From Erysipelotrichaceae bacterium (GTDB taxonomy: Bacteria > Bacillota_I > Bacilli_A > ML615J-28 > CAG-313), in NCBI GenBank assembly GCA_015059015.1, contig SVBG01000006.1, positions 62,001-126,000 on the forward strand: a stretch of DNA of 64,000 nucleotides, in the 5' to 3' direction. Below, piece after piece: positions 1 to 64,000 of the stretch (positions are counted from its first letter, which is position 1; each line of letters starts with the position of its first letter). Below the pieces are notes generated by a model. The model ran no database searches. It had not been told where the DNA came from and was given only the letters and a program-made list of their open reading frames with translations. The position numbers were made by a program, and so were the translations under genes.

Positions 1-166
1 CTAAAGTGTATAAATCTGGTAAACTCTCTCCCCTTTCCCACTTTGAAATTGCTTTATCAGAATAACTTAATTTTTCGGCTAAATCAAGTTGAGTTAAATT
101 ATTAATTTTGCGGTAGTTAGTTAAATTCTTTGCTACTAATTCTTTAAATTGTTCTTCATTAATCAT
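1..166 (-). CDS. XRE-family HTH regulator, N-terminal part (runs off the window)
   Basis: Reading the minus strand from the ATG at 166 gives a 55-codon open frame that leaves the window. It begins MINEEQFKELVAKN and continues through a typical XRE helix-turn-helix: NLTQLDLAEKL as the first helix pair and SDKAISKWERGESLPD as the recognition helix, where KWERG is the family hallmark. It is probably a DNA-binding repressor, but the sensing part lies outside the window. On the minus strand TATAAT (178-173) and TTGTTT (201-196), 17 bp apart, place the start of transcription at or next to the ATG, so the mRNA may be leaderless. The gene is divergent from the MarR gene at 306. Confidence 0.85.
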   Translation of the reverse strand, partial: MINEEQFKELVAKNLTNYRKINNLTQLDLAEKLSYSDKAISKWERGESLPDLYTL

Positions 167-172
167 AGGTAT

Positions 173-201
173 ATTATACAAAAAAAAGGGTAAAAAAACA
201 A
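173..201 (-). promoter_or_regulatory. Promoter of the XRE regulator (leaderless candidate)
   Basis: On the minus strand TTGTTT (201-196) is followed 17 bp later by TATAAT (178-173). Only six bases separate the -10 box from the ATG at 166-164, so the predicted +1 falls on the start codon. Confidence 0.5.
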
Positions 202-253
202 TTTTATTGATTAAAAAAATTAGAGCGAATTAATGTATAGTTAACATAAAATA

Positions 254-262
254 TGATATAAT
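254..262 (+). promoter_or_regulatory. Extended -10 promoter of the marR-ABC operon
   Basis: TGA followed by TATAAT (TATAAT at 257-262) is an extended -10 element. The -35 position (TGTATA at 234-239, 17-bp spacer) is weak, as expected for extended -10 promoters. The predicted start lies just upstream of or inside the palindrome at 271-286. Confidence 0.6.
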
Positions 263-270
263 ATTAAAAA

Positions 271-286
271 TTAGTTTTAAAACTAA
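271..286. promoter_or_regulatory. Perfect 16-bp palindrome, probable MarR operator
   Basis: TTAGTTTTAAAACTAA is a perfect palindrome just downstream of the -10 box and upstream of the ribosome binding site of the MarR gene. Position, size and symmetry fit an autoregulatory operator for the dimeric regulator encoded next. Binding is inferred. Confidence 0.55.
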
Positions 287-305
287 CTATTTTTAGAGGT
301 GTAAA

Positions 306-740
306 ATGAACAATGAAAAAATACCATATGGTGCAATTCTTAACCATATGAATAAAACTTTTAAATGTGCATTTAAAGAAGAAGCAGCAAGGCATAATAT
401 AAATGCAACTTATGCAAATATAGTTATGACACTTTCTTGGCATCCTGAGGGGCTTCCACAAAATGATATTGCAGAAAGAAATCATTTAGCTGCTCCAACT
501 GTTAGTTTAACACTTAAACAAATGGAGTCTTTGGGTTACATTACAAGAAAACCAAGTGATAATGATAATCGCAAAACAATTGTTGTTTTAACTGAGTTAG
601 GTTATGAACTTGATGAAAAGATTAAAGAATGTTTTAGAAGTGTTGAATCTAGAATGATAAAAAAAATTAGTAAAGAAGATTTAGCACATTTTGAAAAAGT
701 TTTAGAGTTGATGAAAAATAATTTACAGGAAGGAGAATAA
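306..740 (+). CDS. MarR-family transcriptional regulator
   Basis: The 144-residue protein has the length and layout of MarR repressors: an N-terminal dimerisation helix, a winged helix-turn-helix at about residues 50-100 (QNDIAERNHLAAPTVSLTLK as helix pair; SDNDNRKTIVVLTELG as the wing), and a C-terminal dimerisation helix. It is probably a dimeric DNA-binding repressor released by small toxic ligands. The gene starts 6 bp downstream of an AGAGGTG ribosome binding site. It is followed within 5 bp by two ABC exporter subunits, the usual layout of a MarR-controlled drug efflux operon. The palindrome at 271-286 is the likely operator. Confidence 0.9.
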   Translation: MNNEKIPYGAILNHMNKTFKCAFKEEAARHNINATYANIVMTLSWHPEGLPQNDIAERNHLAAPTVSLTLKQMESLGYITRKPSDNDNRKTIVVLTELGYELDEKIKECFRSVESRMIKKISKEDLAHFEKVLELMKNNLQEGE

Positions 741-745
741 AAATA

Positions 746-2494
746 ATGTTTAAATTGTTACGTTATTTAAAGAAATATTGGTGGGCAGCAATTTTAGCTC
801 CAATATTTATGATTATAGAAGTATCAATGGATATGATGCTTACTGGTCAAATGGCTAAGATGATTGACTATGGTATTCCATCTAAAGACTTAGATAAGAT
901 TCTTGCGATAGGGTTTACAATGATTGCAATTGTATTTATTGGTGTTGTAGGAGGATTTTTAAGTGGTGTATTTGCAAATATTGCAAGTTGTAAGTTTGCA
1001 AATGATTTAAGACAAGATGTATTTAAGAAAATAATGCATTTATCGTATGATCAAACAGATGATTTTTCTACAGGTTCATTAGTAACAAGAGTTACTAATG
1101 ATATTACACAAATGCAAAACTTTGTTGCACAAATGATTAGAATGTTTGTTAGATCTTTTGGAATGTTTGTGCTAGGAATTGTATTCACATTAACAATTAA
1201 TGTTAAATTTGCAATTGTACTTGCCGTTGCGCTTCCACTTGAAATTCTTGCGATGATTTTATTTATGAAAAAAGCTTTCCCTCAATTTACTATTATTCAG
1301 ACTAAACTTGATAAAGTAAATACAGTTGTTCATGAGAATGTTTCAGGTGCAAGAGTTGTAAAGGCATTCTCTAAAGAGGATTATGAAGATGCAAGATTTA
1401 AAAGAGTTAATGCTGACTATGCTGATACATTATTATATGTAAATAAATTATTAGCATTATTAATGCCTTTATTTATGATTATTGTATATTTAGCACAAAT
1501 TGCGATTTATTCTATTGGTGGTAATTCAATTTTAGGTGGATATAATAATGGAACAGAACCTGAAATATTACTTGGTCAAACTCAACAAGCTATTACATAT
1601 ATTATTATGATTTGTTTTTCTTTAATGCAATTTGGTATGATTTTCTCAAATGTTGCACGTGCACAAGCATCTGCTAAGCGTATTAATGAGGTACTTGATT
1701 GTCCACTTGAAATTGTTGATGGTGCTTTAGATATTAATACATTAACTGAAACTGGTACAGTTGAATTTAAAAATGTTTCATTCCAATATCCTAATACTAA
1801 TGGCAATGTACTTGAAAATATTAGTTTTAAGATTAATAAAGGAGAAACAATTGCTATTGTAGGTGCTACAGGTAGTGGTAAAACAACACTTGTAAATTTA
1901 ATTACTAGATTCTATGATGTTACAGATGGTGAAGTATTAGTTGATAATGTAAATGTAAAAGAATATAAGCAAGTTGATTTAAGAAATAAAATTGCGATAG
2001 CACTTCAAAAATCTGAATTATTCGCAGGTACGATTGCAGAAAATATTGCTTGGGGTAAACCAGATGCTACAATTGAAGAAATTAGTCTTGCAGCTGATAT
2101 TGCACAAGCTAGTGAATTTATTTTAAGCAAAGAACAAGGTTTTGACGAATATGTTGAAGAAAAAGGTACATCTTTATCAGGTGGTCAAAAACAAAGATTA
2201 TCTATTGCAAGAGCAATTGTTAAAAAACCTGAAATCTTAATTTTTGATGATGCATCAAGTGCACTTGATTTGGTAACTGAAGCTAATCTTTATAAAGCAA
2301 TGCGTAAACATATTAGTGATACTACTAAGATTGTTGTTGCACAACGTGTTGCAACAGCTAAGAATGCTGATAAGATTATTGTTCTTGATGGTGGTGAAAT
2401 AGTAGCTTTTGATACTCATGCAAATCTACTTCAAAATTGTGAAGTATATCAAGATATTTATAACTCACAACTAAAGAGAGAAGGTGACGAATAA
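746..2494 (+). CDS. Heterodimeric ABC exporter, subunit with degenerate ATP site
   Basis: This 582-residue half-transporter has six N-terminal membrane segments (residues 1-320) and a C-terminal nucleotide-binding domain. Walker A is GATGSGKT (373-380), the signature LSGGQ is canonical (477-481), and Walker B ends IFDD, with Asp502 where the catalytic Glu normally is. The H-loop His is replaced by Gln533. Known heterodimeric multidrug exporters (BmrC/LmrC/TM287 type) carry this pattern in one subunit. The next gene overlaps by one base and supplies the partner with normal catalytic residues, so the two are translationally coupled and form one transporter. The substrate is unknown; the MarR neighbour suggests a drug or toxic compound. 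Confidence 0.9.
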   Translation: MFKLLRYLKKYWWAAILAPIFMIIEVSMDMMLTGQMAKMIDYGIPSKDLDKILAIGFTMIAIVFIGVVGGFLSGVFANIASCKFANDLRQDVFKKIMHLSYDQTDDFSTGSLVTRVTNDITQMQNFVAQMIRMFVRSFGMFVLGIVFTLTINVKFAIVLAVALPLEILAMILFMKKAFPQFTIIQTKLDKVNTVVHENVSGARVVKAFSKEDYEDARFKRVNADYADTLLYVNKLLALLMPLFMIIVYLAQIAIYSIGGNSILGGYNNGTEPEILLGQTQQAITYIIMICFSLMQFGMIFSNVARAQASAKRINEVLDCPLEIVDGALDINTLTETGTVEFKNVSFQYPNTNGNVLENISFKINKGETIAIVGATGSGKTTLVNLITRFYDVTDGEVLVDNVNVKEYKQVDLRNKIAIALQKSELFAGTIAENIAWGKPDATIEEISLAADIAQASEFILSKEQGFDEYVEEKGTSLSGGQKQRLSIARAIVKKPEILIFDDASSALDLVTEANLYKAMRKHISDTTKIVVAQRVATAKNADKIIVLDGGEIVAFDTHANLLQNCEVYQDIYNSQLKREGDE

Positions 2495-4392
2495 TGGCTA
2501 GAAGACAATTTGATGATAAACGCCTTCGTGAAATGCAAATGAAACAAGGAAATGGTAAAGGTCCAGGTAGTAGATTTGGTGGTTTAAAAGAAAAACCTAA
2601 AAATTTAAAAGGTACTATTAAACAATTATTAAATTATATTTCATTTTCAAAAGGTTTATTAATTGCGTTAATATTTGTAGTAGTATTATCAACTGCTTGT
2701 ACGCTTTCAACAAATGTATTTATTGAAAAAATTATTGCAGCACTTGGTGAATATGACGTAGATAACAATATTTGGACAAAGAATCCTAATCCACAAGATT
2801 TCTTGTTATTTGTTGTTTTACTTGCAAGTGTTTATATTTTATATTGTGTATTCCAATATATTTCTAGCATTTTAAGTGCTTACTTAGTTACAGGAATGAC
2901 TAGAAAAATGCGTAATGATTTATTTGCAAGAATTGTAAAATTCCCAATAAAATATACAGATACTCATCCTCATGGTGATATTATGTCGAGAATGACAAAT
3001 GATATTGATAATATCTCAATGGCAGTATCAAGTTCTATTACATCGCTTGTTTCTGGTATATTAACGATCATTGGATGCTTATGTATTATGTTAGTGTATT
3101 CTCCACTACTTACAGCAGTTGCGATGATTACTTTAGTATTATCTATTTCTTTTACTGCGTTAATGTCTAAATTTATGAGACCCTTATTTATTAAACAATC
3201 AAGAATATTAGGTATGTTAAATGCACAAACAGAAGAAATGGTAACTGGATGTAAGACAGTTATTGCATATAATCATCAAAGTATTGCAGAAGAAGAGTTT
3301 AATGATTATTCAAATGAATTATGTCATACTGCAATTAAAGCTCAAATTTGGGGTGGTTCAATGGGACCAATTATGAACTTTGTTGGTAACTTTGGATATT
3401 TCTTAATTTGTATTTTTGGTGCTTTATTTGTTACTAAGGGAATTGGTAATGGTTTATTTGGAGAAGCATTAAGTGTTTCTGTTGTTATTTCATTTTTAAC
3501 GCTAAATAAACAATTTACAAGACCAATTAATGAAATTGCTCATTTGTATTCTTCGATCCTTACTGCAATGGCTGGTGCTGAACGTGTATTTACAATGATG
3601 AATGAAGAAGTTGAAGATTTCACTGGTACTGTTGAATTTGATCCTACTAAAACTACAGGATATATTGATTTTAGACATGTAGGATTCTCATATGTTCCTG
3701 GTAAACCTGTTTTAAAAGATTTTAATATTGATATGTATAGTGGCCATAAGATTGCGCTAGTTGGTGCAACAGGTAGTGGTAAGACAACAATTGTTAATTT
3801 GTTACTTAGATTCTATGATATTGATTCTGGACAAATCTTAATTGATGGTAAAGATATTAAAGATATGTCTAAGAAAGATTTAAGAGATTGTATTTCAATT
3901 GTTTTACAAGATGCAGTATTGTTTGGTGATACTGTTGAAAATAATGTAAAATATGGTAAAGCTGATGCAACTGATGAAGAATTTGAAAATGCTTTAAAGA
4001 TGGCAAACTGTTATAAGTTTGTACAAAGACTTCCACAAAAAGAAAAAACTATTCTTTCTGAAGGTGCTACAAATATTTCTCAAGGTCAACGTCAATTACT
4101 TACGATTGCTCGTGCAATCTTAGCAAATCCTAAAATCTTAATTTTAGATGAAGCCACATCTTCTGTTGATACAAGAACAGAAAAGAAGATTCAAGATGCG
4201 TTATTAAAACTTATGGAAAATAGAACATCAATTATTATTGCACATCGTCTTTCTACTATTCAAGATGCGGATTTAATTTTAGTATTAGATCAAGGTGTAA
4301 TTGTTGAAATGGGTAATCACGAAGAGTTATTACAAAAACAAGGTGTATATAATAGATTATATCAAACTCAATTTGCAGGGTTAGATACATAA
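2494..4392 (+). CDS. Heterodimeric ABC exporter, catalytic subunit
   Basis: This 632-residue half-transporter starts with a basic, glycine-rich extension of about 45 residues, then has a six-helix membrane domain and an ATPase domain. Walker A is GATGSGKT (424-431), Walker B ends LDE with the catalytic Glu553, and the H-loop has His584. The signature is degenerate (ISQGQ, about 528-532, instead of LSGGQ). Together with the preceding subunit this gives one consensus ATP site (this Walker B Glu plus the partner's LSGGQ) and one degenerate site, as in BmrCD/TM287-288-type exporters. The start codon overlaps the preceding stop (TAATG). An intrinsic terminator follows at 4400. Confidence 0.9.
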   Translation: MARRQFDDKRLREMQMKQGNGKGPGSRFGGLKEKPKNLKGTIKQLLNYISFSKGLLIALIFVVVLSTACTLSTNVFIEKIIAALGEYDVDNNIWTKNPNPQDFLLFVVLLASVYILYCVFQYISSILSAYLVTGMTRKMRNDLFARIVKFPIKYTDTHPHGDIMSRMTNDIDNISMAVSSSITSLVSGILTIIGCLCIMLVYSPLLTAVAMITLVLSISFTALMSKFMRPLFIKQSRILGMLNAQTEEMVTGCKTVIAYNHQSIAEEEFNDYSNELCHTAIKAQIWGGSMGPIMNFVGNFGYFLICIFGALFVTKGIGNGLFGEALSVSVVISFLTLNKQFTRPINEIAHLYSSILTAMAGAERVFTMMNEEVEDFTGTVEFDPTKTTGYIDFRHVGFSYVPGKPVLKDFNIDMYSGHKIALVGATGSGKTTIVNLLLRFYDIDSGQILIDGKDIKDMSKKDLRDCISIVLQDAVLFGDTVENNVKYGKADATDEEFENALKMANCYKFVQRLPQKEKTILSEGATNISQGQRQLLTIARAILANPKILILDEATSSVDTRTEKKIQDALLKLMENRTSIIIAHRLSTIQDADLILVLDQGVIVEMGNHEELLQKQGVYNRLYQTQFAGLDT

Positions 4393-4399
4393 AAATTAG

Positions 4400-4432
4400 A
4401 GTAGACATTTTTTAGTGAAATGTCTACTTTTT
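4400..4432 (+). terminator. Intrinsic terminator of the marR-ABC operon
   Basis: AGTAGACATTT (4400-4410) pairs perfectly with AAATGTCTACT (4418-4428) across a 7-base loop and is followed by a T-run. An ATG inside this hairpin (4415) is in frame with the exonuclease gene but is not its start. Confidence 0.85.
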
Positions 4433-4473
4433 ATCTTTAAAATTGTAAAAAAAAGTTATTACATATTATTATT

Positions 4474-4482
4474 TGGTATAAT
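4474..4482 (+). promoter_or_regulatory. Extended -10 promoter of the exonuclease gene
   Basis: TGG plus TATAAT (4477-4482) follows directly after the upstream terminator. The predicted +1 is at about 4489-4490, next to an in-frame ATG at 4490 and 15 bases before the ATG at 4505. Confidence 0.5.
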
Positions 4483-4504
4483 ATATATAATGTGGAGTAA
4501 AGAT

Positions 4505-5083
4505 ATGAGTGGAATTGTTAAGAAAAAATTAAGATTCAGTGAAGATTTAATTAAATTATTAGATAAAAAGTTTTATTCATTTGATGTCGAAACCACTGGC
4601 TTAAATCCTATTAGTGATAGAATAATTGAAATTGGGTGTTGTGAGTTTATAAGTTTTAAACCTCTAAAAGAGTTTTCTACTTTAGTAAATGCAGGCAAAA
4701 GTATTCCACCACACGTCACTAAAATTAATAACATAACAAATGAAATGTTAAGTAGTGCACCTTTAGAAGACGAAGTTTATTATTATTTTTGCTCTTTTAT
4801 TAAAGATGTATTAGAGGGAAATGCTGTTATTGTTGCACATAACGCAAGTTTTGATATGAACTTTTTATCAAATACTCTAGAACGACTTGGATTTAGTGGA
4901 ACTCTATATTATTTAGATACTTTAGAATTAGCTAGATGTTATTTAAAACTATCTAATCATAAACAAACTACTGTTGCACAGTATTTTAATATACCAATTG
5001 GTAATGCTCATAGAGCAAAAGATGATGCATTAGTATGTGGGAAAATACTTGTAAAAATAGTAAATATGATAAAAAATATGTAA
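4505..5083 (+). CDS. DnaQ-like DEDDh 3'-5' exonuclease
   Basis: With the start at 4505 the protein has 192 residues. All DEDDh motifs are present: Exo I with Asp27 and Glu29 (FDVETTGL), Exo II with Asp117 (HNASFD), and Exo III HRAKDD with His169 and Asp174. The fold is that of the polymerase III epsilon/PolC exonuclease domain. It stands alone, so it may be a repair or RNA/DNA-trimming exonuclease rather than a replicative proofreader. I chose 4505 because GGAG at 4494-4497 precedes it. An ATG at 4490 coincides with the predicted transcription start and would give 197 residues. The longer frame back to 4415 begins inside a terminator. Confidence 0.85.
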   Translation: MSGIVKKKLRFSEDLIKLLDKKFYSFDVETTGLNPISDRIIEIGCCEFISFKPLKEFSTLVNAGKSIPPHVTKINNITNEMLSSAPLEDEVYYYFCSFIKDVLEGNAVIVAHNASFDMNFLSNTLERLGFSGTLYYLDTLELARCYLKLSNHKQTTVAQYFNIPIGNAHRAKDDALVCGKILVKIVNMIKNM

Positions 5084-5173
5084 ATTATTATCAAAAAATA
5101 TAATTTTACTTTATTTTTTAATATTTTTTGTGTATAATATATATTATAGAATTATGAAAGAGAAGAAAAATTT

Positions 5174-6439
5174 ATGAAGAAAGAAAAAGCGTTTGAACTT
5201 CACAAAAAGATTAATGGACCAAAATGGTATTTAAGACCTATTGAAATGGTTGGTGCTTGGTTATTTGCAGGGCCATTTGGAACGAAGACAAAAATAAAAA
5301 AAATCAATTGTGAAGGTTTAAAAGGTCCTTATATTTTATTATCTAATCATGCAAGTTTTGTTGACTTTGCTAATGTAATTAAGTCAGGTCCTACGCAAAA
5401 ATATTGTTGGGTCACATCAATAGAAGAATTTAATGGTCGTGAATGGTTATTGCGTGGTGTAGGTTGTATTCCTAAACGTAAGTTTACAAAAGATACTATT
5501 TTAATTAGAAATTGTTATAAAGCTCTACATGATTTAAAATGTAATGTTGTAATTTATCCTGAGGCTAGATTTGCTCTTGCAGGGGTAAATGAAGATATTG
5601 GCAAAGCACTTGGTAAATTTGCGAAGGTATGTAAAGTTCCAGTTGTAGTAATGAATCAAAAAGGAACATTCTTACGTTCACCACAGTGGTGTAAGCATCC
5701 TTATCGTAAGATTAGATGTGAAGTTGATTATATTCAAGTTGTAACAAAAGAAGAAGTTTTAACTTTATCTGCTGAAGAAATTCAAGAAAGAATTGAAGAT
5801 GCATTCATTTGGGATGATTATAAATGGCAATATGATAATAAGATAAAAATTACAGATAAAGATCGTGCGACTAATATTCATAAGATTTTATATAAATGCC
5901 CATGTTGTAACTCTGAGCAAAAAACAATTAGTTATGACCATTTTGTAGAATGTACTGAATGTGGTGCTAAATGGGATATGGATGAGTATTCTAGAATGAA
6001 TCTTATGAATGTTGATAAAACTTGGGATTCTACTCTTGCTCATGTGCCAAATTGGTATAAATGGCAACGTGATGTTGTTGATAGTGAAGTAATGGATGGA
6101 ACTTATGTATTTGAAGATAAGGTTCGTATTGAAAGACTTGTAAATGCGAAAAAAGGTTTTGCACGAATTGGTGAAGGTATTATGCGTCAAGATGCAAAAG
6201 GAATCCTAATAACTGCCACTTTAGACGATGGTAGTCCTTTTGAGGTATTTAAGCCTGCTAATACTACTGCTTCACTTCATATTGAATACGACTATAAAAA
6301 ACGCGGTGATGCAATAGACATTGCTACAGAAACTGATACATATTTTGTATTTCCATTAAATAATTCTAATGTACTTACAAAGTTACATTTTGCAACAGAA
6401 GCAATCTTTAGAAAAGCTACTGTAAAAGAAACCGAATAA
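5174..6439 (+). CDS. PlsC-like acyltransferase fused to a zinc ribbon and a C-terminal domain
   Basis: The N-terminal half is a 1-acyl-glycerol-3-phosphate acyltransferase fold: NHASFVDF carries the HX4D catalytic pair (His59, Asp64), and YPEARFA (about residue 130) is the second conserved block. Such enzymes acylate glycerophospholipids at the membrane. At about 241-261 there is a zinc ribbon (CPCC and CTEC pairs), followed by about 150 residues, probably beta-rich, of no family I recognise. Typical PlsC proteins have 200-260 residues, so this 421-residue form is a fusion. The acyl acceptor may not be lysophosphatidate. A TATAAT box lies at 5133-5138. The gene ends just before the terminator at 6445. 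Confidence 0.75.
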   Translation: MKKEKAFELHKKINGPKWYLRPIEMVGAWLFAGPFGTKTKIKKINCEGLKGPYILLSNHASFVDFANVIKSGPTQKYCWVTSIEEFNGREWLLRGVGCIPKRKFTKDTILIRNCYKALHDLKCNVVIYPEARFALAGVNEDIGKALGKFAKVCKVPVVVMNQKGTFLRSPQWCKHPYRKIRCEVDYIQVVTKEEVLTLSAEEIQERIEDAFIWDDYKWQYDNKIKITDKDRATNIHKILYKCPCCNSEQKTISYDHFVECTECGAKWDMDEYSRMNLMNVDKTWDSTLAHVPNWYKWQRDVVDSEVMDGTYVFEDKVRIERLVNAKKGFARIGEGIMRQDAKGILITATLDDGSPFEVFKPANTTASLHIEYDYKKRGDAIDIATETDTYFVFPLNNSNVLTKLHFATEAIFRKATVKETE

Positions 6440-6444
6440 AAATG

Positions 6445-6470
6445 GCTTTAGTAGGAATACTAAAGCTTTT
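6445..6470 (+). terminator. Intrinsic terminator with GNRA tetraloop
   Basis: GCTTTAGTA (6445-6453) pairs perfectly with TACTAAAGC (6458-6466) around a GGAA loop, followed by TTTTATT. It separates the acyltransferase gene from the SIS gene. An ATG at 6442 opens onto this hairpin and is not a start. Confidence 0.75.
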
Positions 6471-6498
6471 ATTAATAAATAATAATAAGGATGGTATT

Positions 6499-7224
6499 AT
6501 GAAAGATTTTAGTGTAAAGATTAATAATATAATTAATGATATTACTGCTTATGAAATTGATAATATAAAAAAATGTGCTAAAATAATATTTGATGCTATG
6601 AATAATAGTGGTGTAGTACATGTTTTTGCAACAGGACATTCACATATGTTTGCAGAAGAATTATTCTATCGTGCTGGTGGACTTGTACAAGTTAATCCTA
6701 TTTTAGAACCATTTTTGATGCAACATGAAGGTTCAATTAGAAGTACTAAATTTGAACGTCTTACAGGAATTGCAGAAATAATTTTTAATAGTCTAGATTT
6801 AAGAAGCGGTGAACCATTTATTATAGTATCTAATAGTGGTATTAATAGTGTACCTGTAGAAATGGCATATCTAGCAAAAGAAAAATGTCATCCTGTAATT
6901 TGTATAACCAGTATGACACAAAGTAGTAAATCGAGTCCAAGAAATAAGTATGATAAACACTTATATGAAGTATGTGATATTGTAATTGATAACCATACAC
7001 CATATGGTGATGGAGTTATTGAAAAAGAATATGGTAAGATTGGAGCATCCTCTTCAATTGCATGTTCTTTTATAGCACAAAGTATTGTGATTGAAATTGT
7101 TAATTTATATGAAGAAGAGGGACTTGTTCCACCGATTTATATTAGTGCTAATACACCAGGTGGTGATGAGCATAATAAAGAACTTTATGAAAAGTTTAAA
7201 TCAAGAATTAAAAGTTTATATTAG
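6499..7224 (+). CDS. SIS-domain phosphosugar-binding protein (UPF0309-like)
   Basis: From the ATG at 6499, which has AAGGATGG at 6487-6494 upstream, the protein has 241 residues and is a single sugar-isomerase (SIS) domain. The N-terminal part has FATGHSHMFAEEL; the phosphosugar-loop segment VSNSGINSVP is typical of SIS domains. The whole resembles the UPF0309 family, close to N-acetylmuramate-6-phosphate etherase and phosphosugar isomerases. It is a cytosolic enzyme or sensor for an amino-sugar phosphate, exact reaction unknown. The M29 aminopeptidase follows after 11 bp, so the two are co-transcribed. The frame can be extended upstream to 6442, but that lies in a terminator. Confidence 0.8.
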   Translation: MKDFSVKINNIINDITAYEIDNIKKCAKIIFDAMNNSGVVHVFATGHSHMFAEELFYRAGGLVQVNPILEPFLMQHEGSIRSTKFERLTGIAEIIFNSLDLRSGEPFIIVSNSGINSVPVEMAYLAKEKCHPVICITSMTQSSKSSPRNKYDKHLYEVCDIVIDNHTPYGDGVIEKEYGKIGASSSIACSFIAQSIVIEIVNLYEEEGLVPPIYISANTPGGDEHNKELYEKFKSRIKSLY

Positions 7225-7235
7225 GAGATGATTAT

Positions 7236-8462
7236 ATGACTAAAAAAGTATTAAAAAGTTACGCTGAACTTGTTGCTAAAGTTGGTGCAAATGTTCAAAA
7301 TAATCAAGAAGTAATTATTAATGCAAGTGTTGATCAAGTTGAATTTGTATCACTTGTAGTTGAAGAATGTTATAAATGTGGTGCAAAAAGTGTAACTGTT
7401 GATTGGGCTACACCTCCATCAATTTTAAAAAATATTGTAAAATATGAAACAGTAGAAACTTTAGCAGAAGTTCCTAATTGGAAAATTGAAAAGATTAAAC
7501 ATCAAGTAAATACACTTCCTGCAAGAATTCATATTATGAGTAGTGCACCTGATGCTATGAAAGGGATTGATCAAGCTAAACTTGCAAAATCTCGCATGAT
7601 GTCATATCCAATTATTAAACCATTCCAAGATGAGCTAAATAATAAATATCAATGGACAATTGTTGCAGTACCAAGTGTAGAATGGGCTAAAAAAGTATTC
7701 CCAGATCTTCCTAAAAAAGCAGCAGTTGATTCCTTATGGGAAGCAATTCTTACTACCGCAAGAGTAACAAGCGATCCAATCAAGGCATGGGATCTTCATA
7801 ATAAGAATTTACTTGAAAGATGTAACTATTTAAATAGTTTAAATATTGATTATTTAGAATATAAATCAAGTAATGGAACTAACCTTAAAGTTGGATTAAT
7901 GGACCAATCATTATGGTGTGGTGGTGGTGAAACTACACTAGGTGGAGTATATTTTAATCCAAATATGCCAACTGAAGAATGTTTCACTTCTCCTAAAAAA
8001 GGTGTTGCAGAAGGAAAGGTTGTTGCTACAAAACCACTTTCTTATAATGGTGAACTAATTGAAAACTTCTATTTTGTATTTAAAGAAGGAAAAGTTGTGG
8101 AATGTCATGCAGAAAAAGGTGAAGAATTACTTAAACAAATGGTTTCAATGGATGAAGGTGCTGCATATCTAGGTGAATGTGCACTTGTACCATTTGAATC
8201 TCCAGTTAATAAAACAGGTATATTATTCTATAATACTTTATTTGATGAAAATGCAGTATGTCACTTTGCAATAGGACGTGGTTTCACAGATTGTATAAAA
8301 GACTTTTCTAAATATACAAATAAAGAAATGGAAGAAATGGGACTTAATCAATCTATGATTCATGTAGACTTTATGATTGGATCAAGTGATTTATCTATTG
8401 ATGCGTATACCAAAGATGGTAAAAAAGTATCAATCTTTAAAGATGGAACATGGAACTTTTAA
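7236..8462 (+). CDS. M29-family metallo-aminopeptidase
   Basis: The 408-residue protein matches aminopeptidases of family M29 (AmpS/PepS/thermophilic aminopeptidase T) in length and order of motifs. It has an N-terminal domain starting MTKKVLKSYAELVAKVGANV and a C-terminal metal-binding domain with GVAEGKV, YLGECALVP, NAVCHFAIGRGF and IHVDFMIG. The Glu, His and Asp residues in those blocks are the usual two-metal ligands. It removes N-terminal residues from peptides in the cytosol. It lies 11 bp after the SIS gene, with AGGAGATG as ribosome binding site. No clear terminator follows; 33-bp tandem repeats begin 18 bp downstream. Confidence 0.9.
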   Translation: MTKKVLKSYAELVAKVGANVQNNQEVIINASVDQVEFVSLVVEECYKCGAKSVTVDWATPPSILKNIVKYETVETLAEVPNWKIEKIKHQVNTLPARIHIMSSAPDAMKGIDQAKLAKSRMMSYPIIKPFQDELNNKYQWTIVAVPSVEWAKKVFPDLPKKAAVDSLWEAILTTARVTSDPIKAWDLHNKNLLERCNYLNSLNIDYLEYKSSNGTNLKVGLMDQSLWCGGGETTLGGVYFNPNMPTEECFTSPKKGVAEGKVVATKPLSYNGELIENFYFVFKEGKVVECHAEKGEELLKQMVSMDEGAAYLGECALVPFESPVNKTGILFYNTLFDENAVCHFAIGRGFTDCIKDFSKYTNKEMEEMGLNQSMIHVDFMIGSSDLSIDAYTKDGKKVSIFKDGTWNF

Positions 8463-8480
8463 TAGTTTTATAATCAAAAT

Positions 8481-8579
8481 CTTGGAAAAATGCTGAAATT
8501 ACATATAAAAAACCTTGGAAAATTGCTAAAAACGAACGTAAATAACCTTGGAAAATTGTAAAAATTATAATATTTTACT
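8481..8579 (+). repeat. Three tandem 33-bp repeats
   Basis: CTTGGAAAA recurs at 8481, 8514 and 8547, exactly 33 bp apart, each followed by a (T/A)TGCT(G/A)AAA-like stretch in the first two copies and a diverged third. In one frame the copies read LGKMLK, LGKLLK and LGKL-stop, but a stop lies just upstream and no start codon serves the frame. The block lies between the aminopeptidase gene and the promoter of the broken ATPase. Its role is unknown. Confidence 0.75.
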
Positions 8580-8598
8580 TATAAACTTTCTTTTTATT

Positions 8599-8607
8599 TG
8601 ATATAAT
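8599..8607 (+). promoter_or_regulatory. Extended -10 promoter of the DUF4143 ATPase pseudogene
   Basis: TGA plus TATAAT (8602-8607), followed after about 15 bases by the AAAGGGG ribosome binding site of the gene at 8634. Confidence 0.5.
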
Positions 8608-8633
8608 ATAATTAAATAAGAAAGGGGTTTATT

Positions 8634-9981
8634 ATGCTATTAAGAAAAATTGAATCACAGATTAATTATTGGATAAATAATAGTAATAAAGCTTTACTTA
8701 TAAATGGTGTTCGTCAAGCTGGTAAGACATTTATTATTCGTAAATGTCTTGAAGAAAATGGTTGTCATTTTGTTGAATTTAATTTGCTTAAAGAACCTAA
8801 AATTGTTGAAATTTTAGAATCTTCATTAAGTATTGATGATATAATTTTAAAATTGTCTTTATATAGTGAACAAAGAATAATTCCATATGAAACTATTATA
8901 TTTTTTGATGAAATACAAAAGTATAAAGAAATAGTAACTAAAATTAAATTTTTAGTTGAAGATAACCGTTTTGATATGTACTAAGTGGTTCATTGTTGGG
9001 TGTTGAAATTACTAATTTAAAATCAGCACCTGTAGGATATTTACAAACAATTACTATGTATCCACTTGATTTTGAAGAATTTTTACAAGTATTCAATATT
9101 TCTGATGAAATTAAAAAAGTGTTAAAAACTTCGTTTATGGAAAAAAACTTGTAGATACATTTATTCATGATAAACTAATGGAAATGTTTCGCTTATATCT
9201 TATCATAGGTGGAATGCCTGCTGCAGTACAGAAGTATGTAGAAACAGGAAATATTGATGACGTTATCATAGAGCATAATTCAATCATTGAACAATATAAA
9301 CTTGATTTTACACAATATGAAGAGGAAAATAAAAAAATTCAACTATCATACATTTATGAAATGATTCCTTCTGAATTTAATGAAAAGAATAAGAGATTTA
9401 AAATATCGGATATTAATAAAAATATAAGATTAGAAAAAGTAGAAAATAGTTTTACTTGGTTAATTAAAGCAGGTGTTGCGTTACCAATATATAATGTAAC
9501 TGAACCTCTTGTGCCACTTCAATTAAATGAAAAGCAATCTTTATTTAAATTATTTTTATTTGATGTGGGACTTCTTACAACAATGTATGGTAAAGCAACT
9601 AAGTTTAAGATTATTAATAGTTATAAAGACATTAATTATGGATCAGTATTTGAAAACTTTGCTGCCCAAGAACTAATTGCCCATGGATTTAAAGGTTATT
9701 ATTATCAAAGTAAAAAAAATGGTGAATTAGATTTTGTTATTGAATATAATGGAAAAGTATTGCCTTTAGAAATAAAAAGTGGTAAGGACTATGAAAAACA
9801 TTCTGCTTTAAATAATGTTATGAAATTACCAAATTATAATATTAAACAAGCTTTTGTATTTACTGATTATAATGTTTCAACAAAAAATAATATAATTTAT
9901 TATCCAATTTATATGTTAATGTTTCTTTTAAATGATGATTTTGAAATTAAAATTCCAAATGTTAGACATTTATCATTTTAA
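8634..9981 (+). pseudogene. AAA ATPase with DUF4143, broken by two one-base deletions
   Basis: The first frame (8634-8984, 116 residues) has a P-loop GVRQAGKT and the Walker B-like segment IIFFDEIQKY. The homology then moves to another frame: LSGSLLGVEITNLKSAPVGY... is read from about 8980 to 9150. It then moves again to 9178-9981 (IIGGMPAAVQKY, then DUF4143 and the C-terminal nuclease-like block GELDFVIEYNGKVLPLEIKSG). One missing T near 8976 and one missing A in the A-run at 9139-9145 would restore a single protein of about 449 residues, normal for this family. Family members are common in bacteria and of uncertain function. Whether the breaks are real or assembly errors cannot be told here. 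Confidence 0.85.
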
Positions 9982-10068
9982 TAATTATTTAAAAATAAAA
10001 AATATTTTAAATTTATGTCACAAAATTAATATATTCTTTGTTTTATAGGTGAAAGGAAGGTATTACCT

Positions 10069-11841
10069 ATGAGACAAAGAATTTTTAGTTTAAGTACAAT
10101 TATTTTAACTGTTATATTTACATGTTTAGTTTTAACTTCATGTATGGCTGCTAATGATAAGAACGCTGGAGGTTGGTATCCTAATGAATCCCCAAATTAT
10201 GCTCCTGATTATGATGGTGAAGAAGATTTTATGTTTGGTGAATCATATAATCAAATTACTGAAAATCCATTCTATAATACAAGTTATCAAAGTAGTAGTT
10301 ATTTTAGTATGGATTCATTTACTGCATCTTATGCTAATTTAAGAAGATATATTGAGAATAATCAAGCATTAAATGGAAATGTTATTAAGACTGATGAACT
10401 TATTAATTATTTTAATTATGATTTAGAAACTCCAGAAGATGGTGAAACATTTAAAGTAACTTCTGAAATGAGTGTTGCTCCATGGAATGATGCTCATCAT
10501 GTAATTACAATTGGTGTTGCTACAGAAGAAGCAGAATATATTGAATCAGTTGGAAACAATGTTGTATTCTTAATTGATTCATCTGGATCAATGTCTTCAT
10601 CTAATAAGTTACCTTTATTAAAAGAAGCATTCTTATTATTGTTAGAAAAACTTAATCCAAATGATCGAATTTCTATTGTAACATATGCCTCAGGTGTAAG
10701 TGTTAAAGCGGATGGTATGTATGCTGATCAAAAATTACAATTATCAAAAATAATTGATCGTTTAACTGCAAGTGGAGGAACAAATGGTTCTGGTGGTATT
10801 CAAAAAGCGTATGAACTTGCTGAAAAATATTTTGTTCCAGGTGGTATTAATAGAGTAGTTCTTGCAACAGATGGTGATTTTAATATTGGTATTTCTAATA
10901 ATGAACAACTAAAGACATTTATTCAAGAAAAAGCTGCATCAGGTGTTTATTTATCAGTACTTGGATTTGGTATGGGTAATTATCAAGATTCTAAAGTTGA
11001 AACACTTGCTAAATATGGTAATGGTTTGTATGCTTATGTTGATAACTTACAAGAAGCTAAGAAAGTACTTGTTGATGATTTTAATAAAACAATGATTACT
11101 GTTGCAAAAGATGTTAAGAATAAAGTAACATTTAATCCTGAACTTGTTGAAAGTTATCGTTTAATTGGTTATGAAAATAAAACTATTTCACAAGAAGATT
11201 TTGAAAATGAAGAAGCTGATGCTGGTGAACTTGGTAGTGGACATCAAACATTAGTAACTTATGAAGTAGTATTAAAACCTAATATGTATAGTTCAATTCA
11301 AGAGGTGTTTAATCTTCAAATTAATTATAAAGATCCTACTTCTAATGAATCTAAAACTTTTGTTTATTCTGCAACTGATGCTGATTTAAATAATAAAGAA
11401 GTATCTGATGATCATAAATTTGTGCTTTGTTTAGTTGAGTTTTCATTAATCTTAAGAAATTCTGTATATCGTGGTACTGCAAGTTATGAAAATTTATTAA
11501 ATAGATTATCTTTATTAGATTCTGTTAGAACAGATGAATTAAGATATGAATTTGCTAGTTTAGCAAGAACTGCATTTGAAAGAAAGTTAGTTGCTCATCC
11601 TGCATATGAAAATAACCCTTTAGATGGTATAATCGTTAAAATTTATACATCATTTGGTTGTATTAATGCAAGATATGAATATGGTAGTGAAATTAATTAT
11701 ACTACTGTAATGCTTAATTTATTTGGTAAAGTTCCTTCAAATAAAGTGTTTAGAGTATGTACCGATAGTGGAATGACTTTAGAACTTACTCCAAGACAAG
11801 TTACTTATGATATGGAAATTTATGTTGTAGAGGTTAAATAA
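10069..11841 (+). CDS. VWA-domain lipoprotein (YfbK-like)
   Basis: The 590-residue protein has a lipoprotein signal peptide with lipobox LTSC. An N-terminal segment (about residues 80-160, ending ETPEDGETFKV...APWND) is typical of YfbK-type proteins. The von Willebrand A domain follows, with MIDAS DSSGS at 170-174, the threonine in GGTNGSGGI and ATDGDFN. The C-terminal part resembles DUF3520. VWA domains bind a metal and a protein ligand; here the protein is anchored outside the membrane and its partner is unknown. AAGGAAGG precedes the start. The lipoprotein gene at 11862 follows after 20 bp and is probably co-transcribed. Confidence 0.85.
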   Translation: MRQRIFSLSTIILTVIFTCLVLTSCMAANDKNAGGWYPNESPNYAPDYDGEEDFMFGESYNQITENPFYNTSYQSSSYFSMDSFTASYANLRRYIENNQALNGNVIKTDELINYFNYDLETPEDGETFKVTSEMSVAPWNDAHHVITIGVATEEAEYIESVGNNVVFLIDSSGSMSSSNKLPLLKEAFLLLLEKLNPNDRISIVTYASGVSVKADGMYADQKLQLSKIIDRLTASGGTNGSGGIQKAYELAEKYFVPGGINRVVLATDGDFNIGISNNEQLKTFIQEKAASGVYLSVLGFGMGNYQDSKVETLAKYGNGLYAYVDNLQEAKKVLVDDFNKTMITVAKDVKNKVTFNPELVESYRLIGYENKTISQEDFENEEADAGELGSGHQTLVTYEVVLKPNMYSSIQEVFNLQINYKDPTSNESKTFVYSATDADLNNKEVSDDHKFVLCLVEFSLILRNSVYRGTASYENLLNRLSLLDSVRTDELRYEFASLARTAFERKLVAHPAYENNPLDGIIVKIYTSFGCINARYEYGSEINYTTVMLNLFGKVPSNKVFRVCTDSGMTLELTPRQVTYDMEIYVVEVK

Positions 11842-11861
11842 GAACTTAGGAAACATTATAA

Positions 11862-12788
11862 ATGAAAAAAATTATATATTTAATTATTTGTTTGTTTAGT
11901 GGATTATTATTATTTAGTTGTTCTGCATCAAACATAAAAACATATTCTGGTACTCCTATTTTATCTTTAGAATATGTAAGTATTGATTATATGGGTGGTT
12001 CAACACGAAAATATATTTTCGATTTTGAAAAGAATGAACTTTATTTAGAATCAGAAATACCTTCTTTTGATGAAGAATCTATTTATGATTTTGTAACTGA
12101 TGTTAATAAACTAAAAACTTTTACCGAAGAAGAAGAGATAACTTTAATTAATAAATTATATACTTATGGTTTATTTAAAATTAAAGATAACTATAAAGCA
12201 CCTTCTGGAATAATGGATGGCGGAGGATGGAATTTAGCAGTCGAGTATAGTGATGGCAATAAAAAAGTATCAAAAGGATCTAATAATAGTCCTAAAAAAG
12301 TTTTTAAAAATTGTGCTACAGCATTTTATGATATTTGTGGTGATGGTATTGTAGCATATGTTTCAAGAGAATATTATTTACCACCGAAAGTTGGTTATTC
12401 TTTTAAAACAGATAATATGTTATATAGCTCAGATTCTTTAGTAAAAATGGTAAACTATAAATGGAATAATTTCGAATCTTTAGATAATAGTATTTATGAA
12501 ATTAATGAAAATGCTGACTTTGATTATGAATTTTATCCTAATATTAATTGTAAAATAGTACTGGATACGCATAATTACAATAATGCATATTCATATAAAA
12601 AGTTTAAAAAGTGTATTGTTATATCTTATGATTATAATAAAGATTTAACAAATGAAAATATATTATATGATGATGGATGGTTTAAACAAATATCTATAGA
12701 CATTGAATATAATAAAATTTATGTAATAAGACTAGAGTTTAAAAATGGAGATTATGTAGAGTATACATTTAATTCTCTAATAAAATAA
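11862..12788 (+). CDS. Lipoprotein of unknown function
   Basis: The 308-residue protein has a clear lipoprotein signal (MKKIIYLIICLFSGLLLFSC). The rest is rich in Tyr, Asn and Lys with no motif I recognise; segments such as LALEYVSIDYMGGS-like strands suggest a beta-rich extracellular fold. It follows the VWA lipoprotein by 20 bp and the pair ends at a strong terminator, so it may be a surface partner of the VWA protein. That link rests on position alone. Confidence 0.7.
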   Translation: MKKIIYLIICLFSGLLLFSCSASNIKTYSGTPILSLEYVSIDYMGGSTRKYIFDFEKNELYLESEIPSFDEESIYDFVTDVNKLKTFTEEEEITLINKLYTYGLFKIKDNYKAPSGIMDGGGWNLAVEYSDGNKKVSKGSNNSPKKVFKNCATAFYDICGDGIVAYVSREYYLPPKVGYSFKTDNMLYSSDSLVKMVNYKWNNFESLDNSIYEINENADFDYEFYPNINCKIVLDTHNYNNAYSYKKFKKCIVISYDYNKDLTNENILYDDGWFKQISIDIEYNKIYVIRLEFKNGDYVEYTFNSLIK

Positions 12789-12794
12789 TTATTT

Positions 12795-12828
12795 TCCCTT
12801 ATCTATTAACGATAGGGGATTTTTTTTG
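12795..12828 (+). terminator. Intrinsic terminator after the VWA lipoprotein pair
   Basis: TCCCTTATC (12795-12803) pairs with GATAGGGGA (12811-12819), with one G-U pair, followed by an eight-base T-run. Confidence 0.85.
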
Positions 12829-12856
12829 TAAAAATATGAAATAAATTATAATAATA

Positions 12857-12865
12857 TGTTATACT
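12857..12865 (+). promoter_or_regulatory. Extended -10 promoter of the oligopeptidase operon
   Basis: TGT plus TATACT (12860-12865), then a short leader with TGGAGG before the ATG at 12896. Confidence 0.45.
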
Positions 12866-12895
12866 AATTACATATAATAATGGAGGATTAATATT

Positions 12896-14671
12896 ATGAA
12901 CATGACATGGAATCTTGAAATTATGTATAAAGGATATGATGATCCTAAATATATAAAAGATAATGAAAGAGTATTAGAATTAATTAAAGAATTAAATGAT
13001 TCAGTAAAAAAACTAAATAAAGAAAATGCAGTTAATTGTATTGAAAAAAATATTAAGTTAGAAGAAGAATTTAATAAAGTAATAATGGAATTATTTAGTT
13101 ATTCATCACTTCGTGCAGCTACTAATGTTAATGATTATGAAGCACTTGGTGAAATGGGAAAACTTCAAATGGTATTACAAGAAACAGTTGAAGCAAGTGT
13201 TCTATTTACTAAGTTTTTAAAAGATTTGGATTTAGATGAATTAGCTAAACAAAGTGATGTAATTAAAACATATTTATTTATATTAAAAAGTAATCAAGAA
13301 GAAGCAAAACATATGCTTTCTGATAAAGAAGAAATTCTTGCAAGTAAATTAAGACTTGTTGGTTCAAACTCTTGGGGTGATTTACAAGGGCAACTTACTG
13401 CAAACTTAAGTATTAAAGTAGAAGGTTTTGAAGAAAATATGCCGTTATCTGCAGTAAGAAATCTTGCGTATGATCATAGTGAGAAAGTTAGAAAAGCTGC
13501 ATATGAAGCAGAACTTGGAGCATATAAACAAATTGAAGATAGTGTTGCTATGGCACTTAATAATATTAAGCGTGAAGTTAATATTATGATGCCTCTACGT
13601 GGATATGAAGATGCACTTGATAAGACTCTTAAACAATCACGTATGAGTAAGGCTACTTTAGATGCAATGATCGCTGCAATTAAAGAAGAAGCTCCTAAAT
13701 TTAGAGAATATTTTAAACTTAAAGCGAAAGCTCTTGGTCATAAAAATGGACTTCCTTTCTATGATTTATTTGCACCAATGGGAAGTATGCATAAAACATA
13801 TACAATTGAAGAAGCTAAAGATTTAGTACTTGATGTGTATGGATCATTTTCTAAATCATTATATGAATTAGGACGTGAAGCATTTGAGAATAGATGGATT
13901 GATGTTTTACCTCATGAAGGTAAAAGTGGTGGAGCATTCTGTGCTGGTCTTGATAATCATAATGAAAGTCGTGTACTTACTAATTTTACAGGTAGTCTTA
14001 GTGATGTTCAAACACTTGCTCATGAACTAGGTCATGCATATCATGGAAGAGTAGTTTTAGATAATGCACCACTAAACCGTGATTATCCAATGCCACTTGC
14101 AGAAACTGCATCAATTATGTGTCAAACTTTAATGGCTAAAAAGATGATTAATGATTTGACTGATCCTAATGAATTACTAACAGTTGTAGAAGAATCACTT
14201 CAAGAAGATTCACAATGTGTAATTGATATTTTATCTAGATTTATATTTGAATCAAAAGTACTAGAACAACCTATTGCACGTCCTTTATCAGCATCTGATA
14301 TGTGCGAGTTTATGTTAGATGCACAAGATGAAAGTTATGGAGATGGACTTGATCCTGAATATAAACATGCGTATATGTGGTTATGTAAAAGTCATTATTA
14401 TAGTGCAGGACTTAATTTCTACAATTGGCCATATGCATTTGGGCTATTATTTGGTAAAGGTTTATATAAACAATATTTAAAAGATAAAGAAAAATTTGTT
14501 AAAAACTATGATCAAATGTTAAGAAATACAGGCTTTATGTCGGTTGAAGATGTTGCAGCATTTATGAATATTGATGTAACAAAGAAAGATTTCTGGATTG
14601 AAAGTTTGAAATTTATTGAAGAAGATATTGATTTATTTGAAAAATTATTAAAAGAAACTAAGGCAATTTAG
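12896..14671 (+). CDS. M3-family oligoendopeptidase (PepF-like)
   Basis: The 591-residue, all-helical protein contains the zinc-protease motif HELGH (376-380; His376, Glu377, His380) in TLAHELGHAYHG, with the downstream glutamate helix PLAETASI, as in M3 (thimet/PepF) peptidases. The first about 120 residues form the PepF_N-like helical lid. These enzymes degrade short peptides in the cytosol after transporter uptake or protein turnover. The gene has its own extended -10 promoter. A DUF1294 gene begins one base after its stop, so at least three genes share the transcript. Confidence 0.93.
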   Translation: MNMTWNLEIMYKGYDDPKYIKDNERVLELIKELNDSVKKLNKENAVNCIEKNIKLEEEFNKVIMELFSYSSLRAATNVNDYEALGEMGKLQMVLQETVEASVLFTKFLKDLDLDELAKQSDVIKTYLFILKSNQEEAKHMLSDKEEILASKLRLVGSNSWGDLQGQLTANLSIKVEGFEENMPLSAVRNLAYDHSEKVRKAAYEAELGAYKQIEDSVAMALNNIKREVNIMMPLRGYEDALDKTLKQSRMSKATLDAMIAAIKEEAPKFREYFKLKAKALGHKNGLPFYDLFAPMGSMHKTYTIEEAKDLVLDVYGSFSKSLYELGREAFENRWIDVLPHEGKSGGAFCAGLDNHNESRVLTNFTGSLSDVQTLAHELGHAYHGRVVLDNAPLNRDYPMPLAETASIMCQTLMAKKMINDLTDPNELLTVVEESLQEDSQCVIDILSRFIFESKVLEQPIARPLSASDMCEFMLDAQDESYGDGLDPEYKHAYMWLCKSHYYSAGLNFYNWPYAFGLLFGKGLYKQYLKDKEKFVKNYDQMLRNTGFMSVEDVAAFMNIDVTKKDFWIESLKFIEEDIDLFEKLLKETKAI

Positions 14672-14672
14672 T

Positions 14673-14975
14673 ATGACATATCATCAAATAGTGTTGTTAG
14701 TTTATGGATGTTATTTATTATTCTTTTCTTTAATAACATTTATTTTATTTTTAATTGATAAAAGTTTTGCAAAAAAAGAAGGACATAAGCGTATTAAAGA
14801 AAAAACTTTATTATTCTTTTGTTCTATTGGTGGTGGAATAGGTGGATATTTTGGAAGAATACTAGGTCATCATAAAACTAAAAAAATATATTTCTCATTA
14901 ATTATTAATCTTACATTGTTATTACAATTAATGATTTTAGGTGCAATGTTAACCTTAATAATTGTTAATAAGTAG
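14673..14975 (+). CDS. DUF1294 membrane protein
   Basis: The 100-residue protein has three membrane segments. Between the first and second is the DUF1294 signature: IDKSFAKKEGHKRIKEKTL, GGGIGGYFG and GHHKTKK. The function of the family is unknown. The gene starts one base after the oligopeptidase stop, so it is translationally linked. Confidence 0.8.
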   Translation: MTYHQIVLLVYGCYLLFFSLITFILFLIDKSFAKKEGHKRIKEKTLLFFCSIGGGIGGYFGRILGHHKTKKIYFSLIINLTLLLQLMILGAMLTLIIVNK

Positions 14976-14991
14976 AATTTAGGAGAATAAT

Positions 14992-15207
14992 ATGGATAAT
15001 AAAACTTCTTTAGAAAAATCTCATTCAAAATGGTCTAATTTTAAACTTACTTGCCTTTGTATTTTAATTACATTATCAATTTCATCGTTATGGGTATTGA
15101 TAAGTTTTAAAGACTATTTTAGATTTGTTAGTTTTGTAATTGTAGGATTTAGTAGTATAGCAATATTAGTGTTGTCAATTATTTTATTGTCAAAATTTAA
15201 AAGATAA
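14992..15207 (+). CDS. Small two-span membrane protein
   Basis: The 71-residue product has two hydrophobic segments (about 15-35 and 43-66) separated by a short basic/aromatic turn. It has no family I recognise. It follows the DUF1294 gene by 16 bp with a GGAG ribosome binding site, so it probably belongs to the same transcript. Confidence 0.6.
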   Translation: MDNKTSLEKSHSKWSNFKLTCLCILITLSISSLWVLISFKDYFRFVSFVIVGFSSIAILVLSIILLSKFKR

Positions 15208-15243
15208 AAAAATTATATATTTACAACATATATTTTAAAAATA

Positions 15244-15252
15244 TGATATAAT
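15244..15252 (+). promoter_or_regulatory. Extended -10 promoter before the gene at 15316
   Basis: TGA plus TATAAT (15247-15252). About 65 bp separate it from the start codon, filled with 11-bp AT-only direct repeats (ATATATTTATA at about 15270-15292) of unknown meaning. Confidence 0.5.
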
Positions 15253-15315
15253 AAGTGTATAAATATAATATATTTATAATATATTTATAATATTAGGAAA
15301 AGAGGTAAAAATAAA

Positions 15316-15867
15316 ATGGCAAAAAGTAGTATGAACATGATTAGTTTAATGAATTATGCATGGGATCAAAGAGGAAAGGTAACTGCTGAAGTTTATCAAG
15401 ATCAATGCAGAAATTTACTTTCTCATGCTTATGCAGATTTAACTAACATGTATAATGATTATTGTGCACGTCAAGGTGTAAAAAATGAAGATTTAATTTT
15501 CTATACATTCCAAGAAATTTTTGTATTCATTATGTTAAGTGATGGCGATTTCTTACAAGGTGAATATGATGCTTACTGCAAATATTGTAAATATGCTGGA
15601 TTCCAAGCATTATCAGTAGCTGATTGTAGAGCATTATATGGTCGTACAAGTGTTGAAAAAATTGCACAAGATATTAGTTTCTTATCACAACTTCGTGATG
15701 CTATTGAACCTTCTAAATATGAAGCAATGGTTCTTGCATTCTGTTATTTATGCTTACATGGCGACAAAGCTATGGATGAAAATGAATACTATATCTTAAG
15801 ATGCTTCTTTGAACCTGGATATGACTATGCTCCAAGTTCATGGCAACAATTTAAAGACGAATGGTAA
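15316..15867 (+). CDS. Helical cytosolic protein, possibly TerB-like
   Basis: The 183-residue protein is predicted helical and has no signal peptide. Two acidic segments, LSDGDFLQGEYDAY and HGDKAMDENEYYIL, resemble the paired acidic helices of TerB-like domains, which bind metals in tellurite-resistance proteins. The similarity is by eye and weak, so the function is open. The gene is a single unit between its own extended -10 promoter and a terminator at 15879, with GAGG as ribosome binding site. Confidence 0.6.
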   Translation: MAKSSMNMISLMNYAWDQRGKVTAEVYQDQCRNLLSHAYADLTNMYNDYCARQGVKNEDLIFYTFQEIFVFIMLSDGDFLQGEYDAYCKYCKYAGFQALSVADCRALYGRTSVEKIAQDISFLSQLRDAIEPSKYEAMVLAFCYLCLHGDKAMDENEYYILRCFFEPGYDYAPSSWQQFKDEW

Positions 15868-15878
15868 AATAAAATTAG

Positions 15879-15908
15879 ACTGTTATGATTTGTTCATAAC
15901 AGTTTTTT
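15879..15908 (+). terminator. Intrinsic terminator
   Basis: ACTGTTATGA (15879-15888) pairs perfectly with TCATAACAGT (15894-15903), followed by a six-base T-run. Confidence 0.85.
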
Positions 15909-15921
15909 CTTTTGTTTTGAT

Positions 15922-15935
15922 AGAAAACGTTTGCA
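15922..15935. promoter_or_regulatory. CcpA cre-like site overlapping the -35 box
   Basis: AGAAAACGTTTGCA fits the cre pattern TGNAANCGNWNNCW at all positions except the first. It overlaps the -35 element, which would fit catabolite repression of the amidase gene. CcpA itself is not seen in the window. Confidence 0.3.
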
Positions 15936-15959
15936 AATATATCTGAAATATGATATAAT
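15931..15959 (+). promoter_or_regulatory. Strong promoter of the surface amidase gene
   Basis: TTGCAA (15931-15936), a 17-bp spacer and TATAAT (15954-15959), with TGA before the -10 box, give a near-consensus extended promoter. The TTGCAAATA word at the -35 recurs upstream of the T-box and second leader. Confidence 0.75.
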
Positions 15960-15986
15960 TATACTGTAAAAAGGAGAATAATATAA

Positions 15987-18900
15987 ATGAAAAAATTTAC
16001 TAAATTTTTATTTGTTCTTTTACTAGGTGCTATTTCTTTATTTGCATCTTGTAAAAAAGAAATTAAAGAAGTAACTTTTACAAATGTTCCTACTACAATG
16101 TATATTAATGATTCATTTACAGTGGAATATTCTAAACAAGACAAAGTAACAGTTGAATTTACAAGTAGTAATTCAAGTGTTGCTACAGTTGCTGGTGAAA
16201 AAGTTACTGCTGTTGCTGTTGGTGAATTTACATTAACTGCTACATTTACATTAGGTAAAAATACAAAAGAATATACATTTGATATTACTGTTAAACAAAG
16301 TACTTTTGCTGTAACTTATGAAAATGATGGTAGTTATGCAGACAAAACTAATGTTACAACATATTCAGTTAAATCTCTACCTGTTGCTTTAGTTAATCCA
16401 ACAAAAGATGGTTATACTTTTGCAGGTTGGTATTTAAATGATGTAAAAGTAACTGAAATTCCTGCTGGTACAACTGGTGATATTAAATTAGTTGCTAAAT
16501 GGGCTGAAGTTAGTTATAACATCAATTATCAATTAGATGGTGGTGTAAATGCTGAAGCTAATCCTGCTACTTATACAGTTTTAGATGAAGTTACATTAGC
16601 TGAACCTACTAAAGAAGGTTATAATTTCTTAGGTTGGTATTTAGATAATGAATTAGTAACTAAAATTGCATTAGGTACAACTGGTGATGTTGAAGTTATT
16701 GCTAAATGGGAAGTTGTTGGTTATGGCATTACATACAATCTTGATGGTGGTGTAAATGCTGAAACTAATCCAAGTGCATTTACAATTAATGATGAAGTAG
16801 TATTAGCTGCTCCTACAAAAACTGGTTATAATTTCTTAGGTTGGTACTTAGATGATGCATGTACTGTAAGTTTAGAAAAAATTGAAAATGGTACTACTAA
16901 TAATGTAGAAGTATATGCTAAATGGGAACTTGCAAATTATAATATTACTTATAATTTAGATGGTGGTTCTAATGATGGATCAAATCCTGCTACATTTACA
17001 GTTGAAGATGAAGTAGTATTAGCTGCTCCTACAAAATCTGGATATGATTTCTTAGGTTGGTATTTAGATGATGCATATACTGTAAGTTTGGAAAAAATTG
17101 AAAAAGGTACAATTGGTGATTTAACAGTTTATGCTAAATGGGAAAAAATAAAGGTAACAAAAACTATTAAATATCAATTAGATGGTGGCATTAATCCTAC
17201 TGATGCACCTACATCATATGTTGTTGGTGAAGGTTGTAAGCTTCCTGTCCCAACTAAAGAAGGTTATAATTTCTTAGGTTGGACAACTTCTAAAACATCT
17301 TCAAACTATATAACTGAAATTTCTAAAACATATTCATATAATGCTGTTTTATATGCACATTGGGAAAAGATTAAAGTTTATAGTGAAATTGAATATGTAT
17401 TAGATGGTGGTGAATTAATAACTATTGGTGATGTTTCTAAATATGTTGAAGGTGAAGAATTTGTTTTACCTGTTCCTACACAAGATGGATTTACGTTCCT
17501 AGGTTGGAGCTTAAAAGAAGATTCTACAGAATTTATTAAAGCTATCCCTGCAACTTCTACTGGTAAAGTAACAGTTTATGCAAACTGGGAAGAATATCAA
17601 GAACCAGTTGTTGGTGAACCATTTACAGTTAATTATGAACTAAATGGTGGTGAATGGTCATGGACTACTGGTACAGTTTCTGATGCTGCTAAAGGTATTG
17701 ATGCTGTTTCTAATTTACCAGAAATCTTTATGGCTGACTTCTATACTTACTTACTTGAAAATAATCTACTTTCTTCTAGTAAAGTTTCATCAAAAATCCA
17801 TGTAAGTACTTGGGCTGCATTTAGTGCCAATAATGGTGACCCAGTAGCATTATATAATACTACTTCTACTGTAAAAACTGGTGCTGCTGATGGTTATAGT
17901 GAATTATTCTTTGATAGTGTTAATGGTTATGAAGCTGTTGGTGGTTTCTTAGGTACTAGTCCTTATAAAGAAAAATATGCTAATGTTACTAAACATATGA
18001 TTCAAATGACTTTATATAGATATCCTTCTGTTCCAGTTACTGATAAAACATTTAAAGCTGGTGCTGGTTTCGTTCTAGATGGTTATTTCTATGGTACTCA
18101 AGGTTTACTTGCAACTTCTAAAGCTAATTATGCTGAATTTAATGCATTACGTGCTGTAATTCCTACTCCAACTGTTAGTTATGAAGGTAGTACACCTACT
18201 GAAAATAGCTATTTAGTTACTGAAGGTGTTGGTGGTACTGAATTAAAATTAGTTGCTCCTGTTAAAGAAGGACATATGTTCTTAGGTTGGTATAATAATC
18301 CTTCATTTGAAGGTGAAGCAGTAACAAGTGTTGAATTTGGTTGTACATTATATGCTTATTGGTATGATTTAAATGCAGCTGCTCCTACATTTGATATTGA
18401 TTATGTATTAAATGGTGGTGGACTTCCTGAAGATGCTCCTTTAGTATATGCTCAATTTGAAGGTGTTACTTTACCTAAACCTACTAAGAAAGGTTATACA
18501 TTTGTTGGTTGGTCAACTGATGAAGAAGGCTTAGAAACTATTACTAAGATTCCTGCAACTGCTCGTGGTAAATTTACTGTTTATGCAAACTGGGTTGAAG
18601 GAGAAGATGAAATTTATAAGATTACTTATGTTTACGAAGAAGGAAATCTTCCTACAAGAACTCCAAGTTCATTAGATGAAGTTAGAGAATATGTATTTAC
18701 TTCATATTATAATTGGTTAAAACCAAGTGAAGATTATGAAACATTCAAAACTAATGTAATTAATCAATGGAAAGGTCAACAATCACAAGGAAATTACAAG
18801 TTCTATAAACAAGGTGGAAAAGACACTATTGATGAAGCTTATTTCTGTAATGCTTCTGAAAACTTTGAAGAATGGAATGCATGGTTTACAGTATTTGATG

Positions 18901-20813
18901 CACAAGTTACAGCTGCTAATGGTGCTCAAAATGCTTGGAATTCTTATGTTGGTATTTTAAGACTTGGTCAATGGTTAGCTAATGCGTCTCCAACAACTTG
19001 GAAAGATTCAATGAATCAAGCATTAATTGATGCTACAAAAATTAGAATTCCACTTGTAACTGAATATAAAGTTGGAACTGAAGTTGAACTTGTTAACCTA
19101 GAACTTTATGATGGTAGAGAATTCCTAGGTTGGTACGATGAAGCTGGTAATAAAGTTGAAAAAATTGCTGCTGGAACAAAAGGTAATATCAAATTAACTG
19201 CTAAGTGGAGTGAAGCAATTCCAGTTGAATCATTTACAGTAACTAATCCAATTGAAAAACTATTAAAACTTTCAACTCATCAATTAAATTGGGTAATTGG
19301 ACCAGATAATGCAACATTCAAGAAAGTAACATTTGCATCGTCAAATGAAGAAATATTAACAGTTTCTGAAAAAGGTTTAATCGAAGCTCATAATACTGGT
19401 ACTGCTAAAGTATTAATTACAGTTCATGGTAATACAGCATTAAATATGGAACTTGAAATTGAAGTTTATGTTGATCCATACGTTGACGGTGAATTTGAAG
19501 ATAATTCATATGTTGTTAAAGAAGAATCAATTCAATTATCTGCTACAGTAAATGGTATTAGCAATGCTAAAGTAGCATGGAAATCAAATACTCCAAGTAT
19601 CGCTTCTGTTGATGCAAGTGGTGCTGTAACTGGTATTAAAGAAGGTCTTGCTGAAATCGTTGCTTATGTTGAAGGAAATGAAAAAGTATCATTTACTTTC
19701 TATGTAACAGTATTAGATGCTGAAGCAAGTGGTATCTTAAAATTATTATTAGAAAGTAATAATAATGAAGTTTATTCAAGAGATAATTTATTAATTGGTA
19801 TTAAGATTGGTTCTGATGGTGCTTATTATTCTGATATCGTTGGTAGTGTATCTAAATTATTATTTGAAAACTATGTTGTTCATGATAATTATTATTTATC
19901 TAATCCTAATAATAAATCTACATTAAATGGTGAAGGTATTGGTGGTATTGACTTTATTACAGTTCACTATGCAGCTGATATGCCATATTCTGCTTCTGCA
20001 ATGTACAATGGTGGTAAAAACTTAGCATCATATAATCAATCATGTAATAATGGTGCTTCACAAGCTTCATGGCATTATAGTGTTGGTAATGATGGTATTT
20101 GGGCTTGTCAATCTGAAGCTTATGGTGCATGGCATGCTGGTGCAAGTAAGAAAATGACATGGACTAATAGTGGTGTTACAACTTCTCAAGTTGGTACAGA
20201 TATTTATCCTACAGATGTTACACTTGGAAGTGATGGTTACTTCTATATTAAAGGTGTTAAAACAACTGTTGCTAATACTACATCAAGTACTCAACTTAAT
20301 GGTATGGGTCTAGGCGTAAAACTTGTTGGTAGTACTTGGTATTTAGGTGGTCATTATTATAACTCAAGTTATAAATATATTTCTTCAACTGGTGGTAATA
20401 ATAACTCTATTGGTATGGAAACTTCAGTAAGAGAAGGTTCAGATCTTTGGTTAACATGGCAATATACAGCTCAACTTTGTGCAAAATTATTACTTAAATA
20501 TGAATTACCTCTAAATAGACTTGTAGGTCATCATTTCTTCTCTGGTAAATGGTGTCCACAACCAATGTTAGAAAATGATTTAGAATTATGGTATGAATTT
20601 GTAGAACTTACAAAACAACAAATGAATTTATATGAAAACTATGCTGATTATACATTATCATTTGCAAGTGAAAGTTCATACTTAAAAGATAATGGTAGAG
20701 TTAGCCAATTACCTAACTATCCTGAATGTGTAACTTATACTGTTACTTATACTACAGGTGCTACAACTAAGACTATTACATTATCTTCTATTTTACCTGG
20801 TAATTTAGAATAG
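15987..20813 (+). CDS. Giant surface lipoprotein: InlB-type repeats, Ig-like domains, N-acetylmuramoyl-L-alanine amidase
   Basis: The 1608-residue protein has a lipoprotein signal (lipobox FASC), then a Big_2-like domain (about 25-105). About nine InlB B-repeats follow (about 107-1078; pattern xxYxLDGG...PTKxGYxFLGWY...YAKW), then two Big_2 domains (about 1080-1155 and 1168-1245). The C-terminal amidase_2 domain (about 1320-1545) has ITVHYAAD, WHYSVG, AYGAWHAG, GHHFFSGKWCPQP and IGMETSV, carrying the zinc and catalytic residues. It would cut the stem peptide from muramic acid at the cell surface. Two repeats hold insertions of 110-160 residues. It is a single-gene unit with a strong promoter and terminator. 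Confidence 0.85.
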   Translation: MKKFTKFLFVLLLGAISLFASCKKEIKEVTFTNVPTTMYINDSFTVEYSKQDKVTVEFTSSNSSVATVAGEKVTAVAVGEFTLTATFTLGKNTKEYTFDITVKQSTFAVTYENDGSYADKTNVTTYSVKSLPVALVNPTKDGYTFAGWYLNDVKVTEIPAGTTGDIKLVAKWAEVSYNINYQLDGGVNAEANPATYTVLDEVTLAEPTKEGYNFLGWYLDNELVTKIALGTTGDVEVIAKWEVVGYGITYNLDGGVNAETNPSAFTINDEVVLAAPTKTGYNFLGWYLDDACTVSLEKIENGTTNNVEVYAKWELANYNITYNLDGGSNDGSNPATFTVEDEVVLAAPTKSGYDFLGWYLDDAYTVSLEKIEKGTIGDLTVYAKWEKIKVTKTIKYQLDGGINPTDAPTSYVVGEGCKLPVPTKEGYNFLGWTTSKTSSNYITEISKTYSYNAVLYAHWEKIKVYSEIEYVLDGGELITIGDVSKYVEGEEFVLPVPTQDGFTFLGWSLKEDSTEFIKAIPATSTGKVTVYANWEEYQEPVVGEPFTVNYELNGGEWSWTTGTVSDAAKGIDAVSNLPEIFMADFYTYLLENNLLSSSKVSSKIHVSTWAAFSANNGDPVALYNTTSTVKTGAADGYSELFFDSVNGYEAVGGFLGTSPYKEKYANVTKHMIQMTLYRYPSVPVTDKTFKAGAGFVLDGYFYGTQGLLATSKANYAEFNALRAVIPTPTVSYEGSTPTENSYLVTEGVGGTELKLVAPVKEGHMFLGWYNNPSFEGEAVTSVEFGCTLYAYWYDLNAAAPTFDIDYVLNGGGLPEDAPLVYAQFEGVTLPKPTKKGYTFVGWSTDEEGLETITKIPATARGKFTVYANWVEGEDEIYKITYVYEEGNLPTRTPSSLDEVREYVFTSYYNWLKPSEDYETFKTNVINQWKGQQSQGNYKFYKQGGKDTIDEAYFCNASENFEEWNAWFTVFDAQVTAANGAQNAWNSYVGILRLGQWLANASPTTWKDSMNQALIDATKIRIPLVTEYKVGTEVELVNLELYDGREFLGWYDEAGNKVEKIAAGTKGNIKLTAKWSEAIPVESFTVTNPIEKLLKLSTHQLNWVIGPDNATFKKVTFASSNEEILTVSEKGLIEAHNTGTAKVLITVHGNTALNMELEIEVYVDPYVDGEFEDNSYVVKEESIQLSATVNGISNAKVAWKSNTPSIASVDASGAVTGIKEGLAEIVAYVEGNEKVSFTFYVTVLDAEASGILKLLLESNNNEVYSRDNLLIGIKIGSDGAYYSDIVGSVSKLLFENYVVHDNYYLSNPNNKSTLNGEGIGGIDFITVHYAADMPYSASAMYNGGKNLASYNQSCNNGASQASWHYSVGNDGIWACQSEAYGAWHAGASKKMTWTNSGVTTSQVGTDIYPTDVTLGSDGYFYIKGVKTTVANTTSSTQLNGMGLGVKLVGSTWYLGGHYYNSSYKYISSTGGNNNSIGMETSVREGSDLWLTWQYTAQLCAKLLLKYELPLNRLVGHHFFSGKWCPQPMLENDLELWYEFVELTKQQMNLYENYADYTLSFASESSYLKDNGRVSQLPNYPECVTYTVTYTTGATTKTITLSSILPGNLE

Positions 20814-20822
20814 TATAATATT

Positions 20823-20856
20823 AAATATCCCATTTATAATAAATGGGATATTTTTT
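20823..20856 (+). terminator. Intrinsic terminator of the surface amidase gene
   Basis: A 13-bp stem (20823-20835 with 20841-20853, core ATCCCATTTA / TAAATGGGAT) with a 5-base loop, followed by T's. Confidence 0.9.
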
Positions 20857-20910
20857 GTTGCAAATATTTTTGTTGCAAATATTTTTGTTGCAAATATTTT
20901 TGTTGCAAAT
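20857..20910 (+). repeat. 15-bp tandem repeats carrying TTGCAAAT
   Basis: GTTGCAAATATTTTT is repeated three times without change from 20857 and followed by a fourth GTTGCAAAT at 20902-20910. The array lies between the amidase terminator and the promoter of the T-box leader. TTGCAAATA also occurs at 15931 and 23807, both inside promoters. Confidence 0.85.
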
Positions 20911-20936
20911 TTAGTGCTAAAATATAAAAAAAGGTA

Positions 20937-20942
20937 TATAAT
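20937..20942 (+). promoter_or_regulatory. -10 box of the T-box/metNIQ transcript
   Basis: TATAAT at 20937-20942 predicts a start near 20949, at the 5' end of the T-box leader. No convincing -35 box is seen 17 bp upstream, only TTAGTG at 20911. Confidence 0.45.
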
Positions 20943-20948
20943 GTTAGT

Positions 20949-21261
20949 AGAAAAATAATTAATAACTTTGAAAAGAAGAGTAAATAACTAATTCTTTTAT
21001 AGAGAGTCTTTGTTGGTGGAAATAAGATATTGGGTGGTTATTGAACATGGTCTTGGAGTTGGATTGTCGATATTTAGGCTTTCCCGGGTGCTCCCGTTAT
21101 CGAGATAAAGTTTAAGTCTTAATTGGAATATTACCACTATTCTTTTATTATTGGGATTGAACTTGATAAGGGTTAAATCGTGAGGTTTAACTGAAGAAAG
21201 GTGGTAACACGAGAAGTATATACTCGTCCTTTTATTTGTGTACAATAAAAGGACGTTTTTT
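20949..21261 (+). ncRNA. T-box leader, methionine specifier, controlling metNIQ
   Basis: The leader has the parts of a T-box in order: AGTA of the specifier-loop S-turn (about 20979), the AGAGAG box (21001-21006), and GAAC followed by specifier ATG (21047-21049) and a purine. The T-box sequence GGTGGTAACACG (21199-21210) has the UGGU bulge that pairs with ACCA of an uncharged tRNA. The terminator is CGTCCTTTTATT / AATAAAAGGACG (21224-21255) with T's. Uncharged tRNA-Met should stabilise the antiterminator and turn on the methionine transporter that follows. Confidence 0.9.
21224..21261 (+). terminator. Regulated terminator of the T-box leader
   Basis: A 12-bp perfect stem, CGTCCTTTTATT (21224-21235) with AATAAAAGGACG (21244-21255), followed by six T's. 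Its 5' arm lies directly after the T-box sequence, as expected for terminator/antiterminator exchange. Confidence 0.9.
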
Positions 21262-21296
21262 ATTTGTTTCTTATTTGAAAGGATGGTGACTAATCT

Positions 21297-22274
21297 TTGA
21301 ATGAATATATTTTAGAGATTAAAAACTTATCAAAAAGTTTTGGTGAACATAGAGTGCTATCTAATATTAATCTTTTGATTGAAAAGAAGGATGTATATGG
21401 CATTTTAGGGTTATCTGGAGCAGGAAAGTCTACACTTATTAGATGTATTAATGGACTTGAAAAGTTTGATGAGGGTGAAATTTTATTTAAAGGTAATAAA
21501 GTTTTATTTGATAGAGACTATCGTAAAAATGTTGCGATGATATTCCAACAATTTAATCTATTAGACCAACGTACAGTTTTAAAAAATGTAGAACTTGCTG
21601 GTGAATTATTTAAGGATCCTGATACAAAACAAAAAGCCTTATATTATTTAGAAATGGTTGGTTTATTAGATAAGTTAGATAGTTATCCTTCACAACTTTC
21701 AGGGGGTCAAAAACAACGCGTTGCGATCGCAAGAGCATTAATGAGTGAACCTGAGATATTACTTTGTGATGAAGCAACTTCTGCCCTTGACCCTGATACT
21801 ACTAATCAAGTATTAACATTATTAAAAGATCTTAATGAAAAATTAGGACTTACAATTATTATGATTTCTCATCAAATGAATGTTATTGAGAAAATTTGTA
21901 ATAAAGTAGCAATTATTGATAATGCTAAAATTGTTGAAAGTGGTGAAACGCAAGAAATATTCTTGTATCCAAAAACTGAAATTAGTAAAAAAATAATTTA
22001 TTCAGGTCATATTAACACAAAGAGTGATGATTCTAAGTTGTTAAAAGTCATCTTTAATGGTGAACTTGATATGCCATTAATTGCTAATATTGTTCAGGAT
22101 TGTAATATTGTATTATCAATTATATATGCTGACTCTAAAGTAGTTAATGGTCATGTATTTGGACAATTAATATTCAAGATGCCTGCTGATATTAACGATG
22201 TATTAAAACTTCGTAAATATCTAGAGTTAAAGAATATTAATTATAAGGAGGTGGATGCAAGTGAGTTTTTCTGA
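21297..22274 (+). CDS. metN: Methionine ABC transporter, ATP-binding protein MetN
   Basis: The 325-residue protein is an ABC ATPase with Walker A GLSGAGKST, signature LSGGQ, Walker B LLCDEATSALD and an H-loop ISHQ. A C-terminal NIL domain (about 250-325) senses methionine in MetN and closes the transporter by trans-inhibition. The start is TTG at 21297; AAGGATGG lies about 10 bases upstream, and nearby ATG and GTG codons are in other frames. It follows a Met T-box and precedes the permease and lipoprotein, a complete D/L-methionine importer. Confidence 0.95.
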   Translation: MNEYILEIKNLSKSFGEHRVLSNINLLIEKKDVYGILGLSGAGKSTLIRCINGLEKFDEGEILFKGNKVLFDRDYRKNVAMIFQQFNLLDQRTVLKNVELAGELFKDPDTKQKALYYLEMVGLLDKLDSYPSQLSGGQKQRVAIARALMSEPEILLCDEATSALDPDTTNQVLTLLKDLNEKLGLTIIMISHQMNVIEKICNKVAIIDNAKIVESGETQEIFLYPKTEISKKIIYSGHINTKSDDSKLLKVIFNGELDMPLIANIVQDCNIVLSIIYADSKVVNGHVFGQLIFKMPADINDVLKLRKYLELKNINYKEVDASEFF

Positions 22275-22929
22275 GATTTTTAAAATGATTTTAGAAACTC
22301 TAGGAATGACATTTATTTCTTGTGGACTTGCTTACTTATTAGGTCTTCCGATGGGAATCTTACTTAATGTTACATCTAAAAAAGGAATTATGCCATGTAA
22401 ATGGTTAAATACGATTCTTAGTTTAATAATTAATATTTTAAGATCAATTCCTTGTTTAATTATTGTTGTACTTTTAATGCAAACTGTTCGTGGGGTATTT
22501 GGACGTGCTACTGGTGAATGGTATACGATTATTATACCTCTACTCGTTACTTCATTTGGATTTGTATCACGAATGGTTGAACAATCTTTAGCCGAGGTGG
22601 ATAATGGAAAAATTGAAGCAATAGAGTCACTTGGTGCTACAAAATTTCAAATAATTACAAAAGTACTATTACCCGAAACAAGAGCTTCCTTAATTTCAGG
22701 TTTAGCAGTTACGCTTGTTTCAATACTAGGTTATACATCATTTGCATATAATATTGGTGCAGGTGGTTTAATTGCTGGTATATGGACGTTCTATTCAAAA
22801 AATACTGGTGATTATTTAAGTGAACCATTCTTCTGGATTATGATTATTATTGTTATTTTAATCGTTCAAGGTATCCAAGAATTAGGTTTATTAATTTCAA
22901 AGAAAATAGATAAAAGGAGAATATTATAA
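22261..22929 (+). CDS. metI: Methionine ABC transporter permease MetI
   Basis: The protein of about 222 residues has five or six membrane segments and the EAA loop (EAIESLGATKFQIITKVLLPE) that contacts MetN. It is a typical MetI. The frame opens with ATG at 22255, but the ribosome binding site AAGGAGGTG (22245-22253) leaves only one base to it and seven to GTG at 22261, so GTG is the better start. Either way it overlaps the metN end, and its stop overlaps the metQ start, which indicates tight coupling. Confidence 0.92.
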   Translation: MSFSEIFKMILETLGMTFISCGLAYLLGLPMGILLNVTSKKGIMPCKWLNTILSLIINILRSIPCLIIVVLLMQTVRGVFGRATGEWYTIIIPLLVTSFGFVSRMVEQSLAEVDNGKIEAIESLGATKFQIITKVLLPETRASLISGLAVTLVSILGYTSFAYNIGAGGLIAGIWTFYSKNTGDYLSEPFFWIMIIIVILIVQGIQELGLLISKKIDKRRIL

Positions 22930-23759
22930 TGAAAAAAAGTTTTTTATGCTTAGTTGCTGTTTTAGTTTTATGTTTAACTGTTGGTCTTACATCTTGTAAT
23001 AAAAAAGATAAGACAATTTATGTTTGTGCAAGTGAACTTCCACATGCTGATATTTTAGAAAATGCTGTTGCACCTATTTTAAAAGAAAAAGGATATACTT
23101 TAAAAGTTACAGTTTTAGATTGGACTATTCAAAATGATTCTGTTGCAAATAAAGATTATGATGCTAACTATTTCCAACATGTTCCTTATTTAGAAACATA
23201 TACTGGCACAGTTAAATTATTTGCTGCTGCTAAAGTTCACTATGAACCACTTGGAATTTATAAAGGTTCATCAACTGGTGCTTTATCTGAAGGAAAAACA
23301 TTTGCTATTTGTAATGATGAATCAAATGCAATTAGAGCTTTAGAATTATTAAAAGCAAATGGTGTAATTGATACTGTTCCTGCTAATAATGATAAACTTA
23401 CTTTTACTGGTTCTAGTTGGACATCTGAAAATGGTGTTACAGTTACATTAATTGCAGAAGAATTATTAGTTGCTTCAATGACAGATTATGACTTTGTATG
23501 TCTTCCATGTAATACTGCTTTAACTGGTAATGTAAGTGCATCTTTACAAGTTGCTAAAGAAGTTGATGCTGATCTTGTTGCTGCTAAAGCAAATGTTCTA
23601 GCTGCAAGAGTGGATGATTATAAAAATGATGAAGTATATAAAACTAAGATTGATGTATTAACAGATGCATTACTTTCTAAAGAAGTAAGTGATTACGTAA
23701 ACCAAAAATGGGGTGGAGCAATCACTTGTGATTCAAGTTCACAAATTGATTTAAGATAA
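22929..23759 (+). CDS. metQ: Methionine-binding lipoprotein MetQ
   Basis: The 276-residue protein is a lipoprotein of the NlpA/MetQ family: lipobox LTSC, then ASELPHADILE and YDANYFQHVPYLETY, which shape the methionine pocket. It delivers methionine to MetNI at the outer face of the membrane. The ATG overlaps the metI stop (TAATG), with AAAAGGAGAA upstream. The transporter is complete with these three genes. No clear terminator with a T-run follows; the hairpin at about 23769-23788 lacks one. Confidence 0.93.
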   Translation: MKKSFLCLVAVLVLCLTVGLTSCNKKDKTIYVCASELPHADILENAVAPILKEKGYTLKVTVLDWTIQNDSVANKDYDANYFQHVPYLETYTGTVKLFAAAKVHYEPLGIYKGSSTGALSEGKTFAICNDESNAIRALELLKANGVIDTVPANNDKLTFTGSSWTSENGVTVTLIAEELLVASMTDYDFVCLPCNTALTGNVSASLQVAKEVDADLVAAKANVLAARVDDYKNDEVYKTKIDVLTDALLSKEVSDYVNQKWGGAITCDSSSQIDLR

Positions 23760-23796
23760 TTAATAAAAAATGAAAATGTTTTCATTTGCATATTTA

Positions 23797-23825
23797 TTTA
23801 CATAGATTGCAAATAGGTATATAAT
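23797..23825 (+). promoter_or_regulatory. Promoter of the second leader and amino-acid ABC operon
   Basis: TTTACA (23797-23802), a 17-bp spacer and TATAAT (23820-23825). The word TTGCAAATA (23807-23815) lies in the spacer. Confidence 0.75.
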
Positions 23826-23831
23826 TATTAT

Positions 23832-24001
23832 ATAAAATAAATATTTGGAAAAGATAGGATTTATTCCTTGATTATAATTATGCGATTAGCTTTTAATTTT
23901 CACATAATTATAAGCTAGTTGCAAAGATGAGGCTTATAGTGTTAAAGCCTAATTGTTGAATTAATGCACCTAGAAAAGGAAGATCTTTTCTAGGTGTTTT
24001 T
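23832..24001 (+). ncRNA. Structured leader of the amino-acid ABC operon, class not identified
   Basis: Transcribed from the promoter at 23797, this stretch of about 170 nt contains a long hairpin (TTATAATTATG with CATAATTATAA, about 23873-23915), a GGCTT/AAGCC stem (about 23932-23950) and a 12-bp terminator (23967-23996) just before the ribosome binding site of the gene at 24026. The layout is that of a riboswitch or attenuator. The motifs of the lysine, SAM, glycine and T-box classes are absent, so the ligand is unknown, an amino acid being most likely from context. Confidence 0.6.
23967..24001 (+). terminator. Intrinsic terminator inside the leader
   Basis: CACCTAGAAAAG (23967-23978) pairs perfectly with CTTTTCTAGGTG (23985-23996), followed by five T's. 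It lies 25 bp before the start codon, so it should be read as a regulated attenuator rather than an operon end. Confidence 0.9.
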
Positions 24002-24025
24002 AAATAACTTGGAGGAAATAAAATT

Positions 24026-24877
24026 ATGAAAAAATTATTTGTTTGTTTTGTTTGTGTTTTAGCTGCTGTTTGTATCGCTTCATGTGATAATACTGAGAGT
24101 AAAGATGTTGTTAAAGTAATTGATATTAAATTAACTGAAGAAGAATATGCATTTGCAGTTAAAAAGGGAAATACTAAATTAGTAGAAGATTTTAATGCAT
24201 TTTTAGTTGAAATTACAGAAAATGGTAAGTTTGATGAAATTGTTGCTAAATATTTCGAAAATAAAGGTACTAAAGTTGGTGTTGAAATTTCAATTGATAG
24301 TGTTGCTAATACTGATGAAAACTTTGTAGTTGCAACTAACTGTCCTTTTGAACCATTTGAATATATTGGTGATGATGGTAAAGCTTATGGTATTGACCTT
24401 GAAATTGCTGCTTTATATGCAGAAGCTAAAGGTTTAGAATTAGTTGTTAAAAATATTGCTTTTGATGCTATCTTAAATGATGTAAATGCTGGTTATTCTG
24501 ATATGGGTATGGCTGGTATGACAGTTAATGAAGATCGTTTAGTATCAAATGATTTTACAACTGCATATTATCAAGCATCTCAAAAAATTATTGTTGCTGC
24601 TGATAATACAGATTTTGATGAATGTAAAACTGCTGAAGATGTAGAAAATGTATTAAAAGCTTTAACTGGTAAAAAAATAGGTTACCAAACTGGTACAACT
24701 GGTAACTGGTATGTAGCTGGTGATGCTGACTGGGGATTTGATGGATTTGCTAATGTTGAAGCTAAAGGTTATAGTACAGCTCAACTTGCTATTCAAGATT
24801 TAGTAAATGGTCAAATTTATGCAGTAGTAGTTGATGAAGCACCTGGTGCTGCAATGGTGGAAGCATTTAATAAATAA
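24026..24877 (+). CDS. Amino-acid ABC transporter binding lipoprotein, apparently circularly permuted
   Basis: The 283-residue family 3 solute-binding protein has a lipobox (IASC). After the anchor come KVIDIKLTEEEYAFAVKKGN and LVEDFNAFLVEITENGKFDEI, a block that is normally the C-terminal end of this family. It is followed by a linker and the normal N-terminal start (FVVATNCPFEPFEY, GIDLEIAALYAE, MAGMTVNEDR). The chain ends at VVDEAPGAAMVEAFNK, just where the moved block would normally follow. It should bind a polar amino acid outside the cell and hand it to the permease at 24877, whose ATG overlaps its stop. Confidence 0.85.
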   Translation: MKKLFVCFVCVLAAVCIASCDNTESKDVVKVIDIKLTEEEYAFAVKKGNTKLVEDFNAFLVEITENGKFDEIVAKYFENKGTKVGVEISIDSVANTDENFVVATNCPFEPFEYIGDDGKAYGIDLEIAALYAEAKGLELVVKNIAFDAILNDVNAGYSDMGMAGMTVNEDRLVSNDFTTAYYQASQKIIVAADNTDFDECKTAEDVENVLKALTGKKIGYQTGTTGNWYVAGDADWGFDGFANVEAKGYSTAQLAIQDLVNGQIYAVVVDEAPGAAMVEAFNK

Positions 24878-25581
24878 TGGGTAAAAAGTTTCAAGTTTTT
24901 CTTGACGCTTTACAAAAAGAATATTTCCAAAAATTACTTTTAACAGGATTAAAAAATACAATTTTAATTGCTGTTTTAGGTTTATTGATTGGTATTATTT
25001 TAGGTACGATAATAGCGATGGTAAAAGTTGCTCCTAAATATAAATGGTACATGAAAGTATTAAATTCTATATGTAACGTTTATGTTGAGTTCTTTAGAGG
25101 AACTCCGATGACAGTTCAACTATTACTTGCATACTATGTTATCGTACCTTTAATTGGGCTTAAAGGTGTTGAAGCGTTAAATGTCGGTATAATTGTTTTT
25201 GGTTTAAATAGTGCAGCATATGTATCAGAAATAATGAGGGGTGGAATTAATTCAGTAGATTCAGGTCAGTTAATCGCTGGTCGTGCACTTGGTTTAAGTT
25301 ATCCAATTACAATGATTAAAATTGTGATTCCACAAGCAATTAAAAATATTTTACCTACGCTTGGGAATGAGTTTATTACTTTAATTAAAGAAACTTCTGT
25401 AGTAAGTTTTATTACTGTTGCAGATTTATATAATGCATTCTATAGCATTAGTTTAAGTACTCACGATACAATAATTGCATATCTTGCTATGGCATTAATA
25501 TATCTTGGATTAGTATTACTAATTACATTGTTAGTTAAAGTATTAGAAAGGAGTTTAGGCAAGAGTGATCGACGTAATTAA
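24877..25581 (+). CDS. Polar amino-acid ABC transporter permease
   Basis: The 234-residue HisM/GlnP-type permease has about five membrane segments, the family motif [17 protein letters not shown] and the EAA loop ([26 protein letters not shown]) that docks the ATPase. Its ATG overlaps the stop of the binding-protein gene (TAATG), and its 3' end overlaps the next ATPase gene by 17 bp. The substrate cannot be told from the sequence; glutamine, cystine, histidine or arginine are usual for the family. Confidence 0.92.
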
Positions 25582-26332
25582 TTTGAAAAAGAACTTTGGT
25601 GATTTACATGTTTTACGTGGTGTTAATTTATCTGTAAAAGATGGAGAAAAAGTTTGTATTATTGGTCCTTCAGGTAGTGGTAAATCTACATTACTTTATT
25701 GTTTAAACTGTTTAACAGATCCATCAAGTGGTCAAATAATTTATGATGGAAAAGACATAACAAATTTTGATGTAAATATAAATACTGTAAGAGAATCAAT
25801 TGGAATGGTTTTCCAACAATTCAATTTATTTAAACACAAAACAGTTTTACAAAATATAATATTAGCTCCAGTACATATTCAAACAAAATACTTAAGAAAA
25901 GGTATTAAAGATTATGGTAATACAAAAAAAGAAATTATTGAAAATAATAAAAAATATGCAATGGAGTTGTTAGAAAAAATTGGTCTTGCCGATAAAGCCA
26001 ATGCTTATCCTAATACTTTATCAGGTGGACAACAACAAAGAATTGCTATTGTAAGAACTCTTGCAATGAATCCAAAATTAATATTATTTGATGAACCAAC
26101 AAGTGCATTAGATCCAGAAATGGTAAAAGAAGTTTTAGATTTAATTAAAGATATTGCAAAAGGCAATATTACAATGATTATTGTTACTCATGAAATGGGG
26201 TTTGCTAGAGAAGTTGCAGATAGAGTAATCTTTATGGATGAAGGTGTTGTATTAGAAGAAGGAACACCTAAAGAAATTTTTGATAATCCTAAAATGCCAA
26301 GAACAAAAGAATTTTTAAGTAAAGTATTATAA
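25565..26332 (+). CDS. Polar amino-acid ABC transporter ATP-binding protein
   Basis: The 255-residue HisP/GlnQ-type ATPase has Walker [11 protein letters not shown]-loop MVFQQFNLF, signature LSGGQQQR, Walker [14 protein letters not shown] and H-loop VTHEMGFA. A stretch of about 15 extra residues ([16 protein letters not shown]) lies between the Q-loop and the signature. It starts with GTG at 25565 inside the permease gene, with AAGGAG 14 bases upstream. With the binding protein and permease it completes a three-gene importer, closed by a terminator at 26339. Confidence 0.93.
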
Positions 26333-26338
26333 TAATTA

Positions 26339-26373
26339 AAACATTAATTAGTTTTTGCTGATTAATGTTTTTT
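26339..26373 (+). terminator. Intrinsic terminator of the amino-acid ABC operon
   Basis: AAACATTAATTAG (26339-26351) pairs with CTGATTAATGTTT (26358-26370), including one T-G pair, followed by T's. Confidence 0.85.
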
Positions 26374-26452
26374 CTTTAAAAAAAATATGTAAATGATTTA
26401 GTTAAACTGTAGATTTATGGTAAAATATAAAGGAGTTTAGGAGAAATTATTT

Positions 26453-26932
26453 ATGATTCATATGATGATAGGAATACAAGGTTCTGGTAAAACAACATTT
26501 TCAAAAGAACTTGCAAAAGAAATTAATGCAGAAATTGTTTCAACAGATTTAGTAAGAATGACTAATCCTGGAATTAGTGAAGATTTGGTTTGGCCATATG
26601 TGTATAAGAAAGTTGCTGAATGTGTTAAAAATAATATTGAAGTAATTTTTGATGCGACTAGTATTACACCTAAGGTTAGAAAAAGATTTATTGATAATGT
26701 TGAAATGCATAGTGTGAAATGTGAAATTGTTGCATATTTCTTTGATGTACATAAAGATATTTGTGTAAGCCGTGTTGAACAAAGAAATAAAGATAATACA
26801 CAAATTAATATTCCTATTGAAGTAATTTATTCCTATAGTGAAAGACTTGTTCCACCAACACTCGATGAAGGATTTAAGTGTATAAAAATAGTTCGTGATG
26901 GAAAAGTAGTAGAAGTGATTACTAATGAATAA
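26453..26932 (+). CDS. P-loop kinase-like ATPase, polynucleotide-kinase type
   Basis: The 159-residue protein begins with a P-loop (GIQGSGKTT, about 7-15), then an STDLVR segment, VIFDATSIT (Walker B-like strand with Asp) and a lid region with VSRVEQRNK. This is the layout of the T4 PNK/zeta-toxin-like kinase branch of AAA-type P-loop NTPases. Its substrate, a nucleic-acid end, nucleotide or other small molecule, is unknown. It overlaps the following HD-domain gene by 8 bp, so the two are translationally coupled. TGG plus TAAAAT (26421-26426) is the likely promoter. Confidence 0.75.
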   Translation: MIHMMIGIQGSGKTTFSKELAKEINAEIVSTDLVRMTNPGISEDLVWPYVYKKVAECVKNNIEVIFDATSITPKVRKRFIDNVEMHSVKCEIVAYFFDVHKDICVSRVEQRNKDNTQINIPIEVIYSYSERLVPPTLDEGFKCIKIVRDGKVVEVITNE

Positions 26933-27539
26933 AATAATTGATTTTGTAAAAAAAGAACTTTCATGTGATAATTCAGGGCATAATTTTCAACATATTGAAA
27001 GAGTGGTTAAAAATGCTTCATATTTAATTAAATATGAAGGTGGAAATGAAAAGATAATTATTACAGCATGTTACTTACATGATGTAATAGATCATAAATT
27101 ATTTGATAACTTAGATATTCAAAAAGATAAAATTATTAAGATTTTAATTGATAATAATTACTTGCCTTGTGAAATTGAGGAAATAATTGATATAATTGAA
27201 AATGTTTCATTTAGTAAAGGTAATATCAATGAGTGTGATAATTTAAATTTAAAAATTGTAAGAGATGCAGATCGTCTTGATGCACTTGGTGCAATAGGGA
27301 TAGTAAGAACGATTGAATATGGTAATTCTAAAAATAGGCTTTTTTATGAAGAAGAAAATCTTGATAGGACTAAAATAGGTGTTATATTTAAAGACTCTAC
27401 AAATACATCACTTTCACATTTTTATGATAAGTTATTAAAGTTAAAAGATTTAATGCATACAAGTACTGCAAAAAAAATGGCAGCGAAAAGACATGAATTT
27501 TTACTTATTTTTTTAGAAGAATTTTATCGTGAGGTATAA
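26925..27539 (+). CDS. HD-domain phosphohydrolase
   Basis: The 204-residue protein has the metal-binding His/Asp set of HD phosphohydrolases: His in GHNFQHIERV, HD in CYLHDVIDH and Asp in RDADRLDALG. The length and the motif RDADRLDALGAIG match the YedJ-like group, whose natural substrates (nucleotides, phosphoesters) are poorly known. The ATG at 26925 lies inside the end of the kinase gene. The threonine aldolase gene follows after 12 bp, so all three are probably one transcript. Confidence 0.85.
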   Translation: MNKIIDFVKKELSCDNSGHNFQHIERVVKNASYLIKYEGGNEKIIITACYLHDVIDHKLFDNLDIQKDKIIKILIDNNYLPCEIEEIIDIIENVSFSKGNINECDNLNLKIVRDADRLDALGAIGIVRTIEYGNSKNRLFYEEENLDRTKIGVIFKDSTNTSLSHFYDKLLKLKDLMHTSTAKKMAAKRHEFLLIFLEEFYREV

Positions 27540-27551
27540 TAAGGAGTTTAT

Positions 27552-28574
27552 ATGATTAATTTAAGAAATGATTATTGTGGAGTATGTCACCCTAAAGTAT
27601 TAGATGCACTTGTTAAAAAGTCTACTAATGTGTATGTAGGATATGGACTAGATACTGAATCAAGTGAAGCAGAAAATAAAATTAAGAAACTAATTAATAA
27701 TAATGACGCTTCTGTTTATTTTACAGTTGGAGGTACTTCAACTAATAAAATAGTAATTGCTCATGCATTACCTAGTTATGGATGTGTTATTGCATGCGAT
27801 TCTGGTCATATTAATGTTCATGAAACTGGTGCTATTGAAGCAACAGGACATAAGGTTTTAACTGTTCCTAATATTAATGGTAAACTTACAAGTGAAGGAA
27901 TTGAATTTTTAGTTAATGGTCATCCTGACTTTCATATGGTTAAACCAGGTATTGTATATATTTCTAATTCAACTGAATATGGAACTGTATATAATAAGGA
28001 AGAACTAGTTAGTTTATCTAATACTTGTAGAAAATATAATTTATATTTTTATATTGATGGTGCAAGGCTTGGTTGTGCACTTACTTCTAAAGTATGTGAT
28101 TATAGCATTGCAGAAATGGCTGAACTTTGTGATGCTTTTTATATTGGGGGAACTAAGAATGGTTTAATACTTGGCGAAGCCTTAGTAGTAACAAATAGAA
28201 AATTAAATGAAGATATACGTTATGCTATTAAATGTCATGGTGGAATGTATGCAAAAGGATTTGTAAATGGCATTATGTTTAATGAATTATTTACAAATAA
28301 CTTATTCTTTGATATTGCAAAACAAGAAAATATATTAGCTGAAAGACTATATAATGAATTAAGAAAACTTGGTATTAAATTTTTGTTTAAACAAGAAACT
28401 AATCAAATATTCCCGATTTTTAATAGTGATATAATAGATGAATTATCAAAGAAAATTAGTTTTGAAGTTTGGAGTAAAGAAGAAGATATGACGTGTATTA
28501 GATTTGTAACAAGTTTCTTAACTACAAATGAAGATATTGATAAGGCAATTAAAGTTATTAAGAGTTATTTATAA
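27552..28574 (+). CDS. ltaE: Low-specificity L-threonine aldolase
   Basis: The 340-residue PLP enzyme is of the beta-eliminating-lyase fold: NDYCGVCHPKVLDAL at the N-terminus, FTVGGTSTNK at the cofactor loop, DGARLGCA with the PLP Asp, and the Schiff-base Lys202 in IGGTKNG. It cleaves threonine (and allo-threonine) to glycine and acetaldehyde; acetaldehyde could feed AdhE encoded nearby. It follows the HD gene by 12 bp, with AAGGAG upstream. A terminator overlaps its stop codon. Confidence 0.88.
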   Translation: MINLRNDYCGVCHPKVLDALVKKSTNVYVGYGLDTESSEAENKIKKLINNNDASVYFTVGGTSTNKIVIAHALPSYGCVIACDSGHINVHETGAIEATGHKVLTVPNINGKLTSEGIEFLVNGHPDFHMVKPGIVYISNSTEYGTVYNKEELVSLSNTCRKYNLYFYIDGARLGCALTSKVCDYSIAEMAELCDAFYIGGTKNGLILGEALVVTNRKLNEDIRYAIKCHGGMYAKGFVNGIMFNELFTNNLFFDIAKQENILAERLYNELRKLGIKFLFKQETNQIFPIFNSDIIDELSKKISFEVWSKEEDMTCIRFVTSFLTTNEDIDKAIKVIKSYL

Positions 28575-28601
28575 AGGTACATATTTTATGTACCTTTTTT
28601 T
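28573..28601 (+). terminator. Intrinsic terminator after threonine aldolase
   Basis: AAAGGTACATA (28573-28583) pairs perfectly with TATGTACCTTT (28587-28597), followed by T's; the stem starts in the stop codon. Confidence 0.85.
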
Positions 28602-28621
28602 GTATTAAAATATTTAAAAAA

Positions 28622-28630
28622 TGATATAAT
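28622..28630 (+). promoter_or_regulatory. Extended -10 promoter of the Y-family polymerase gene
   Basis: TGA plus TATAAT (28625-28630) lies 37 bp before the ATG at 28668. I see no LexA/SOS box of the Gram-positive type (CGAACNNNNGTTCG). Confidence 0.5.
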
Positions 28631-28667
28631 ATATATAGTAATATTTAATGAAAGGAGAAATATTTTG

Positions 28668-29924
28668 ATGGATAAAGTATATTTATGTATTGATTTAAAA
28701 TCTTTTTATGCATCAGTTGAATGTGTAGAACGTGGGCTTGATCCATTTACTACTAATTTAGTAGTTGCAGATCCATCACGTGGTAATGGTGCTATTTGTT
28801 TAGCTGTTTCTCCTCATTTAAAAACTATTGGAGTAAAAAATAGATGTCGTATTTTTGAAATACCAAAAGAGGTTGAATATATTACAGCACTTCCAAGAAT
28901 GAAAAAGTATATAGAATATTCAGCAGATATTTATAGTGTATATTTAAAATATATTAGTCCTGATGATATTTTAGTTTATTCAATTGATGAATGTTTTATG
29001 GATGTTACTAGTTATTTAAATTTATATAATTTATCCGCAAGAGAACTTGCTAAGATGATTATTGATGATGTTATTAAAACTACTGGCATTTGCGCAACAG
29101 CAGGTATAGGAACTAACCTTTTTCTTTCAAAAGTAGCACTTGATATAATGGCTAAACATGCAGATGATTTTATCGGCTATTTAGATGTTGAAGAGTTTAA
29201 AAAACATATTTGGTATCATGAACCTATTACTGATATTTGGAATATTGGGCGTGGTATTGCAAGACGTCTTGAAAAATATGGTGCATTTAATTTATATGAT
29301 GTGACTAAGATTCCCGAAGAAAAATTATATAAAGAATTTGGTGTTAATGCAGAGTTTTTAATTGATCATGCACACGGTATTGAACCATGTACAATTGAAG
29401 AAATTCATAATTATAAATCTAAAAACCATTCCTTATTTAATAATCAAATCTTATTCGAAGATTATAATTATAATGATGCATTACTTGTAATGAAAGAAAT
29501 GGTTGAAATTAATGTTTTAGATTTAGTGGATAAACACTTAGTTACTAATCACATATCAATTGGAATTGGATATTCTAAAGATGTTATTAAACCGACTGGT
29601 GGTAGTAGAAAGTTAGATATTTATACTAATTCATATAAGTTATTAAATGAATATGTTTTAAAATTATTTGAAGATACTACAAATAAAGAAGTACCAATTA
29701 GAAAAATGAGTATTGCGTTTGGGAATGTAAAACCTGAAGAATTTGCAAGTATAACTTTATTTACTGATTTAGAAAGTGAACAAAAAGAAAGAAATGTGCA
29801 ACAGGCAATTCTTTCAATTAAGAAAAAGTATGGGAAAAATTCGATTATTAAAGGTATGGACTTACAAGAAAAAGCTACAACTAGAAAACGTAACAAATTA
29901 ATAGGAGGACATAACGGTGAGTGA
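28668..29924 (+). CDS. Y-family DNA polymerase (UvrX/DinB-like)
   Basis: The 418-residue protein has the Y-family catalytic residues: Asp9 in LCIDLKSFYASVE, and Asp107/Glu108 in YSIDECFMD, with the helix-hairpin-helix thumb (IWNIGRGIARRLEKYG) and little-finger domain behind. The order and the YolD-like partner point to the UvrX/UmuC-type branch for lesion bypass rather than housekeeping Pol IV. A TTG at 28665 precedes the ATG; either could serve AAAGGAG. The next gene overlaps by 8 bp. Confidence 0.9.
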   Translation: MDKVYLCIDLKSFYASVECVERGLDPFTTNLVVADPSRGNGAICLAVSPHLKTIGVKNRCRIFEIPKEVEYITALPRMKKYIEYSADIYSVYLKYISPDDILVYSIDECFMDVTSYLNLYNLSARELAKMIIDDVIKTTGICATAGIGTNLFLSKVALDIMAKHADDFIGYLDVEEFKKHIWYHEPITDIWNIGRGIARRLEKYGAFNLYDVTKIPEEKLYKEFGVNAEFLIDHAHGIEPCTIEEIHNYKSKNHSLFNNQILFEDYNYNDALLVMKEMVEINVLDLVDKHLVTNHISIGIGYSKDVIKPTGGSRKLDIYTNSYKLLNEYVLKLFEDTTNKEVPIRKMSIAFGNVKPEEFASITLFTDLESEQKERNVQQAILSIKKKYGKNSIIKGMDLQEKATTRKRNKLIGGHNGE

Positions 29925-30243
29925 TAGAGCAAGACAGTTTCTTCCTTTTGATGCGTTAAAAGGTTTTAAAGAAGCAATTAAGAAAAGAGAGAAAATTAAA
30001 GTAGATAAAATAGAATTATCAGAAGATGTTGCTGTTGAACTTTCCTATAAGCTTAATCAAATTAAAAAAGGTATGATTATTAAAGTGATCCATTATATGG
30101 ATGGCGAATATATTGAGACACATGGTATAGTGTCTGAGTTTAATGAAACATTCGGGTATTTAATTATAGTTAAAACTGAAATAATGTTTATAGATATATT
30201 AGATATTCAAAGTGATGAGTTAAAAGAGTTTACCATTAATTAA
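29917..30243 (+). CDS. YolD-like protein
   Basis: The 108-residue protein opens MSDRARQFLPFDALKGF, a strong YolD-like signature, and continues with a small beta-rich domain (GMIIKVIHYMDGEYIETHG). YolD-like genes regularly sit beside UvrX-type polymerases, where they probably act as accessory or UmuD-like regulatory subunits. It starts with GTG at 29917, inside the end of the polymerase gene, with AGGAGG upstream, so it is translationally coupled. Confidence 0.85.
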   Translation: MSDRARQFLPFDALKGFKEAIKKREKIKVDKIELSEDVAVELSYKLNQIKKGMIIKVIHYMDGEYIETHGIVSEFNETFGYLIIVKTEIMFIDILDIQSDELKEFTIN

Positions 30244-30292
30244 TTTTATGGTATATTATTATAAAAAATTAATTTTATAAGGAGATTTATAT

Positions 30293-32905
30293 ATGGCTGA
30301 ATATAAAATCGTTGATGGACTAGAGAGTTTTAATGAGGCATTAAAAGAATGTAGGATTGCTCAAAAAAAATATGCAGGATATAATCAAGAAGAGGTTGAC
30401 AAAATCTTTAAAGCTGCTGCCCTTGCTGCTAATAATGCGAGAATTACGCTTGCAAAACTTGCAGTGTCTGAAACTGGTATGGGTGTAGTTGAAGATAAAG
30501 TTATTAAAAATCATTATGCTGCAGAGTATATTTACAATGCCTATAAAAACACACAAACTTGTGGTGTTGTAGAAAGAGATGAATCAAATGGTATTATAAA
30601 AATTGCTGAACCAATAGGCGTAATTGGTGCAGTTATACCTACAACAAATCCTACATCAACTGCAATCTTTAAAACATTACTTGCTCTTAAGACAAGAAAT
30701 GGAATTATTATAAGTCCTCATCCGCGTGCTAAAAAGTCAACAATAGAAGCTGCAAAAATTGTTTTAGAAGCAGCTATTAAAGCTGGCGCGCCTGAAGGCT
30801 TAATTAAATGGATTGATGTACCAAGTCTTGAACTTACTAACCTTGTAATGAAAGAATCTGATATTATTCTTGCAACAGGTGGTCCTGGTATGGTTAGAGC
30901 TGCTTATTCAAGTGGTACTCCAGCTCTTGGTGTTGGTGCAGGTAATACTCCAACAATTTTAGATTCATCATGTGATATAGTACTAGCTGTAAACTCTGTA
31001 ATTCATTCTAAAACATTTGATAACGGGATGATTTGTGCTTCTGAACAATCTGTTTTAGTAATGGAAAACATTTATAAAGAAGTAAAGAAAGAATTTATTA
31101 AACGTGGATGTCATTTCTTAACAAAAGAAGAATTAAAAAAGGTTAGAAAAACAATTATTATTAATGGTTCTTTAAATGCTCGTATTGTAGGGCAAAGTGC
31201 TCATACAATTGCATCTTTATCAGGAATTGAAGTTGATCCTTCTGTTAAAGTACTAATTGGTGAGGTTGAAAGTGTAGATTTAAAAGAAGAATTTGCGCAC
31301 GAAAAGTTATCGCCAGTTCTTGCAATGTATAAAGTTAAGACATTTGATGAAGCACTTGATAAAGCTGAACATTTAATCGCTGATGGTGGCTTCGGTCATA
31401 CTTCAAGTATTTATATTAATGCAATTACGGAAAAAGAAAAATATAATAAATTTATTAACCGAATGAAGACTTGTCGTATCTTACTTAATACACCTTCTTC
31501 ATTTGGTGGTATTGGTGATTTATACAACTTTAAGCTTGCTCCATCACTTACACTTGGATGTGGTTCTTGGGGTGGAAATAGTGTATCTGAAAACGTTGGT
31601 GTAAAACACTTATTAAATATAAAAACAGTTGCAGAAAGAAGGGAAAATATGCTTTGGTTTAGAACTCCTAGTAAAGTTTATATTAAAAGAGGCTGCTTAG
31701 GTGTAGCACTTGATGAATTAAAATATGTTTTAAACAAAAAACGTATTTTTATCGTAACTGATGAATTCTTATTTAATAATGGTTACGCAAAACCTATTAC
31801 TGATAAACTTAATGAATTAAATATTTCATATACAGTATTCTCAAATGTTGAACCAGATCCAACTCTTTCTTGTGCAAAACTTGGTGCTAAAGAAATGCAA
31901 AGTTTTAAACCAGATGCAATTATTGCACTTGGTGGTGGTTCTGCAATGGATGCTGCTAAGATTATGTGGGTATTATATGAACATCCAGAAGTTGATTTCT
32001 ATGATATGGCTATGAGATTTGTAGATATTCGTAAACGTATTTATGATTTTCCTAAAATGGGTGAGAAAGCTTACTTTATTGCGGTACCTACATCATCTGG
32101 TACAGGATCTGAAGTTACTCCTTTTGCAGTTATAACTGATGATGAAACACATATTAAGTATCCACTTGCTGATTATGTACTACTCCCTAATATGGCGATT
32201 GTTGATACTGACCTTATGATGAGTGCTCCTAAAGGCTTAACTGCTGCATCAGGTATTGATGCGTTAACTCACGCATTAGAAGCAATTGCATCAATGCTTG
32301 CAACTGATTATACAGATAGTCTTGCAAAAGAAGCAATCATAAATATCTTTAAGTATTTACCACGTTGTTATGATGATGGTCAAAAAGACTATGAAGCAAG
32401 AGAAAAGATGGCTAATGCGGCTACAATGGCAGGTATGGCTTTTGCAAATGCATTCTTAGGAGTATGTCACTCTATGGCTCATAAACTAGGTGCTTTCCAT
32501 AATCTTCCTCATGGTGTTGCAAATGCATTAATGATTGAAGAAGTTATTAGATTTAATTCAAGTTTAGCTCCGGTTAAGATGGGAACATTCCCTCAATATA
32601 CACATCCTCATACAATTGAAAAGTATGAAGATGTTGCAGAAATTTTAGGTCTAAAAGGTAAAACTAAAGAAGATTCAATGGAAAACCTTATTAAAGCAAT
32701 TAATGATCTTAAAGCTAAAGTTGGAATTAAATCATCAATTAAAGATTATGTTCCTGATGAGGAAAAGTTCCTTGCTACACTTGATGAAATGGTAGAACAA
32801 GCATTTGATGATCAATGTACAGGTGCTAATCCACGATATCCACTTATGAGTGAAATAAGAGAGATGTATCTAAATGCATACTACAATAATAAGGAGGTTA
32901 AATAA
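30293..32905 (+). CDS. adhE: Bifunctional acetaldehyde-CoA/alcohol dehydrogenase
   Basis: The 870-residue protein is a typical AdhE. The N-terminal aldehyde dehydrogenase half (to about 440) has the catalytic Cys248 in NGMICASEQS and the GVGAGNTP loop. The C-terminal iron-dependent alcohol dehydrogenase half has ALGGGSAMDAAK, SGTGSEVTPF and metal ligands in HALEAI and CHSMAHKLGAFHNLPHG. It reduces acetyl-CoA through acetaldehyde to ethanol in the cytosol and reoxidises NADH during fermentation; such proteins often form long spirals. No Rex-type site is obvious in the 49 bp upstream. The next gene starts inside its stop codon. Confidence 0.96.
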   Translation: MAEYKIVDGLESFNEALKECRIAQKKYAGYNQEEVDKIFKAAALAANNARITLAKLAVSETGMGVVEDKVIKNHYAAEYIYNAYKNTQTCGVVERDESNGIIKIAEPIGVIGAVIPTTNPTSTAIFKTLLALKTRNGIIISPHPRAKKSTIEAAKIVLEAAIKAGAPEGLIKWIDVPSLELTNLVMKESDIILATGGPGMVRAAYSSGTPALGVGAGNTPTILDSSCDIVLAVNSVIHSKTFDNGMICASEQSVLVMENIYKEVKKEFIKRGCHFLTKEELKKVRKTIIINGSLNARIVGQSAHTIASLSGIEVDPSVKVLIGEVESVDLKEEFAHEKLSPVLAMYKVKTFDEALDKAEHLIADGGFGHTSSIYINAITEKEKYNKFINRMKTCRILLNTPSSFGGIGDLYNFKLAPSLTLGCGSWGGNSVSENVGVKHLLNIKTVAERRENMLWFRTPSKVYIKRGCLGVALDELKYVLNKKRIFIVTDEFLFNNGYAKPITDKLNELNISYTVFSNVEPDPTLSCAKLGAKEMQSFKPDAIIALGGGSAMDAAKIMWVLYEHPEVDFYDMAMRFVDIRKRIYDFPKMGEKAYFIAVPTSSGTGSEVTPFAVITDDETHIKYPLADYVLLPNMAIVDTDLMMSAPKGLTAASGIDALTHALEAIASMLATDYTDSLAKEAIINIFKYLPRCYDDGQKDYEAREKMANAATMAGMAFANAFLGVCHSMAHKLGAFHNLPHGVANALMIEEVIRFNSSLAPVKMGTFPQYTHPHTIEKYEDVAEILGLKGKTKEDSMENLIKAINDLKAKVGIKSSIKDYVPDEEKFLATLDEMVEQAFDDQCTGANPRYPLMSEIREMYLNAYYNNKEVK

Positions 32906-33666
32906 TGAGTCAATTTAATTTTAATAGTGTTATTGCAGTAAGAAAAAATAAGAAAATCTATCGCGATGGCGATCGTGTTATGAAAGTATTTAACTCTGAT
33001 TACTCTAAAACAGATGTATTAAATGAAGCACTTAACCAAGCACGTGTTGAAACTACAGGGCTTAATATTCCTAAAATTTTAGAAGTTTCACAAACAACTG
33101 ATGGTGAATGGGTAATTGTAACTGAATTTATTGAAGGTAAAACATTACAACAATTAATGGATGAATTTCCAGAAGATAAAGAAAAATATATGGAAATGTT
33201 TGTTAAACTTCAAATTGAAGTATGTAAAAATAAATGTACGTTACTTACTAAATTGAAAGATAAAATGACTAATAAAATTGAACTTGCTAATATTGATTCC
33301 GCAACAAAATATGAACTAAGAACTAGATTAGAAGGTATTGCACGTCAAAATCAATTATGTCATGGAGACTTTATTCCATCGAATATTATTTTAAAAGAAG
33401 ATGGAACATTATATATTCTTGACTGGGCTCATGCTACTCAAGGTGCTCCATGTTGTGATGCAGCTAGAACATATCTTACATATTGTTTAGACAATGATTT
33501 TGATACTGCAAATCAATATTTAGAAATGTATTGTAATTTATCAGGTATTCCAACAAGAAATATCCAAAGATGGCTTCCAATTGTAGCAGCAAGTCAAAGT
33601 GTAAAAAATGTTCCTGAAGAAAGAGAATTATTACTTTCTTGGATTAATGTACAAGACTTTGAATAA
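32905..33666 (+). CDS. APH-fold small-molecule kinase coupled to adhE
   Basis: The 253-residue protein has the aminoglycoside-phosphotransferase fold: Lys in VMKVFN (about 28), the catalytic loop CHGDFIPSNII (His-Gly-Asp and Asn) and the metal motif ILDWAHA. Such kinases phosphorylate hydroxyl groups on sugars, choline-like alcohols or antibiotics. The ATG overlaps the adhE stop (TAATG), so it is translated with adhE. This suggests a metabolic substrate rather than drug resistance, but the substrate cannot be named. A strong terminator follows. Confidence 0.8.
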   Translation: MSQFNFNSVIAVRKNKKIYRDGDRVMKVFNSDYSKTDVLNEALNQARVETTGLNIPKILEVSQTTDGEWVIVTEFIEGKTLQQLMDEFPEDKEKYMEMFVKLQIEVCKNKCTLLTKLKDKMTNKIELANIDSATKYELRTRLEGIARQNQLCHGDFIPSNIILKEDGTLYILDWAHATQGAPCCDAARTYLTYCLDNDFDTANQYLEMYCNLSGIPTRNIQRWLPIVAASQSVKNVPEERELLLSWINVQDFE

Positions 33667-33670
33667 CAAG

Positions 33671-33707
33671 TAACCTCTAGATTAATTTCTAGAGGTTATT
33701 TATTTTT
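33671..33707 (+). terminator. Intrinsic terminator after adhE-kinase
   Basis: TAACCTCTAGA (33671-33681) pairs perfectly with TCTAGAGGTTA (33688-33698), followed by a T-rich tract. Confidence 0.85.
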
Positions 33708-33724
33708 ATTTTTTTAATAAAAAA

Positions 33725-33733
33725 TGATATAAT
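33725..33733 (+). promoter_or_regulatory. Extended -10 promoter of the plsC-like gene
   Basis: TGA plus TATAAT (33728-33733), only 20 bp before the start codon at 33754. Confidence 0.5.
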
Positions 33734-33753
33734 TAGTATTAGAGGTGAGCATT

Positions 33754-34617
33754 ATGTTAAAAAAACTAAATATCATATTAGCTTCAGTAATTACTATAGT
33801 TGTGTCATGTATAATAATAATACCAAATGATGATATTGAAGTATTTTCACTTACATTCTTTATAATAATATTACTAACTTTTATTTTAAGTTTAATAGCA
33901 GTATTATTATTAATTGTGCTATTATTTGTTACTCTATCATTTACATTTAGAAAAGAAGTTTATGAAAATATTCCAACTGTTAGAAAAAAAATATTTGATT
34001 TGGGTGTGGAATTTATAATTGATATAGTTGGAGTTAAGGTAAAATATTCAGGACTTGAAAAACTTCCTAAAGATACGAAGTTCTTAATTGTTGCTAACCA
34101 TCGAGGAATATTTGATGCAGTACTTTTATGTCATACATTTAGGAAAGAAAAATTTGTTGCGGTATCAAAACCAGAAAACTTTACTCTTCCAATTGCAGGA
34201 CCATGGATAAAGGGAATGGGGCACCTTGCAATAGATAGAGAAAATAATCGTAATGCTCTAAAAACAATCCTTAAATGTATTAAATATATTGAAGAAGATA
34301 CATATAGTATTGGTATCTGTCCTGAAGGAACAAGAAATAAAGGCGAAGGATTATTACCTTTTAAATCAGGATGTTTTAAAATAGCTTCTAAGGCTAAATG
34401 TCCATTAGTAATTTGTACTATTACTAACGCTGATAAAGTATTTAAAAACTTCCCATTTAAGAAAACAATTATGGAATTTAATATTGTAGATGTAATAGAA
34501 TATGAAGATTTAAAAGATTTATCTACTCATGAATTAGCACTTATTGCACGAAGAAAAATGGTAGAAAACTTAAATATTAACGAATCATTAGAAGAAAGTA
34601 AACAAATGATAGAATAA
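33754..34617 (+). CDS. plsC: 1-acyl-sn-glycerol-3-phosphate acyltransferase (PlsC-like)
   Basis: The 287-residue protein has two N-terminal membrane segments (about 5-25 and 33-63) and a PlsC domain: NHRGIFDA (HX4D) and PEGTRNKGEG (EGTR substrate-binding loop). It should add the second acyl chain to lysophosphatidate at the inner face of the membrane. I chose ATG 33754, five bases after AGAGGTGAG; a GTG at 33745 within that sequence is in frame but overlaps the binding site. A terminator at 34673 follows the gene. Confidence 0.88.
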   Translation: MLKKLNIILASVITIVVSCIIIIPNDDIEVFSLTFFIIILLTFILSLIAVLLLIVLLFVTLSFTFRKEVYENIPTVRKKIFDLGVEFIIDIVGVKVKYSGLEKLPKDTKFLIVANHRGIFDAVLLCHTFRKEKFVAVSKPENFTLPIAGPWIKGMGHLAIDRENNRNALKTILKCIKYIEEDTYSIGICPEGTRNKGEGLLPFKSGCFKIASKAKCPLVICTITNADKVFKNFPFKKTIMEFNIVDVIEYEDLKDLSTHELALIARRKMVENLNINESLEESKQMIE

Positions 34618-34672
34618 AATAAACCCCATATGTGTTAAATAACATGCATTGAGGATATTTATATGAATTAGT

Positions 34673-34700
34673 AATGTGCAAAAAATGCACATTTCTTTTT
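34673..34700 (+). terminator. Intrinsic terminator after plsC-like gene
   Basis: AATGTGCA (34673-34680) pairs with TGCACATT (34686-34693) around an A-loop, followed by a T-rich tail. Confidence 0.75.
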
Positions 34701-34798
34701 GTTACAAATAAAAATTATATACTTTAGAAAAATAATTAATTACTTTATACTATTGTGTTTTCACAACATGTATTCTCAAACTTTATTTTACATTTTCA

Positions 34799-34828
34799 TT
34801 GAATAATTGGGTCATTTCGTGATATAAT
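34799..34828 (+). promoter_or_regulatory. Promoter of the AlbA_2 regulator gene
   Basis: TTGAAT (34799-34804), an 18-bp spacer and TATAAT (34823-34828) preceded by TGA. The left arm of the inverted repeat fills the spacer. Confidence 0.6.
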
Positions 34829-34848
34829 ATTAATATAAATGACCCAAT
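34806..34848. promoter_or_regulatory. Inverted repeat flanking the -10 box, probable operator
   Basis: ATTGGGTCATTT (34806-34817) and AAATGACCCAAT (34837-34848) are perfect 12-bp inverted arms, centres 31 bp apart (about three helical turns), one between -35 and -10 and one just past the expected start. The right-arm sequence is repeated inside the coding region at 35946-36005. Confidence 0.75.
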
Positions 34849-34865
34849 AAAAAAGGAGAAATAAT

Positions 34866-36227
34866 ATGTATAGTGAGTCAAATAAGACTGAGTTAAAAAT
34901 AGAATTAATTGATAATGTGAAAAAAGAAATAATTGCTTTTTTAAATACTGATGGTGGTGTTATTTATGTTGGTGTTGATGACGATGGAAGTGTTGTTGGT
35001 ATATCAAATAGACAAGAAAGAGATTCATTAGAACTTAAATTGTCGAATTGGATTCAAGATGCTATTTATCCTATTCCTTCTTCATTAGTAAATTATTATT
35101 TTAATAAAGATAATGTTTTTGTTATAGAAGTATCAAAAGGTGATGATAAACCTTATTATCTTAAAGAAAAAGGACCAAAACCTAGCGGCGTGTTTAAACG
35201 TGTTGGTTCTAGTGTAAGAAAAGCTAATGATAGTGAAATATTATTAATGATTATGGAATCTAAGGATTATAGATTTGAAAGTGATATATCTGAAGAGCAA
35301 GATTTGACATTTAAATATTTTATACAAATTTGTGATGAAAATGATATTCAACATGAAGAAAGAAATCTTAAATCATTAGGATTATTAAACAAAGAAAATA
35401 AATATACTAATTTAGGCTTATTATTATCTGATCAATCACCCATAATAGTTAAATTTGCAAAATATGATAAAAATTTAAACTTTTTAGTAAAAAAAGAATT
35501 TAAAGGATCATTATTAAAATGTTTGGACCTAACTTTAGAGAATGCAACAAATTATAATGATATTTCAGCTATAATAGATAACACTTCGTGGAAAAGAATA
35601 GAAACAATTTCTTATCCAGGTGCTAGTTTACGTGAAGCTATTTTAAATGCATTTGCTCATGCTAATTATTTTATAAGGTCTAATATAAAAATTGAATTTT
35701 ATGAGGATAAAGTTAAAATTACTAATCCTGGTGGTATATTTCAAGCAACACTTGAGCAAATCTTTGACGGAGTACAAACTTACAGAAATCCCGGACTTGT
35801 GAATATTTTAAGTAAATTACAATATATAGAAAATTTTGGGACAGGAATACCAAGAATTCTACATGCTTATGAAAATAGTGTGAGACAACCAGAGTTTCTT
35901 CCTAGTGAAAGTTTTTTTATCCTAAAAATGCCAAATATGAATTTTGACCCAATAAATGACCCAATAAATGACCCAATAAATGACCCAATAAATGACCCAA
36001 TAAATCTTTCTAAAAAAGTTGAGTTATCAGATTTTGATTTAAGTATAGTAAGAATAATTAATGAAAAACCTGGGTTGAATGCGAAACAAATTTTAGAAGA
36101 ATTAACTCATATATTTAATAATGTAACGATTGATATGGTAAAAAATTCATTAAAAAGAAAATTAATAGATATATGTGAGTTTAGAGGATCTAGAAGAAAT
36201 GGTGGTTATTATTTAAAAAATAAATAA
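34866..36227 (+). CDS. AlbA_2/Schlafen-type ATP-binding regulator with DPIN repeat
   Basis: The 453-residue protein belongs to the COG2865-type group. It has an N-terminal AlbA_2 DNA-binding domain (about 1-125; NKTELKIELIDNVKKEIIAFLNT, GGVIYVGVDDDGSVVGI), a middle ATPase-like domain (about 245-350; LREAILNAFAHANY, ITNPGG, YIENFGTGIPRIL), five DPIN units (361-380) and a C-terminal winged helix (about 388-453). It is probably an autoregulating transcription factor. The DPIN linker is encoded by five identical 12-bp units that contain the operator sequence. It is a single-gene unit with AAAAGGAG before the ATG; no terminator is clear. Confidence 0.85.
   Translation: MYSESNKTELKIELIDNVKKEIIAFLNTDGGVIYVGVDDDGSVVGISNRQERDSLELKLSNWIQDAIYPIPSSLVNYYFNKDNVFVIEVSKGDDKPYYLKEKGPKPSGVFKRVGSSVRKANDSEILLMIMESKDYRFESDISEEQDLTFKYFIQICDENDIQHEERNLKSLGLLNKENKYTNLGLLLSDQSPIIVKFAKYDKNLNFLVKKEFKGSLLKCLDLTLENATNYNDISAIIDNTSWKRIETISYPGASLREAILNAFAHANYFIRSNIKIEFYEDKVKITNPGGIFQATLEQIFDGVQTYRNPGLVNILSKLQYIENFGTGIPRILHAYENSVRQPEFLPSESFFILKMPNMNFDPINDPINDPINDPINDPINLSKKVELSDFDLSIVRIINEKPGLNAKQILEELTHIFNNVTIDMVKNSLKRKLIDICEFRGSRRNGGYYLKNK
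35946..36005 (+). repeat. Five perfect 12-bp coding repeats identical to the operator half-site
   Basis: GACCCAATAAAT occurs five times head to tail. The junctions recreate AAATGACCCAAT, the exact 12-mer of the promoter inverted repeat, at least four times. All copies use the same codons for Asp-Pro-Ile-Asn. Confidence 0.9.
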
Positions 36228-36407
36228 ACCTCAAAACGTTATGTTAAATCTTGCTTTAACTCAAAGTAAAGAATTTATATCTGAGGTTATAACTTTTGAT
36301 AAATTTAATTTTTATAAGTAGAGACTTTTCATCAGTCTCACACCAGCATAGCAGAATTTATAAGAAATAATCTTCAATTTAATTAAACATTAAATTTATT
36401 TGTCGTA

Positions 36408-36440
36408 ATAACTGTCATAATAAACTAAAGTGACGGTTAT
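36408..36440. promoter_or_regulatory. Imperfect inverted repeat before the phosphorylase operon
   Basis: ATAACTGTCA (36408-36417) and TGACGGTTAT (36431-36440) pair with one G-U. It lies 40 bp before the start of the gene at 36480 and could be an operator or RNA hairpin. The remaining bases from 36228 to 36407 show nothing clear. Confidence 0.35.
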
Positions 36441-36479
36441 AAGTATGAATTAGAAAATTATTTAAGGAGGAAGATTACA

Positions 36480-37265
36480 ATGATTACAAAAGAACAATTA
36501 AAAGAGTTTATTGATGAATACGGAGATAGTTCTAAATTGGTTAAAAGACTTGGTATAACTGAAGAAGATGTAACTGAAGTAGTTGTCCTTGCTCCTTGGT
36601 GGCATCCTAATAAACTATATAATAATTATGATTGTAAGATAGAATTATTAAGTGACGAATTTCCAGATGTACATAGGATAACTTATAATAATAAGTCATT
36701 TCTTCATATAAGAAGTTATGTTGGAGCAACCAACGTAGGTGAAACTGTATTGCTTTTATCATTTACTAAATGTAAAAGAATAATATTTGTAGGTTCAGTC
36801 GGATCAATATCAAATGATGTTAATATTGGTGAGTTAGTTATACCATCAATAAGTGTTTCTGGAGAAGCATTTTCCAGTTATATGTATGAAACAATTAACA
36901 AGAAATCATTACATAAAGAATATTATCCAACAAAAGAATTATATGATGCTACAACAAATTATTTAAAAAATGAAAATATAAATTATAAAGATATTAAAGT
37001 TTATAGTGTAGATACAATTGTTGGGCAATTTGCTCATATTGATGAAATATTAGATTTAGGTTGTAAGGCAATTGAAATGGAAACATCAGCTTTATTTAGT
37101 TCATGTCAAGTTGCAGAAATAGAATGTGTTGCATTACTTGCTGTATCAGATAATACAATATTAAATAAATCATTAATTTCAGGTAGAACTGATGATGATA
37201 TGAAATTATATCATAGGACAAGATATGAAATAATACCTGAAATTATATTGGATTTATTATCTTAA
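36480..37265 (+). CDS. Nucleoside phosphorylase (PNP/UDP family)
   Basis: The 261-residue protein carries the family-1 nucleoside phosphorylase pattern: an SVGSIS phosphate-binding segment (FVGSVGSISNDVNIGELVI), AIEMETSALF at the ribose site and SDNTI near the base. It would split a purine nucleoside or uridine with phosphate in the cytosol. The N-terminal about 50 residues differ from the well-known enzymes, so the substrate is not assigned. AAGGAGG precedes the ATG. It heads a tightly packed five-gene run ending at the terminator at 42575, with 14 bp to the next gene. Confidence 0.8.
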   Translation: MITKEQLKEFIDEYGDSSKLVKRLGITEEDVTEVVVLAPWWHPNKLYNNYDCKIELLSDEFPDVHRITYNNKSFLHIRSYVGATNVGETVLLLSFTKCKRIIFVGSVGSISNDVNIGELVIPSISVSGEAFSSYMYETINKKSLHKEYYPTKELYDATTNYLKNENINYKDIKVYSVDTIVGQFAHIDEILDLGCKAIEMETSALFSSCQVAEIECVALLAVSDNTILNKSLISGRTDDDMKLYHRTRYEIIPEIILDLLS

Positions 37266-37279
37266 TCGGAGGTTGAAGT

Positions 37280-39007
37280 ATGAGAAAATTATTTAAGTAC
37301 TTTAAATCATATATTAAAGAAACAATTTTTGCTCCGTTATTTAAATTATTAGAAGCACTACTTGAATTATTTATTCCTTTAGTGGTTGCATCAATTATTG
37401 ATAATGGGATAGGGTTATCTGATAAGTCTTATGTTATTAAGATGATTATCGTTATGATATCTTGTGGAGTTGTTGGACTTATTTTATCTGTACTAGGACA
37501 ATATTTTGCTGCAAAGACTGCTGTTGGTTTTAGTACAAAATTGAAACTTGATTTATTTAAAAAGATTCAAGAGTTATCTTTTAGTGATATTGATAATTTA
37601 GGAACTTCAAGTATTATTACTAGAATGACATCAGATGTAAATCAAGTTCAAACTGGGATTAATCTTACTTTAAGATTATTTTTAAGATCACCCTTTGTTG
37701 TATTTGGTGCAGCAATTATGGCTTATTTTATTGATCCTAGTATATCAGGTATTTTCTTTATTAGCATTGCTGTTTTATCAGTTGTAGTATTTGGTATAAT
37801 GCTTCTTACAATGCCACTACATAGACGTGTTCAAGAAAACTTAGATAATGTTCTTTCACAAACTAAAGAAAATTTAAGTGGTGTTCGTGTGATTAGAGCA
37901 TTTACTTCAGAAAAAGAAGAAATTGAAAAGTACTCAGGTTCTATTAAAAAGTTGGAACGTTCACAAAATAGAGTAGGTAATATTTCTAATTTACTTAATC
38001 CACTTACTTTTATTATAGTTAATACTGCAATCATTGTTCTTATTTATACTGGTGCGTTAAAAGTAGATAGTGGAATACTTACTCAAGGTGAAGTTATTGC
38101 GTTATACAATTATATGTCACAAATCTTAGTTGAGCTAATTAAACTTGCTAGTTTAATTATTACAATGACTAAGTCAGTTTCATGTGGGAAACGAATTTCT
38201 AAGATTATTGAAATGGATACAAGTATCTATGTAGATAAAAATAATGACATGGTTAGTGATAAGTATATTAGTTATAAATCAGTATCAATGAAATATCGTG
38301 GTGCAAAAGAAGAATCGCTTGAAAATATTTCATTTGATGTGAATAAGGGCGAAACAATAGGTATTATTGGTGGTACAGGTAGTGGTAAGAGTAGTTTAAT
38401 AAATTTATTACTTAGATTTTATGATGTATCTAGTGGAAATATTTATTTTGATCATTTACCGATTGAATCATATCATCCAAAAGAATTAAGAGAAAGAATT
38501 AGTATTGTAATGCAGAAGTCTGTTTTATTTAAAGGTACAATTCGTGATAATATTAAATGGGGGAATAATGATGCTACTGATGAAGAAATTATAAAAGCAT
38601 TAGAAATTGCTCAAGGATTAGATATATTATCCAAAAAAGAAGAAGGGTTAGATTCTATAGTATCACAAGGTGGTAAGAATTTTTCAGGTGGGCAACGTCA
38701 ACGTCTTGCACTTGCTCGTGCTATTGTAAAGCGCCCTGAGGTATTAATATTAGATGATTCTGCATCAGCACTTGATTTTGCAACTGATGCGGCTTTAAGA
38801 AAAGCAATTAAAAAACTTGATTATAATCCAACGGTGTTTATTGTATCTCAGCGTACTGCTTCTATTCAAAATGCGGATAAGATATTAGTGTTAGATGATG
38901 GTAAATTAGTTGGTATAGGTAGTCATGATGAGTTATTAAATAATAATTCTATATATCAAGAAATTTATTATTCTCAATTTAAGAAGGAGGATAATAAAGA
39001 TGAATAA
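37280..39007 (+). CDS. Second heterodimeric ABC exporter, degenerate-site subunit
   Basis: This 575-residue half-transporter has six membrane helices (to about 300) and an ATPase domain with Walker A GGTGSGKS (364-371), canonical signature FSGGQ (468-472), and Walker B ending LDD with Asp493 replacing Glu. Gln524 replaces the H-loop His. The substitutions match those of the exporter subunit at 746. It overlaps the partner gene by 8 bp. There is no MarR gene nearby; the operon begins with a nucleoside phosphorylase. Substrate unknown. Confidence 0.9.
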   Translation: MRKLFKYFKSYIKETIFAPLFKLLEALLELFIPLVVASIIDNGIGLSDKSYVIKMIIVMISCGVVGLILSVLGQYFAAKTAVGFSTKLKLDLFKKIQELSFSDIDNLGTSSIITRMTSDVNQVQTGINLTLRLFLRSPFVVFGAAIMAYFIDPSISGIFFISIAVLSVVVFGIMLLTMPLHRRVQENLDNVLSQTKENLSGVRVIRAFTSEKEEIEKYSGSIKKLERSQNRVGNISNLLNPLTFIIVNTAIIVLIYTGALKVDSGILTQGEVIALYNYMSQILVELIKLASLIITMTKSVSCGKRISKIIEMDTSIYVDKNNDMVSDKYISYKSVSMKYRGAKEESLENISFDVNKGETIGIIGGTGSGKSSLINLLLRFYDVSSGNIYFDHLPIESYHPKELRERISIVMQKSVLFKGTIRDNIKWGNNDATDEEIIKALEIAQGLDILSKKEEGLDSIVSQGGKNFSGGQRQRLALARAIVKRPEVLILDDSASALDFATDAALRKAIKKLDYNPTVFIVSQRTASIQNADKILVLDDGKLVGIGSHDELLNNNSIYQEIYYSQFKKEDNKDE

Positions 39008-40745
39008 AAATGTTATTAAAAGATTATTAAAATATTTAAACAAGAACATTGTAAGTTTAAGCATAACTTTAATACTTGCTGTTTTATCAGTTGTGCTTAC
39101 TATTTATGTTCCAATCTTATTTGGTAATGCGATAGATTTAATTATTGATAAAGGTAATGTAGATTTTAATGGATTGAAAGATATTTTGTTTAAAATCTTT
39201 ATTATTATATTAGTTATTGGCATTTTACAGTGGTTAATGATGACAATTAATAATTATGTAGCTTATCGTATTAATAAAAGAATTAGATTTGAAAGTTTTG
39301 TTAAAATTCAAAAATTACCACTTAAATATTTAGATGCTCATTCACATGGTGAATTAGTAAGTATAATAATTAATGATACTGATCAATTTACAGAAGGATT
39401 GTTACTTGGTCTTACACAAGCATTTTCTAGTATTGTAACAATTATTGGAACAATTTGTTTTATGATGTATATTAACTGGATTATTGCACTTGTTGTTGTA
39501 GTTGTTACTCCGCTATCTTTATTTGTAGCCAAGTTCATTGCAACTAAAACTTATACGATGTTTAAAGCTCAATCTGAAATAAGAGCAGTTCAAACTGGTT
39601 TTATTGATGAAATGATTAGTAATTTAAAGGTTGTTAAAGCATATAATCATGAAGATGAAAATGTTGAAAAATTTGAAAAGATTAATAATGAATTAGAAAA
39701 ATGTTCATTAAAAGCTACATTCTTTTCATCACTTACTAATCCATGTACAAGATTTGTAAATTCTGTTGTTTATGCACTTGTTGCGTTATTTGGTGCATTA
39801 TTTGTTATTAGTCCAGTTAATGCTGCTCTTGCACTAACAGTAGGAAGTCTATCAAGTTTTTTAAGTTATGCAAATCAATATACTAAGCCATTTAATGAAA
39901 TCTCTAGTGTTATAACTGAACTTCAAAATGCGTTTGCTTGTGCTGCAAGAGTGTTTAATTTATTAGATGAAACTGAAGAAGTTAGTGATAAAAACAATGT
40001 AGTGTTAACTAATGTAGTTGGTAATGTTACACTTAACCACGTTTATTTTTCATATCGTGAAGATCAAAAATTAATCGAAGATTTTAATCTAGTTGTAAAA
40101 CCTGGTATGAAAGTTGCGATAGTTGGACCTACTGGTTGTGGTAAGACTACTTTGATTAACTTATTAATGAGATTTTATGACGTATCTAGTGGAGAAATAA
40201 AATTAGAAGATAAAGAAATTAAAGAGATTACTAGAATGAGTCTTAGAGATTCTTATGGTATGGTCCTACAAGATACATGGGTTAAACGTGCCAGTGTAAG
40301 AGAAAATATATCACTTGGTAAACCTGATGCAAGTTTAGATGAAATTATTGATGCTTGTCAGAAAGCTCATTGTCATAGTTTTATTAAAAGACTTCCAAAT
40401 GGATATGATACAATTCTTTCTGATGATGGTAGTTTATCTGTAGGACAAAAACAATTACTATGTATTGCAAGAATAATGCTTTGTCTTCCACCAATGTTAA
40501 TTCTTGATGAAGCAACATCATCTATTGATACAAGAACGGAAATCAAGATTCAAGAAGCATTTAATACGCTTATGAAGGGAAAAACAACATTTATTGTTGC
40601 ACATAGGCTTTCTACAATTAAAGAAGCTGATATAATATTAGTAATGAATAATGGTAATGTTATAGAAACAGGAACTCATGAAGAGTTATTAAAACAGCAA
40701 GGTTTCTATGCAAACCTATATAATTCACAATTTGTTAAATATTAG
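39000..40745 (+). CDS. Second heterodimeric ABC exporter, catalytic subunit
   Basis: This 581-residue half-transporter has Walker A GPTGCGKT (376-383), Walker B ending LDE with catalytic Glu504, H-loop His535 and a degenerate signature LSVGQ (479-483). It complements the preceding subunit to give one active and one degenerate ATP site. The ATG lies inside the preceding gene, just after AAGGAGG, so the two are co-translated. It lacks the basic N-terminal extension of the paralogue at 2494. The DUF362 gene follows after 7 bp. Confidence 0.9.
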   Translation: MNKNVIKRLLKYLNKNIVSLSITLILAVLSVVLTIYVPILFGNAIDLIIDKGNVDFNGLKDILFKIFIIILVIGILQWLMMTINNYVAYRINKRIRFESFVKIQKLPLKYLDAHSHGELVSIIINDTDQFTEGLLLGLTQAFSSIVTIIGTICFMMYINWIIALVVVVVTPLSLFVAKFIATKTYTMFKAQSEIRAVQTGFIDEMISNLKVVKAYNHEDENVEKFEKINNELEKCSLKATFFSSLTNPCTRFVNSVVYALVALFGALFVISPVNAALALTVGSLSSFLSYANQYTKPFNEISSVITELQNAFACAARVFNLLDETEEVSDKNNVVLTNVVGNVTLNHVYFSYREDQKLIEDFNLVVKPGMKVAIVGPTGCGKTTLINLLMRFYDVSSGEIKLEDKEIKEITRMSLRDSYGMVLQDTWVKRASVRENISLGKPDASLDEIIDACQKAHCHSFIKRLPNGYDTILSDDGSLSVGQKQLLCIARIMLCLPPMLILDEATSSIDTRTEIKIQEAFNTLMKGKTTFIVAHRLSTIKEADIILVMNNGNVIETGTHEELLKQQGFYANLYNSQFVKY

Positions 40746-40752
40746 GTGATTT

Positions 40753-41904
40753 ATGAATAATAATGTATATGTTTATAAATGTAATAAGTATGATGAAACA
40801 CTAATTGATCAAGCGTATGATGAAATACTTGTAAAAAATGGGTTATTAGATTTTGTAAAAGAAGGTATGAAAATAGGGATTAAAGTAAATTTAGTTGGAA
40901 ATTTTCATACTGATAAAGCAGCTACTACTCATCCATTACTTGTTGCACGTCTTTGCAAACTATTAATTGATCGTGGTGCTATTGTTACAATAGGAGATAG
41001 TCCAGGAGGACTTTTCACTGAAGGTGTATTAAAAAGTGTTTATAAAGGAACAGGAATGCATCTTTGTGAAGAAGTAGGAGCAAAACTTAATTATGATGTT
41101 TCTACATCAAAAATAAAAGTAGATAAACAAGTAGTTAAAACACTAGATGTGTCTAATTGGTTACTAGATCAAGATGTTTTAATAAATTTTTCAAAACTAA
41201 AATCACATGGGATGATGGCTCTTTCTGCAAGTGTTAAAAATATGTTTGGTGTTGTACCAGGTGTTTTAAAACCAGAATATCATTATCGATACCCAAGCCA
41301 TATAGACTTTGCGAATATGTTAATTGATTTAAATGAAGTATTTGAATGTAAGTTAAATCTTGTAGATGGTATTATCGGAATGGAAGGAAATGGTCCTACT
41401 CAAGGTGATCCAAGGCTAGTTGGAGTAATCCTTGCAGCTAAGACTCCATATCCTTTGGATGTAGTTTGTGCTAAAATAATAGCTTTAGATATTGATAATG
41501 TGTATACAATTACCGAGTCAATTAAAAGAGGTAAAACTACTAAGTTTGATGATATTAATTTAAATGAAACAATTGATGATATAATTGTAAATGACTTTAA
41601 AAATATTTTACCAGGTAAAAGTATGGAATTTTCAGAAAAATTTAAAGGTCCTATTGGGAAAATTATTAATCCTATTATTGCAAAAGTTTTAACTGTTAAA
41701 CCTAAGGTTAAAAAGAAAGAATGTATTGGTTGTAAAAAATGTGCAAACATTTGTCCTGTTAAAGCAATAGTTATGAAAAATAAAAAACCAATTATTGATA
41801 GATCTAAATGTATCAGATGTTTTTGTTGTCAGGAATTTTGTCCTGTTGGAGCTATGAAAGCTCATAAAAATTTAATAGTGAAAGTACTTTCAAAAAGTAA
41901 ATAG
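40753..41904 (+). CDS. DUF362 protein with two 4Fe-4S ferredoxin motifs
   Basis: The 383-residue protein is a DUF362 domain (about 1-290; IGIKVNLVG, THPLLVARL, IGDSPGG, FSKLKSHGMMALSASVKN) followed by a bacterial ferredoxin domain. That domain has two cysteine clusters (CIGCKKCANICP at about 323 and CIRCFCCQEFCP at about 353), each able to hold a 4Fe-4S cluster. DUF362-ferredoxin proteins are frequent in anaerobes and presumed to act in electron transfer; the reaction is unknown. It lies 7 bp after the exporter genes and 7 bp before a lipoprotein gene. Confidence 0.85.
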   Translation: MNNNVYVYKCNKYDETLIDQAYDEILVKNGLLDFVKEGMKIGIKVNLVGNFHTDKAATTHPLLVARLCKLLIDRGAIVTIGDSPGGLFTEGVLKSVYKGTGMHLCEEVGAKLNYDVSTSKIKVDKQVVKTLDVSNWLLDQDVLINFSKLKSHGMMALSASVKNMFGVVPGVLKPEYHYRYPSHIDFANMLIDLNEVFECKLNLVDGIIGMEGNGPTQGDPRLVGVILAAKTPYPLDVVCAKIIALDIDNVYTITESIKRGKTTKFDDINLNETIDDIIVNDFKNILPGKSMEFSEKFKGPIGKIINPIIAKVLTVKPKVKKKECIGCKKCANICPVKAIVMKNKKPIIDRSKCIRCFCCQEFCPVGAMKAHKNLIVKVLSKSK

Positions 41905-41911
41905 GTGATTT

Positions 41912-42565
41912 ATGAAAAAAATAGTTTTAATAATATTCATGTTAGTCTTTTCGTTATGTATTTGTTCATGTGATAATTCAACAAATAACAATGATGATGA
42001 TAAAAAACAAGATAGTTCATTAGATGGAATTGATTTATCTTTATATGAAATGCCACAAACAGAGTTTCTACAAGATGGTCATACGCTTACTCGTCTTGAA
42101 GAAGTGATGAAATTTGTTATCTTTGAAGGTACTTTTATTTATGAAAAACACCTAAATTCTATTGGATATAGATATATTTTAGAAGAAACAGAAGATTCAA
42201 TGTTATATGCGTATTATTGGATTGATGAATTAAGATTAGTTCATTTAACAATGGTAGAGAAAGTTGCACATATGTCATATATAAAGATAACTGAAACTAG
42301 TGATACTTTAAACGCATGTTATAAAATTCAATATTATTCTGGAAAACGTCCAGATTTCTATGCAATAATGAAATGCGAAAGAGCATTATTTAATATAGGT
42401 TATGTAGGTGAATATGAATTATATCGTGGATATAATACTCAAACTACTGAAAAAATAACTACAAAAGTTGTTAGTCAAAATTATAATTTATTACAAAAAT
42501 TTAATGATGTTATAACTGAAAAGATTAATATTAGTTTAACTGAATTTGGTTATAATTGTGAGTAA
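41912..42565 (+). CDS. Lipoprotein of unknown function
   Basis: The 217-residue protein has a lipobox (CICSC) and an Asn/Asp-rich stalk, then a domain with strands such as YRYILEETEDSMLYAYYW and YIKITETSDTLNACYKIQYY that I do not recognise. It is the last gene of the run starting at 36480, ending at the strong terminator at 42575. It may be the surface component of whatever the ABC exporter serves; that rests on position only. Confidence 0.7.
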   Translation: MKKIVLIIFMLVFSLCICSCDNSTNNNDDDKKQDSSLDGIDLSLYEMPQTEFLQDGHTLTRLEEVMKFVIFEGTFIYEKHLNSIGYRYILEETEDSMLYAYYWIDELRLVHLTMVEKVAHMSYIKITETSDTLNACYKIQYYSGKRPDFYAIMKCERALFNIGYVGEYELYRGYNTQTTEKITTKVVSQNYNLLQKFNDVITEKINISLTEFGYNCE

Positions 42566-42574
42566 ATTAAATTT

Positions 42575-42615
42575 AAATCTCTATATTTTTAATAAATATG
42601 GAGATTTCTTTTTTT
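42575..42615 (+). terminator. Intrinsic terminator of the phosphorylase-ABC operon
   Basis: A 14-bp stem (42575-42588 with 42594-42607; AAATCTC / GAGATTT core, one T-G pair) is followed by a T-run. An ATG at 42598 inside it is not a gene start. Confidence 0.9.
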
Positions 42616-42648
42616 ACTAAAAAAATAACTTTAATTAAAAAAATAGTG

Positions 42649-42654
42649 TATAAT
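42649..42654 (+). promoter_or_regulatory. -10 box directly upstream of an ATG (leaderless candidate)
   Basis: TATAAT at 42649-42654 is followed by six bases and then ATG at 42661, so the expected +1 is the start codon. There is no ribosome binding site between them. Confidence 0.5.
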
Positions 42655-42660
42655 AAATAT

Positions 42661-42975
42661 ATGAAAAAAGAAGTATTTATAAGATTATTTAAAATAGAAG
42701 AAAGTATTGTAAAAAGTATTAATAAAATTGATAATGATTTAATTATTAAAACTATATCTAGTGTAAATAGTTTTGCTATGGGTAATAATATTCGTGAAAA
42801 TGAATTTATAGATGTTGAAAATGTCTATACTTTTAAAAGTATTACAGAGTTAAGTTGTGATTGTATATATAAGATAAGGAACATTTATAATACAACTTAT
42901 GTCAATAATTTAATTTGTTTAGATACAAATGAAGGATTAATATATTTTAATTGCAATGAAATTTTAATTAAGTGA
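42661..42975 (+). CDS. Small protein of unknown function, probably leaderless
   Basis: The 104-residue protein begins MKKEVFIRLFKIEESIVKSI and has no signal peptide or membrane segment. It is a mix of helices and strands with two Cys (SCDC) near the middle and no family I recognise. The ATG at 42661 lies at the expected transcription start. The frame extends upstream to 42598, but that is inside the terminator. It stops with TGA. The DUF5662 gene starts 7 bp later, so it leads a five-gene run to 45979. Confidence 0.6.
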   Translation: MKKEVFIRLFKIEESIVKSINKIDNDLIIKTISSVNSFAMGNNIRENEFIDVENVYTFKSITELSCDCIYKIRNIYNTTYVNNLICLDTNEGLIYFNCNEILIK

Positions 42976-42982
42976 GGATGTT

Positions 42983-43516
42983 ATGAAGTTTATTAATTTT
43001 TTTAGACATTTGCATACAGTGAATAAACATCGTTTTAAAGTTTTTATTCACGCAATAAAAGCAGGAATATTTTTTCAAGGACTTGTTCATGATTTATCAA
43101 AATACCATCCAACAGAGTTTTTTATTGGAGTAAAATATTATCAAGGAACACGTAGTCCTAATGATGCAGAGCGTGAAGAGAAAGGAATGTCAACAGCTTG
43201 GATACATCATAAAGGAAGAAATAAACATCATTTTGAATATTGGAATGATTTAGATATGAAAGATCATGTATATAAATCTGTTAAAATGCCAATTAAATAT
43301 GTTAAGGAAATGTTTTGTGATCGTGTTGCAGCAAGTAAGATATATTTAGGAAAGAAATATACTGATTCTGCAGCACTTGATTATTTTACAGTTAAACGAG
43401 CAAAAGATTTAATGCATCCCGAAACTGCTGAACTTCTTAGAACTTGGCTTGAATATTTAAAAGATCATGGAGAAAAAGAAACATTTAAAATGATAAGAAA
43501 ACAAAAAAATTACTAG
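42983..43516 (+). CDS. DUF5662 family protein
   Basis: The 177-residue protein matches the DUF5662 pattern seen in Firmicutes: LVHDLSKYHPTEFF, then STAWIHHKGRNKHHFEYW, and FCDRVAASKIYLGKKYTD. The His and Asp residues in those blocks (HDLSK, HHKGRNKHH) suggest an HD-like metal-binding helical fold, by my reading. Relatives are sometimes misnamed catalase; nothing here supports that. The function is unknown. It lies between the leaderless gene and the membrane module. Confidence 0.75.
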   Translation: MKFINFFRHLHTVNKHRFKVFIHAIKAGIFFQGLVHDLSKYHPTEFFIGVKYYQGTRSPNDAEREEKGMSTAWIHHKGRNKHHFEYWNDLDMKDHVYKSVKMPIKYVKEMFCDRVAASKIYLGKKYTDSAALDYFTVKRAKDLMHPETAELLRTWLEYLKDHGEKETFKMIRKQKNY

Positions 43517-43525
43517 GAGGAGAAC

Positions 43526-44497
43526 ATGAACCTATTTAAAAAGAAAACTAAAAAAACAAAACAACATGAACTCAAACAAATAGGTAATGGTGAAGTTGAA
43601 AGCAGATTAATTAAACGTGAGAATAAAAGAATATGGATAACAATTGGTATAGCATCTTTTGTTATAATGGTGATAATTGTAACTAGTTGTATTATCGATA
43701 TATATGATAAAGCATATAAAATTAATGAATATTTTGGATATGGTGTTTTAACTATATTACTTTTATTAATTTTATTCTTTATTATTATTCCATTGTTTAA
43801 ATTATTATTTAGTCCATCTTTTACACTTGATGCAAGTAAAAATAAAGAATATTTAAATAGAAAGAATTATCGTACTTTAAAAAGTGTTGCTAAAAATATT
43901 ATAAAAGGAAATAATTGTGTTCCAAAAGAAGAAAAAGATAAGCTTAGAATGGTAATGAAAAATAGATATGAATTAAGAGATAGGCTTAATTTTATTTATG
44001 ATAAATACATAAAGAAAGATATTAATAAAATTATTTGGGCAACTAGTGTTAAAGTAGCATGTTCAACTGGTATTTCTAAGAATAATGCTTTTGATGCCGC
44101 AACTACAATAATTAGTAACATTAGAATGATTATGCAGATTGTAGTTAAATGTGGTTATCGTCCATCATATACAAAACTTGGGAAACTTATGTTTAAAGTT
44201 TTTAGAAATGCACTAATTGCATATTCAATTGAATCTGCAAATATTGCTGAATGGTTAGTTAATGCGTGTAGTAAATTCTTTAAAGACATACCTGCAATTG
44301 GTAAACCGATTGCTGCTATTATGGAAGGTGCTGCAAATGGATTTTTAACAGCTAGAATTGGTGTTGTTACAAGAAAATATTTATATAATGAGTTTAAAGT
44401 TAATAATACTGGAAAAAATATAGAAGAAATAGAAAATGAAATTTATCAAGAATCAATTAAAGAAGCTAAACAAATAATCGATGAAGGTGGTGTATAA
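43526..44497 (+). CDS. DUF697/YcjF-like membrane protein
   Basis: The 323-residue protein has a basic N-terminal region (about 1-35), two membrane helices (about 38-58 and 72-92) and a C-terminal domain. That domain (about 160-290; VKVACSTGISKNNAFDAATTIISNIRMIMQIV, KVFRNALIAYSIESANIAEW, GAANGFLTARIGVVTRKY) resembles DUF697/UPF0283 (YcjF). In proteobacteria YcjF pairs with the P-loop protein YcjX; no such NTPase is encoded here. Instead two related membrane proteins follow immediately. Function unknown; it starts after GGAGG. Confidence 0.75.
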   Translation: MNLFKKKTKKTKQHELKQIGNGEVESRLIKRENKRIWITIGIASFVIMVIIVTSCIIDIYDKAYKINEYFGYGVLTILLLLILFFIIIPLFKLLFSPSFTLDASKNKEYLNRKNYRTLKSVAKNIIKGNNCVPKEEKDKLRMVMKNRYELRDRLNFIYDKYIKKDINKIIWATSVKVACSTGISKNNAFDAATTIISNIRMIMQIVVKCGYRPSYTKLGKLMFKVFRNALIAYSIESANIAEWLVNACSKFFKDIPAIGKPIAAIMEGAANGFLTARIGVVTRKYLYNEFKVNNTGKNIEEIENEIYQESIKEAKQIIDEGGV

Positions 44498-44498
44498 T

Positions 44499-45230
44499 AT
44501 GTTTTTATTTAGTTTTAAAGACTTATTATCTACTACAATATATAAAGTATTAGTTTTTATTGGTGGTATAATTATTGGAATATTAATAGTAATGCTTATA
44601 TATTTGATTGTTAGCTTTATTCACAAAAGAACAAGACTTAAGAAAAATAATAATACTGTTATTAATCAACCAATATCTAATCCCATTGATGTTGTTAATA
44701 AATATAAAGAATTATATTTAATTGAGTATGCTAATAAATTATTTACAAAAAGAATTAATGGTTTAAAAGATATATCATTACCACTTATTAAAGATATTGC
44801 ATGTCTTTATTATCCTTCTTCTAAAGAACCAATATTAGAAGTTAGTTTTGAAAATTTACTTAACCTTACAAATAGAGTTGTTGATAAAGTTGAAAATATG
44901 GTTAATGATATTATAGCTAGTTCAGTATTTAAAATTGCTTGGGCATCATATGCTAGTGTTAAAAATATTAGAGGATTTTTTTCAAGAATATTCAAAAAAG
45001 AAAAAGAGGATTATTTATCTATTGATGTTAAAAAAGTAAAAATATCTTATATTGTGGAACAACTTGATAATATGAAAAATAAGCCTAAAAAGAATGATAA
45101 AACTGATACAAAAGAGGAAAAGAAATATTTTCTGTTAGATAATTATATTAATCAAAAAGTATTAGATTTAATAGATGAAATTGCAGAAGAAGCAATTCTA
45201 GTATATAGTAATGTAGGGGGTAGCAAATAA
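44499..45230 (+). CDS. Membrane protein, first of a paralogous pair
   Basis: The 243-residue protein has one N-terminal membrane helix (about 13-37), then a cytosolic helical domain containing LIKDIACLYYPSSKEPILEVSFENLLNLTNRVVDKVENMV. This segment is clearly related to the same region of the next protein. The pattern of a helix with (C/S)xYYPxSKxP(L/I)xE resembles the domain found before GTPases in some proteobacterial membrane proteins, by eye. I chose ATG 44499, one base after the upstream stop and after AAGGTGG. The next gene overlaps by one base. Confidence 0.7.
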   Translation: MFLFSFKDLLSTTIYKVLVFIGGIIIGILIVMLIYLIVSFIHKRTRLKKNNNTVINQPISNPIDVVNKYKELYLIEYANKLFTKRINGLKDISLPLIKDIACLYYPSSKEPILEVSFENLLNLTNRVVDKVENMVNDIIASSVFKIAWASYASVKNIRGFFSRIFKKEKEDYLSIDVKKVKISYIVEQLDNMKNKPKKNDKTDTKEEKKYFLLDNYINQKVLDLIDEIAEEAILVYSNVGGSK

Positions 45231-45979
45231 TGACTTTTACATTTACAGATATAATACTTCTTTGTTTTGGTGTATTTATTGGTATAGTATGGGGTGCTTT
45301 CATATTTATAAAAAGAAAAAGATCATTTGTTTTAAAACATATTAATAAAGGTTTCTCAAATATCAATAATGAAGAGAGAAAACTAATTAATGATAAAATT
45401 AATAATGTTTATAGTTATCATCTTGCTGCAAGACGCACTAATGTTAAACTATTATTTGGAATTATTAATATGAAGAGAAAAGTTGATTATAAGATGCTTG
45501 CAGAAAATAATCTTGGAATTAGTGATAGAGATTCATTAATTTCGCTTGTAGATGAGTTAATGTGGCTTGTAGAAGAAGTTGCAAGTATCTATTATCCTGA
45601 TAGTAAAAATCCACTTTTTGAACTTACCATTGAAGAGTTATTTTTACTTATTAGAGAAATAATTAGTCTACTTTCTAATGTAGTTTATGATATAGGCATA
45701 CCAAATTTAGAAAAATTAAAAGTTTCAACTATAAAAGATCTTGTTTTATTTGGTGGTAAAGTTATGAAAGTATATAACTTAAGAAGTGTTAGAATAACGA
45801 TTGGATTTATTAATGCAGCATTTAAAATACAAAGTGTTGTAACACCAATATATTGGATAAAAAAAGGAACTAACGATTTATCTATTACATCACTTTCACA
45901 GTTTATTATTAAATGTATGTTTGAGATTGTAGGTAAAGAAACTGCAAATATTTATAGTAAGAATTTTATAGAAAAATAA
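45230..45979 (+). CDS. Membrane protein, second of the paralogous pair
   Basis: The 249-residue protein has an N-terminal membrane helix (about 7-25) and the shared segment LVEEVASIYYPDSKNPLFELTIEELFLLIREIISLL. Its C-terminal half (SVRITIGFINAAFKIQSVVTPIYWIKKGTN, FIIKCMFEIVGKETANIY) also resembles the DUF697 protein's tail, so all three genes of this module may share ancestry. The ATG overlaps the preceding stop (TAATG). It is the last gene of the run; the PerR promoter follows 10 bp later. Confidence 0.7.
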   Translation: MTFTFTDIILLCFGVFIGIVWGAFIFIKRKRSFVLKHINKGFSNINNEERKLINDKINNVYSYHLAARRTNVKLLFGIINMKRKVDYKMLAENNLGISDRDSLISLVDELMWLVEEVASIYYPDSKNPLFELTIEELFLLIREIISLLSNVVYDIGIPNLEKLKVSTIKDLVLFGGKVMKVYNLRSVRITIGFINAAFKIQSVVTPIYWIKKGTNDLSITSLSQFIIKCMFEIVGKETANIYSKNFIEK

Positions 45980-45988
45980 GCATTATAT

Positions 45989-46017
45989 TTGAAATAATTA
46001 TAAAATTAATATATAAT
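45989..46017 (+). promoter_or_regulatory. Promoter of the perR cluster
   Basis: TTGAAA (45989-45994), a 17-bp spacer and TATAAT (46012-46017): near-consensus. The predicted start (about 46024) lies inside the PerR-box-like repeat. Confidence 0.7.
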
Positions 46018-46021
46018 ATTC

Positions 46022-46042
46022 TTAGAATAAGAATAATTCTAA
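46022..46042. promoter_or_regulatory. PerR-box-like operator
   Basis: TTAGAAT and ATTCTAA form an inverted repeat spaced by 7 bp. The right part TAAGAATAATTCTAA (46028-46042) matches the PerR box TTATAATNATTATAA at 11 of 14 defined positions. It covers the transcription start, fitting autorepression. Confidence 0.55.
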
Positions 46043-46059
46043 AAAATAATGAAAGGAGC

Positions 46060-46434
46060 ATGTATATTAAAATGACTAAGCAAAGAAAGTTAGTTCTTGC
46101 AATAATTAATGAGTCAGAACATCATTTAACTGCTGAAGAGATTTTTATGGAAGCTAAAAATAGAATCAATAGTATTGCTTTTGCAACCATTTATAATAAC
46201 TTAAATGCACTTGTTAATGAAAAGTATATTGCAAGAGTAAAGTCACCAGGGAACCCTGATAGATTTGATAAAGTAACAATTCCACATGAACATGTAGTGT
46301 GTGATTATTGTGGACATATCATGGATGTACATGTCCCTGAAATAAAAGAAATGCTAGAAAAAAGATTAAAATTATCCCTTACATCGTTTAGTCTTGACAT
46401 GCATTATGTTTGCGATACTTGCAAACAATCTTAA
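46060..46434 (+). CDS. perR: PerR-type peroxide-sensing Fur-family repressor
   Basis: The 124-residue protein is a Fur-family winged-helix repressor. Counting from the ATG at 46060, the five regulatory-metal residues of PerR are all present: His22, Asp70, His76, His78 and Asp89 (Asp rather than the Glu usual in Fur/Zur). The structural zinc cysteines are 81, 84, 118 and 121. It should sense peroxide through Fe-catalysed His oxidation. An ATG at 46072 (MTKQRKLVL) fits family length better but lies 13 bases from GGAG; 46060 is too close (one base). The true start is uncertain. A rubrerythrin gene follows. Confidence 0.85.
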   Translation: MYIKMTKQRKLVLAIINESEHHLTAEEIFMEAKNRINSIAFATIYNNLNALVNEKYIARVKSPGNPDRFDKVTIPHEHVVCDYCGHIMDVHVPEIKEMLEKRLKLSLTSFSLDMHYVCDTCKQS

Positions 46435-46480
46435 ATTGGTTAAAATTAATTTCATAAAATTATTAATGGAGGTTTAAAAA

Positions 46481-47014
46481 ATGGAATTAAAAGGATCTAA
46501 AACAGAACAAAACTTAATGACTGCATTCGCAGGAGAAAGCCAAGCTAGAAATAAGTATACTTATTTCGCAAGCGTAGCTCGTAAAGAAGGGTATGAACAA
46601 ATTGCTGCTATTTTTGAACAAACAGCTAACAATGAAAAAGAACATGCTAAAATGTGGTTTAAAGCATTAGGTGAACTTGGAAATACAGCTCAAAACTTAC
46701 TTGCTGCTGCTGAAGGTGAAAACTACGAATGGACAGATATGTATGATAAATTTGCTAAAGAAGCAGAAGAAGAAGGATTTACACGTCTTGCATATCAATT
46801 TAGAGCAGTTGCTGCTATTGAAAAATCACATGAAGAAAGATATCGTGCACTTCTTAATAATGTAGAAATGCAACAAGTATTCGAAAAAGCTGAAGAAACT
46901 ATGTGGGAATGTCGTAACTGTGGTCATTTAGTTATGGGTAAAAAAGCTCCTGAAGTTTGTCCAGTATGTGCTCATCCAAAGAGTTACTTTGAAGTAAGAA
47001 AAGAAAACTATTAA
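46481..47014 (+). CDS. rbr: Rubrerythrin
   Basis: The 177-residue protein has a ferritin-like four-helix di-iron domain (about 1-135; [57 protein letters not shown], with the Glu and His ligands) and a C-terminal rubredoxin domain (ECRNCGH and [12 protein letters not shown], four Cys). It reduces hydrogen peroxide to water in the cytosol of anaerobes. It lies 46 bp after perR with a strong TGGAGG and probably shares its transcript and control. A terminator follows at 47023. Confidence 0.95.
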
Positions 47015-47022
47015 AAAAATTG

Positions 47023-47049
47023 TGGTCAGATTAAATTCTGACCATTTTA
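47023..47049 (+). terminator. Intrinsic terminator after rubrerythrin
   Basis: TGGTCAGA (47023-47030) pairs perfectly with TCTGACCA (47037-47044), followed by TTTTAT. The tail is short, so read-through into the next gene is possible. Confidence 0.7.
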
Positions 47050-47073
47050 TGTAAAATAAAAGGTGTGGTGATT

Positions 47074-48735
47074 ATGAAAATAATAATAATTGGTGGTGTT
47101 GCAGGAGGAGCATCTGCTGCTGCAAGACTAAGACGTTTAGATGAAAAGTGTGAAATTATAATTTTTGAAAGAACAAATTTTGTTTCTTATGCAACTTGTG
47201 GTCTTCCTTATTATATAGGTGATGTAATAACTGATGATAATCAGTTGACTGTTCAAACACCAGAGTCTTTTAAAAGAAGATTTAATATTGATGTTAGAAC
47301 AAACCATGAAGTAATTGATATAGATAAAAATAAAAAAGAAGTTCTAGTAAAAAATCTCATTACTAATGAAGAATTTATTGAATCTTTCGATAAATTAATT
47401 CTAGCAACAGGTTCTAAACCAATCCTTCCTTCTTTTTATAAAGAAAGTGATAAAGTATTTACTTTAAGAACAGTTGAGGATAGCAAAAAAATTAAATCAT
47501 ATATTTATAAAAATAATATTAAAAGTGCTGCAATTATAGGTGCAGGGTATATTGGAATTGAGCTTGCAGAAAATCTAAGAAATTTAAATATGGATGTTAA
47601 TGTCATAGATGCTAATGATCAAGTGCTATCGATTTTAGATAAAGATATTGTATCCTTTGTTCATACTACATTAAAAAAAAATGGTATTAAATTAAATTTA
47701 GATCAAAAAGTAGAAGATATTATTATAGATGATGATAAAGTTATTACTGTTCTAAGTAATGAAAAAATAGCATCTGATATTGTAGTTGTTGCGGTTGGAG
47801 TTAAACCTGAATCTATACTTGCTAAAAAAGTAGGTTTAGAATTAGGTTTAAAGGACAGTATTAAAGTAGATGAATATATGAGAACCTCTATTGAAGATAT
47901 TTATGCAGTAGGAGATGCTGTAGAAGTAAATAATTTAATATCTAATACTAATTCTTTAATTTCACTTGCCGGTCCTGCTAGTAAGCAAGGAAGAATTGCT
48001 GCTGATAATATTTTTGGAATAAATAGTTCATATGCTGGATCTATTGGAACATCTATTTTAAAAATATTTGATTTAAATGTTGCATCTGTTGGTATTAATG
48101 AAAAAGAATGTATTAATAAAGGTATAAAGTACGAAAAAGTAATTTTATCTCCACTTAATCATGCAGGTTATTACCCTAATGCTAATGTTTTAACAATTAA
48201 GTTAATATATAATAAATCTAGTTTAAATATTCTTGGTGCACAGCTTATTGGAGCTGATGGTGTTGATAAACGTATTGATGTAATTGCTACTGCAATAAAA
48301 GCTAAAATGAAAGCAATTGATCTTGCATATTTAGAACTTGCGTATGCACCACCATTTTCAAGTTCCAAAGATCCAATAAATTTAGCTGGGTTTATTGTTG
48401 AAAATATTGAAAATGGATTGGTTAAACAGTTTTATTATGAAGATATTGATAATTTAAGAAAAGATCCTAATGTTATATTATTAGACACAAGAACTCCTTT
48501 AGAATATGGAAGAGGATTTGCAGAAGGTTTTATAAATATTCCACTTGATAATTTAAGAGAAAGAATTAACGAATTGGATAAATCAAAGAAAATTTATGTA
48601 ATGTGTCAAAGTGGTTTAAGAAGTTATCTTGCAACAAGAATATTGGTTCAAAATGGGTTTGATGCATATAACTTTGTCGGTGGATATAGATTATATAATT
48701 CTATTTACAGAGAGTTTTATAGTTATAATGAATAA
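47074..48735 (+). CDS. CoA-disulfide reductase-like flavoprotein with C-terminal rhodanese
   Basis: The 553-residue protein has the FAD motif GGVAGGASAAARLRR, the redox Cys42 in SYATCGLPYYIG (single-cysteine CoADR/NADH oxidase group), an NAD motif IIGAGYIGIELAENL, AVGDAVEV and a dimerisation domain (to about 445). A rhodanese domain (about 460-553) has catalytic Cys511 in MCQSGLRS. Such fusions reduce CoA disulfides, polysulfides or persulfides with NAD(P)H. The start is ATG 47074 after AGGTG; GTG codons at 47065 and 47068 also fit the frame. It lies just downstream of perR-rbr, so peroxide or sulfur stress is the likely context. Confidence 0.88.
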   Translation: MKIIIIGGVAGGASAAARLRRLDEKCEIIIFERTNFVSYATCGLPYYIGDVITDDNQLTVQTPESFKRRFNIDVRTNHEVIDIDKNKKEVLVKNLITNEEFIESFDKLILATGSKPILPSFYKESDKVFTLRTVEDSKKIKSYIYKNNIKSAAIIGAGYIGIELAENLRNLNMDVNVIDANDQVLSILDKDIVSFVHTTLKKNGIKLNLDQKVEDIIIDDDKVITVLSNEKIASDIVVVAVGVKPESILAKKVGLELGLKDSIKVDEYMRTSIEDIYAVGDAVEVNNLISNTNSLISLAGPASKQGRIAADNIFGINSSYAGSIGTSILKIFDLNVASVGINEKECINKGIKYEKVILSPLNHAGYYPNANVLTIKLIYNKSSLNILGAQLIGADGVDKRIDVIATAIKAKMKAIDLAYLELAYAPPFSSSKDPINLAGFIVENIENGLVKQFYYEDIDNLRKDPNVILLDTRTPLEYGRGFAEGFINIPLDNLRERINELDKSKKIYVMCQSGLRSYLATRILVQNGFDAYNFVGGYRLYNSIYREFYSYNE

Positions 48736-48775
48736 TAAAACCATTTTTGTCATAGAAAATAAATATATTTTTCTC

Positions 48776-48805
48776 TTTACAAAATATACCAAATTATGGT
48801 AAAAT
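48776..48805 (+). promoter_or_regulatory. Promoter of the RHS leader
   Basis: TTTACA (48776-48781), an 18-bp spacer and TAAAAT (48800-48805) preceded by TGG. The predicted start is at about 48811-48812. Confidence 0.7.
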
Positions 48806-48810
48806 ATTAG

Positions 48811-48910
48811 TGGGGATACAGCCCTTAGATAATTTTTTATAATTACTTAAGGTTAAAATTTAATAAAATATTAGCAGCCTATTTAAGTAATTATAAATAG
48901 GCTGCTTTTT
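48811..48910 (+). ncRNA. Attenuator-type leader of the RHS gene, class not identified
   Basis: The leader begins GGGGATACAGCCC and contains two exclusive structures. The terminator is AGCAGCCTATTT / AAATAGGCTGCT (48873-48884 with 48895-48906) with T's. The other is a perfect 15-bp duplex between TTTATAATTACTTAA (48836-48850) and TTAAGTAATTATAAA (48883-48897), which uses the terminator loop and inner stem. Forming the duplex would open the terminator and let the 6.4-kb gene be transcribed. I recognise no known riboswitch; the trigger is unknown. Confidence 0.7.
48873..48910 (+). terminator. Regulated terminator before the RHS gene
   Basis: A 12-bp perfect stem with a 10-base loop and five T's, located 18 bp before the start codon of the RHS gene. 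Confidence 0.85.
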
Positions 48911-48927
48911 GAATAGGAGGATAGAAA

Positions 48928-51900
48928 ATGAAAAAGTTTTTATGTAAATTAGTCTTTAAAACTACTATTATTACTTTAGTGCTTGGATTTTTTATTCAAA
49001 CGATTAGTTTATTTCCGTTTTATGCTTTTGCAAGTACAACAAGTAATTTTGAAGAAATCAATATTAATAGTGTAAATAATGTTGATGAAGATAATGTTAG
49101 ACTACTATATGAAGTAGAAGACTTAAGAACAGAATATTTAAAAGTCTTTAGACGAACTGATGGAAAGTTAGAATATGCATATTATGATGACTTGGTAAAT
49201 TATTATGATGGGGAAAAATATGTAGAAGTAGATGCATCATATAATTTAGAAAATAATGAGTATTCACAAATTATTAATAAATATAGTGTTAAGCTTCCAC
49301 AGAAACTTCATGAAAATAAAAAAATTAAATTATCATTTGATAATTCTCTTTCTTTAGAAATAACATATAACGATATATCAAAAACATCTGGAATAGTAAT
49401 TGATAGTGAAAATAATACTGATAAAATTAATGAACTTAAAAATGTAAGTGGAAGTGTTTTATATAGTGATATTTTTGATAATGTTGATTTAAAAATAGAA
49501 TCTAGTGGAACTAAATTTAAAGAAAATATTATTTTAAATGAATATGTTGATAATTTTAGTTTTAGTTATAATATTAAATTAAATGGTTTAACTCTTTCGT
49601 ATAATGATAAAACAATAGAATTTGTTAATGAAGAAAATGAGACTATATATGAAATATCACCATACTTTATGTATGATGATAGCAACAGTTATAGTGAAGA
49701 TATAGAATTAAAAGTTGAAGAAACTAAATCTGATGAGTATACGTTTACAGTTATACCAAGTGTTGACTATTTAAAATCTGCAACATATCCTGTTATAATA
49801 GATCCTGTTTTATCTTATACTGCATCAACTTCAAGTGATTCAGTTATTAAGTTAAAAACAATTCAAAAAGGTTTTTCAAGTAGTCAAGCAACATCTCAAC
49901 TTAAACTTATAAAGTATATTAATGAAGCAGAAGGATTTACTGAAAATATTGGACATTATGGAATTATGGAAGTTAATTTGGCGTTAATTCAAGAATTATA
50001 TGATATCGATTATGCATATGTAAGATTAAAAGGTTATAGCGCAAATTATCAAGATAAAGCTGTTATAAGAAGAATTAAAACAGAAAGTTACGATTATATT
50101 GATGGTACAACAAGTTATGTTATGGACAAGTCTATAGTAGAAATGGAAAATGCAGGAAATAGTTATTATACAATTGATTTAACTAACTATTATAATATTT
50201 TAATACATAATAAAGTAACATTCGAAATATCTCCTGAGAATTTTTATGGTAATGAAGCAACACAATTATTTGGAACACAATTATCTAGTGGGTCATATTT
50301 ACCAGTAGTAAATATCGTAGCATGTAATTACGATGGTTTATCTAGTGATAGAACATATGAATCAGTCTCTGCGGGAAATGCAGGAACCATTTATATAGAT
50401 AATGCACTTGGTCTTTCTAATTTAGGTATTACAGGTTATAATAATGATAATTTAAATTTAATCCATTATTATTCACAAAGTGTGTCTGGTAATATAGGTT
50501 TTGGTAATAAAATGAATATTAGTTTATATGAAAGAATTACTGAAGTGAATGATGAAATTCTATGTTATACAAATGGAACAGGATATAATGAATATTTTTA
50601 TTATGATGAAAACACAAATACTTATAAATCAGAAGATGGTAATAATTCATATATTGAGTTAAATGGATATAGATATACTTATATATCCGAATCAATTAAA
50701 AAAGAATTTGGTTTTAATGATATTATTAATAAAATAATGTTAAATTATGATTCAGAAGATGAAAAGTTAAGAAAAGAGATAAAATATGAATTAACTGGAA
50801 ATTTAATTACATTAGTTAGTTGTGATGATGCAAGAATTAATTTAGTATATAAAACTGTAAATAACCAAACTTTACTTGATTATGTGAAAGTACAAAAGGA
50901 TATTAAAGATGGTTTTGAAGATTTTATAAAAATTGTTTATACATATGATAATAGTTATAATCTTGTTAATATAAAAAAATATCAGGGTAATATAGCTAAA
51001 ATGGAAGAAGAACTTTTAGAAAATGAAAATGATCCTACCCTTTCTGAATATGATAAAGAAATAGGGGTAGCAGGAATATCATTGAGGTATTTACAATATC
51101 AAAACTATTATGAATATGATAGTAATAATAATTTAACTAAAGCGTATTCTACTAAGAATTATATATCTTATGAAGAAAACCCTAATGCATATTCAGGAAT
51201 AGTACTTAGTTATTATGATGGTAAAGTATCTAATTATAAGTATAAGTTAGAAAGTAGTTCTGACTTAAAACAAGCAATGACATTTACATATGGAGATAAA
51301 CAAACTACGCTTACTGATTACACAGGCTATTCTAGAACTTATTTATTTGATTATTTTGATCATACAATTAATGTACTTGATAGTAAAGGATATGCAGTAA
51401 ATTATTCATACGCAAATTTTGCGGATGAATTAGCAAGTTTAAATCCAAAGTATTACTTAAAAAATCAAATAACACACATTAGTGATGCGGTAAATACAAC
51501 AAACAATCCAGTACTTAACGGAGGATTTGAAAATGCATCAGGAAGCGGAGATGTATGTTATTGGAAAAAAAGTGATAATTTAAGTATTACATCAAATAAT
51601 TTAACACAAGAATCACCGTTTGGTAATTTAGCATTAAAACTTGGAAAAGAAATAAATAATTCTACACTTTCCGCAAAACAAACAATATATATGCCAATAG
51701 GTAACTATACACTTACATCAGTAGTTAAAACATCATCAAGTATCTTAAGCAATGATAATTTTGTTGGTTATATAAAAGTAGTAAGTAATGATGAAGGTGC
51801 AGTTATGCATGAAGAAAAAACATTTTCTAATAAGATGTATGAATATGTTGAAACTACATTTACAGTAAACTATCCAACATATGTAGAAATCATTTGTGGA

Positions 51901-54900
51901 ATAAGACCAACAAATGAAAATGAAAGTTTATCTATAGGTGATTATGCATATTTTGATAATATTGGCGTGTCTAATGGAACGATTACATCAACTTATAATT
52001 TAATAGAAAATAGTTCATTTGAAATTAATCCTAGTATTATTGGTGATAATACTGTAGATACAAGGTGGAATCTAAACTACGCAAGTATTACAGAAAGATA
52101 TACAATAGATGAAAACTTTGGAATTAGTAATTTAAGATTTAGTATAAAAGGTACCGCAACTCAAACTATTGATTATAATACAAAACCAGGTGATTTATTT
52201 ACCCTTTATGCGTTTTCAAATTATGAAAATGGAGCAGGAAATTTAAAAGTAAAGGTACGTTTCTATGATTCGACAAACTCTAATTCAACAGAATATTATA
52301 CATTAAGATTCGTTAGTGGAGTAAAATATGATCAATTTGCACTTGGTAGTATAAAAGTAGATAGTCCTACTGGAACTGAAGAAACAGAAGAAGTTACATA
52401 TAATAAGATTAAGATTATAATATCTAATGAATCACCAAATGTTGTAACAGTTGATAATGTGACACTACTTCCTGTTACAAATGGAAAAGCATATGAATAT
52501 AATGAACTTGGAAAAGTAACAAAAATAACTGAAGGAACAAATGAAACAACAATTGGATACGATGAAGATGGATATACAATAAATCAAATAAAAACATCTA
52601 ATGTAGGCGATGAATTAAATGAACCATATACAAGCGTTAACTTTAATGAATCATACATTAATGGAAGAACGTTAAAAGAATATGTATTAGAATCATTTGA
52701 AGAGACAACTACAAATACAACATCATTTAAAACAATGGATTTTGAAAAAGAAAATGATGAATCAGGAAGTATATATACAAGTTTTATAGATGATGATAAT
52801 TATGGATATACAACTTCCGCGATCTATGATGAGTATTATAAATATCAATTATCATATACAGATGAATTTGGCAACACAACAAATTATGAATATGATTATT
52901 ATACAGGTAACATAATTAAATCATCAACTAACTATGATCATTATCTAGTTGATGAAGAAACTTTATTAAATTATGTATACACATATGATAAATATGGAAA
53001 TTTACAACAATTTAAAATGTCAAACTCAATTCTTAATCCAAACTTTGATGAAAATGAAGAAGAAAGTGAATATAACGCTAAAGAAATAGAATTTTCATCA
53101 AGATTTATTTATTATAAATATGACACAAAAGGTAATATCATAATGATATTATTAAATAATACAAATGATAGAGTATATTATTTTGATTATGATGAATTTA
53201 ATATGTTAACAAGCGTAAGATTAAATGACTTAGTAATTAAACAATATGAATATCTATATATTAATGGAATCAATACAGGCCTTGTAATAAAAGAAATAAA
53301 TGGAAAATTAACAGAAAACTCATATGATTATACATATTATGAATATTCATATGATAATAATTATAATATAGAATCATATACATATAATTACTTTGAAAAT
53401 AACATATTAAAATCTATCCCTCAAGCAATATATAAATATGATGAAAATTCAACATTAACATATTATCAAGATTGTTTAGAAAACTTAACATATTATTATA
53501 TTTATGATATAAATGGAAATCTAAAAGAAATAAGAATATTTGATGAAACAATAACATCTGATAATACTACATATGATTATGTAAGTTTTGAATATGATAC
53601 TAATAATAGAATTACAAAAGTAGATAGATGCTTTAATGGAAATATTCAAACAACAGAATATACATACAAAAACAGTGAACTTAAATCACTAACAATTAAT
53701 GATACATTATTTACAAAACCAGAAGAAGTAATTGAAGAAGATAAAAAAATATTAAAATCATATATAGAGAATATAAATGAAGAAAAAATCTTAATAGAAA
53801 AAGATTATTATGAAACACCTGATTTATATCTAACTTTAAATGAATTGGATGAGGTAGATGAAAGTGATAAAGGAATTTCATCTAGAATTGGAAAACAAGA
53901 AATTATTATCAATAATACTACATATACTTATAACTACACATATGATAATACAGGAAATATTATTTGTATAGAATATACTGATAGTTCTAATACAGAGAAT
54001 AATAGAAAATATTTATACACATATTATTTTGGTGAACTAATTAATGAAACAGTTGAAAAAAATGGAACAATAATATATAATTGTACATATAATTATGATT
54101 TATATGGAAATATTACAAGTATTGAAAGAACTCTTAAAACTGGTGTTTATTCAAATTTACCAAGCACACAAACATTTATATATAATTCATATAATGAACT
54201 TATTTCGTATACAGTTGATGGTGTAACTTACCAAGTAAGTTATAATTATGGTAATCCTAATAAATATAAAGATTACAATCTAACATTTACAAATGGAAAC
54301 CTAACATCACTAATAAATACAGATAATAACATATCATATGAATATAATGCAGATGGAATAAGAATTAAAAAAGTAGTAAATGGAACAACTACATTATACA
54401 AAGTATATAATGGTCTTATAATAGAAGAAGAAGTATTAGGAAATGAAAGTTCAAAGATACAATACTTGTATGATGAAAATAACTTATTACTTGGATTTAT
54501 TTATGGTAATGAAACATATTATTATCAAAGAACACTAACAGGTGAAATAGTAAAAATAATTAATTCTGATGGATTAATTGTAGGTGAATACATCTATGAT
54601 GCGTATGGAAATATCTTAAATATAAATGTATTAAGTGAAATAGCAGAGATAAATCCATATAGATATAAGGGGTATTATTTTGATACAGAAACTAATCTTT
54701 ACTACTGCAAATCTAGATACTATAGTCCAGAAATAATAAGATGGATATCACAAGATGAAATAGAATATTTAGATACATCAAGTGTTAATGGATGTAATTT
54801 ATATACGTATTGTAATAATAATCCGATTACAGGTTATGATCCTAATGGAAATTGGAATTGGGGGAAATTTTTGACTATTGCGGGGTATTTAGTAGGTGCA

Positions 54901-55356
54901 GGATTAGGAATTCCAGGAAGCGCTGAGGTATGTGCCGTTATTACAAATGATATTTATCAAGTTGTTCAAATTGAAAAAAATATTGATGAACGTATCATTG
55001 TCGAAGATGGTTCACTTGAAATCGTTGATTCGTATAAAATAGTTTCTACAAGTGTAGGACTTGCATATTCTATTTATTTAAATCATTTTAATAAAGCGAC
55101 TAAGGATACGATTAAAGGTACGACTATAGGATTACAATACGAATGGTTATTACATAATTTACTTTATTACATAAGTTTTGGTACTATACAAAATGCAAAA
55201 AGTGTAAATGTTGGGAATAGTATTTTTAGTGATAATCATAGTGGAGGTATTATGGGAGTTGGCTCGAATATTATGAAGATAAGTTATTTTTTCTTATTAC
55301 CAATAGAAATTGTTATATTGGATTTATTAGCTAATGGAGGTTATAAAGGTGATTAA
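48928..55356 (+). CDS. Secreted RHS/YD-repeat protein with variable C-terminal domain
   Basis: The 2142-residue protein has a signal peptide (to about AFAS, 36), a DNRLRE-like domain (about 290-470), YD-like strands, two carbohydrate-binding-like jelly-roll regions (about 855-1020 and 1025-1185), and many YD repeats (about 1190-1870). The RHS core (about 1875-1970; GEYIYDAYGNIL, NPYRYKGYYFD, YYCKSRYYSPEIIRWISQDE, NLYTYCNNNPITGYDPNG) follows, then about 170 variable residues with possible membrane segments. In polymorphic toxins that tail is the effector, packaged in the RHS shell. AATAGGAGG precedes the ATG. A lipoprotein gene overlaps its 3' end. Confidence 0.85.
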   Translation: MKKFLCKLVFKTTIITLVLGFFIQTISLFPFYAFASTTSNFEEININSVNNVDEDNVRLLYEVEDLRTEYLKVFRRTDGKLEYAYYDDLVNYYDGEKYVEVDASYNLENNEYSQIINKYSVKLPQKLHENKKIKLSFDNSLSLEITYNDISKTSGIVIDSENNTDKINELKNVSGSVLYSDIFDNVDLKIESSGTKFKENIILNEYVDNFSFSYNIKLNGLTLSYNDKTIEFVNEENETIYEISPYFMYDDSNSYSEDIELKVEETKSDEYTFTVIPSVDYLKSATYPVIIDPVLSYTASTSSDSVIKLKTIQKGFSSSQATSQLKLIKYINEAEGFTENIGHYGIMEVNLALIQELYDIDYAYVRLKGYSANYQDKAVIRRIKTESYDYIDGTTSYVMDKSIVEMENAGNSYYTIDLTNYYNILIHNKVTFEISPENFYGNEATQLFGTQLSSGSYLPVVNIVACNYDGLSSDRTYESVSAGNAGTIYIDNALGLSNLGITGYNNDNLNLIHYYSQSVSGNIGFGNKMNISLYERITEVNDEILCYTNGTGYNEYFYYDENTNTYKSEDGNNSYIELNGYRYTYISESIKKEFGFNDIINKIMLNYDSEDEKLRKEIKYELTGNLITLVSCDDARINLVYKTVNNQTLLDYVKVQKDIKDGFEDFIKIVYTYDNSYNLVNIKKYQGNIAKMEEELLENENDPTLSEYDKEIGVAGISLRYLQYQNYYEYDSNNNLTKAYSTKNYISYEENPNAYSGIVLSYYDGKVSNYKYKLESSSDLKQAMTFTYGDKQTTLTDYTGYSRTYLFDYFDHTINVLDSKGYAVNYSYANFADELASLNPKYYLKNQITHISDAVNTTNNPVLNGGFENASGSGDVCYWKKSDNLSITSNNLTQESPFGNLALKLGKEINNSTLSAKQTIYMPIGNYTLTSVVKTSSSILSNDNFVGYIKVVSNDEGAVMHEEKTFSNKMYEYVETTFTVNYPTYVEIICGIRPTNENESLSIGDYAYFDNIGVSNGTITSTYNLIENSSFEINPSIIGDNTVDTRWNLNYASITERYTIDENFGISNLRFSIKGTATQTIDYNTKPGDLFTLYAFSNYENGAGNLKVKVRFYDSTNSNSTEYYTLRFVSGVKYDQFALGSIKVDSPTGTEETEEVTYNKIKIIISNESPNVVTVDNVTLLPVTNGKAYEYNELGKVTKITEGTNETTIGYDEDGYTINQIKTSNVGDELNEPYTSVNFNESYINGRTLKEYVLESFEETTTNTTSFKTMDFEKENDESGSIYTSFIDDDNYGYTTSAIYDEYYKYQLSYTDEFGNTTNYEYDYYTGNIIKSSTNYDHYLVDEETLLNYVYTYDKYGNLQQFKMSNSILNPNFDENEEESEYNAKEIEFSSRFIYYKYDTKGNIIMILLNNTNDRVYYFDYDEFNMLTSVRLNDLVIKQYEYLYINGINTGLVIKEINGKLTENSYDYTYYEYSYDNNYNIESYTYNYFENNILKSIPQAIYKYDENSTLTYYQDCLENLTYYYIYDINGNLKEIRIFDETITSDNTTYDYVSFEYDTNNRITKVDRCFNGNIQTTEYTYKNSELKSLTINDTLFTKPEEVIEEDKKILKSYIENINEEKILIEKDYYETPDLYLTLNELDEVDESDKGISSRIGKQEIIINNTTYTYNYTYDNTGNIICIEYTDSSNTENNRKYLYTYYFGELINETVEKNGTIIYNCTYNYDLYGNITSIERTLKTGVYSNLPSTQTFIYNSYNELISYTVDGVTYQVSYNYGNPNKYKDYNLTFTNGNLTSLINTDNNISYEYNADGIRIKKVVNGTTTLYKVYNGLIIEEEVLGNESSKIQYLYDENNLLLGFIYGNETYYYQRTLTGEIVKIINSDGLIVGEYIYDAYGNILNINVLSEIAEINPYRYKGYYFDTETNLYYCKSRYYSPEIIRWISQDEIEYLDTSSVNGCNLYTYCNNNPITGYDPNGNWNWGKFLTIAGYLVGAGLGIPGSAEVCAVITNDIYQVVQIEKNIDERIIVEDGSLEIVDSYKIVSTSVGLAYSIYLNHFNKATKDTIKGTTIGLQYEWLLHNLLYYISFGTIQNAKSVNVGNSIFSDNHSGGIMGVGSNIMKISYFFLLPIEIVILDLLANGGYKGD

Positions 55357-56170
55357 AATTATTAAATTATTTTTCTTTTTAAATTTTATAATAATTATAT
55401 TTTGTTTAACTTCTTGCTATTCTAATAAACAAGTTGAAGAGTATTTGACATCATATGATCGTTGCTTAGGCGTTGCAGTTACTGATTATACAAATGTTAT
55501 ATGTATTGATAATCAAGTAATTAACGTAAAAGAATTGTTTAACAGTAAATTTGAAAGTTTAAATTTACAACTTAATCGTATTATTTATTTTTCAAATAAT
55601 GAGTTATATGTAGTAGGAAAAAATTCTTATGAGAAAGAATTTCATTTAATTATTGTTGATATTTTATTTGAGTCTTATGAAAATGTATTTTCATTCAAAT
55701 CCGAAAATAAAGTAATTAAAATGGAAATGCTCGATGAAAATGTATTTTTTTATAGTTTTTTAGAAAAAAGTTATATTTACTTATTAGATAATAAAGAAGT
55801 TAAGGAAGTAAGTAATGATTACGACAACTATTATTTAGTTAATAAAAGTAAATATAAATTTGAAAAAGAAATAAATTCTTTCTCTTCCAATACAACTAAA
55901 TATATAATCGAATCAAGAAATACGAATGAAGTTAAGACACTAAAAAAAGAAGATTTTTTAACTATAGAACAAGCAAAATTCCTAAATGAAAAGAGAATAT
56001 TTGATCTAAGTGATATATATGAAGTAGATGAGAAGGTGTTTATTATAGCTAAGTCTAAGTTTCATTCAATTATATTTAAATATAATTTTGAATTAGATAA
56101 ATTAGAATATTATTCGTGGATAAGTACTAAAAATTTAATATCTGATTTTAGATTTTATTATTTTCAATGA
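55349..56170 (+). CDS. Lipoprotein coupled to the RHS gene, possible immunity or partner protein
   Basis: Starting at GTG 55349 (8 bases after GGAGG at 55337-55341) the protein has 273 residues. It has a lipobox (LTSC) and a body of repeated beta-strand pairs (VICIDNQVINVKEL, ELYVVGKNSYEKEFHLIIVD, KVFIIAKSKFHSIIFKYN), suggesting a small beta-propeller; I recognise no family. It overlaps the RHS gene by 8 bp, the position where immunity genes of polymorphic toxins usually lie. Since it is surface-anchored it could block an incoming toxin or assist secretion. An ATG at 55334 is also in frame. It stops with TGA. Confidence 0.65.
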   Translation: MIKIIKLFFFLNFIIIIFCLTSCYSNKQVEEYLTSYDRCLGVAVTDYTNVICIDNQVINVKELFNSKFESLNLQLNRIIYFSNNELYVVGKNSYEKEFHLIIVDILFESYENVFSFKSENKVIKMEMLDENVFFYSFLEKSYIYLLDNKEVKEVSNDYDNYYLVNKSKYKFEKEINSFSSNTTKYIIESRNTNEVKTLKKEDFLTIEQAKFLNEKRIFDLSDIYEVDEKVFIIAKSKFHSIIFKYNFELDKLEYYSWISTKNLISDFRFYYFQ

Positions 56171-56217
56171 TATAAGTTTATCATTTTATAAAATATAAAT
56201 TATCACAAAAATAACAT

Positions 56218-56246
56218 AAGAAACAGATTTAATTCTGTTTCTTTTT
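56218..56246 (+). terminator. Intrinsic terminator of the RHS operon
   Basis: AAGAAACAGA (56218-56227) pairs perfectly with TCTGTTTCTT (56234-56243), followed by T's. Confidence 0.85.
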
Positions 56247-56250
56247 ATCT

Positions 56251-56279
56251 TTGACTAAATAGTTAATTTATAGTATAAT
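56251..56279 (+). promoter_or_regulatory. Strong promoter of the Big_2/NagZ gene
   Basis: TTGACT (56251-56256), a 17-bp spacer and TATAAT (56274-56279): one of the closest matches to the sigma-A consensus in the window. Confidence 0.8.
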
Positions 56280-56304
56280 AAAATTAAAGAAACAAGGAGT
56301 TTTT

Positions 56305-59300
56305 ATGAAAAAAATAATTTTAATTTTAATGTTATTTATAATAACAATTTGTATTTATGGTTGCATTCCAAAAGATGCCTACATTAGTGGAATTGACCAA
56401 ATAGAATTAGAAAGTTCTACATTATTTAAGTTAGAAAATTATGATAAAGATGATATTATATGGTCTTCATCTGATAATAGTATTGCAAGTGTAGTAAATG
56501 GAATGGTTATTGCAGAAGGAATTGGTGAGGCAGTTATTTACGCAAAAGTTGGAAAGAATATTTTTGAAAAGAAAATTACTGTAGTTAACCCTATTGTTCA
56601 AATCATTATACACGGGAAGAATTATTTATATTTTAATGAAGAATATAAGTTTACTTGTACTTTATCAGAAGTTTTAGAAGAAAAAGTAACTTGGTCATCA
56701 AGTAACTCAGAGATTCTAGAAATAGATAATGATGGTAATGCATTTGCTAAAAAAGAAGGAAGTGTTGATATTACTGCATCAATTTATGGTAATACTTCTA
56801 CGTTTACTGTAGTGGTAGTTCCTCCTACGATTGATATTACTATAATTGGTAAAAATCAATTAGATTATGGTGAAGAATATACTTACACTTGTAATTTATC
56901 AAAAGAAGTTGATGAAAAAGTTATTTGGACATCTAGTGATTCTAATATTATAGAAATAGATGAAAATGGTAAAGCAGTTGCTAAAAATGTAGGTACTTGT
57001 GTTATTAATGCCTCTATTTATAATAATACATCTGAATTTTCTGTAACTGTTAATTATCCTAATATTGATATTAGTATTAATGGTAAGAATACTTTAGTTT
57101 TAGAAGAAGAATATGTTTATACTTATGCTTTATCAAATGAAGTAAATGAAAAGGTTAAGTGGACCTCAAGCAATCCTGATATTTTAGAAATCGATGAAAC
57201 TGGTAAAGTAGTTGCTAAAAATGTAGGAACTTGTGTTATTAAGGCTTCTATTTATAATAGTGAATCTACTTTTGAAGTTACAGTTTCATATCCAAGAGTT
57301 GATTTAGTAATAACTGGAAAGAATTTATTATATATAAATGAAGAATATACATATATTTGTGAGTCTAGTATTGATGAAAAAGTAAAATGGACATCAAGTG
57401 ATTTAAGTATTTTAGAAATTGATGATGATGGTAATGCAGTAGCTAAAAGTGGAGGTAATGTTACAATAACAGCATCAATTTATGATAGCGTTACTACATT
57501 TAGTGTAGAAGTGATTAAATATAGTTTTAATGGAAGTTTAATAGGCCCTGATGAAGTTAAAGTAGGTGAGGAAATAAAGTTAGAAAAAGAGAACTTTAAT
57601 GATTTATATCCACACACTTTAAAAGTAAGTGATGAGAGTCTTGCTAGTATTTCACAAGATGGGACTTTAAAAGCAATTAAACGTGGAACTGTTATTATTT
57701 ATGCTTGTTCTACTGATGGAGAAATGCATGAATTAAAGAAAGTTAAGATTTTAGAAAAAGATTTTATTATTGTTATAGAAGGACCAAATATTGTTAATAA
57801 AGGTGATCGATTTACTATTAATGTATACACTGACCCAGAAGATATAGATACTGAATTTACGTATTCGTCAAGTGACTCAAGTATTATTTCTATCAATAGA
57901 TTTGGTGTTGCAAATGCATTAAAAGGTGGCAAAGCTACAATTTATGTTTCATCTGTTTATGATAAAAATGTTGTATCGTCAATTGAAGTAGAAGTTAAAA
58001 GTGATGCTCCTGATAGTATAAATGTTAGTGGTGCAAATTTAATCGATGCAGGTAGTTATACAAATTTAAGTGTAAGTGTTGTCGGTGGTATTAATAAAAA
58101 TGTTAAATGGACTACATCTAATTCAGAGATTTTAACTGTTTATAAAGGAATTGTGCTAGGTCTTCAAAAAGGTACAGCAAAAGTTATTGCAACGTCAGTT
58201 ATAGATAATAGTGTTTATGGTGAACTTGAAATAACTGTTAATAAAGTTAATAAAGAAGAGTATAGTCAAGAAGAAATCGATTATATAAATAATATCATTA
58301 ATAAAATGACATTATCACAAAAAGTTGGTCAAATGTTTGTTGTAGGTTTTTCTGGCACAACAATGTCATCAAGTCTTAGTTCAGCTATTGAAAATTATAA
58401 TTTTGGTAATGTAATTTATATGGGTGCTAACTGCAATAATCCTGAAACGCTTGCGGAAATGTCAAATGATATTCAAAATAAGATGGTAAGCTCTAATTTG
58501 GTTCCTGCATTCATTTCTACTGACCAAGAAGGTGGTAGAGTTGCAAGACTTACAAATGGAGGAACACATTTTATTTCACAAATGGCTTTGTGTGCTACTG
58601 GAGATTATAATAATGCATATTTAGAAGGTGTTGCGGTTGCAGAAGAGTTATTAAGTTATGGTATTAATATGGATTTTGCCCCTGTGCTTGATGTTAATAA
58701 CAATCCAGAAAATCCAATTATTGGTATTAGAAGCTATGCAGAAAATCCTGTATCTGTTGCATTATGTGGAAATAATGTAATTAAAGGTTTTAAAGAAACT
58801 GGTCTTGTTGCTTGCCCTAAGCATTTCCCTGGCCATGGTAATACATCAGTTGATTCACATTATGGACTTCCTAAAATTACTTCAAGCTTAGAAGAATTAT
58901 ATCAAATTGAACTTGCTCCATTCATTAGTGCTATTGCAAATGGAACTGATGCGATTATGACAACACATATCATATTCTCTGCAATTGATGAAGATTATCC
59001 TGCAACTTTATCTGAAAAAGTATTACAAGGTTTACTTAGAAATACACTTGGTTATGAAGGATTAATTGTTACAGATGGTATGGGAATGGCAGCTATTGCA
59101 TCACACTATGGAACACCAGATGTATCAAGTGTACTTGCAGTAAAAGCTGGGGTTGATATTCTTCTATATACAGGACTTTCTGATCCTAAAACTGCACATA
59201 CTGCAATTGTTAAAGCTGTAAATAATAATGAGATTACTGAAGAAAGAATAAATGAATCAGTTAGAAGAATTTTACTTACAAAACTTAAATATGGAATTAT

Positions 59301-59877
59301 TGATAATTACTTAGTTACTGATATGAATAGATCAACTATGTTAGAAGAACATGCAGAGCTTAATCTTACTTTTGCAAAAGAGTCTTTAACACTTGTAAAG
59401 GGAAGTTTTAATGGACTTGATAAATCTAAAAAGACTTTAATTATTTCACCTACTACATCATATAGTTTAGGTAGTGGATTAGAAAGTAATTCTCTTGCAA
59501 ATTATGCAGCTAATTATTTGAAAAATAATGGTCATTTAAATGTAACTTATAAGACCGTCGCTACTAATATAAGTTCATCAGATTCAACAAGTATCTTAAA
59601 TTCAGTATCAAACTATGACCAAATAGTTGTTGCATTTAGTAATGTTAAAACATCAAGTTATTCAAGAAGTGCACAATTTGTTAAAGATTTATGTTCAAAA
59701 CATTCTAATGTAATTGTTATAGCGCTTGATACTCCTTATGATATTTTATCTTATGGAAGTAGTGTTAAAAATTATATTTGTGTATATGGTTATCAAAAAG
59801 CAACAGTAGAAGCAATCTCAATGTATCTAAATGGTGAATTTACCGCAACAGGTGTATCACCTGTAGAATTTAATTAG
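56305..59877 (+). CDS. Surface lipoprotein with eight Ig-like domains and GH3 beta-N-acetylhexosaminidase (NagZ-type)
   Basis: The 1190-residue protein has a lipobox (IYGC, Cys20), about eight Big_2-like Ig domains (about 24-650; recurring WSSSNSEILEIDxxGxAxAK), and a GH3 domain (about 660-1010). The GH3 domain has the NagZ hallmarks STDQEGGRVARL, KHFPGHGNTSVDSH (His/Asp acid-base dyad, about 837-850) and VTDGMGM with the nucleophile Asp (about 921). A C-terminal GH3_C-like domain follows. It should release terminal N-acetylglucosamine from peptidoglycan fragments outside the cell, unlike the cytosolic NagZ of Gram-negatives. Two small genes follow within 8 bp and by overlap. Confidence 0.88.
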   Translation: MKKIILILMLFIITICIYGCIPKDAYISGIDQIELESSTLFKLENYDKDDIIWSSSDNSIASVVNGMVIAEGIGEAVIYAKVGKNIFEKKITVVNPIVQIIIHGKNYLYFNEEYKFTCTLSEVLEEKVTWSSSNSEILEIDNDGNAFAKKEGSVDITASIYGNTSTFTVVVVPPTIDITIIGKNQLDYGEEYTYTCNLSKEVDEKVIWTSSDSNIIEIDENGKAVAKNVGTCVINASIYNNTSEFSVTVNYPNIDISINGKNTLVLEEEYVYTYALSNEVNEKVKWTSSNPDILEIDETGKVVAKNVGTCVIKASIYNSESTFEVTVSYPRVDLVITGKNLLYINEEYTYICESSIDEKVKWTSSDLSILEIDDDGNAVAKSGGNVTITASIYDSVTTFSVEVIKYSFNGSLIGPDEVKVGEEIKLEKENFNDLYPHTLKVSDESLASISQDGTLKAIKRGTVIIYACSTDGEMHELKKVKILEKDFIIVIEGPNIVNKGDRFTINVYTDPEDIDTEFTYSSSDSSIISINRFGVANALKGGKATIYVSSVYDKNVVSSIEVEVKSDAPDSINVSGANLIDAGSYTNLSVSVVGGINKNVKWTTSNSEILTVYKGIVLGLQKGTAKVIATSVIDNSVYGELEITVNKVNKEEYSQEEIDYINNIINKMTLSQKVGQMFVVGFSGTTMSSSLSSAIENYNFGNVIYMGANCNNPETLAEMSNDIQNKMVSSNLVPAFISTDQEGGRVARLTNGGTHFISQMALCATGDYNNAYLEGVAVAEELLSYGINMDFAPVLDVNNNPENPIIGIRSYAENPVSVALCGNNVIKGFKETGLVACPKHFPGHGNTSVDSHYGLPKITSSLEELYQIELAPFISAIANGTDAIMTTHIIFSAIDEDYPATLSEKVLQGLLRNTLGYEGLIVTDGMGMAAIASHYGTPDVSSVLAVKAGVDILLYTGLSDPKTAHTAIVKAVNNNEITEERINESVRRILLTKLKYGIIDNYLVTDMNRSTMLEEHAELNLTFAKESLTLVKGSFNGLDKSKKTLIISPTTSYSLGSGLESNSLANYAANYLKNNGHLNVTYKTVATNISSSDSTSILNSVSNYDQIVVAFSNVKTSSYSRSAQFVKDLCSKHSNVIVIALDTPYDILSYGSSVKNYICVYGYQKATVEAISMYLNGEFTATGVSPVEFN

Positions 59878-59885
59878 GAGTTTAT

Positions 59886-60413
59886 ATGGTAATTATTATT
59901 TCAGGTGCAACACATACAGGTAAAACTAATCTTGCACAAAAGCTTTTAGAAAAATACAATTATCCATATTTATCAATTGATCATATAAAGATGGGGTTAA
60001 TTAGAAGTGGTAATACAAGTTTTACTCCATATAGTAGTGATGAAGATTTAACTGGTTATTTATGGCCAATTGTATCAGAAATGATTAAGACAGCAATTGA
60101 AAATAAACAAAATTTAATTGTTGAAGGTTGTTATATTCCATATGATTATAAAGATAGTTTTACCGAAGAATATTTAAAAAATATTAGATGTTTCTTTTTA
60201 GTAATGACTAAAGATTATATTGAAAATCATTTTAATGATATAATTAAATATGAAAATATAATTGAACAAAGACTAAATACTGATATAACAAAAGAAGATT
60301 TAATTGTTGAAAATGTAAATACTTTAAGAAATTGTTTAGAACACAATATTGAATATATTTTAATAGAGGATGAATATAATATAAATATAGAAATAGGTGA
60401 TAATAATGAGTAA
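59886..60413 (+). CDS. P-loop kinase-like protein
   Basis: The 175-residue protein has a P-loop GATHTGKTN (about 7-15), then LSIDHIKMGLIRSG (Asp-containing substrate strand) and LIVEGCYIP. The later lid and base-recognition region lacks clear kinase motifs. It resembles nucleoside/2-phosphoglycerate-kinase-like P-loop proteins; the substrate is unknown. It begins 8 bp after the NagZ-type gene, with TAGGAG overlapping that stop, and overlaps the next gene by 8 bp, so the three are one operon. A phosphorylated sugar from peptidoglycan turnover is one possible substrate. Confidence 0.7.
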   Translation: MVIIISGATHTGKTNLAQKLLEKYNYPYLSIDHIKMGLIRSGNTSFTPYSSDEDLTGYLWPIVSEMIKTAIENKQNLIVEGCYIPYDYKDSFTEEYLKNIRCFFLVMTKDYIENHFNDIIKYENIIEQRLNTDITKEDLIVENVNTLRNCLEHNIEYILIEDEYNINIEIGDNNE

Positions 60414-60825
60414 AATAGTAGCAATTATTTTAGGAAATCGTGTAAATGATGATGGAACAATTACAAAGATACAAGAAGAAAGATTAGAAATGGCTCTTGA
60501 AATTGAAAAAGAATTTAATCCAAATTACTTTATCTTAACAGGTGGAAGTCCAAATAAGAAAGCAGGCATTTCAGAAGCAGAAGGCATGTATAACTATTTA
60601 GTTGAAAAAGGGTTCAATAAAGATAAACTAATTAAAGAAGAAAATTCTTTAACAACTGTGCAAAATGCCGAATTTTCAGTACCTATTGCAGCAAAATTAG
60701 GTGCTGATATAATTATCGTTTGTTCATCAGGTTATCATTTTGTTGATCCACAGTATCATGCAATTGATGCTTTCTTAAATGAAACAAATAAATTAAATAT
60801 AAGATTAATGATTTATACAAAGTAA
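60406..60825 (+). CDS. YdcF/SanA-like DUF218 protein
   Basis: The 139-residue protein is a compact DUF218 domain: VAIILGNRVNDDGT, FILTGGSPNKKAGISEAEGM, SLTTVQNAEFS and IIVCSSGYHF. The Gly-rich and Ser/Asn positions are typical of the family, which includes SanA and YdcF and has been tied to cell-envelope functions. There is no membrane segment, unlike many relatives. I chose ATG 60406 after AGGTGAT; an ATG at 60397 is also in frame. It ends the Big_2/NagZ operon at the terminator at 60824. Confidence 0.8.
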   Translation: MSKIVAIILGNRVNDDGTITKIQEERLEMALEIEKEFNPNYFILTGGSPNKKAGISEAEGMYNYLVEKGFNKDKLIKEENSLTTVQNAEFSVPIAAKLGADIIIVCSSGYHFVDPQYHAIDAFLNETNKLNIRLMIYTK

Positions 60826-60851
60826 AAAAGTTAGAATTTTCTAACTTTTTT
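60824..60851 (+). terminator. Intrinsic terminator of the NagZ operon
   Basis: AAAAAAGTTAG (60824-60834) pairs perfectly with CTAACTTTTTT (60841-60851); the A and T flanks would let it act on both strands. Confidence 0.8.
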
Positions 60852-60860
60852 GATAGAACC

Positions 60861-60889
60861 TTTACTCTAAGAAATTATTGCGATATAAT
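60861..60889 (+). promoter_or_regulatory. Promoter of the gene at 60917
   Basis: TTTACT (60861-60866), a 17-bp spacer and TATAAT (60884-60889). Confidence 0.65.
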
Positions 60890-60916
60890 ATTTCTAACTA
60901 TTAAGGAGTTTTTTAT

Positions 60917-61456
60917 ATGTCAAAATGGAAAAATATTATTATGCAAGTATTTGTTTGTATCCCTATATCTTTTTTACTATCTTATTGTTGGATAAGGGTA
61001 GTATATGAAATATTAAAAAAGGATATGGTATTAATAATTTTGTTTGCTATACCGATTATAATTTTATCTTTTTTTCTTTGTATAATTAGAGGACAAGGAG
61101 TAATGGTCGGTCAACGTCGTAAAGATTATAAATATAGAAATATATATTCTGTGAAAAATAATTGGATATATGATCATGAAAAATTTGTAAAACTTCAATT
61201 AGACGATTAAACTGACCAAGAAGGAAGTGAATATGCAAATGATGGTTATAATGGTTACATTAGTTGGTGGACAGTTTTTACAATTTTATTTGCTCCAATA
61301 TTATTTGTTACTCAGACAATAGGCTTGATTTTTGCATTTATTGCTTCACCAAAAAATAATATTTATTCTTCATATACAAAATTAGAATATATTGATTATA
61401 AATTATCATTTCTACAAAAAGTATTACACTTTTTCTTTAACTTTGTGTTGTGGTAA
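60917..61456 (+). pseudogene. Membrane protein gene interrupted by an in-frame TAA
   Basis: The frame from ATG 60917 runs for 97 residues with two membrane helices (about 10-30 and 36-57), then a stop TAA at 61208-61210. The same frame continues without another stop for 81 codons (TDQEGSEYANDGYNGY, a long membrane helix WWTVFTILFAPILF, then IGLIFAFIASPKNN) to TAA at 61454-61456. The continuation reads like protein (acidic linker, membrane helices), so this looks like one 179-codon gene with a nonsense mutation. Two separate genes are less likely because the second part has no start or ribosome binding site in frame. Function unknown. Confidence 0.55.
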
Positions 61457-61583
61457 TTTTATTAAGTTATTATGGCTTTTAAAGTTGAAAGTAATTAAAA
61501 TTAAACCAATGATAATTATATGCCATTGTTTTTTAGTATTAGAAGTTTAATTATTGTTTTAGTTAAAAAGTTTCAGACAACTA

Positions 61584-61612
61584 TTTACAAATATATAAAT
61601 TTATGATATACT
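61584..61612 (+). promoter_or_regulatory. Promoter of a probable small RNA
   Basis: TTTACA (61584-61589), a 17-bp spacer and TATACT (61607-61612) with TGA before it: a strong extended promoter with no protein gene directly behind it. Confidence 0.7.
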
Positions 61613-61618
61613 ATAAGC

Positions 61619-61770
61619 GAAGCAATTTGTTTCAATCGTATGAAACTCTTCTTCAGTTTTGGTGAGAAAAGTCCCATGTTATTTATAGTCATTGTGGTAT
61701 GATGTCTCTAAAGTAGACAGTGAATAAAAATAAAATTATTCACTATTTACTTTGGAGGCATTTTTATTTT
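61619..61770 (+). ncRNA. Probable small non-coding RNA of unknown family
   Basis: From the promoter at 61584 the transcript would be about 150 nt. It contains a GTTTCA/TGAAAC hairpin (about 61629-61646) and ends in a long two-part hairpin. The outer stem (61703-61715 with 61748-61760) has 13 pairs including two G-U. The inner stem AGTGAATAA / TTATTCACT (61719-61727 with 61736-61744) is perfect. A T-rich tail follows. The only ORF inside (61640-61702, 20 codons) has no ribosome binding site. I do not recognise 6S, SRP, tmRNA or a known riboswitch. Confidence 0.6.
61703..61770 (+). terminator. Long terminator-like hairpin of the small RNA
   Basis: Thirteen outer and nine inner base pairs separated by a 3x3 internal loop, then TTTTTATTTT. 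The 3' arm contains GGAGG (61754-61758), complementary to CCTCC at 61793-61797. Confidence 0.7.
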
Positions 61771-62017
61771 GGTTAAAGAGTAAAAAACATCACCTCCTCT
61801 TAACATATCCCCTTATTGAGTTATATTTAGAAGAAGAGTGAATATCCCCTGGTTTATATATTGTTATTACGATATCTTTCAAATCGCTTCATTTATATAA
61901 TTCGCAAAACTACCTTAAATTGCTCTTTTTATTTTAAAAAAGTTTTCGACATATATCTTTTTTAAATAGAATGAAGTACTCTTTATTGTCTTATTTGTTT
62001 TATTTTATAGTCAAATA
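61771..62017. other. Intergenic region without a recognised gene
   Basis: I see no coding frame. It holds CACCTCCT (61791-61798), the complement of a Shine-Dalgarno sequence, which on the minus strand reads AGGAGGTG but precedes only a five-codon frame. There is also a weak hairpin TTTAAAAAAG / CTTTTTTAAA (61933-61966). The rest is plain AT-rich sequence. Confidence 0.5.
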
Positions 62018-62026
62018 TGATATAAT
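62018..62026 (+). promoter_or_regulatory. Extended -10 promoter of the GH9 gene
   Basis: TGA plus TATAAT (62021-62026), 21 bp before the start codon, with AGGAGAG between. Confidence 0.55.
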
Positions 62027-62047
62027 AAATATAGGAGAGTATTTTTT

Positions 62048-64000
62048 ATGAGTAAAAAGGTAGAAAATATATTAAAAAAATCATTATATGTACATAAAGA
62101 AATGTTTGATGATGAAAAGAATTCTGCACTTTATAGATGGAATAATAAAGAAGTATTAGATAAAGTTTTATTATATAATGGTGATACGTTAGATAATGTA
62201 ACTGCAAGTTCTTGTGTAGAGTTATCTCTTTCTAATGAAGTATCTAATAGTAGTTTAAAACTAAGTTTATCAACAGATATTGAAAATGTAATTCCTCGTC
62301 CTTGGCCAAGTGTTAGGATTAAGTTAGGTGGAATGGATTTAACTAAATATAACCGTATTGCGTTTAATATTTATATAAGAAGTACTGGATATCAAAATCA
62401 TTATTTTCAATTTAGTATTGGAAATGTTGGAGCTATGGAACATCACTCACCAAGTTTAAATCCAAATAAGTGGAATTATTGTTTCTTTGAAGTTGGAGAT
62501 GTTGAAAGAGATAAGTGTGAAGAAATTGTTATTGGTCCATGGCTTATGGGAACTCCGCCTGAAGGACTTCCATCTTATGAGATTTTTATTGATAGTGTTT
62601 ATGTAGAATTAGTTGAGCCTGATTATGTTGAAGGATGGGATTTAAGTGATCGTATTGCATATTGTCATGCTGGGTATTTTAAAGATAGTAAAAAACTAGC
62701 ATTAACAAGTGAAAAAATTAGTGATAAATTTGAAATTTTGAAAGATAATAATATTGTTCTTTCTAAAGATTTTGAAAAAGTAGAAACTGAATTAGGTGTT
62801 TTTTATCAAATGGATTTTAGTGAAGTTACTGATGAAGGTACATATGTTATTAAATATGGTGATATTATTACTGGTGAGTTTTTAATTAGTGATGATTCTT
62901 ATGATGAATCAATTTGGAAGAGTGTTAATTTCTTAAGATTGCTTAGATGTGGTGAAGATATTGCTGGTGTTCATAGTGCGTGTCATTTAAATTGTCGTAC
63001 GCTGCATCCAGATGGATCAAGTGTACCTAATTTTGGTGGTTGGCATGATGCAGGTGATGTATCACAATTTGAAATTCCAACTGCTGAAATGGCTCATGCG
63101 ATTATAGATTTAGCATTTGCGGTAAAAGATAAAGATTATTTAATGTATGAAAGATTGCTTGAAGAAGCAAGAGTTGGTATTACTTGGCTACTTAGAACTA
63201 GATTTGGCGATGGTATGAGAGCACTTGCTATAACATATTCAATTTGGCGTAAGAATGTATTAAAACCTGATAATAAAACTGTTTATAGTAATTTTGCAGA
63301 AAATGGTCCATTTGAAAATTTTTGTGCCAGTGCTGCACTTGCAAAAGCTTATCTTGCATATAAGGATGAAGATGAAGTGTTTGCAGATTGGTGTTTAAGA
63401 GCAGCTAAAGAAGATTTTGAATTTGCAAAAGATGGATATGAAAAAGGTATTTATACTAAACGTTGGGGACCAAATATAGATTCTCAAGTATGTGGACATG
63501 GATGTATTGCAGCCTGTGAGTTATATAAATGTACTAAAGATTCACATTATATTGATGTTGCAGCAAGTTACGCAAAAGTAATTCTTGCTTGTCAGCAAAG
63601 TACTGATCCAGATTGGGATATTCCTTTAAAAGGTTTCTTCTATGAAGATAAAGAACATAAATGGATGTTAACATATGAACATCGCGGACATGAACAATCT
63701 CCTGTTCAAGGGCTTGCGATGCTATGTGAATTAGCAAGTAATCATGAGGATTATAATAACTGGATAAATGGCTTAAAACTATATCGTGAATATGTTCTTG
63801 ATTCAATGATATTAACTAAACCATATGGACTAGTTCCTGGTCATGTTTATATATTAGATAAGTTAAATAGTGATAGATTTACTATTCCATCAAGTTATGG
63901 AACGATTCCTGAAGGTATGGAAATACTAAAGAATCAAGCTAGAAGTGGGAAAAAGTTGGCTGACAATGTTTATTTAAGAATCTTCCCTGTAGCTGTTCAG
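62048..64000 (+). CDS. Glycoside hydrolase family 9 enzyme, cytosolic type (3' end beyond window)
   Basis: An open frame of 651 codons runs from ATG 62048 to the window edge. It starts MSKKVENILKKSLYVH without a signal peptide. About 200 residues of a jelly-roll-like domain come first, then an Ig-like N-terminal cellulase domain (about 205-300) and the GH9 (alpha/alpha)6 domain with GGWHDAGD, where the DAGD aspartates hold the catalytic base. The acid Glu should lie beyond the window. Exported GH9 cellulases have signal peptides; relatives without one act on short beta-glucans or chitosan sugars in the cytosol. It probably hydrolyses imported beta-linked oligosaccharides. Confidence 0.88.
   Translation, partial: MSKKVENILKKSLYVHKEMFDDEKNSALYRWNNKEVLDKVLLYNGDTLDNVTASSCVELSLSNEVSNSSLKLSLSTDIENVIPRPWPSVRIKLGGMDLTKYNRIAFNIYIRSTGYQNHYFQFSIGNVGAMEHHSPSLNPNKWNYCFFEVGDVERDKCEEIVIGPWLMGTPPEGLPSYEIFIDSVYVELVEPDYVEGWDLSDRIAYCHAGYFKDSKKLALTSEKISDKFEILKDNNIVLSKDFEKVETELGVFYQMDFSEVTDEGTYVIKYGDIITGEFLISDDSYDESIWKSVNFLRLLRCGEDIAGVHSACHLNCRTLHPDGSSVPNFGGWHDAGDVSQFEIPTAEMAHAIIDLAFAVKDKDYLMYERLLEEARVGITWLLRTRFGDGMRALAITYSIWRKNVLKPDNKTVYSNFAENGPFENFCASAALAKAYLAYKDEDEVFADWCLRAAKEDFEFAKDGYEKGIYTKRWGPNIDSQVCGHGCIAACELYKCTKDSHYIDVAASYAKVILACQQSTDPDWDIPLKGFFYEDKEHKWMLTYEHRGHEQSPVQGLAMLCELASNHEDYNNWINGLKLYREYVLDSMILTKPYGLVPGHVYILDKLNSDRFTIPSSYGTIPEGMEILKNQARSGKKLADNVYLRIFPVAVQ

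Follow-up and report, generated by a model that had tools for sequence, protein, structure and literature searches.

A tandem linker-coding repeat appears to carry the operator of its own gene in a Schlafen-like regulator family of gut bacteria

What usually constrains a stretch of coding DNA is its protein product. Here we describe a regulator family of gut bacteria whose gene, judging from sequence comparisons, appears to carry its own putative binding sites within itself: a 60-bp stretch would be both peptide and operator, and the protein's binding specificity seems to shape its own linker, which this stretch encodes. We consider it probable that this family writes its operator into the gene as its own disordered linker, that this arrangement has repeatedly arisen or been rewritten across reading frames, pitches and strands, and that a change of specificity entails a matched rewriting of the promoter, the linker DNA and the recognition helix. 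The starting point was a gene in a window of 64,000 nucleotides (the whole stretch of DNA that was analysed; Erysipelotrichaceae bacterium, assembly GCA_015059015.1, contig SVBG01000006.1, positions 62,001 to 126,000, forward strand), in which all positions below are counted.

Results

The regulator and its domains

The gene (Table 1) belongs to a genome of 2.01 Mb and its product has the architecture of COG2865-like regulators, with an SLFN_AlbA_2 domain (75.5 bits, against a curated cut-off of 25.3), a HATPase_c_4 domain (65.3 bits, cut-off 26) and a C-terminal winged helix, which was recognized by the structure model, Foldseek and profile matches, and for which DNA binding is predicted. The model of residues 379-453 has a pLDDT of 89.7 and the element order H-H-H-E-E. 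The winged helices of MarR, MecI/BlaI and Fur were matched by Foldseek (none with E < 0.001), BlaI was found at E 0.003 by a profile built from 13 relatives, and Pfam HTH_24 was detected in six of 13 relatives. The full-length model matches 3lmm, SLFN and SAMD9 domains and GHKL kinases. The (DPIN)5 linker is predicted to be disordered and, as expected, residues 365-385 (within and just past the linker) have pLDDT values below 50.

Table 1. Features of the regulator gene and its promoter (window positions)
Feature	Position	Strand	Basis or remark
Unit common to the window gene and L012/L132 (promoter, gene, ~50 bp)	34769..36274	+	blastn, one block, 89.6% nt identity
Possible -35 hexamer TTGAAT	34799..34804	+	predicted from sequence; 18 nt upstream of -10
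Upstream operator arm ATTGGGTCATTT (TGACCCAAT on minus strand)	34806..34817	-	arm kept and co-varying in relatives
Extended -10 element TGATATAAT, between the arms	34820..34828	+	predicted from sequence
Downstream operator arm AAATGACCCAAT	34837..34848	+	at or just past predicted transcription start; inside 17-nt exact linker match
Ribosome-binding site AGGAGA	34854..34859	+	read from sequence
Regulator gene, 453 aa	34866..36227	+	SLFN_AlbA_2 / HATPase_c_4 / winged-helix architecture
SLFN_AlbA_2 domain, aa 4-121	34875..35228	+	Pfam PF04326, E 6.4e-21; Foldseek matches to SLFN and SAMD9 structures
HATPase_c_4 domain, aa 272-353	35679..35924	+	Pfam PF13749, E 5e-18; Foldseek matches to GHKL kinases
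Five GACCCAATAAAT units encoding the (DPIN)5 linker	35946..36005	+	TGACCCAAT starts at 35945, 35957, 35969, 35981, 35993
C-terminal winged helix, about aa 389-453; predicted operator reader	36030..36224	+	model, Foldseek, profile, Pfam
Putative recognition helix, aa 422-432	36129..36161	+	helix H422-432 in model; substitutions track operator type (alignment A2)

The same word in promoter and linker

The two promoter arms, ATTGGGTCATTT and AAATGACCCAAT, form a perfect 12-nt inverted repeat with a 19-nt gap, bracketing the extended -10 element TGATATAAT. The inverted repeat was rejected as evidence by itself, because the window holds 12 matches to a perfect 12-nt inverted repeat with a gap of up to 30 (some of them overlapping or terminator-like); nor are inverted repeats enriched in the promoters of the family (33 versus 26 of 155). 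The unusual feature is the sharing of this repeat with the coding array. The promoter operator recurs in the gene's own coding region, as in the intragenic operator of C.Kpn2I, and does so as five tandem 12-nt units, an arrangement of sites within the own gene also known from lambda O. The first-pass annotation had described both a perfect 12-mer inverted repeat around the -10 box and the regeneration of that 12-mer at least four times by five DPIN units; both descriptions were borne out, with the exact 12-mer AAATGACCCAAT present four times in the linker DNA (at 35954, 35966, 35978 and 35990) and the 9-mer TGACCCAAT five times. The longest exact match between promoter and linker is 17 nt long (ATAAATGACCCAATAAA).

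In the whole 2.01-Mb genome, GACCCAATAAAT has five copies, all in the linker of this gene, and TGACCCAAT exactly seven, namely the two inverted promoter arms and the five linker copies, against a chance expectation of about eight. As a separate observation, TGACCCAAT is absent outside the regulator gene and its promoter, where about eight copies would be expected, which may hint at avoidance of stray sites (one word in one genome).

Co-variation of promoter and linker

A scan of GTDB genomes with an alignment of relatives as the query gave 80 loci. Among relatives the promoter inverted repeat changes between TGACCCA, TGACCAAAT, TGACGAAAT, TGACTCGAT and TCGCCAAAT, and the linker repeat generally follows; within the clade of the window gene, the linker unit agrees with the promoter for five operator types, and the tree requires several switches between them, one to another reading frame. 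TGACCC arms precede nine genes whose linkers are DPIN, DPVN, DPIT or similar. DQIN linkers (GACCAAATAAAT) are paired with TGACCAAAT arms in L049, L050, L140 and L141, the downstream arm being one base off (TGACTAAAT) in the DQIN-type genes L143, L147 and L152, and the DEIN linker (GACGAAATAAAT) is paired with TGACGAAAT arms in L145 and L153 (one base off in L142). The DSIN linker (GACTCGATAAAT) of L144 goes with TGACTCGATAAAT in its promoter, a 16-nt exact match equalled by none of 155 other promoters, and the SPNK linker (TCGCCAAATAAA) of L047 goes with a promoter carrying the same TCGCCAAATAAA. Nearly all complete pairs of the clade have their arm centres about 36-38 bp from each other. One gene has an operator and no array (L148), and another has neither (L048).

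In a maximum-likelihood tree of the linker-free part of the regulator, some of whose branches are weakly supported, the TGACCC genes form one group and TGACCAAAT is scattered, with GAAA placed twice and TCGA and TCGCCAAA once each. The SPNK gene nests inside the DQIN/DEIN group, yet its operator is read in another frame; the peptide has thus been replaced and the identity between linker and promoter DNA kept. The recognition helix varies as well. TGACCC and TGACCAAA are two of the operator types among the clade regulators; residue 426 is K in the aligned TGACCC genes and R in the TGACCAA and TGACGAA genes, the TCGCC gene has Y427, and L144 and L145 have E428. These substitutions fit a winged helix acting as the operator reader, in a correlation that follows the tree and is therefore not independent of it.

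Two clade genes, L149 and L155 (Holdemanella biformis DSM 3989), are not open in one frame, and L149 has a single CCGCCAAATAAA where its relative L047 has three units.

Constraint on the DNA of the linker

Among 22 clade genes, aspartate is encoded by GAC in 81 of 82 linker codons (157 of 615, or 26%, elsewhere in the same genes) and isoleucine by ATA in 67 of 68 (253 of 816, or 31%, elsewhere). Both exceptions belong to the fourth, non-operator residue of the unit in L139, and at operator positions the clade linkers show no variation in their Asp and Ile codons; in L139 itself the peptides vary (DPLI, DPID, DPIL, DPLN) around a constant TGACCCA. The units of one gene are not independent in these counts, because slippage homogenises them, but protein identity among the clade genes is mostly 50-70%, which leaves codon choice outside the linker free to vary. 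In 20 chosen matched genes, 49 of 51 exact coding copies of the promoter operator fall in the linker, at 74-90% of gene length, and the other two at the start of L145 and L153, where the start codon is probably mis-called. All coding copies of the clade are in one orientation. The idea, put forward from the first look at the window, that the linker DNA itself is under selection is strongly supported by the co-variation, the invariant operator codons and the out-of-frame and opposite-strand arrays described below, and the suggested variation of repeat number in steps of four residues is indeed seen, with two to six units in the clade and with four in L012 against five here.

Other words, frames and strands

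Similar sharing occurs in other lineages. A second subfamily, whose members are 47-74% identical to L036, has the linkers GTCGGTTTA, GTCGGTGTA and GTCCGTTTG alongside promoters with the same word or one very close to it; L100 (the same gene as L269) has 23 nt common to linker and promoter, and the exact sharing in L260 and L264 is not significant. In L058 the repeat (ATGTCACCAA) is 10 nt long and is translated in two frames (MSPNVTK); it matches three promoter copies exactly over 21 nt. The 11-nt linker repeats of L125 lie on the strand opposite to its promoter copies, and its 70-73% identical relatives L303, L304 and L305 keep both linker and promoter copies with different peptides (TTRKTTTIQPEN, TSRKTTKKQPEN and TTRKTTTTQPEN), each linker-promoter match in this kin being better than those to 156 unrelated promoters. 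In L058, L100 and L125 the promoter copies are upstream of the -10 element, covering the -35 region.

Several further arrays were observed in passing. Iteron-like arrays of AATGTGGGTATA with 11/12-nt spacing, each unique in its genome, lie upstream of L013 (ten copies, G004:C5:14848-14961) and L015 (four copies, G003:C11:27969-28015), and the linker of the paralogues L009 and L020 is AATGTGGGTGTA, nearly identical to that upstream repeat. L307 and L046 have an 11-nt linker repeat (CATCCAAGAAA) that is read in each of the three frames in turn, giving HPRNIQETSKK with a period of 33 nt, and that lacks a counterpart in the promoter; L046 is truncated within this array. The linker units of L276, L309, L313 and L044/L306, such as ACCACCCAAGAA, resemble the L125 operator CAACCAGAAAA, which is missing from their own promoters, so that intragenic sites perhaps outlast promoter sites.

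Extent within the family

The family set comprises 162 genes (90% clustering), 62 of which have linker arrays. With the promoters of distant relatives as control and with thresholds set after the first cases, 17 of the 62 arrays match their own promoter at p<=0.02, where about one would be expected. When one blind representative was taken per protein cluster (thresholds again post hoc), 10 of 35 matched at 60% identity (P ~1e-9), 4 of 19 at 50% (P 5e-4) and 2 of 7 at 40% (P 0.008). No own-promoter match beyond chance was seen in 41 of the 62 arrays, and comparison of these 41 with relatives' promoters gave no enrichment either (22 matches, versus 31 for downstream, 21 for reversed and 14.5 for shuffled sequences). 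The proposition that every tandem linker of the family is an operator copy was consequently rejected: the tandem linker is common in the family and only partly an operator copy. The check proposed in the first-pass annotation, whether the repeat unit of AlbA_2 relatives matches their own promoters, thus comes out positively for this clade and several other lineages and negatively for the remainder of the family.

Of 155 genes, 36 have promoter direct repeats with a pitch of about 9-12 nt, compared with 7 of 155 downstream controls, and given this excess many family members seem to use operator arrays of near-helical pitch. Strong promoter direct repeats (9-12 nt pitch) with no matching linker array were observed in L065, L071, L074, L089, L090, L094, L112 and L128.

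Mobility and genomic context

A gene 96% identical to that of the window is found in another genus of the same family (L012, the same as L132), where the flanks are unrelated and the neighbours (by reading, a MATE-like transporter and FeoAB-like genes) differ from those in the window. In most other relatives homology begins about 40-90 nt upstream of the start codon and stops near the stop codon, the exceptions with longer homology being near-identical pairs such as L137/L138 and L145/L153. As the shared homology is confined to promoter and gene, the gene travels with its operator. No conserved neighbours were seen by eye, the neighbours being ordinary-looking. A phage or plasmid origin was rejected, all matches being below 60% identity; of two scans of viral contigs, one contained no relative and the other a single 23% relative. 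A defence system was likewise rejected, since the PADLOC matches were weak and due to a domain shared with pAgo fusions.

Discussion

Proposed mechanism and alternatives

With somewhat less assurance than for the arrangement itself, we lean towards tight negative autoregulation, in which the winged helix would bind both the promoter and the gene-body sites, acting by promoter block plus an elongation roadblock or looping. The regulator would be a sensor, in which the disordered linker connects the C-terminal winged helix with a Schlafen-type AlbA_2 domain and a GHKL-like ATPase fold. Its winged helix would bind half sites of the TGACCCAAT type, two inverted sites around the -10 box would block initiation, and the five sites in the linker DNA, bound by the same protein, would add a second layer of negative autoregulation through an elongation roadblock, through looping over about 1.1 kb back to the promoter, or through both. 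The linker may be the only part of the protein whose sequence is loose enough to accommodate operator copies, and when the specificity of the winged helix changes, the promoter and coding sites would be rewritten together. Placement of the sites around the -10 element (here) and over the -35 region (L058, L100, L125) would in both cases predict repression.

The genome-wide uniqueness, the codons and the co-variation speak for the array being made of binding sites, and they would do so equally if it were a decoy that titrates the protein, the five sites per gene copy set against two promoter sites defining a threshold and buffering gene dosage, with no roadblock or loop. The coding copies (two to six) usually exceed the promoter pair and no competing copies exist elsewhere in the genome, as such a decoy would have it; but a decoy could sit anywhere and needs no fixed orientation, whereas the coding copies of the clade all have the same one, and we regard this reading as unlikely.

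More doubtful still is an iteron-like role, in which promoter and linker arrays would nucleate a higher-order complex for, e.g., transfer or maintenance of the cassette and not for repression. The shift of gene and promoter between loci as a unit of about 1.5 kb, the near-helical pitch of the arrays with the ten upstream copies in L013, and the lambda O iterons inside the O gene (PMC3985674) are in keeping with it. Against it, Pfam and NCBIfam found no recombinase or replication-initiator family in the 453-aa protein, and hence no initiator domain like that of lambda O; there is no plasmid context, close phage or plasmid relatives are absent, the neighbours look ordinary, and the shared unit is explained by ordinary horizontal transfer.

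Just as doubtful is passive capture, that is, entry of the operator into the linker by recombination with the promoter and its functionless spread by slippage, with repeated gene conversion making it track the operator. Arrays are homogeneous and variable in copy number, and tandem linkers with no promoter match are common in the family, all of which would suit it; however, the conversions would have had to be repeated, always into the same linker and in differing frames and strands, and codons are held despite the divergence of the remaining gene (L139 keeps TGACCCA as its peptide varies).

Recognition at the RNA level, with the AlbA_2 domain binding UGACCCAAU in its own mRNA, both in the 5' leader and within the coding part, is very improbable: AlbA_2/Schlafen domains, including structures matched by Foldseek, do bind RNA, and the downstream arm and the linker copies share their orientation in the predicted transcript, but the upstream inverted arm precedes the predicted transcription start and still co-varies, and the promoter copies of L058, L100 and L125 are upstream of -10 and, in the L125 kin, on the opposite strand. 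That the repeat matters as a protein linker only, its likeness to the promoter being coincidental, is hardly credible in view of the co-variation, the codon invariance and the permutation tests, common as four-residue tandem linkers with no promoter match are in the family.

Relation to known systems

The roadblock part of the autoregulation proposed above has a precedent in C.Kpn2I, an autoregulatory DNA-binding protein whose binding site inside its own coding region acts as a transcription roadblock (PMC6237814), the mechanism that, by analogy, we propose here. C.Kpn2I is an unrelated small restriction-modification controller, and its reported site is not a linker-forming tandem array (PMC6237814); in the present family promoter and coding copies coexist and co-vary, and the roadblock is a prediction. 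Lambda O is likewise a DNA-binding protein with tandem sites in the middle of its own gene, the iterons of ori-lambda, but it is an unrelated protein serving replication initiation, described with no inverted operator over its own promoter (PMC3985674), whereas our regulator has neither an initiator domain nor a replicon context.

The only experimentally studied relative that we found is TrlG of Photorhabdus, which has the same two Pfam domains (SLFN_AlbA_2 and HATPase_c_4) and in which mutations relieve growth restriction at 36 C; it differs in belonging to an operon of three genes that has a separate regulator, and no operator-encoding linker is described in the available portion of that report (PMC7554251). 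By analogy, this growth restriction suggests a reason for tight control.

BlaI/MecI, MarR and Fur resemble the present regulator in the fold of its C-terminal domain and in a probable operator inverted repeat over the promoter, and differ in being stand-alone small repressors. We know of no operator arrays in the coding regions of these repressors. A search of the open-access literature brought up no description of operator arrays serving as a protein linker and co-varying with the promoter, and it is these, and not self-sites in the gene body as such (already known from C.Kpn2I and lambda O), that we rate as the new part.

If the preferred reading is correct, the DNA target of such a regulator could be read from its amino acids (DPIN standing for TGACCCAAT and DQIN for TGACCAAAT), and the family would offer a natural collection of matched switches in specificity with which to study winged-helix recognition, a clean test of intragenic autoregulation by synonymous recoding, and a testable handle on a widespread and little-studied Schlafen-like family, at least one member of which (TrlG) restricts growth.

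Five further paralogues are present in the genome of the window gene (G000), at C11:1873, C7:208946, C3:200945, C3:376716 and C14:95114; the tandem linkers of these paralogues differ (DQEI/DQET, VGLN, VGVN, TKND and QQDT), and in the C11 copy an in-frame TAA lies close to the start.
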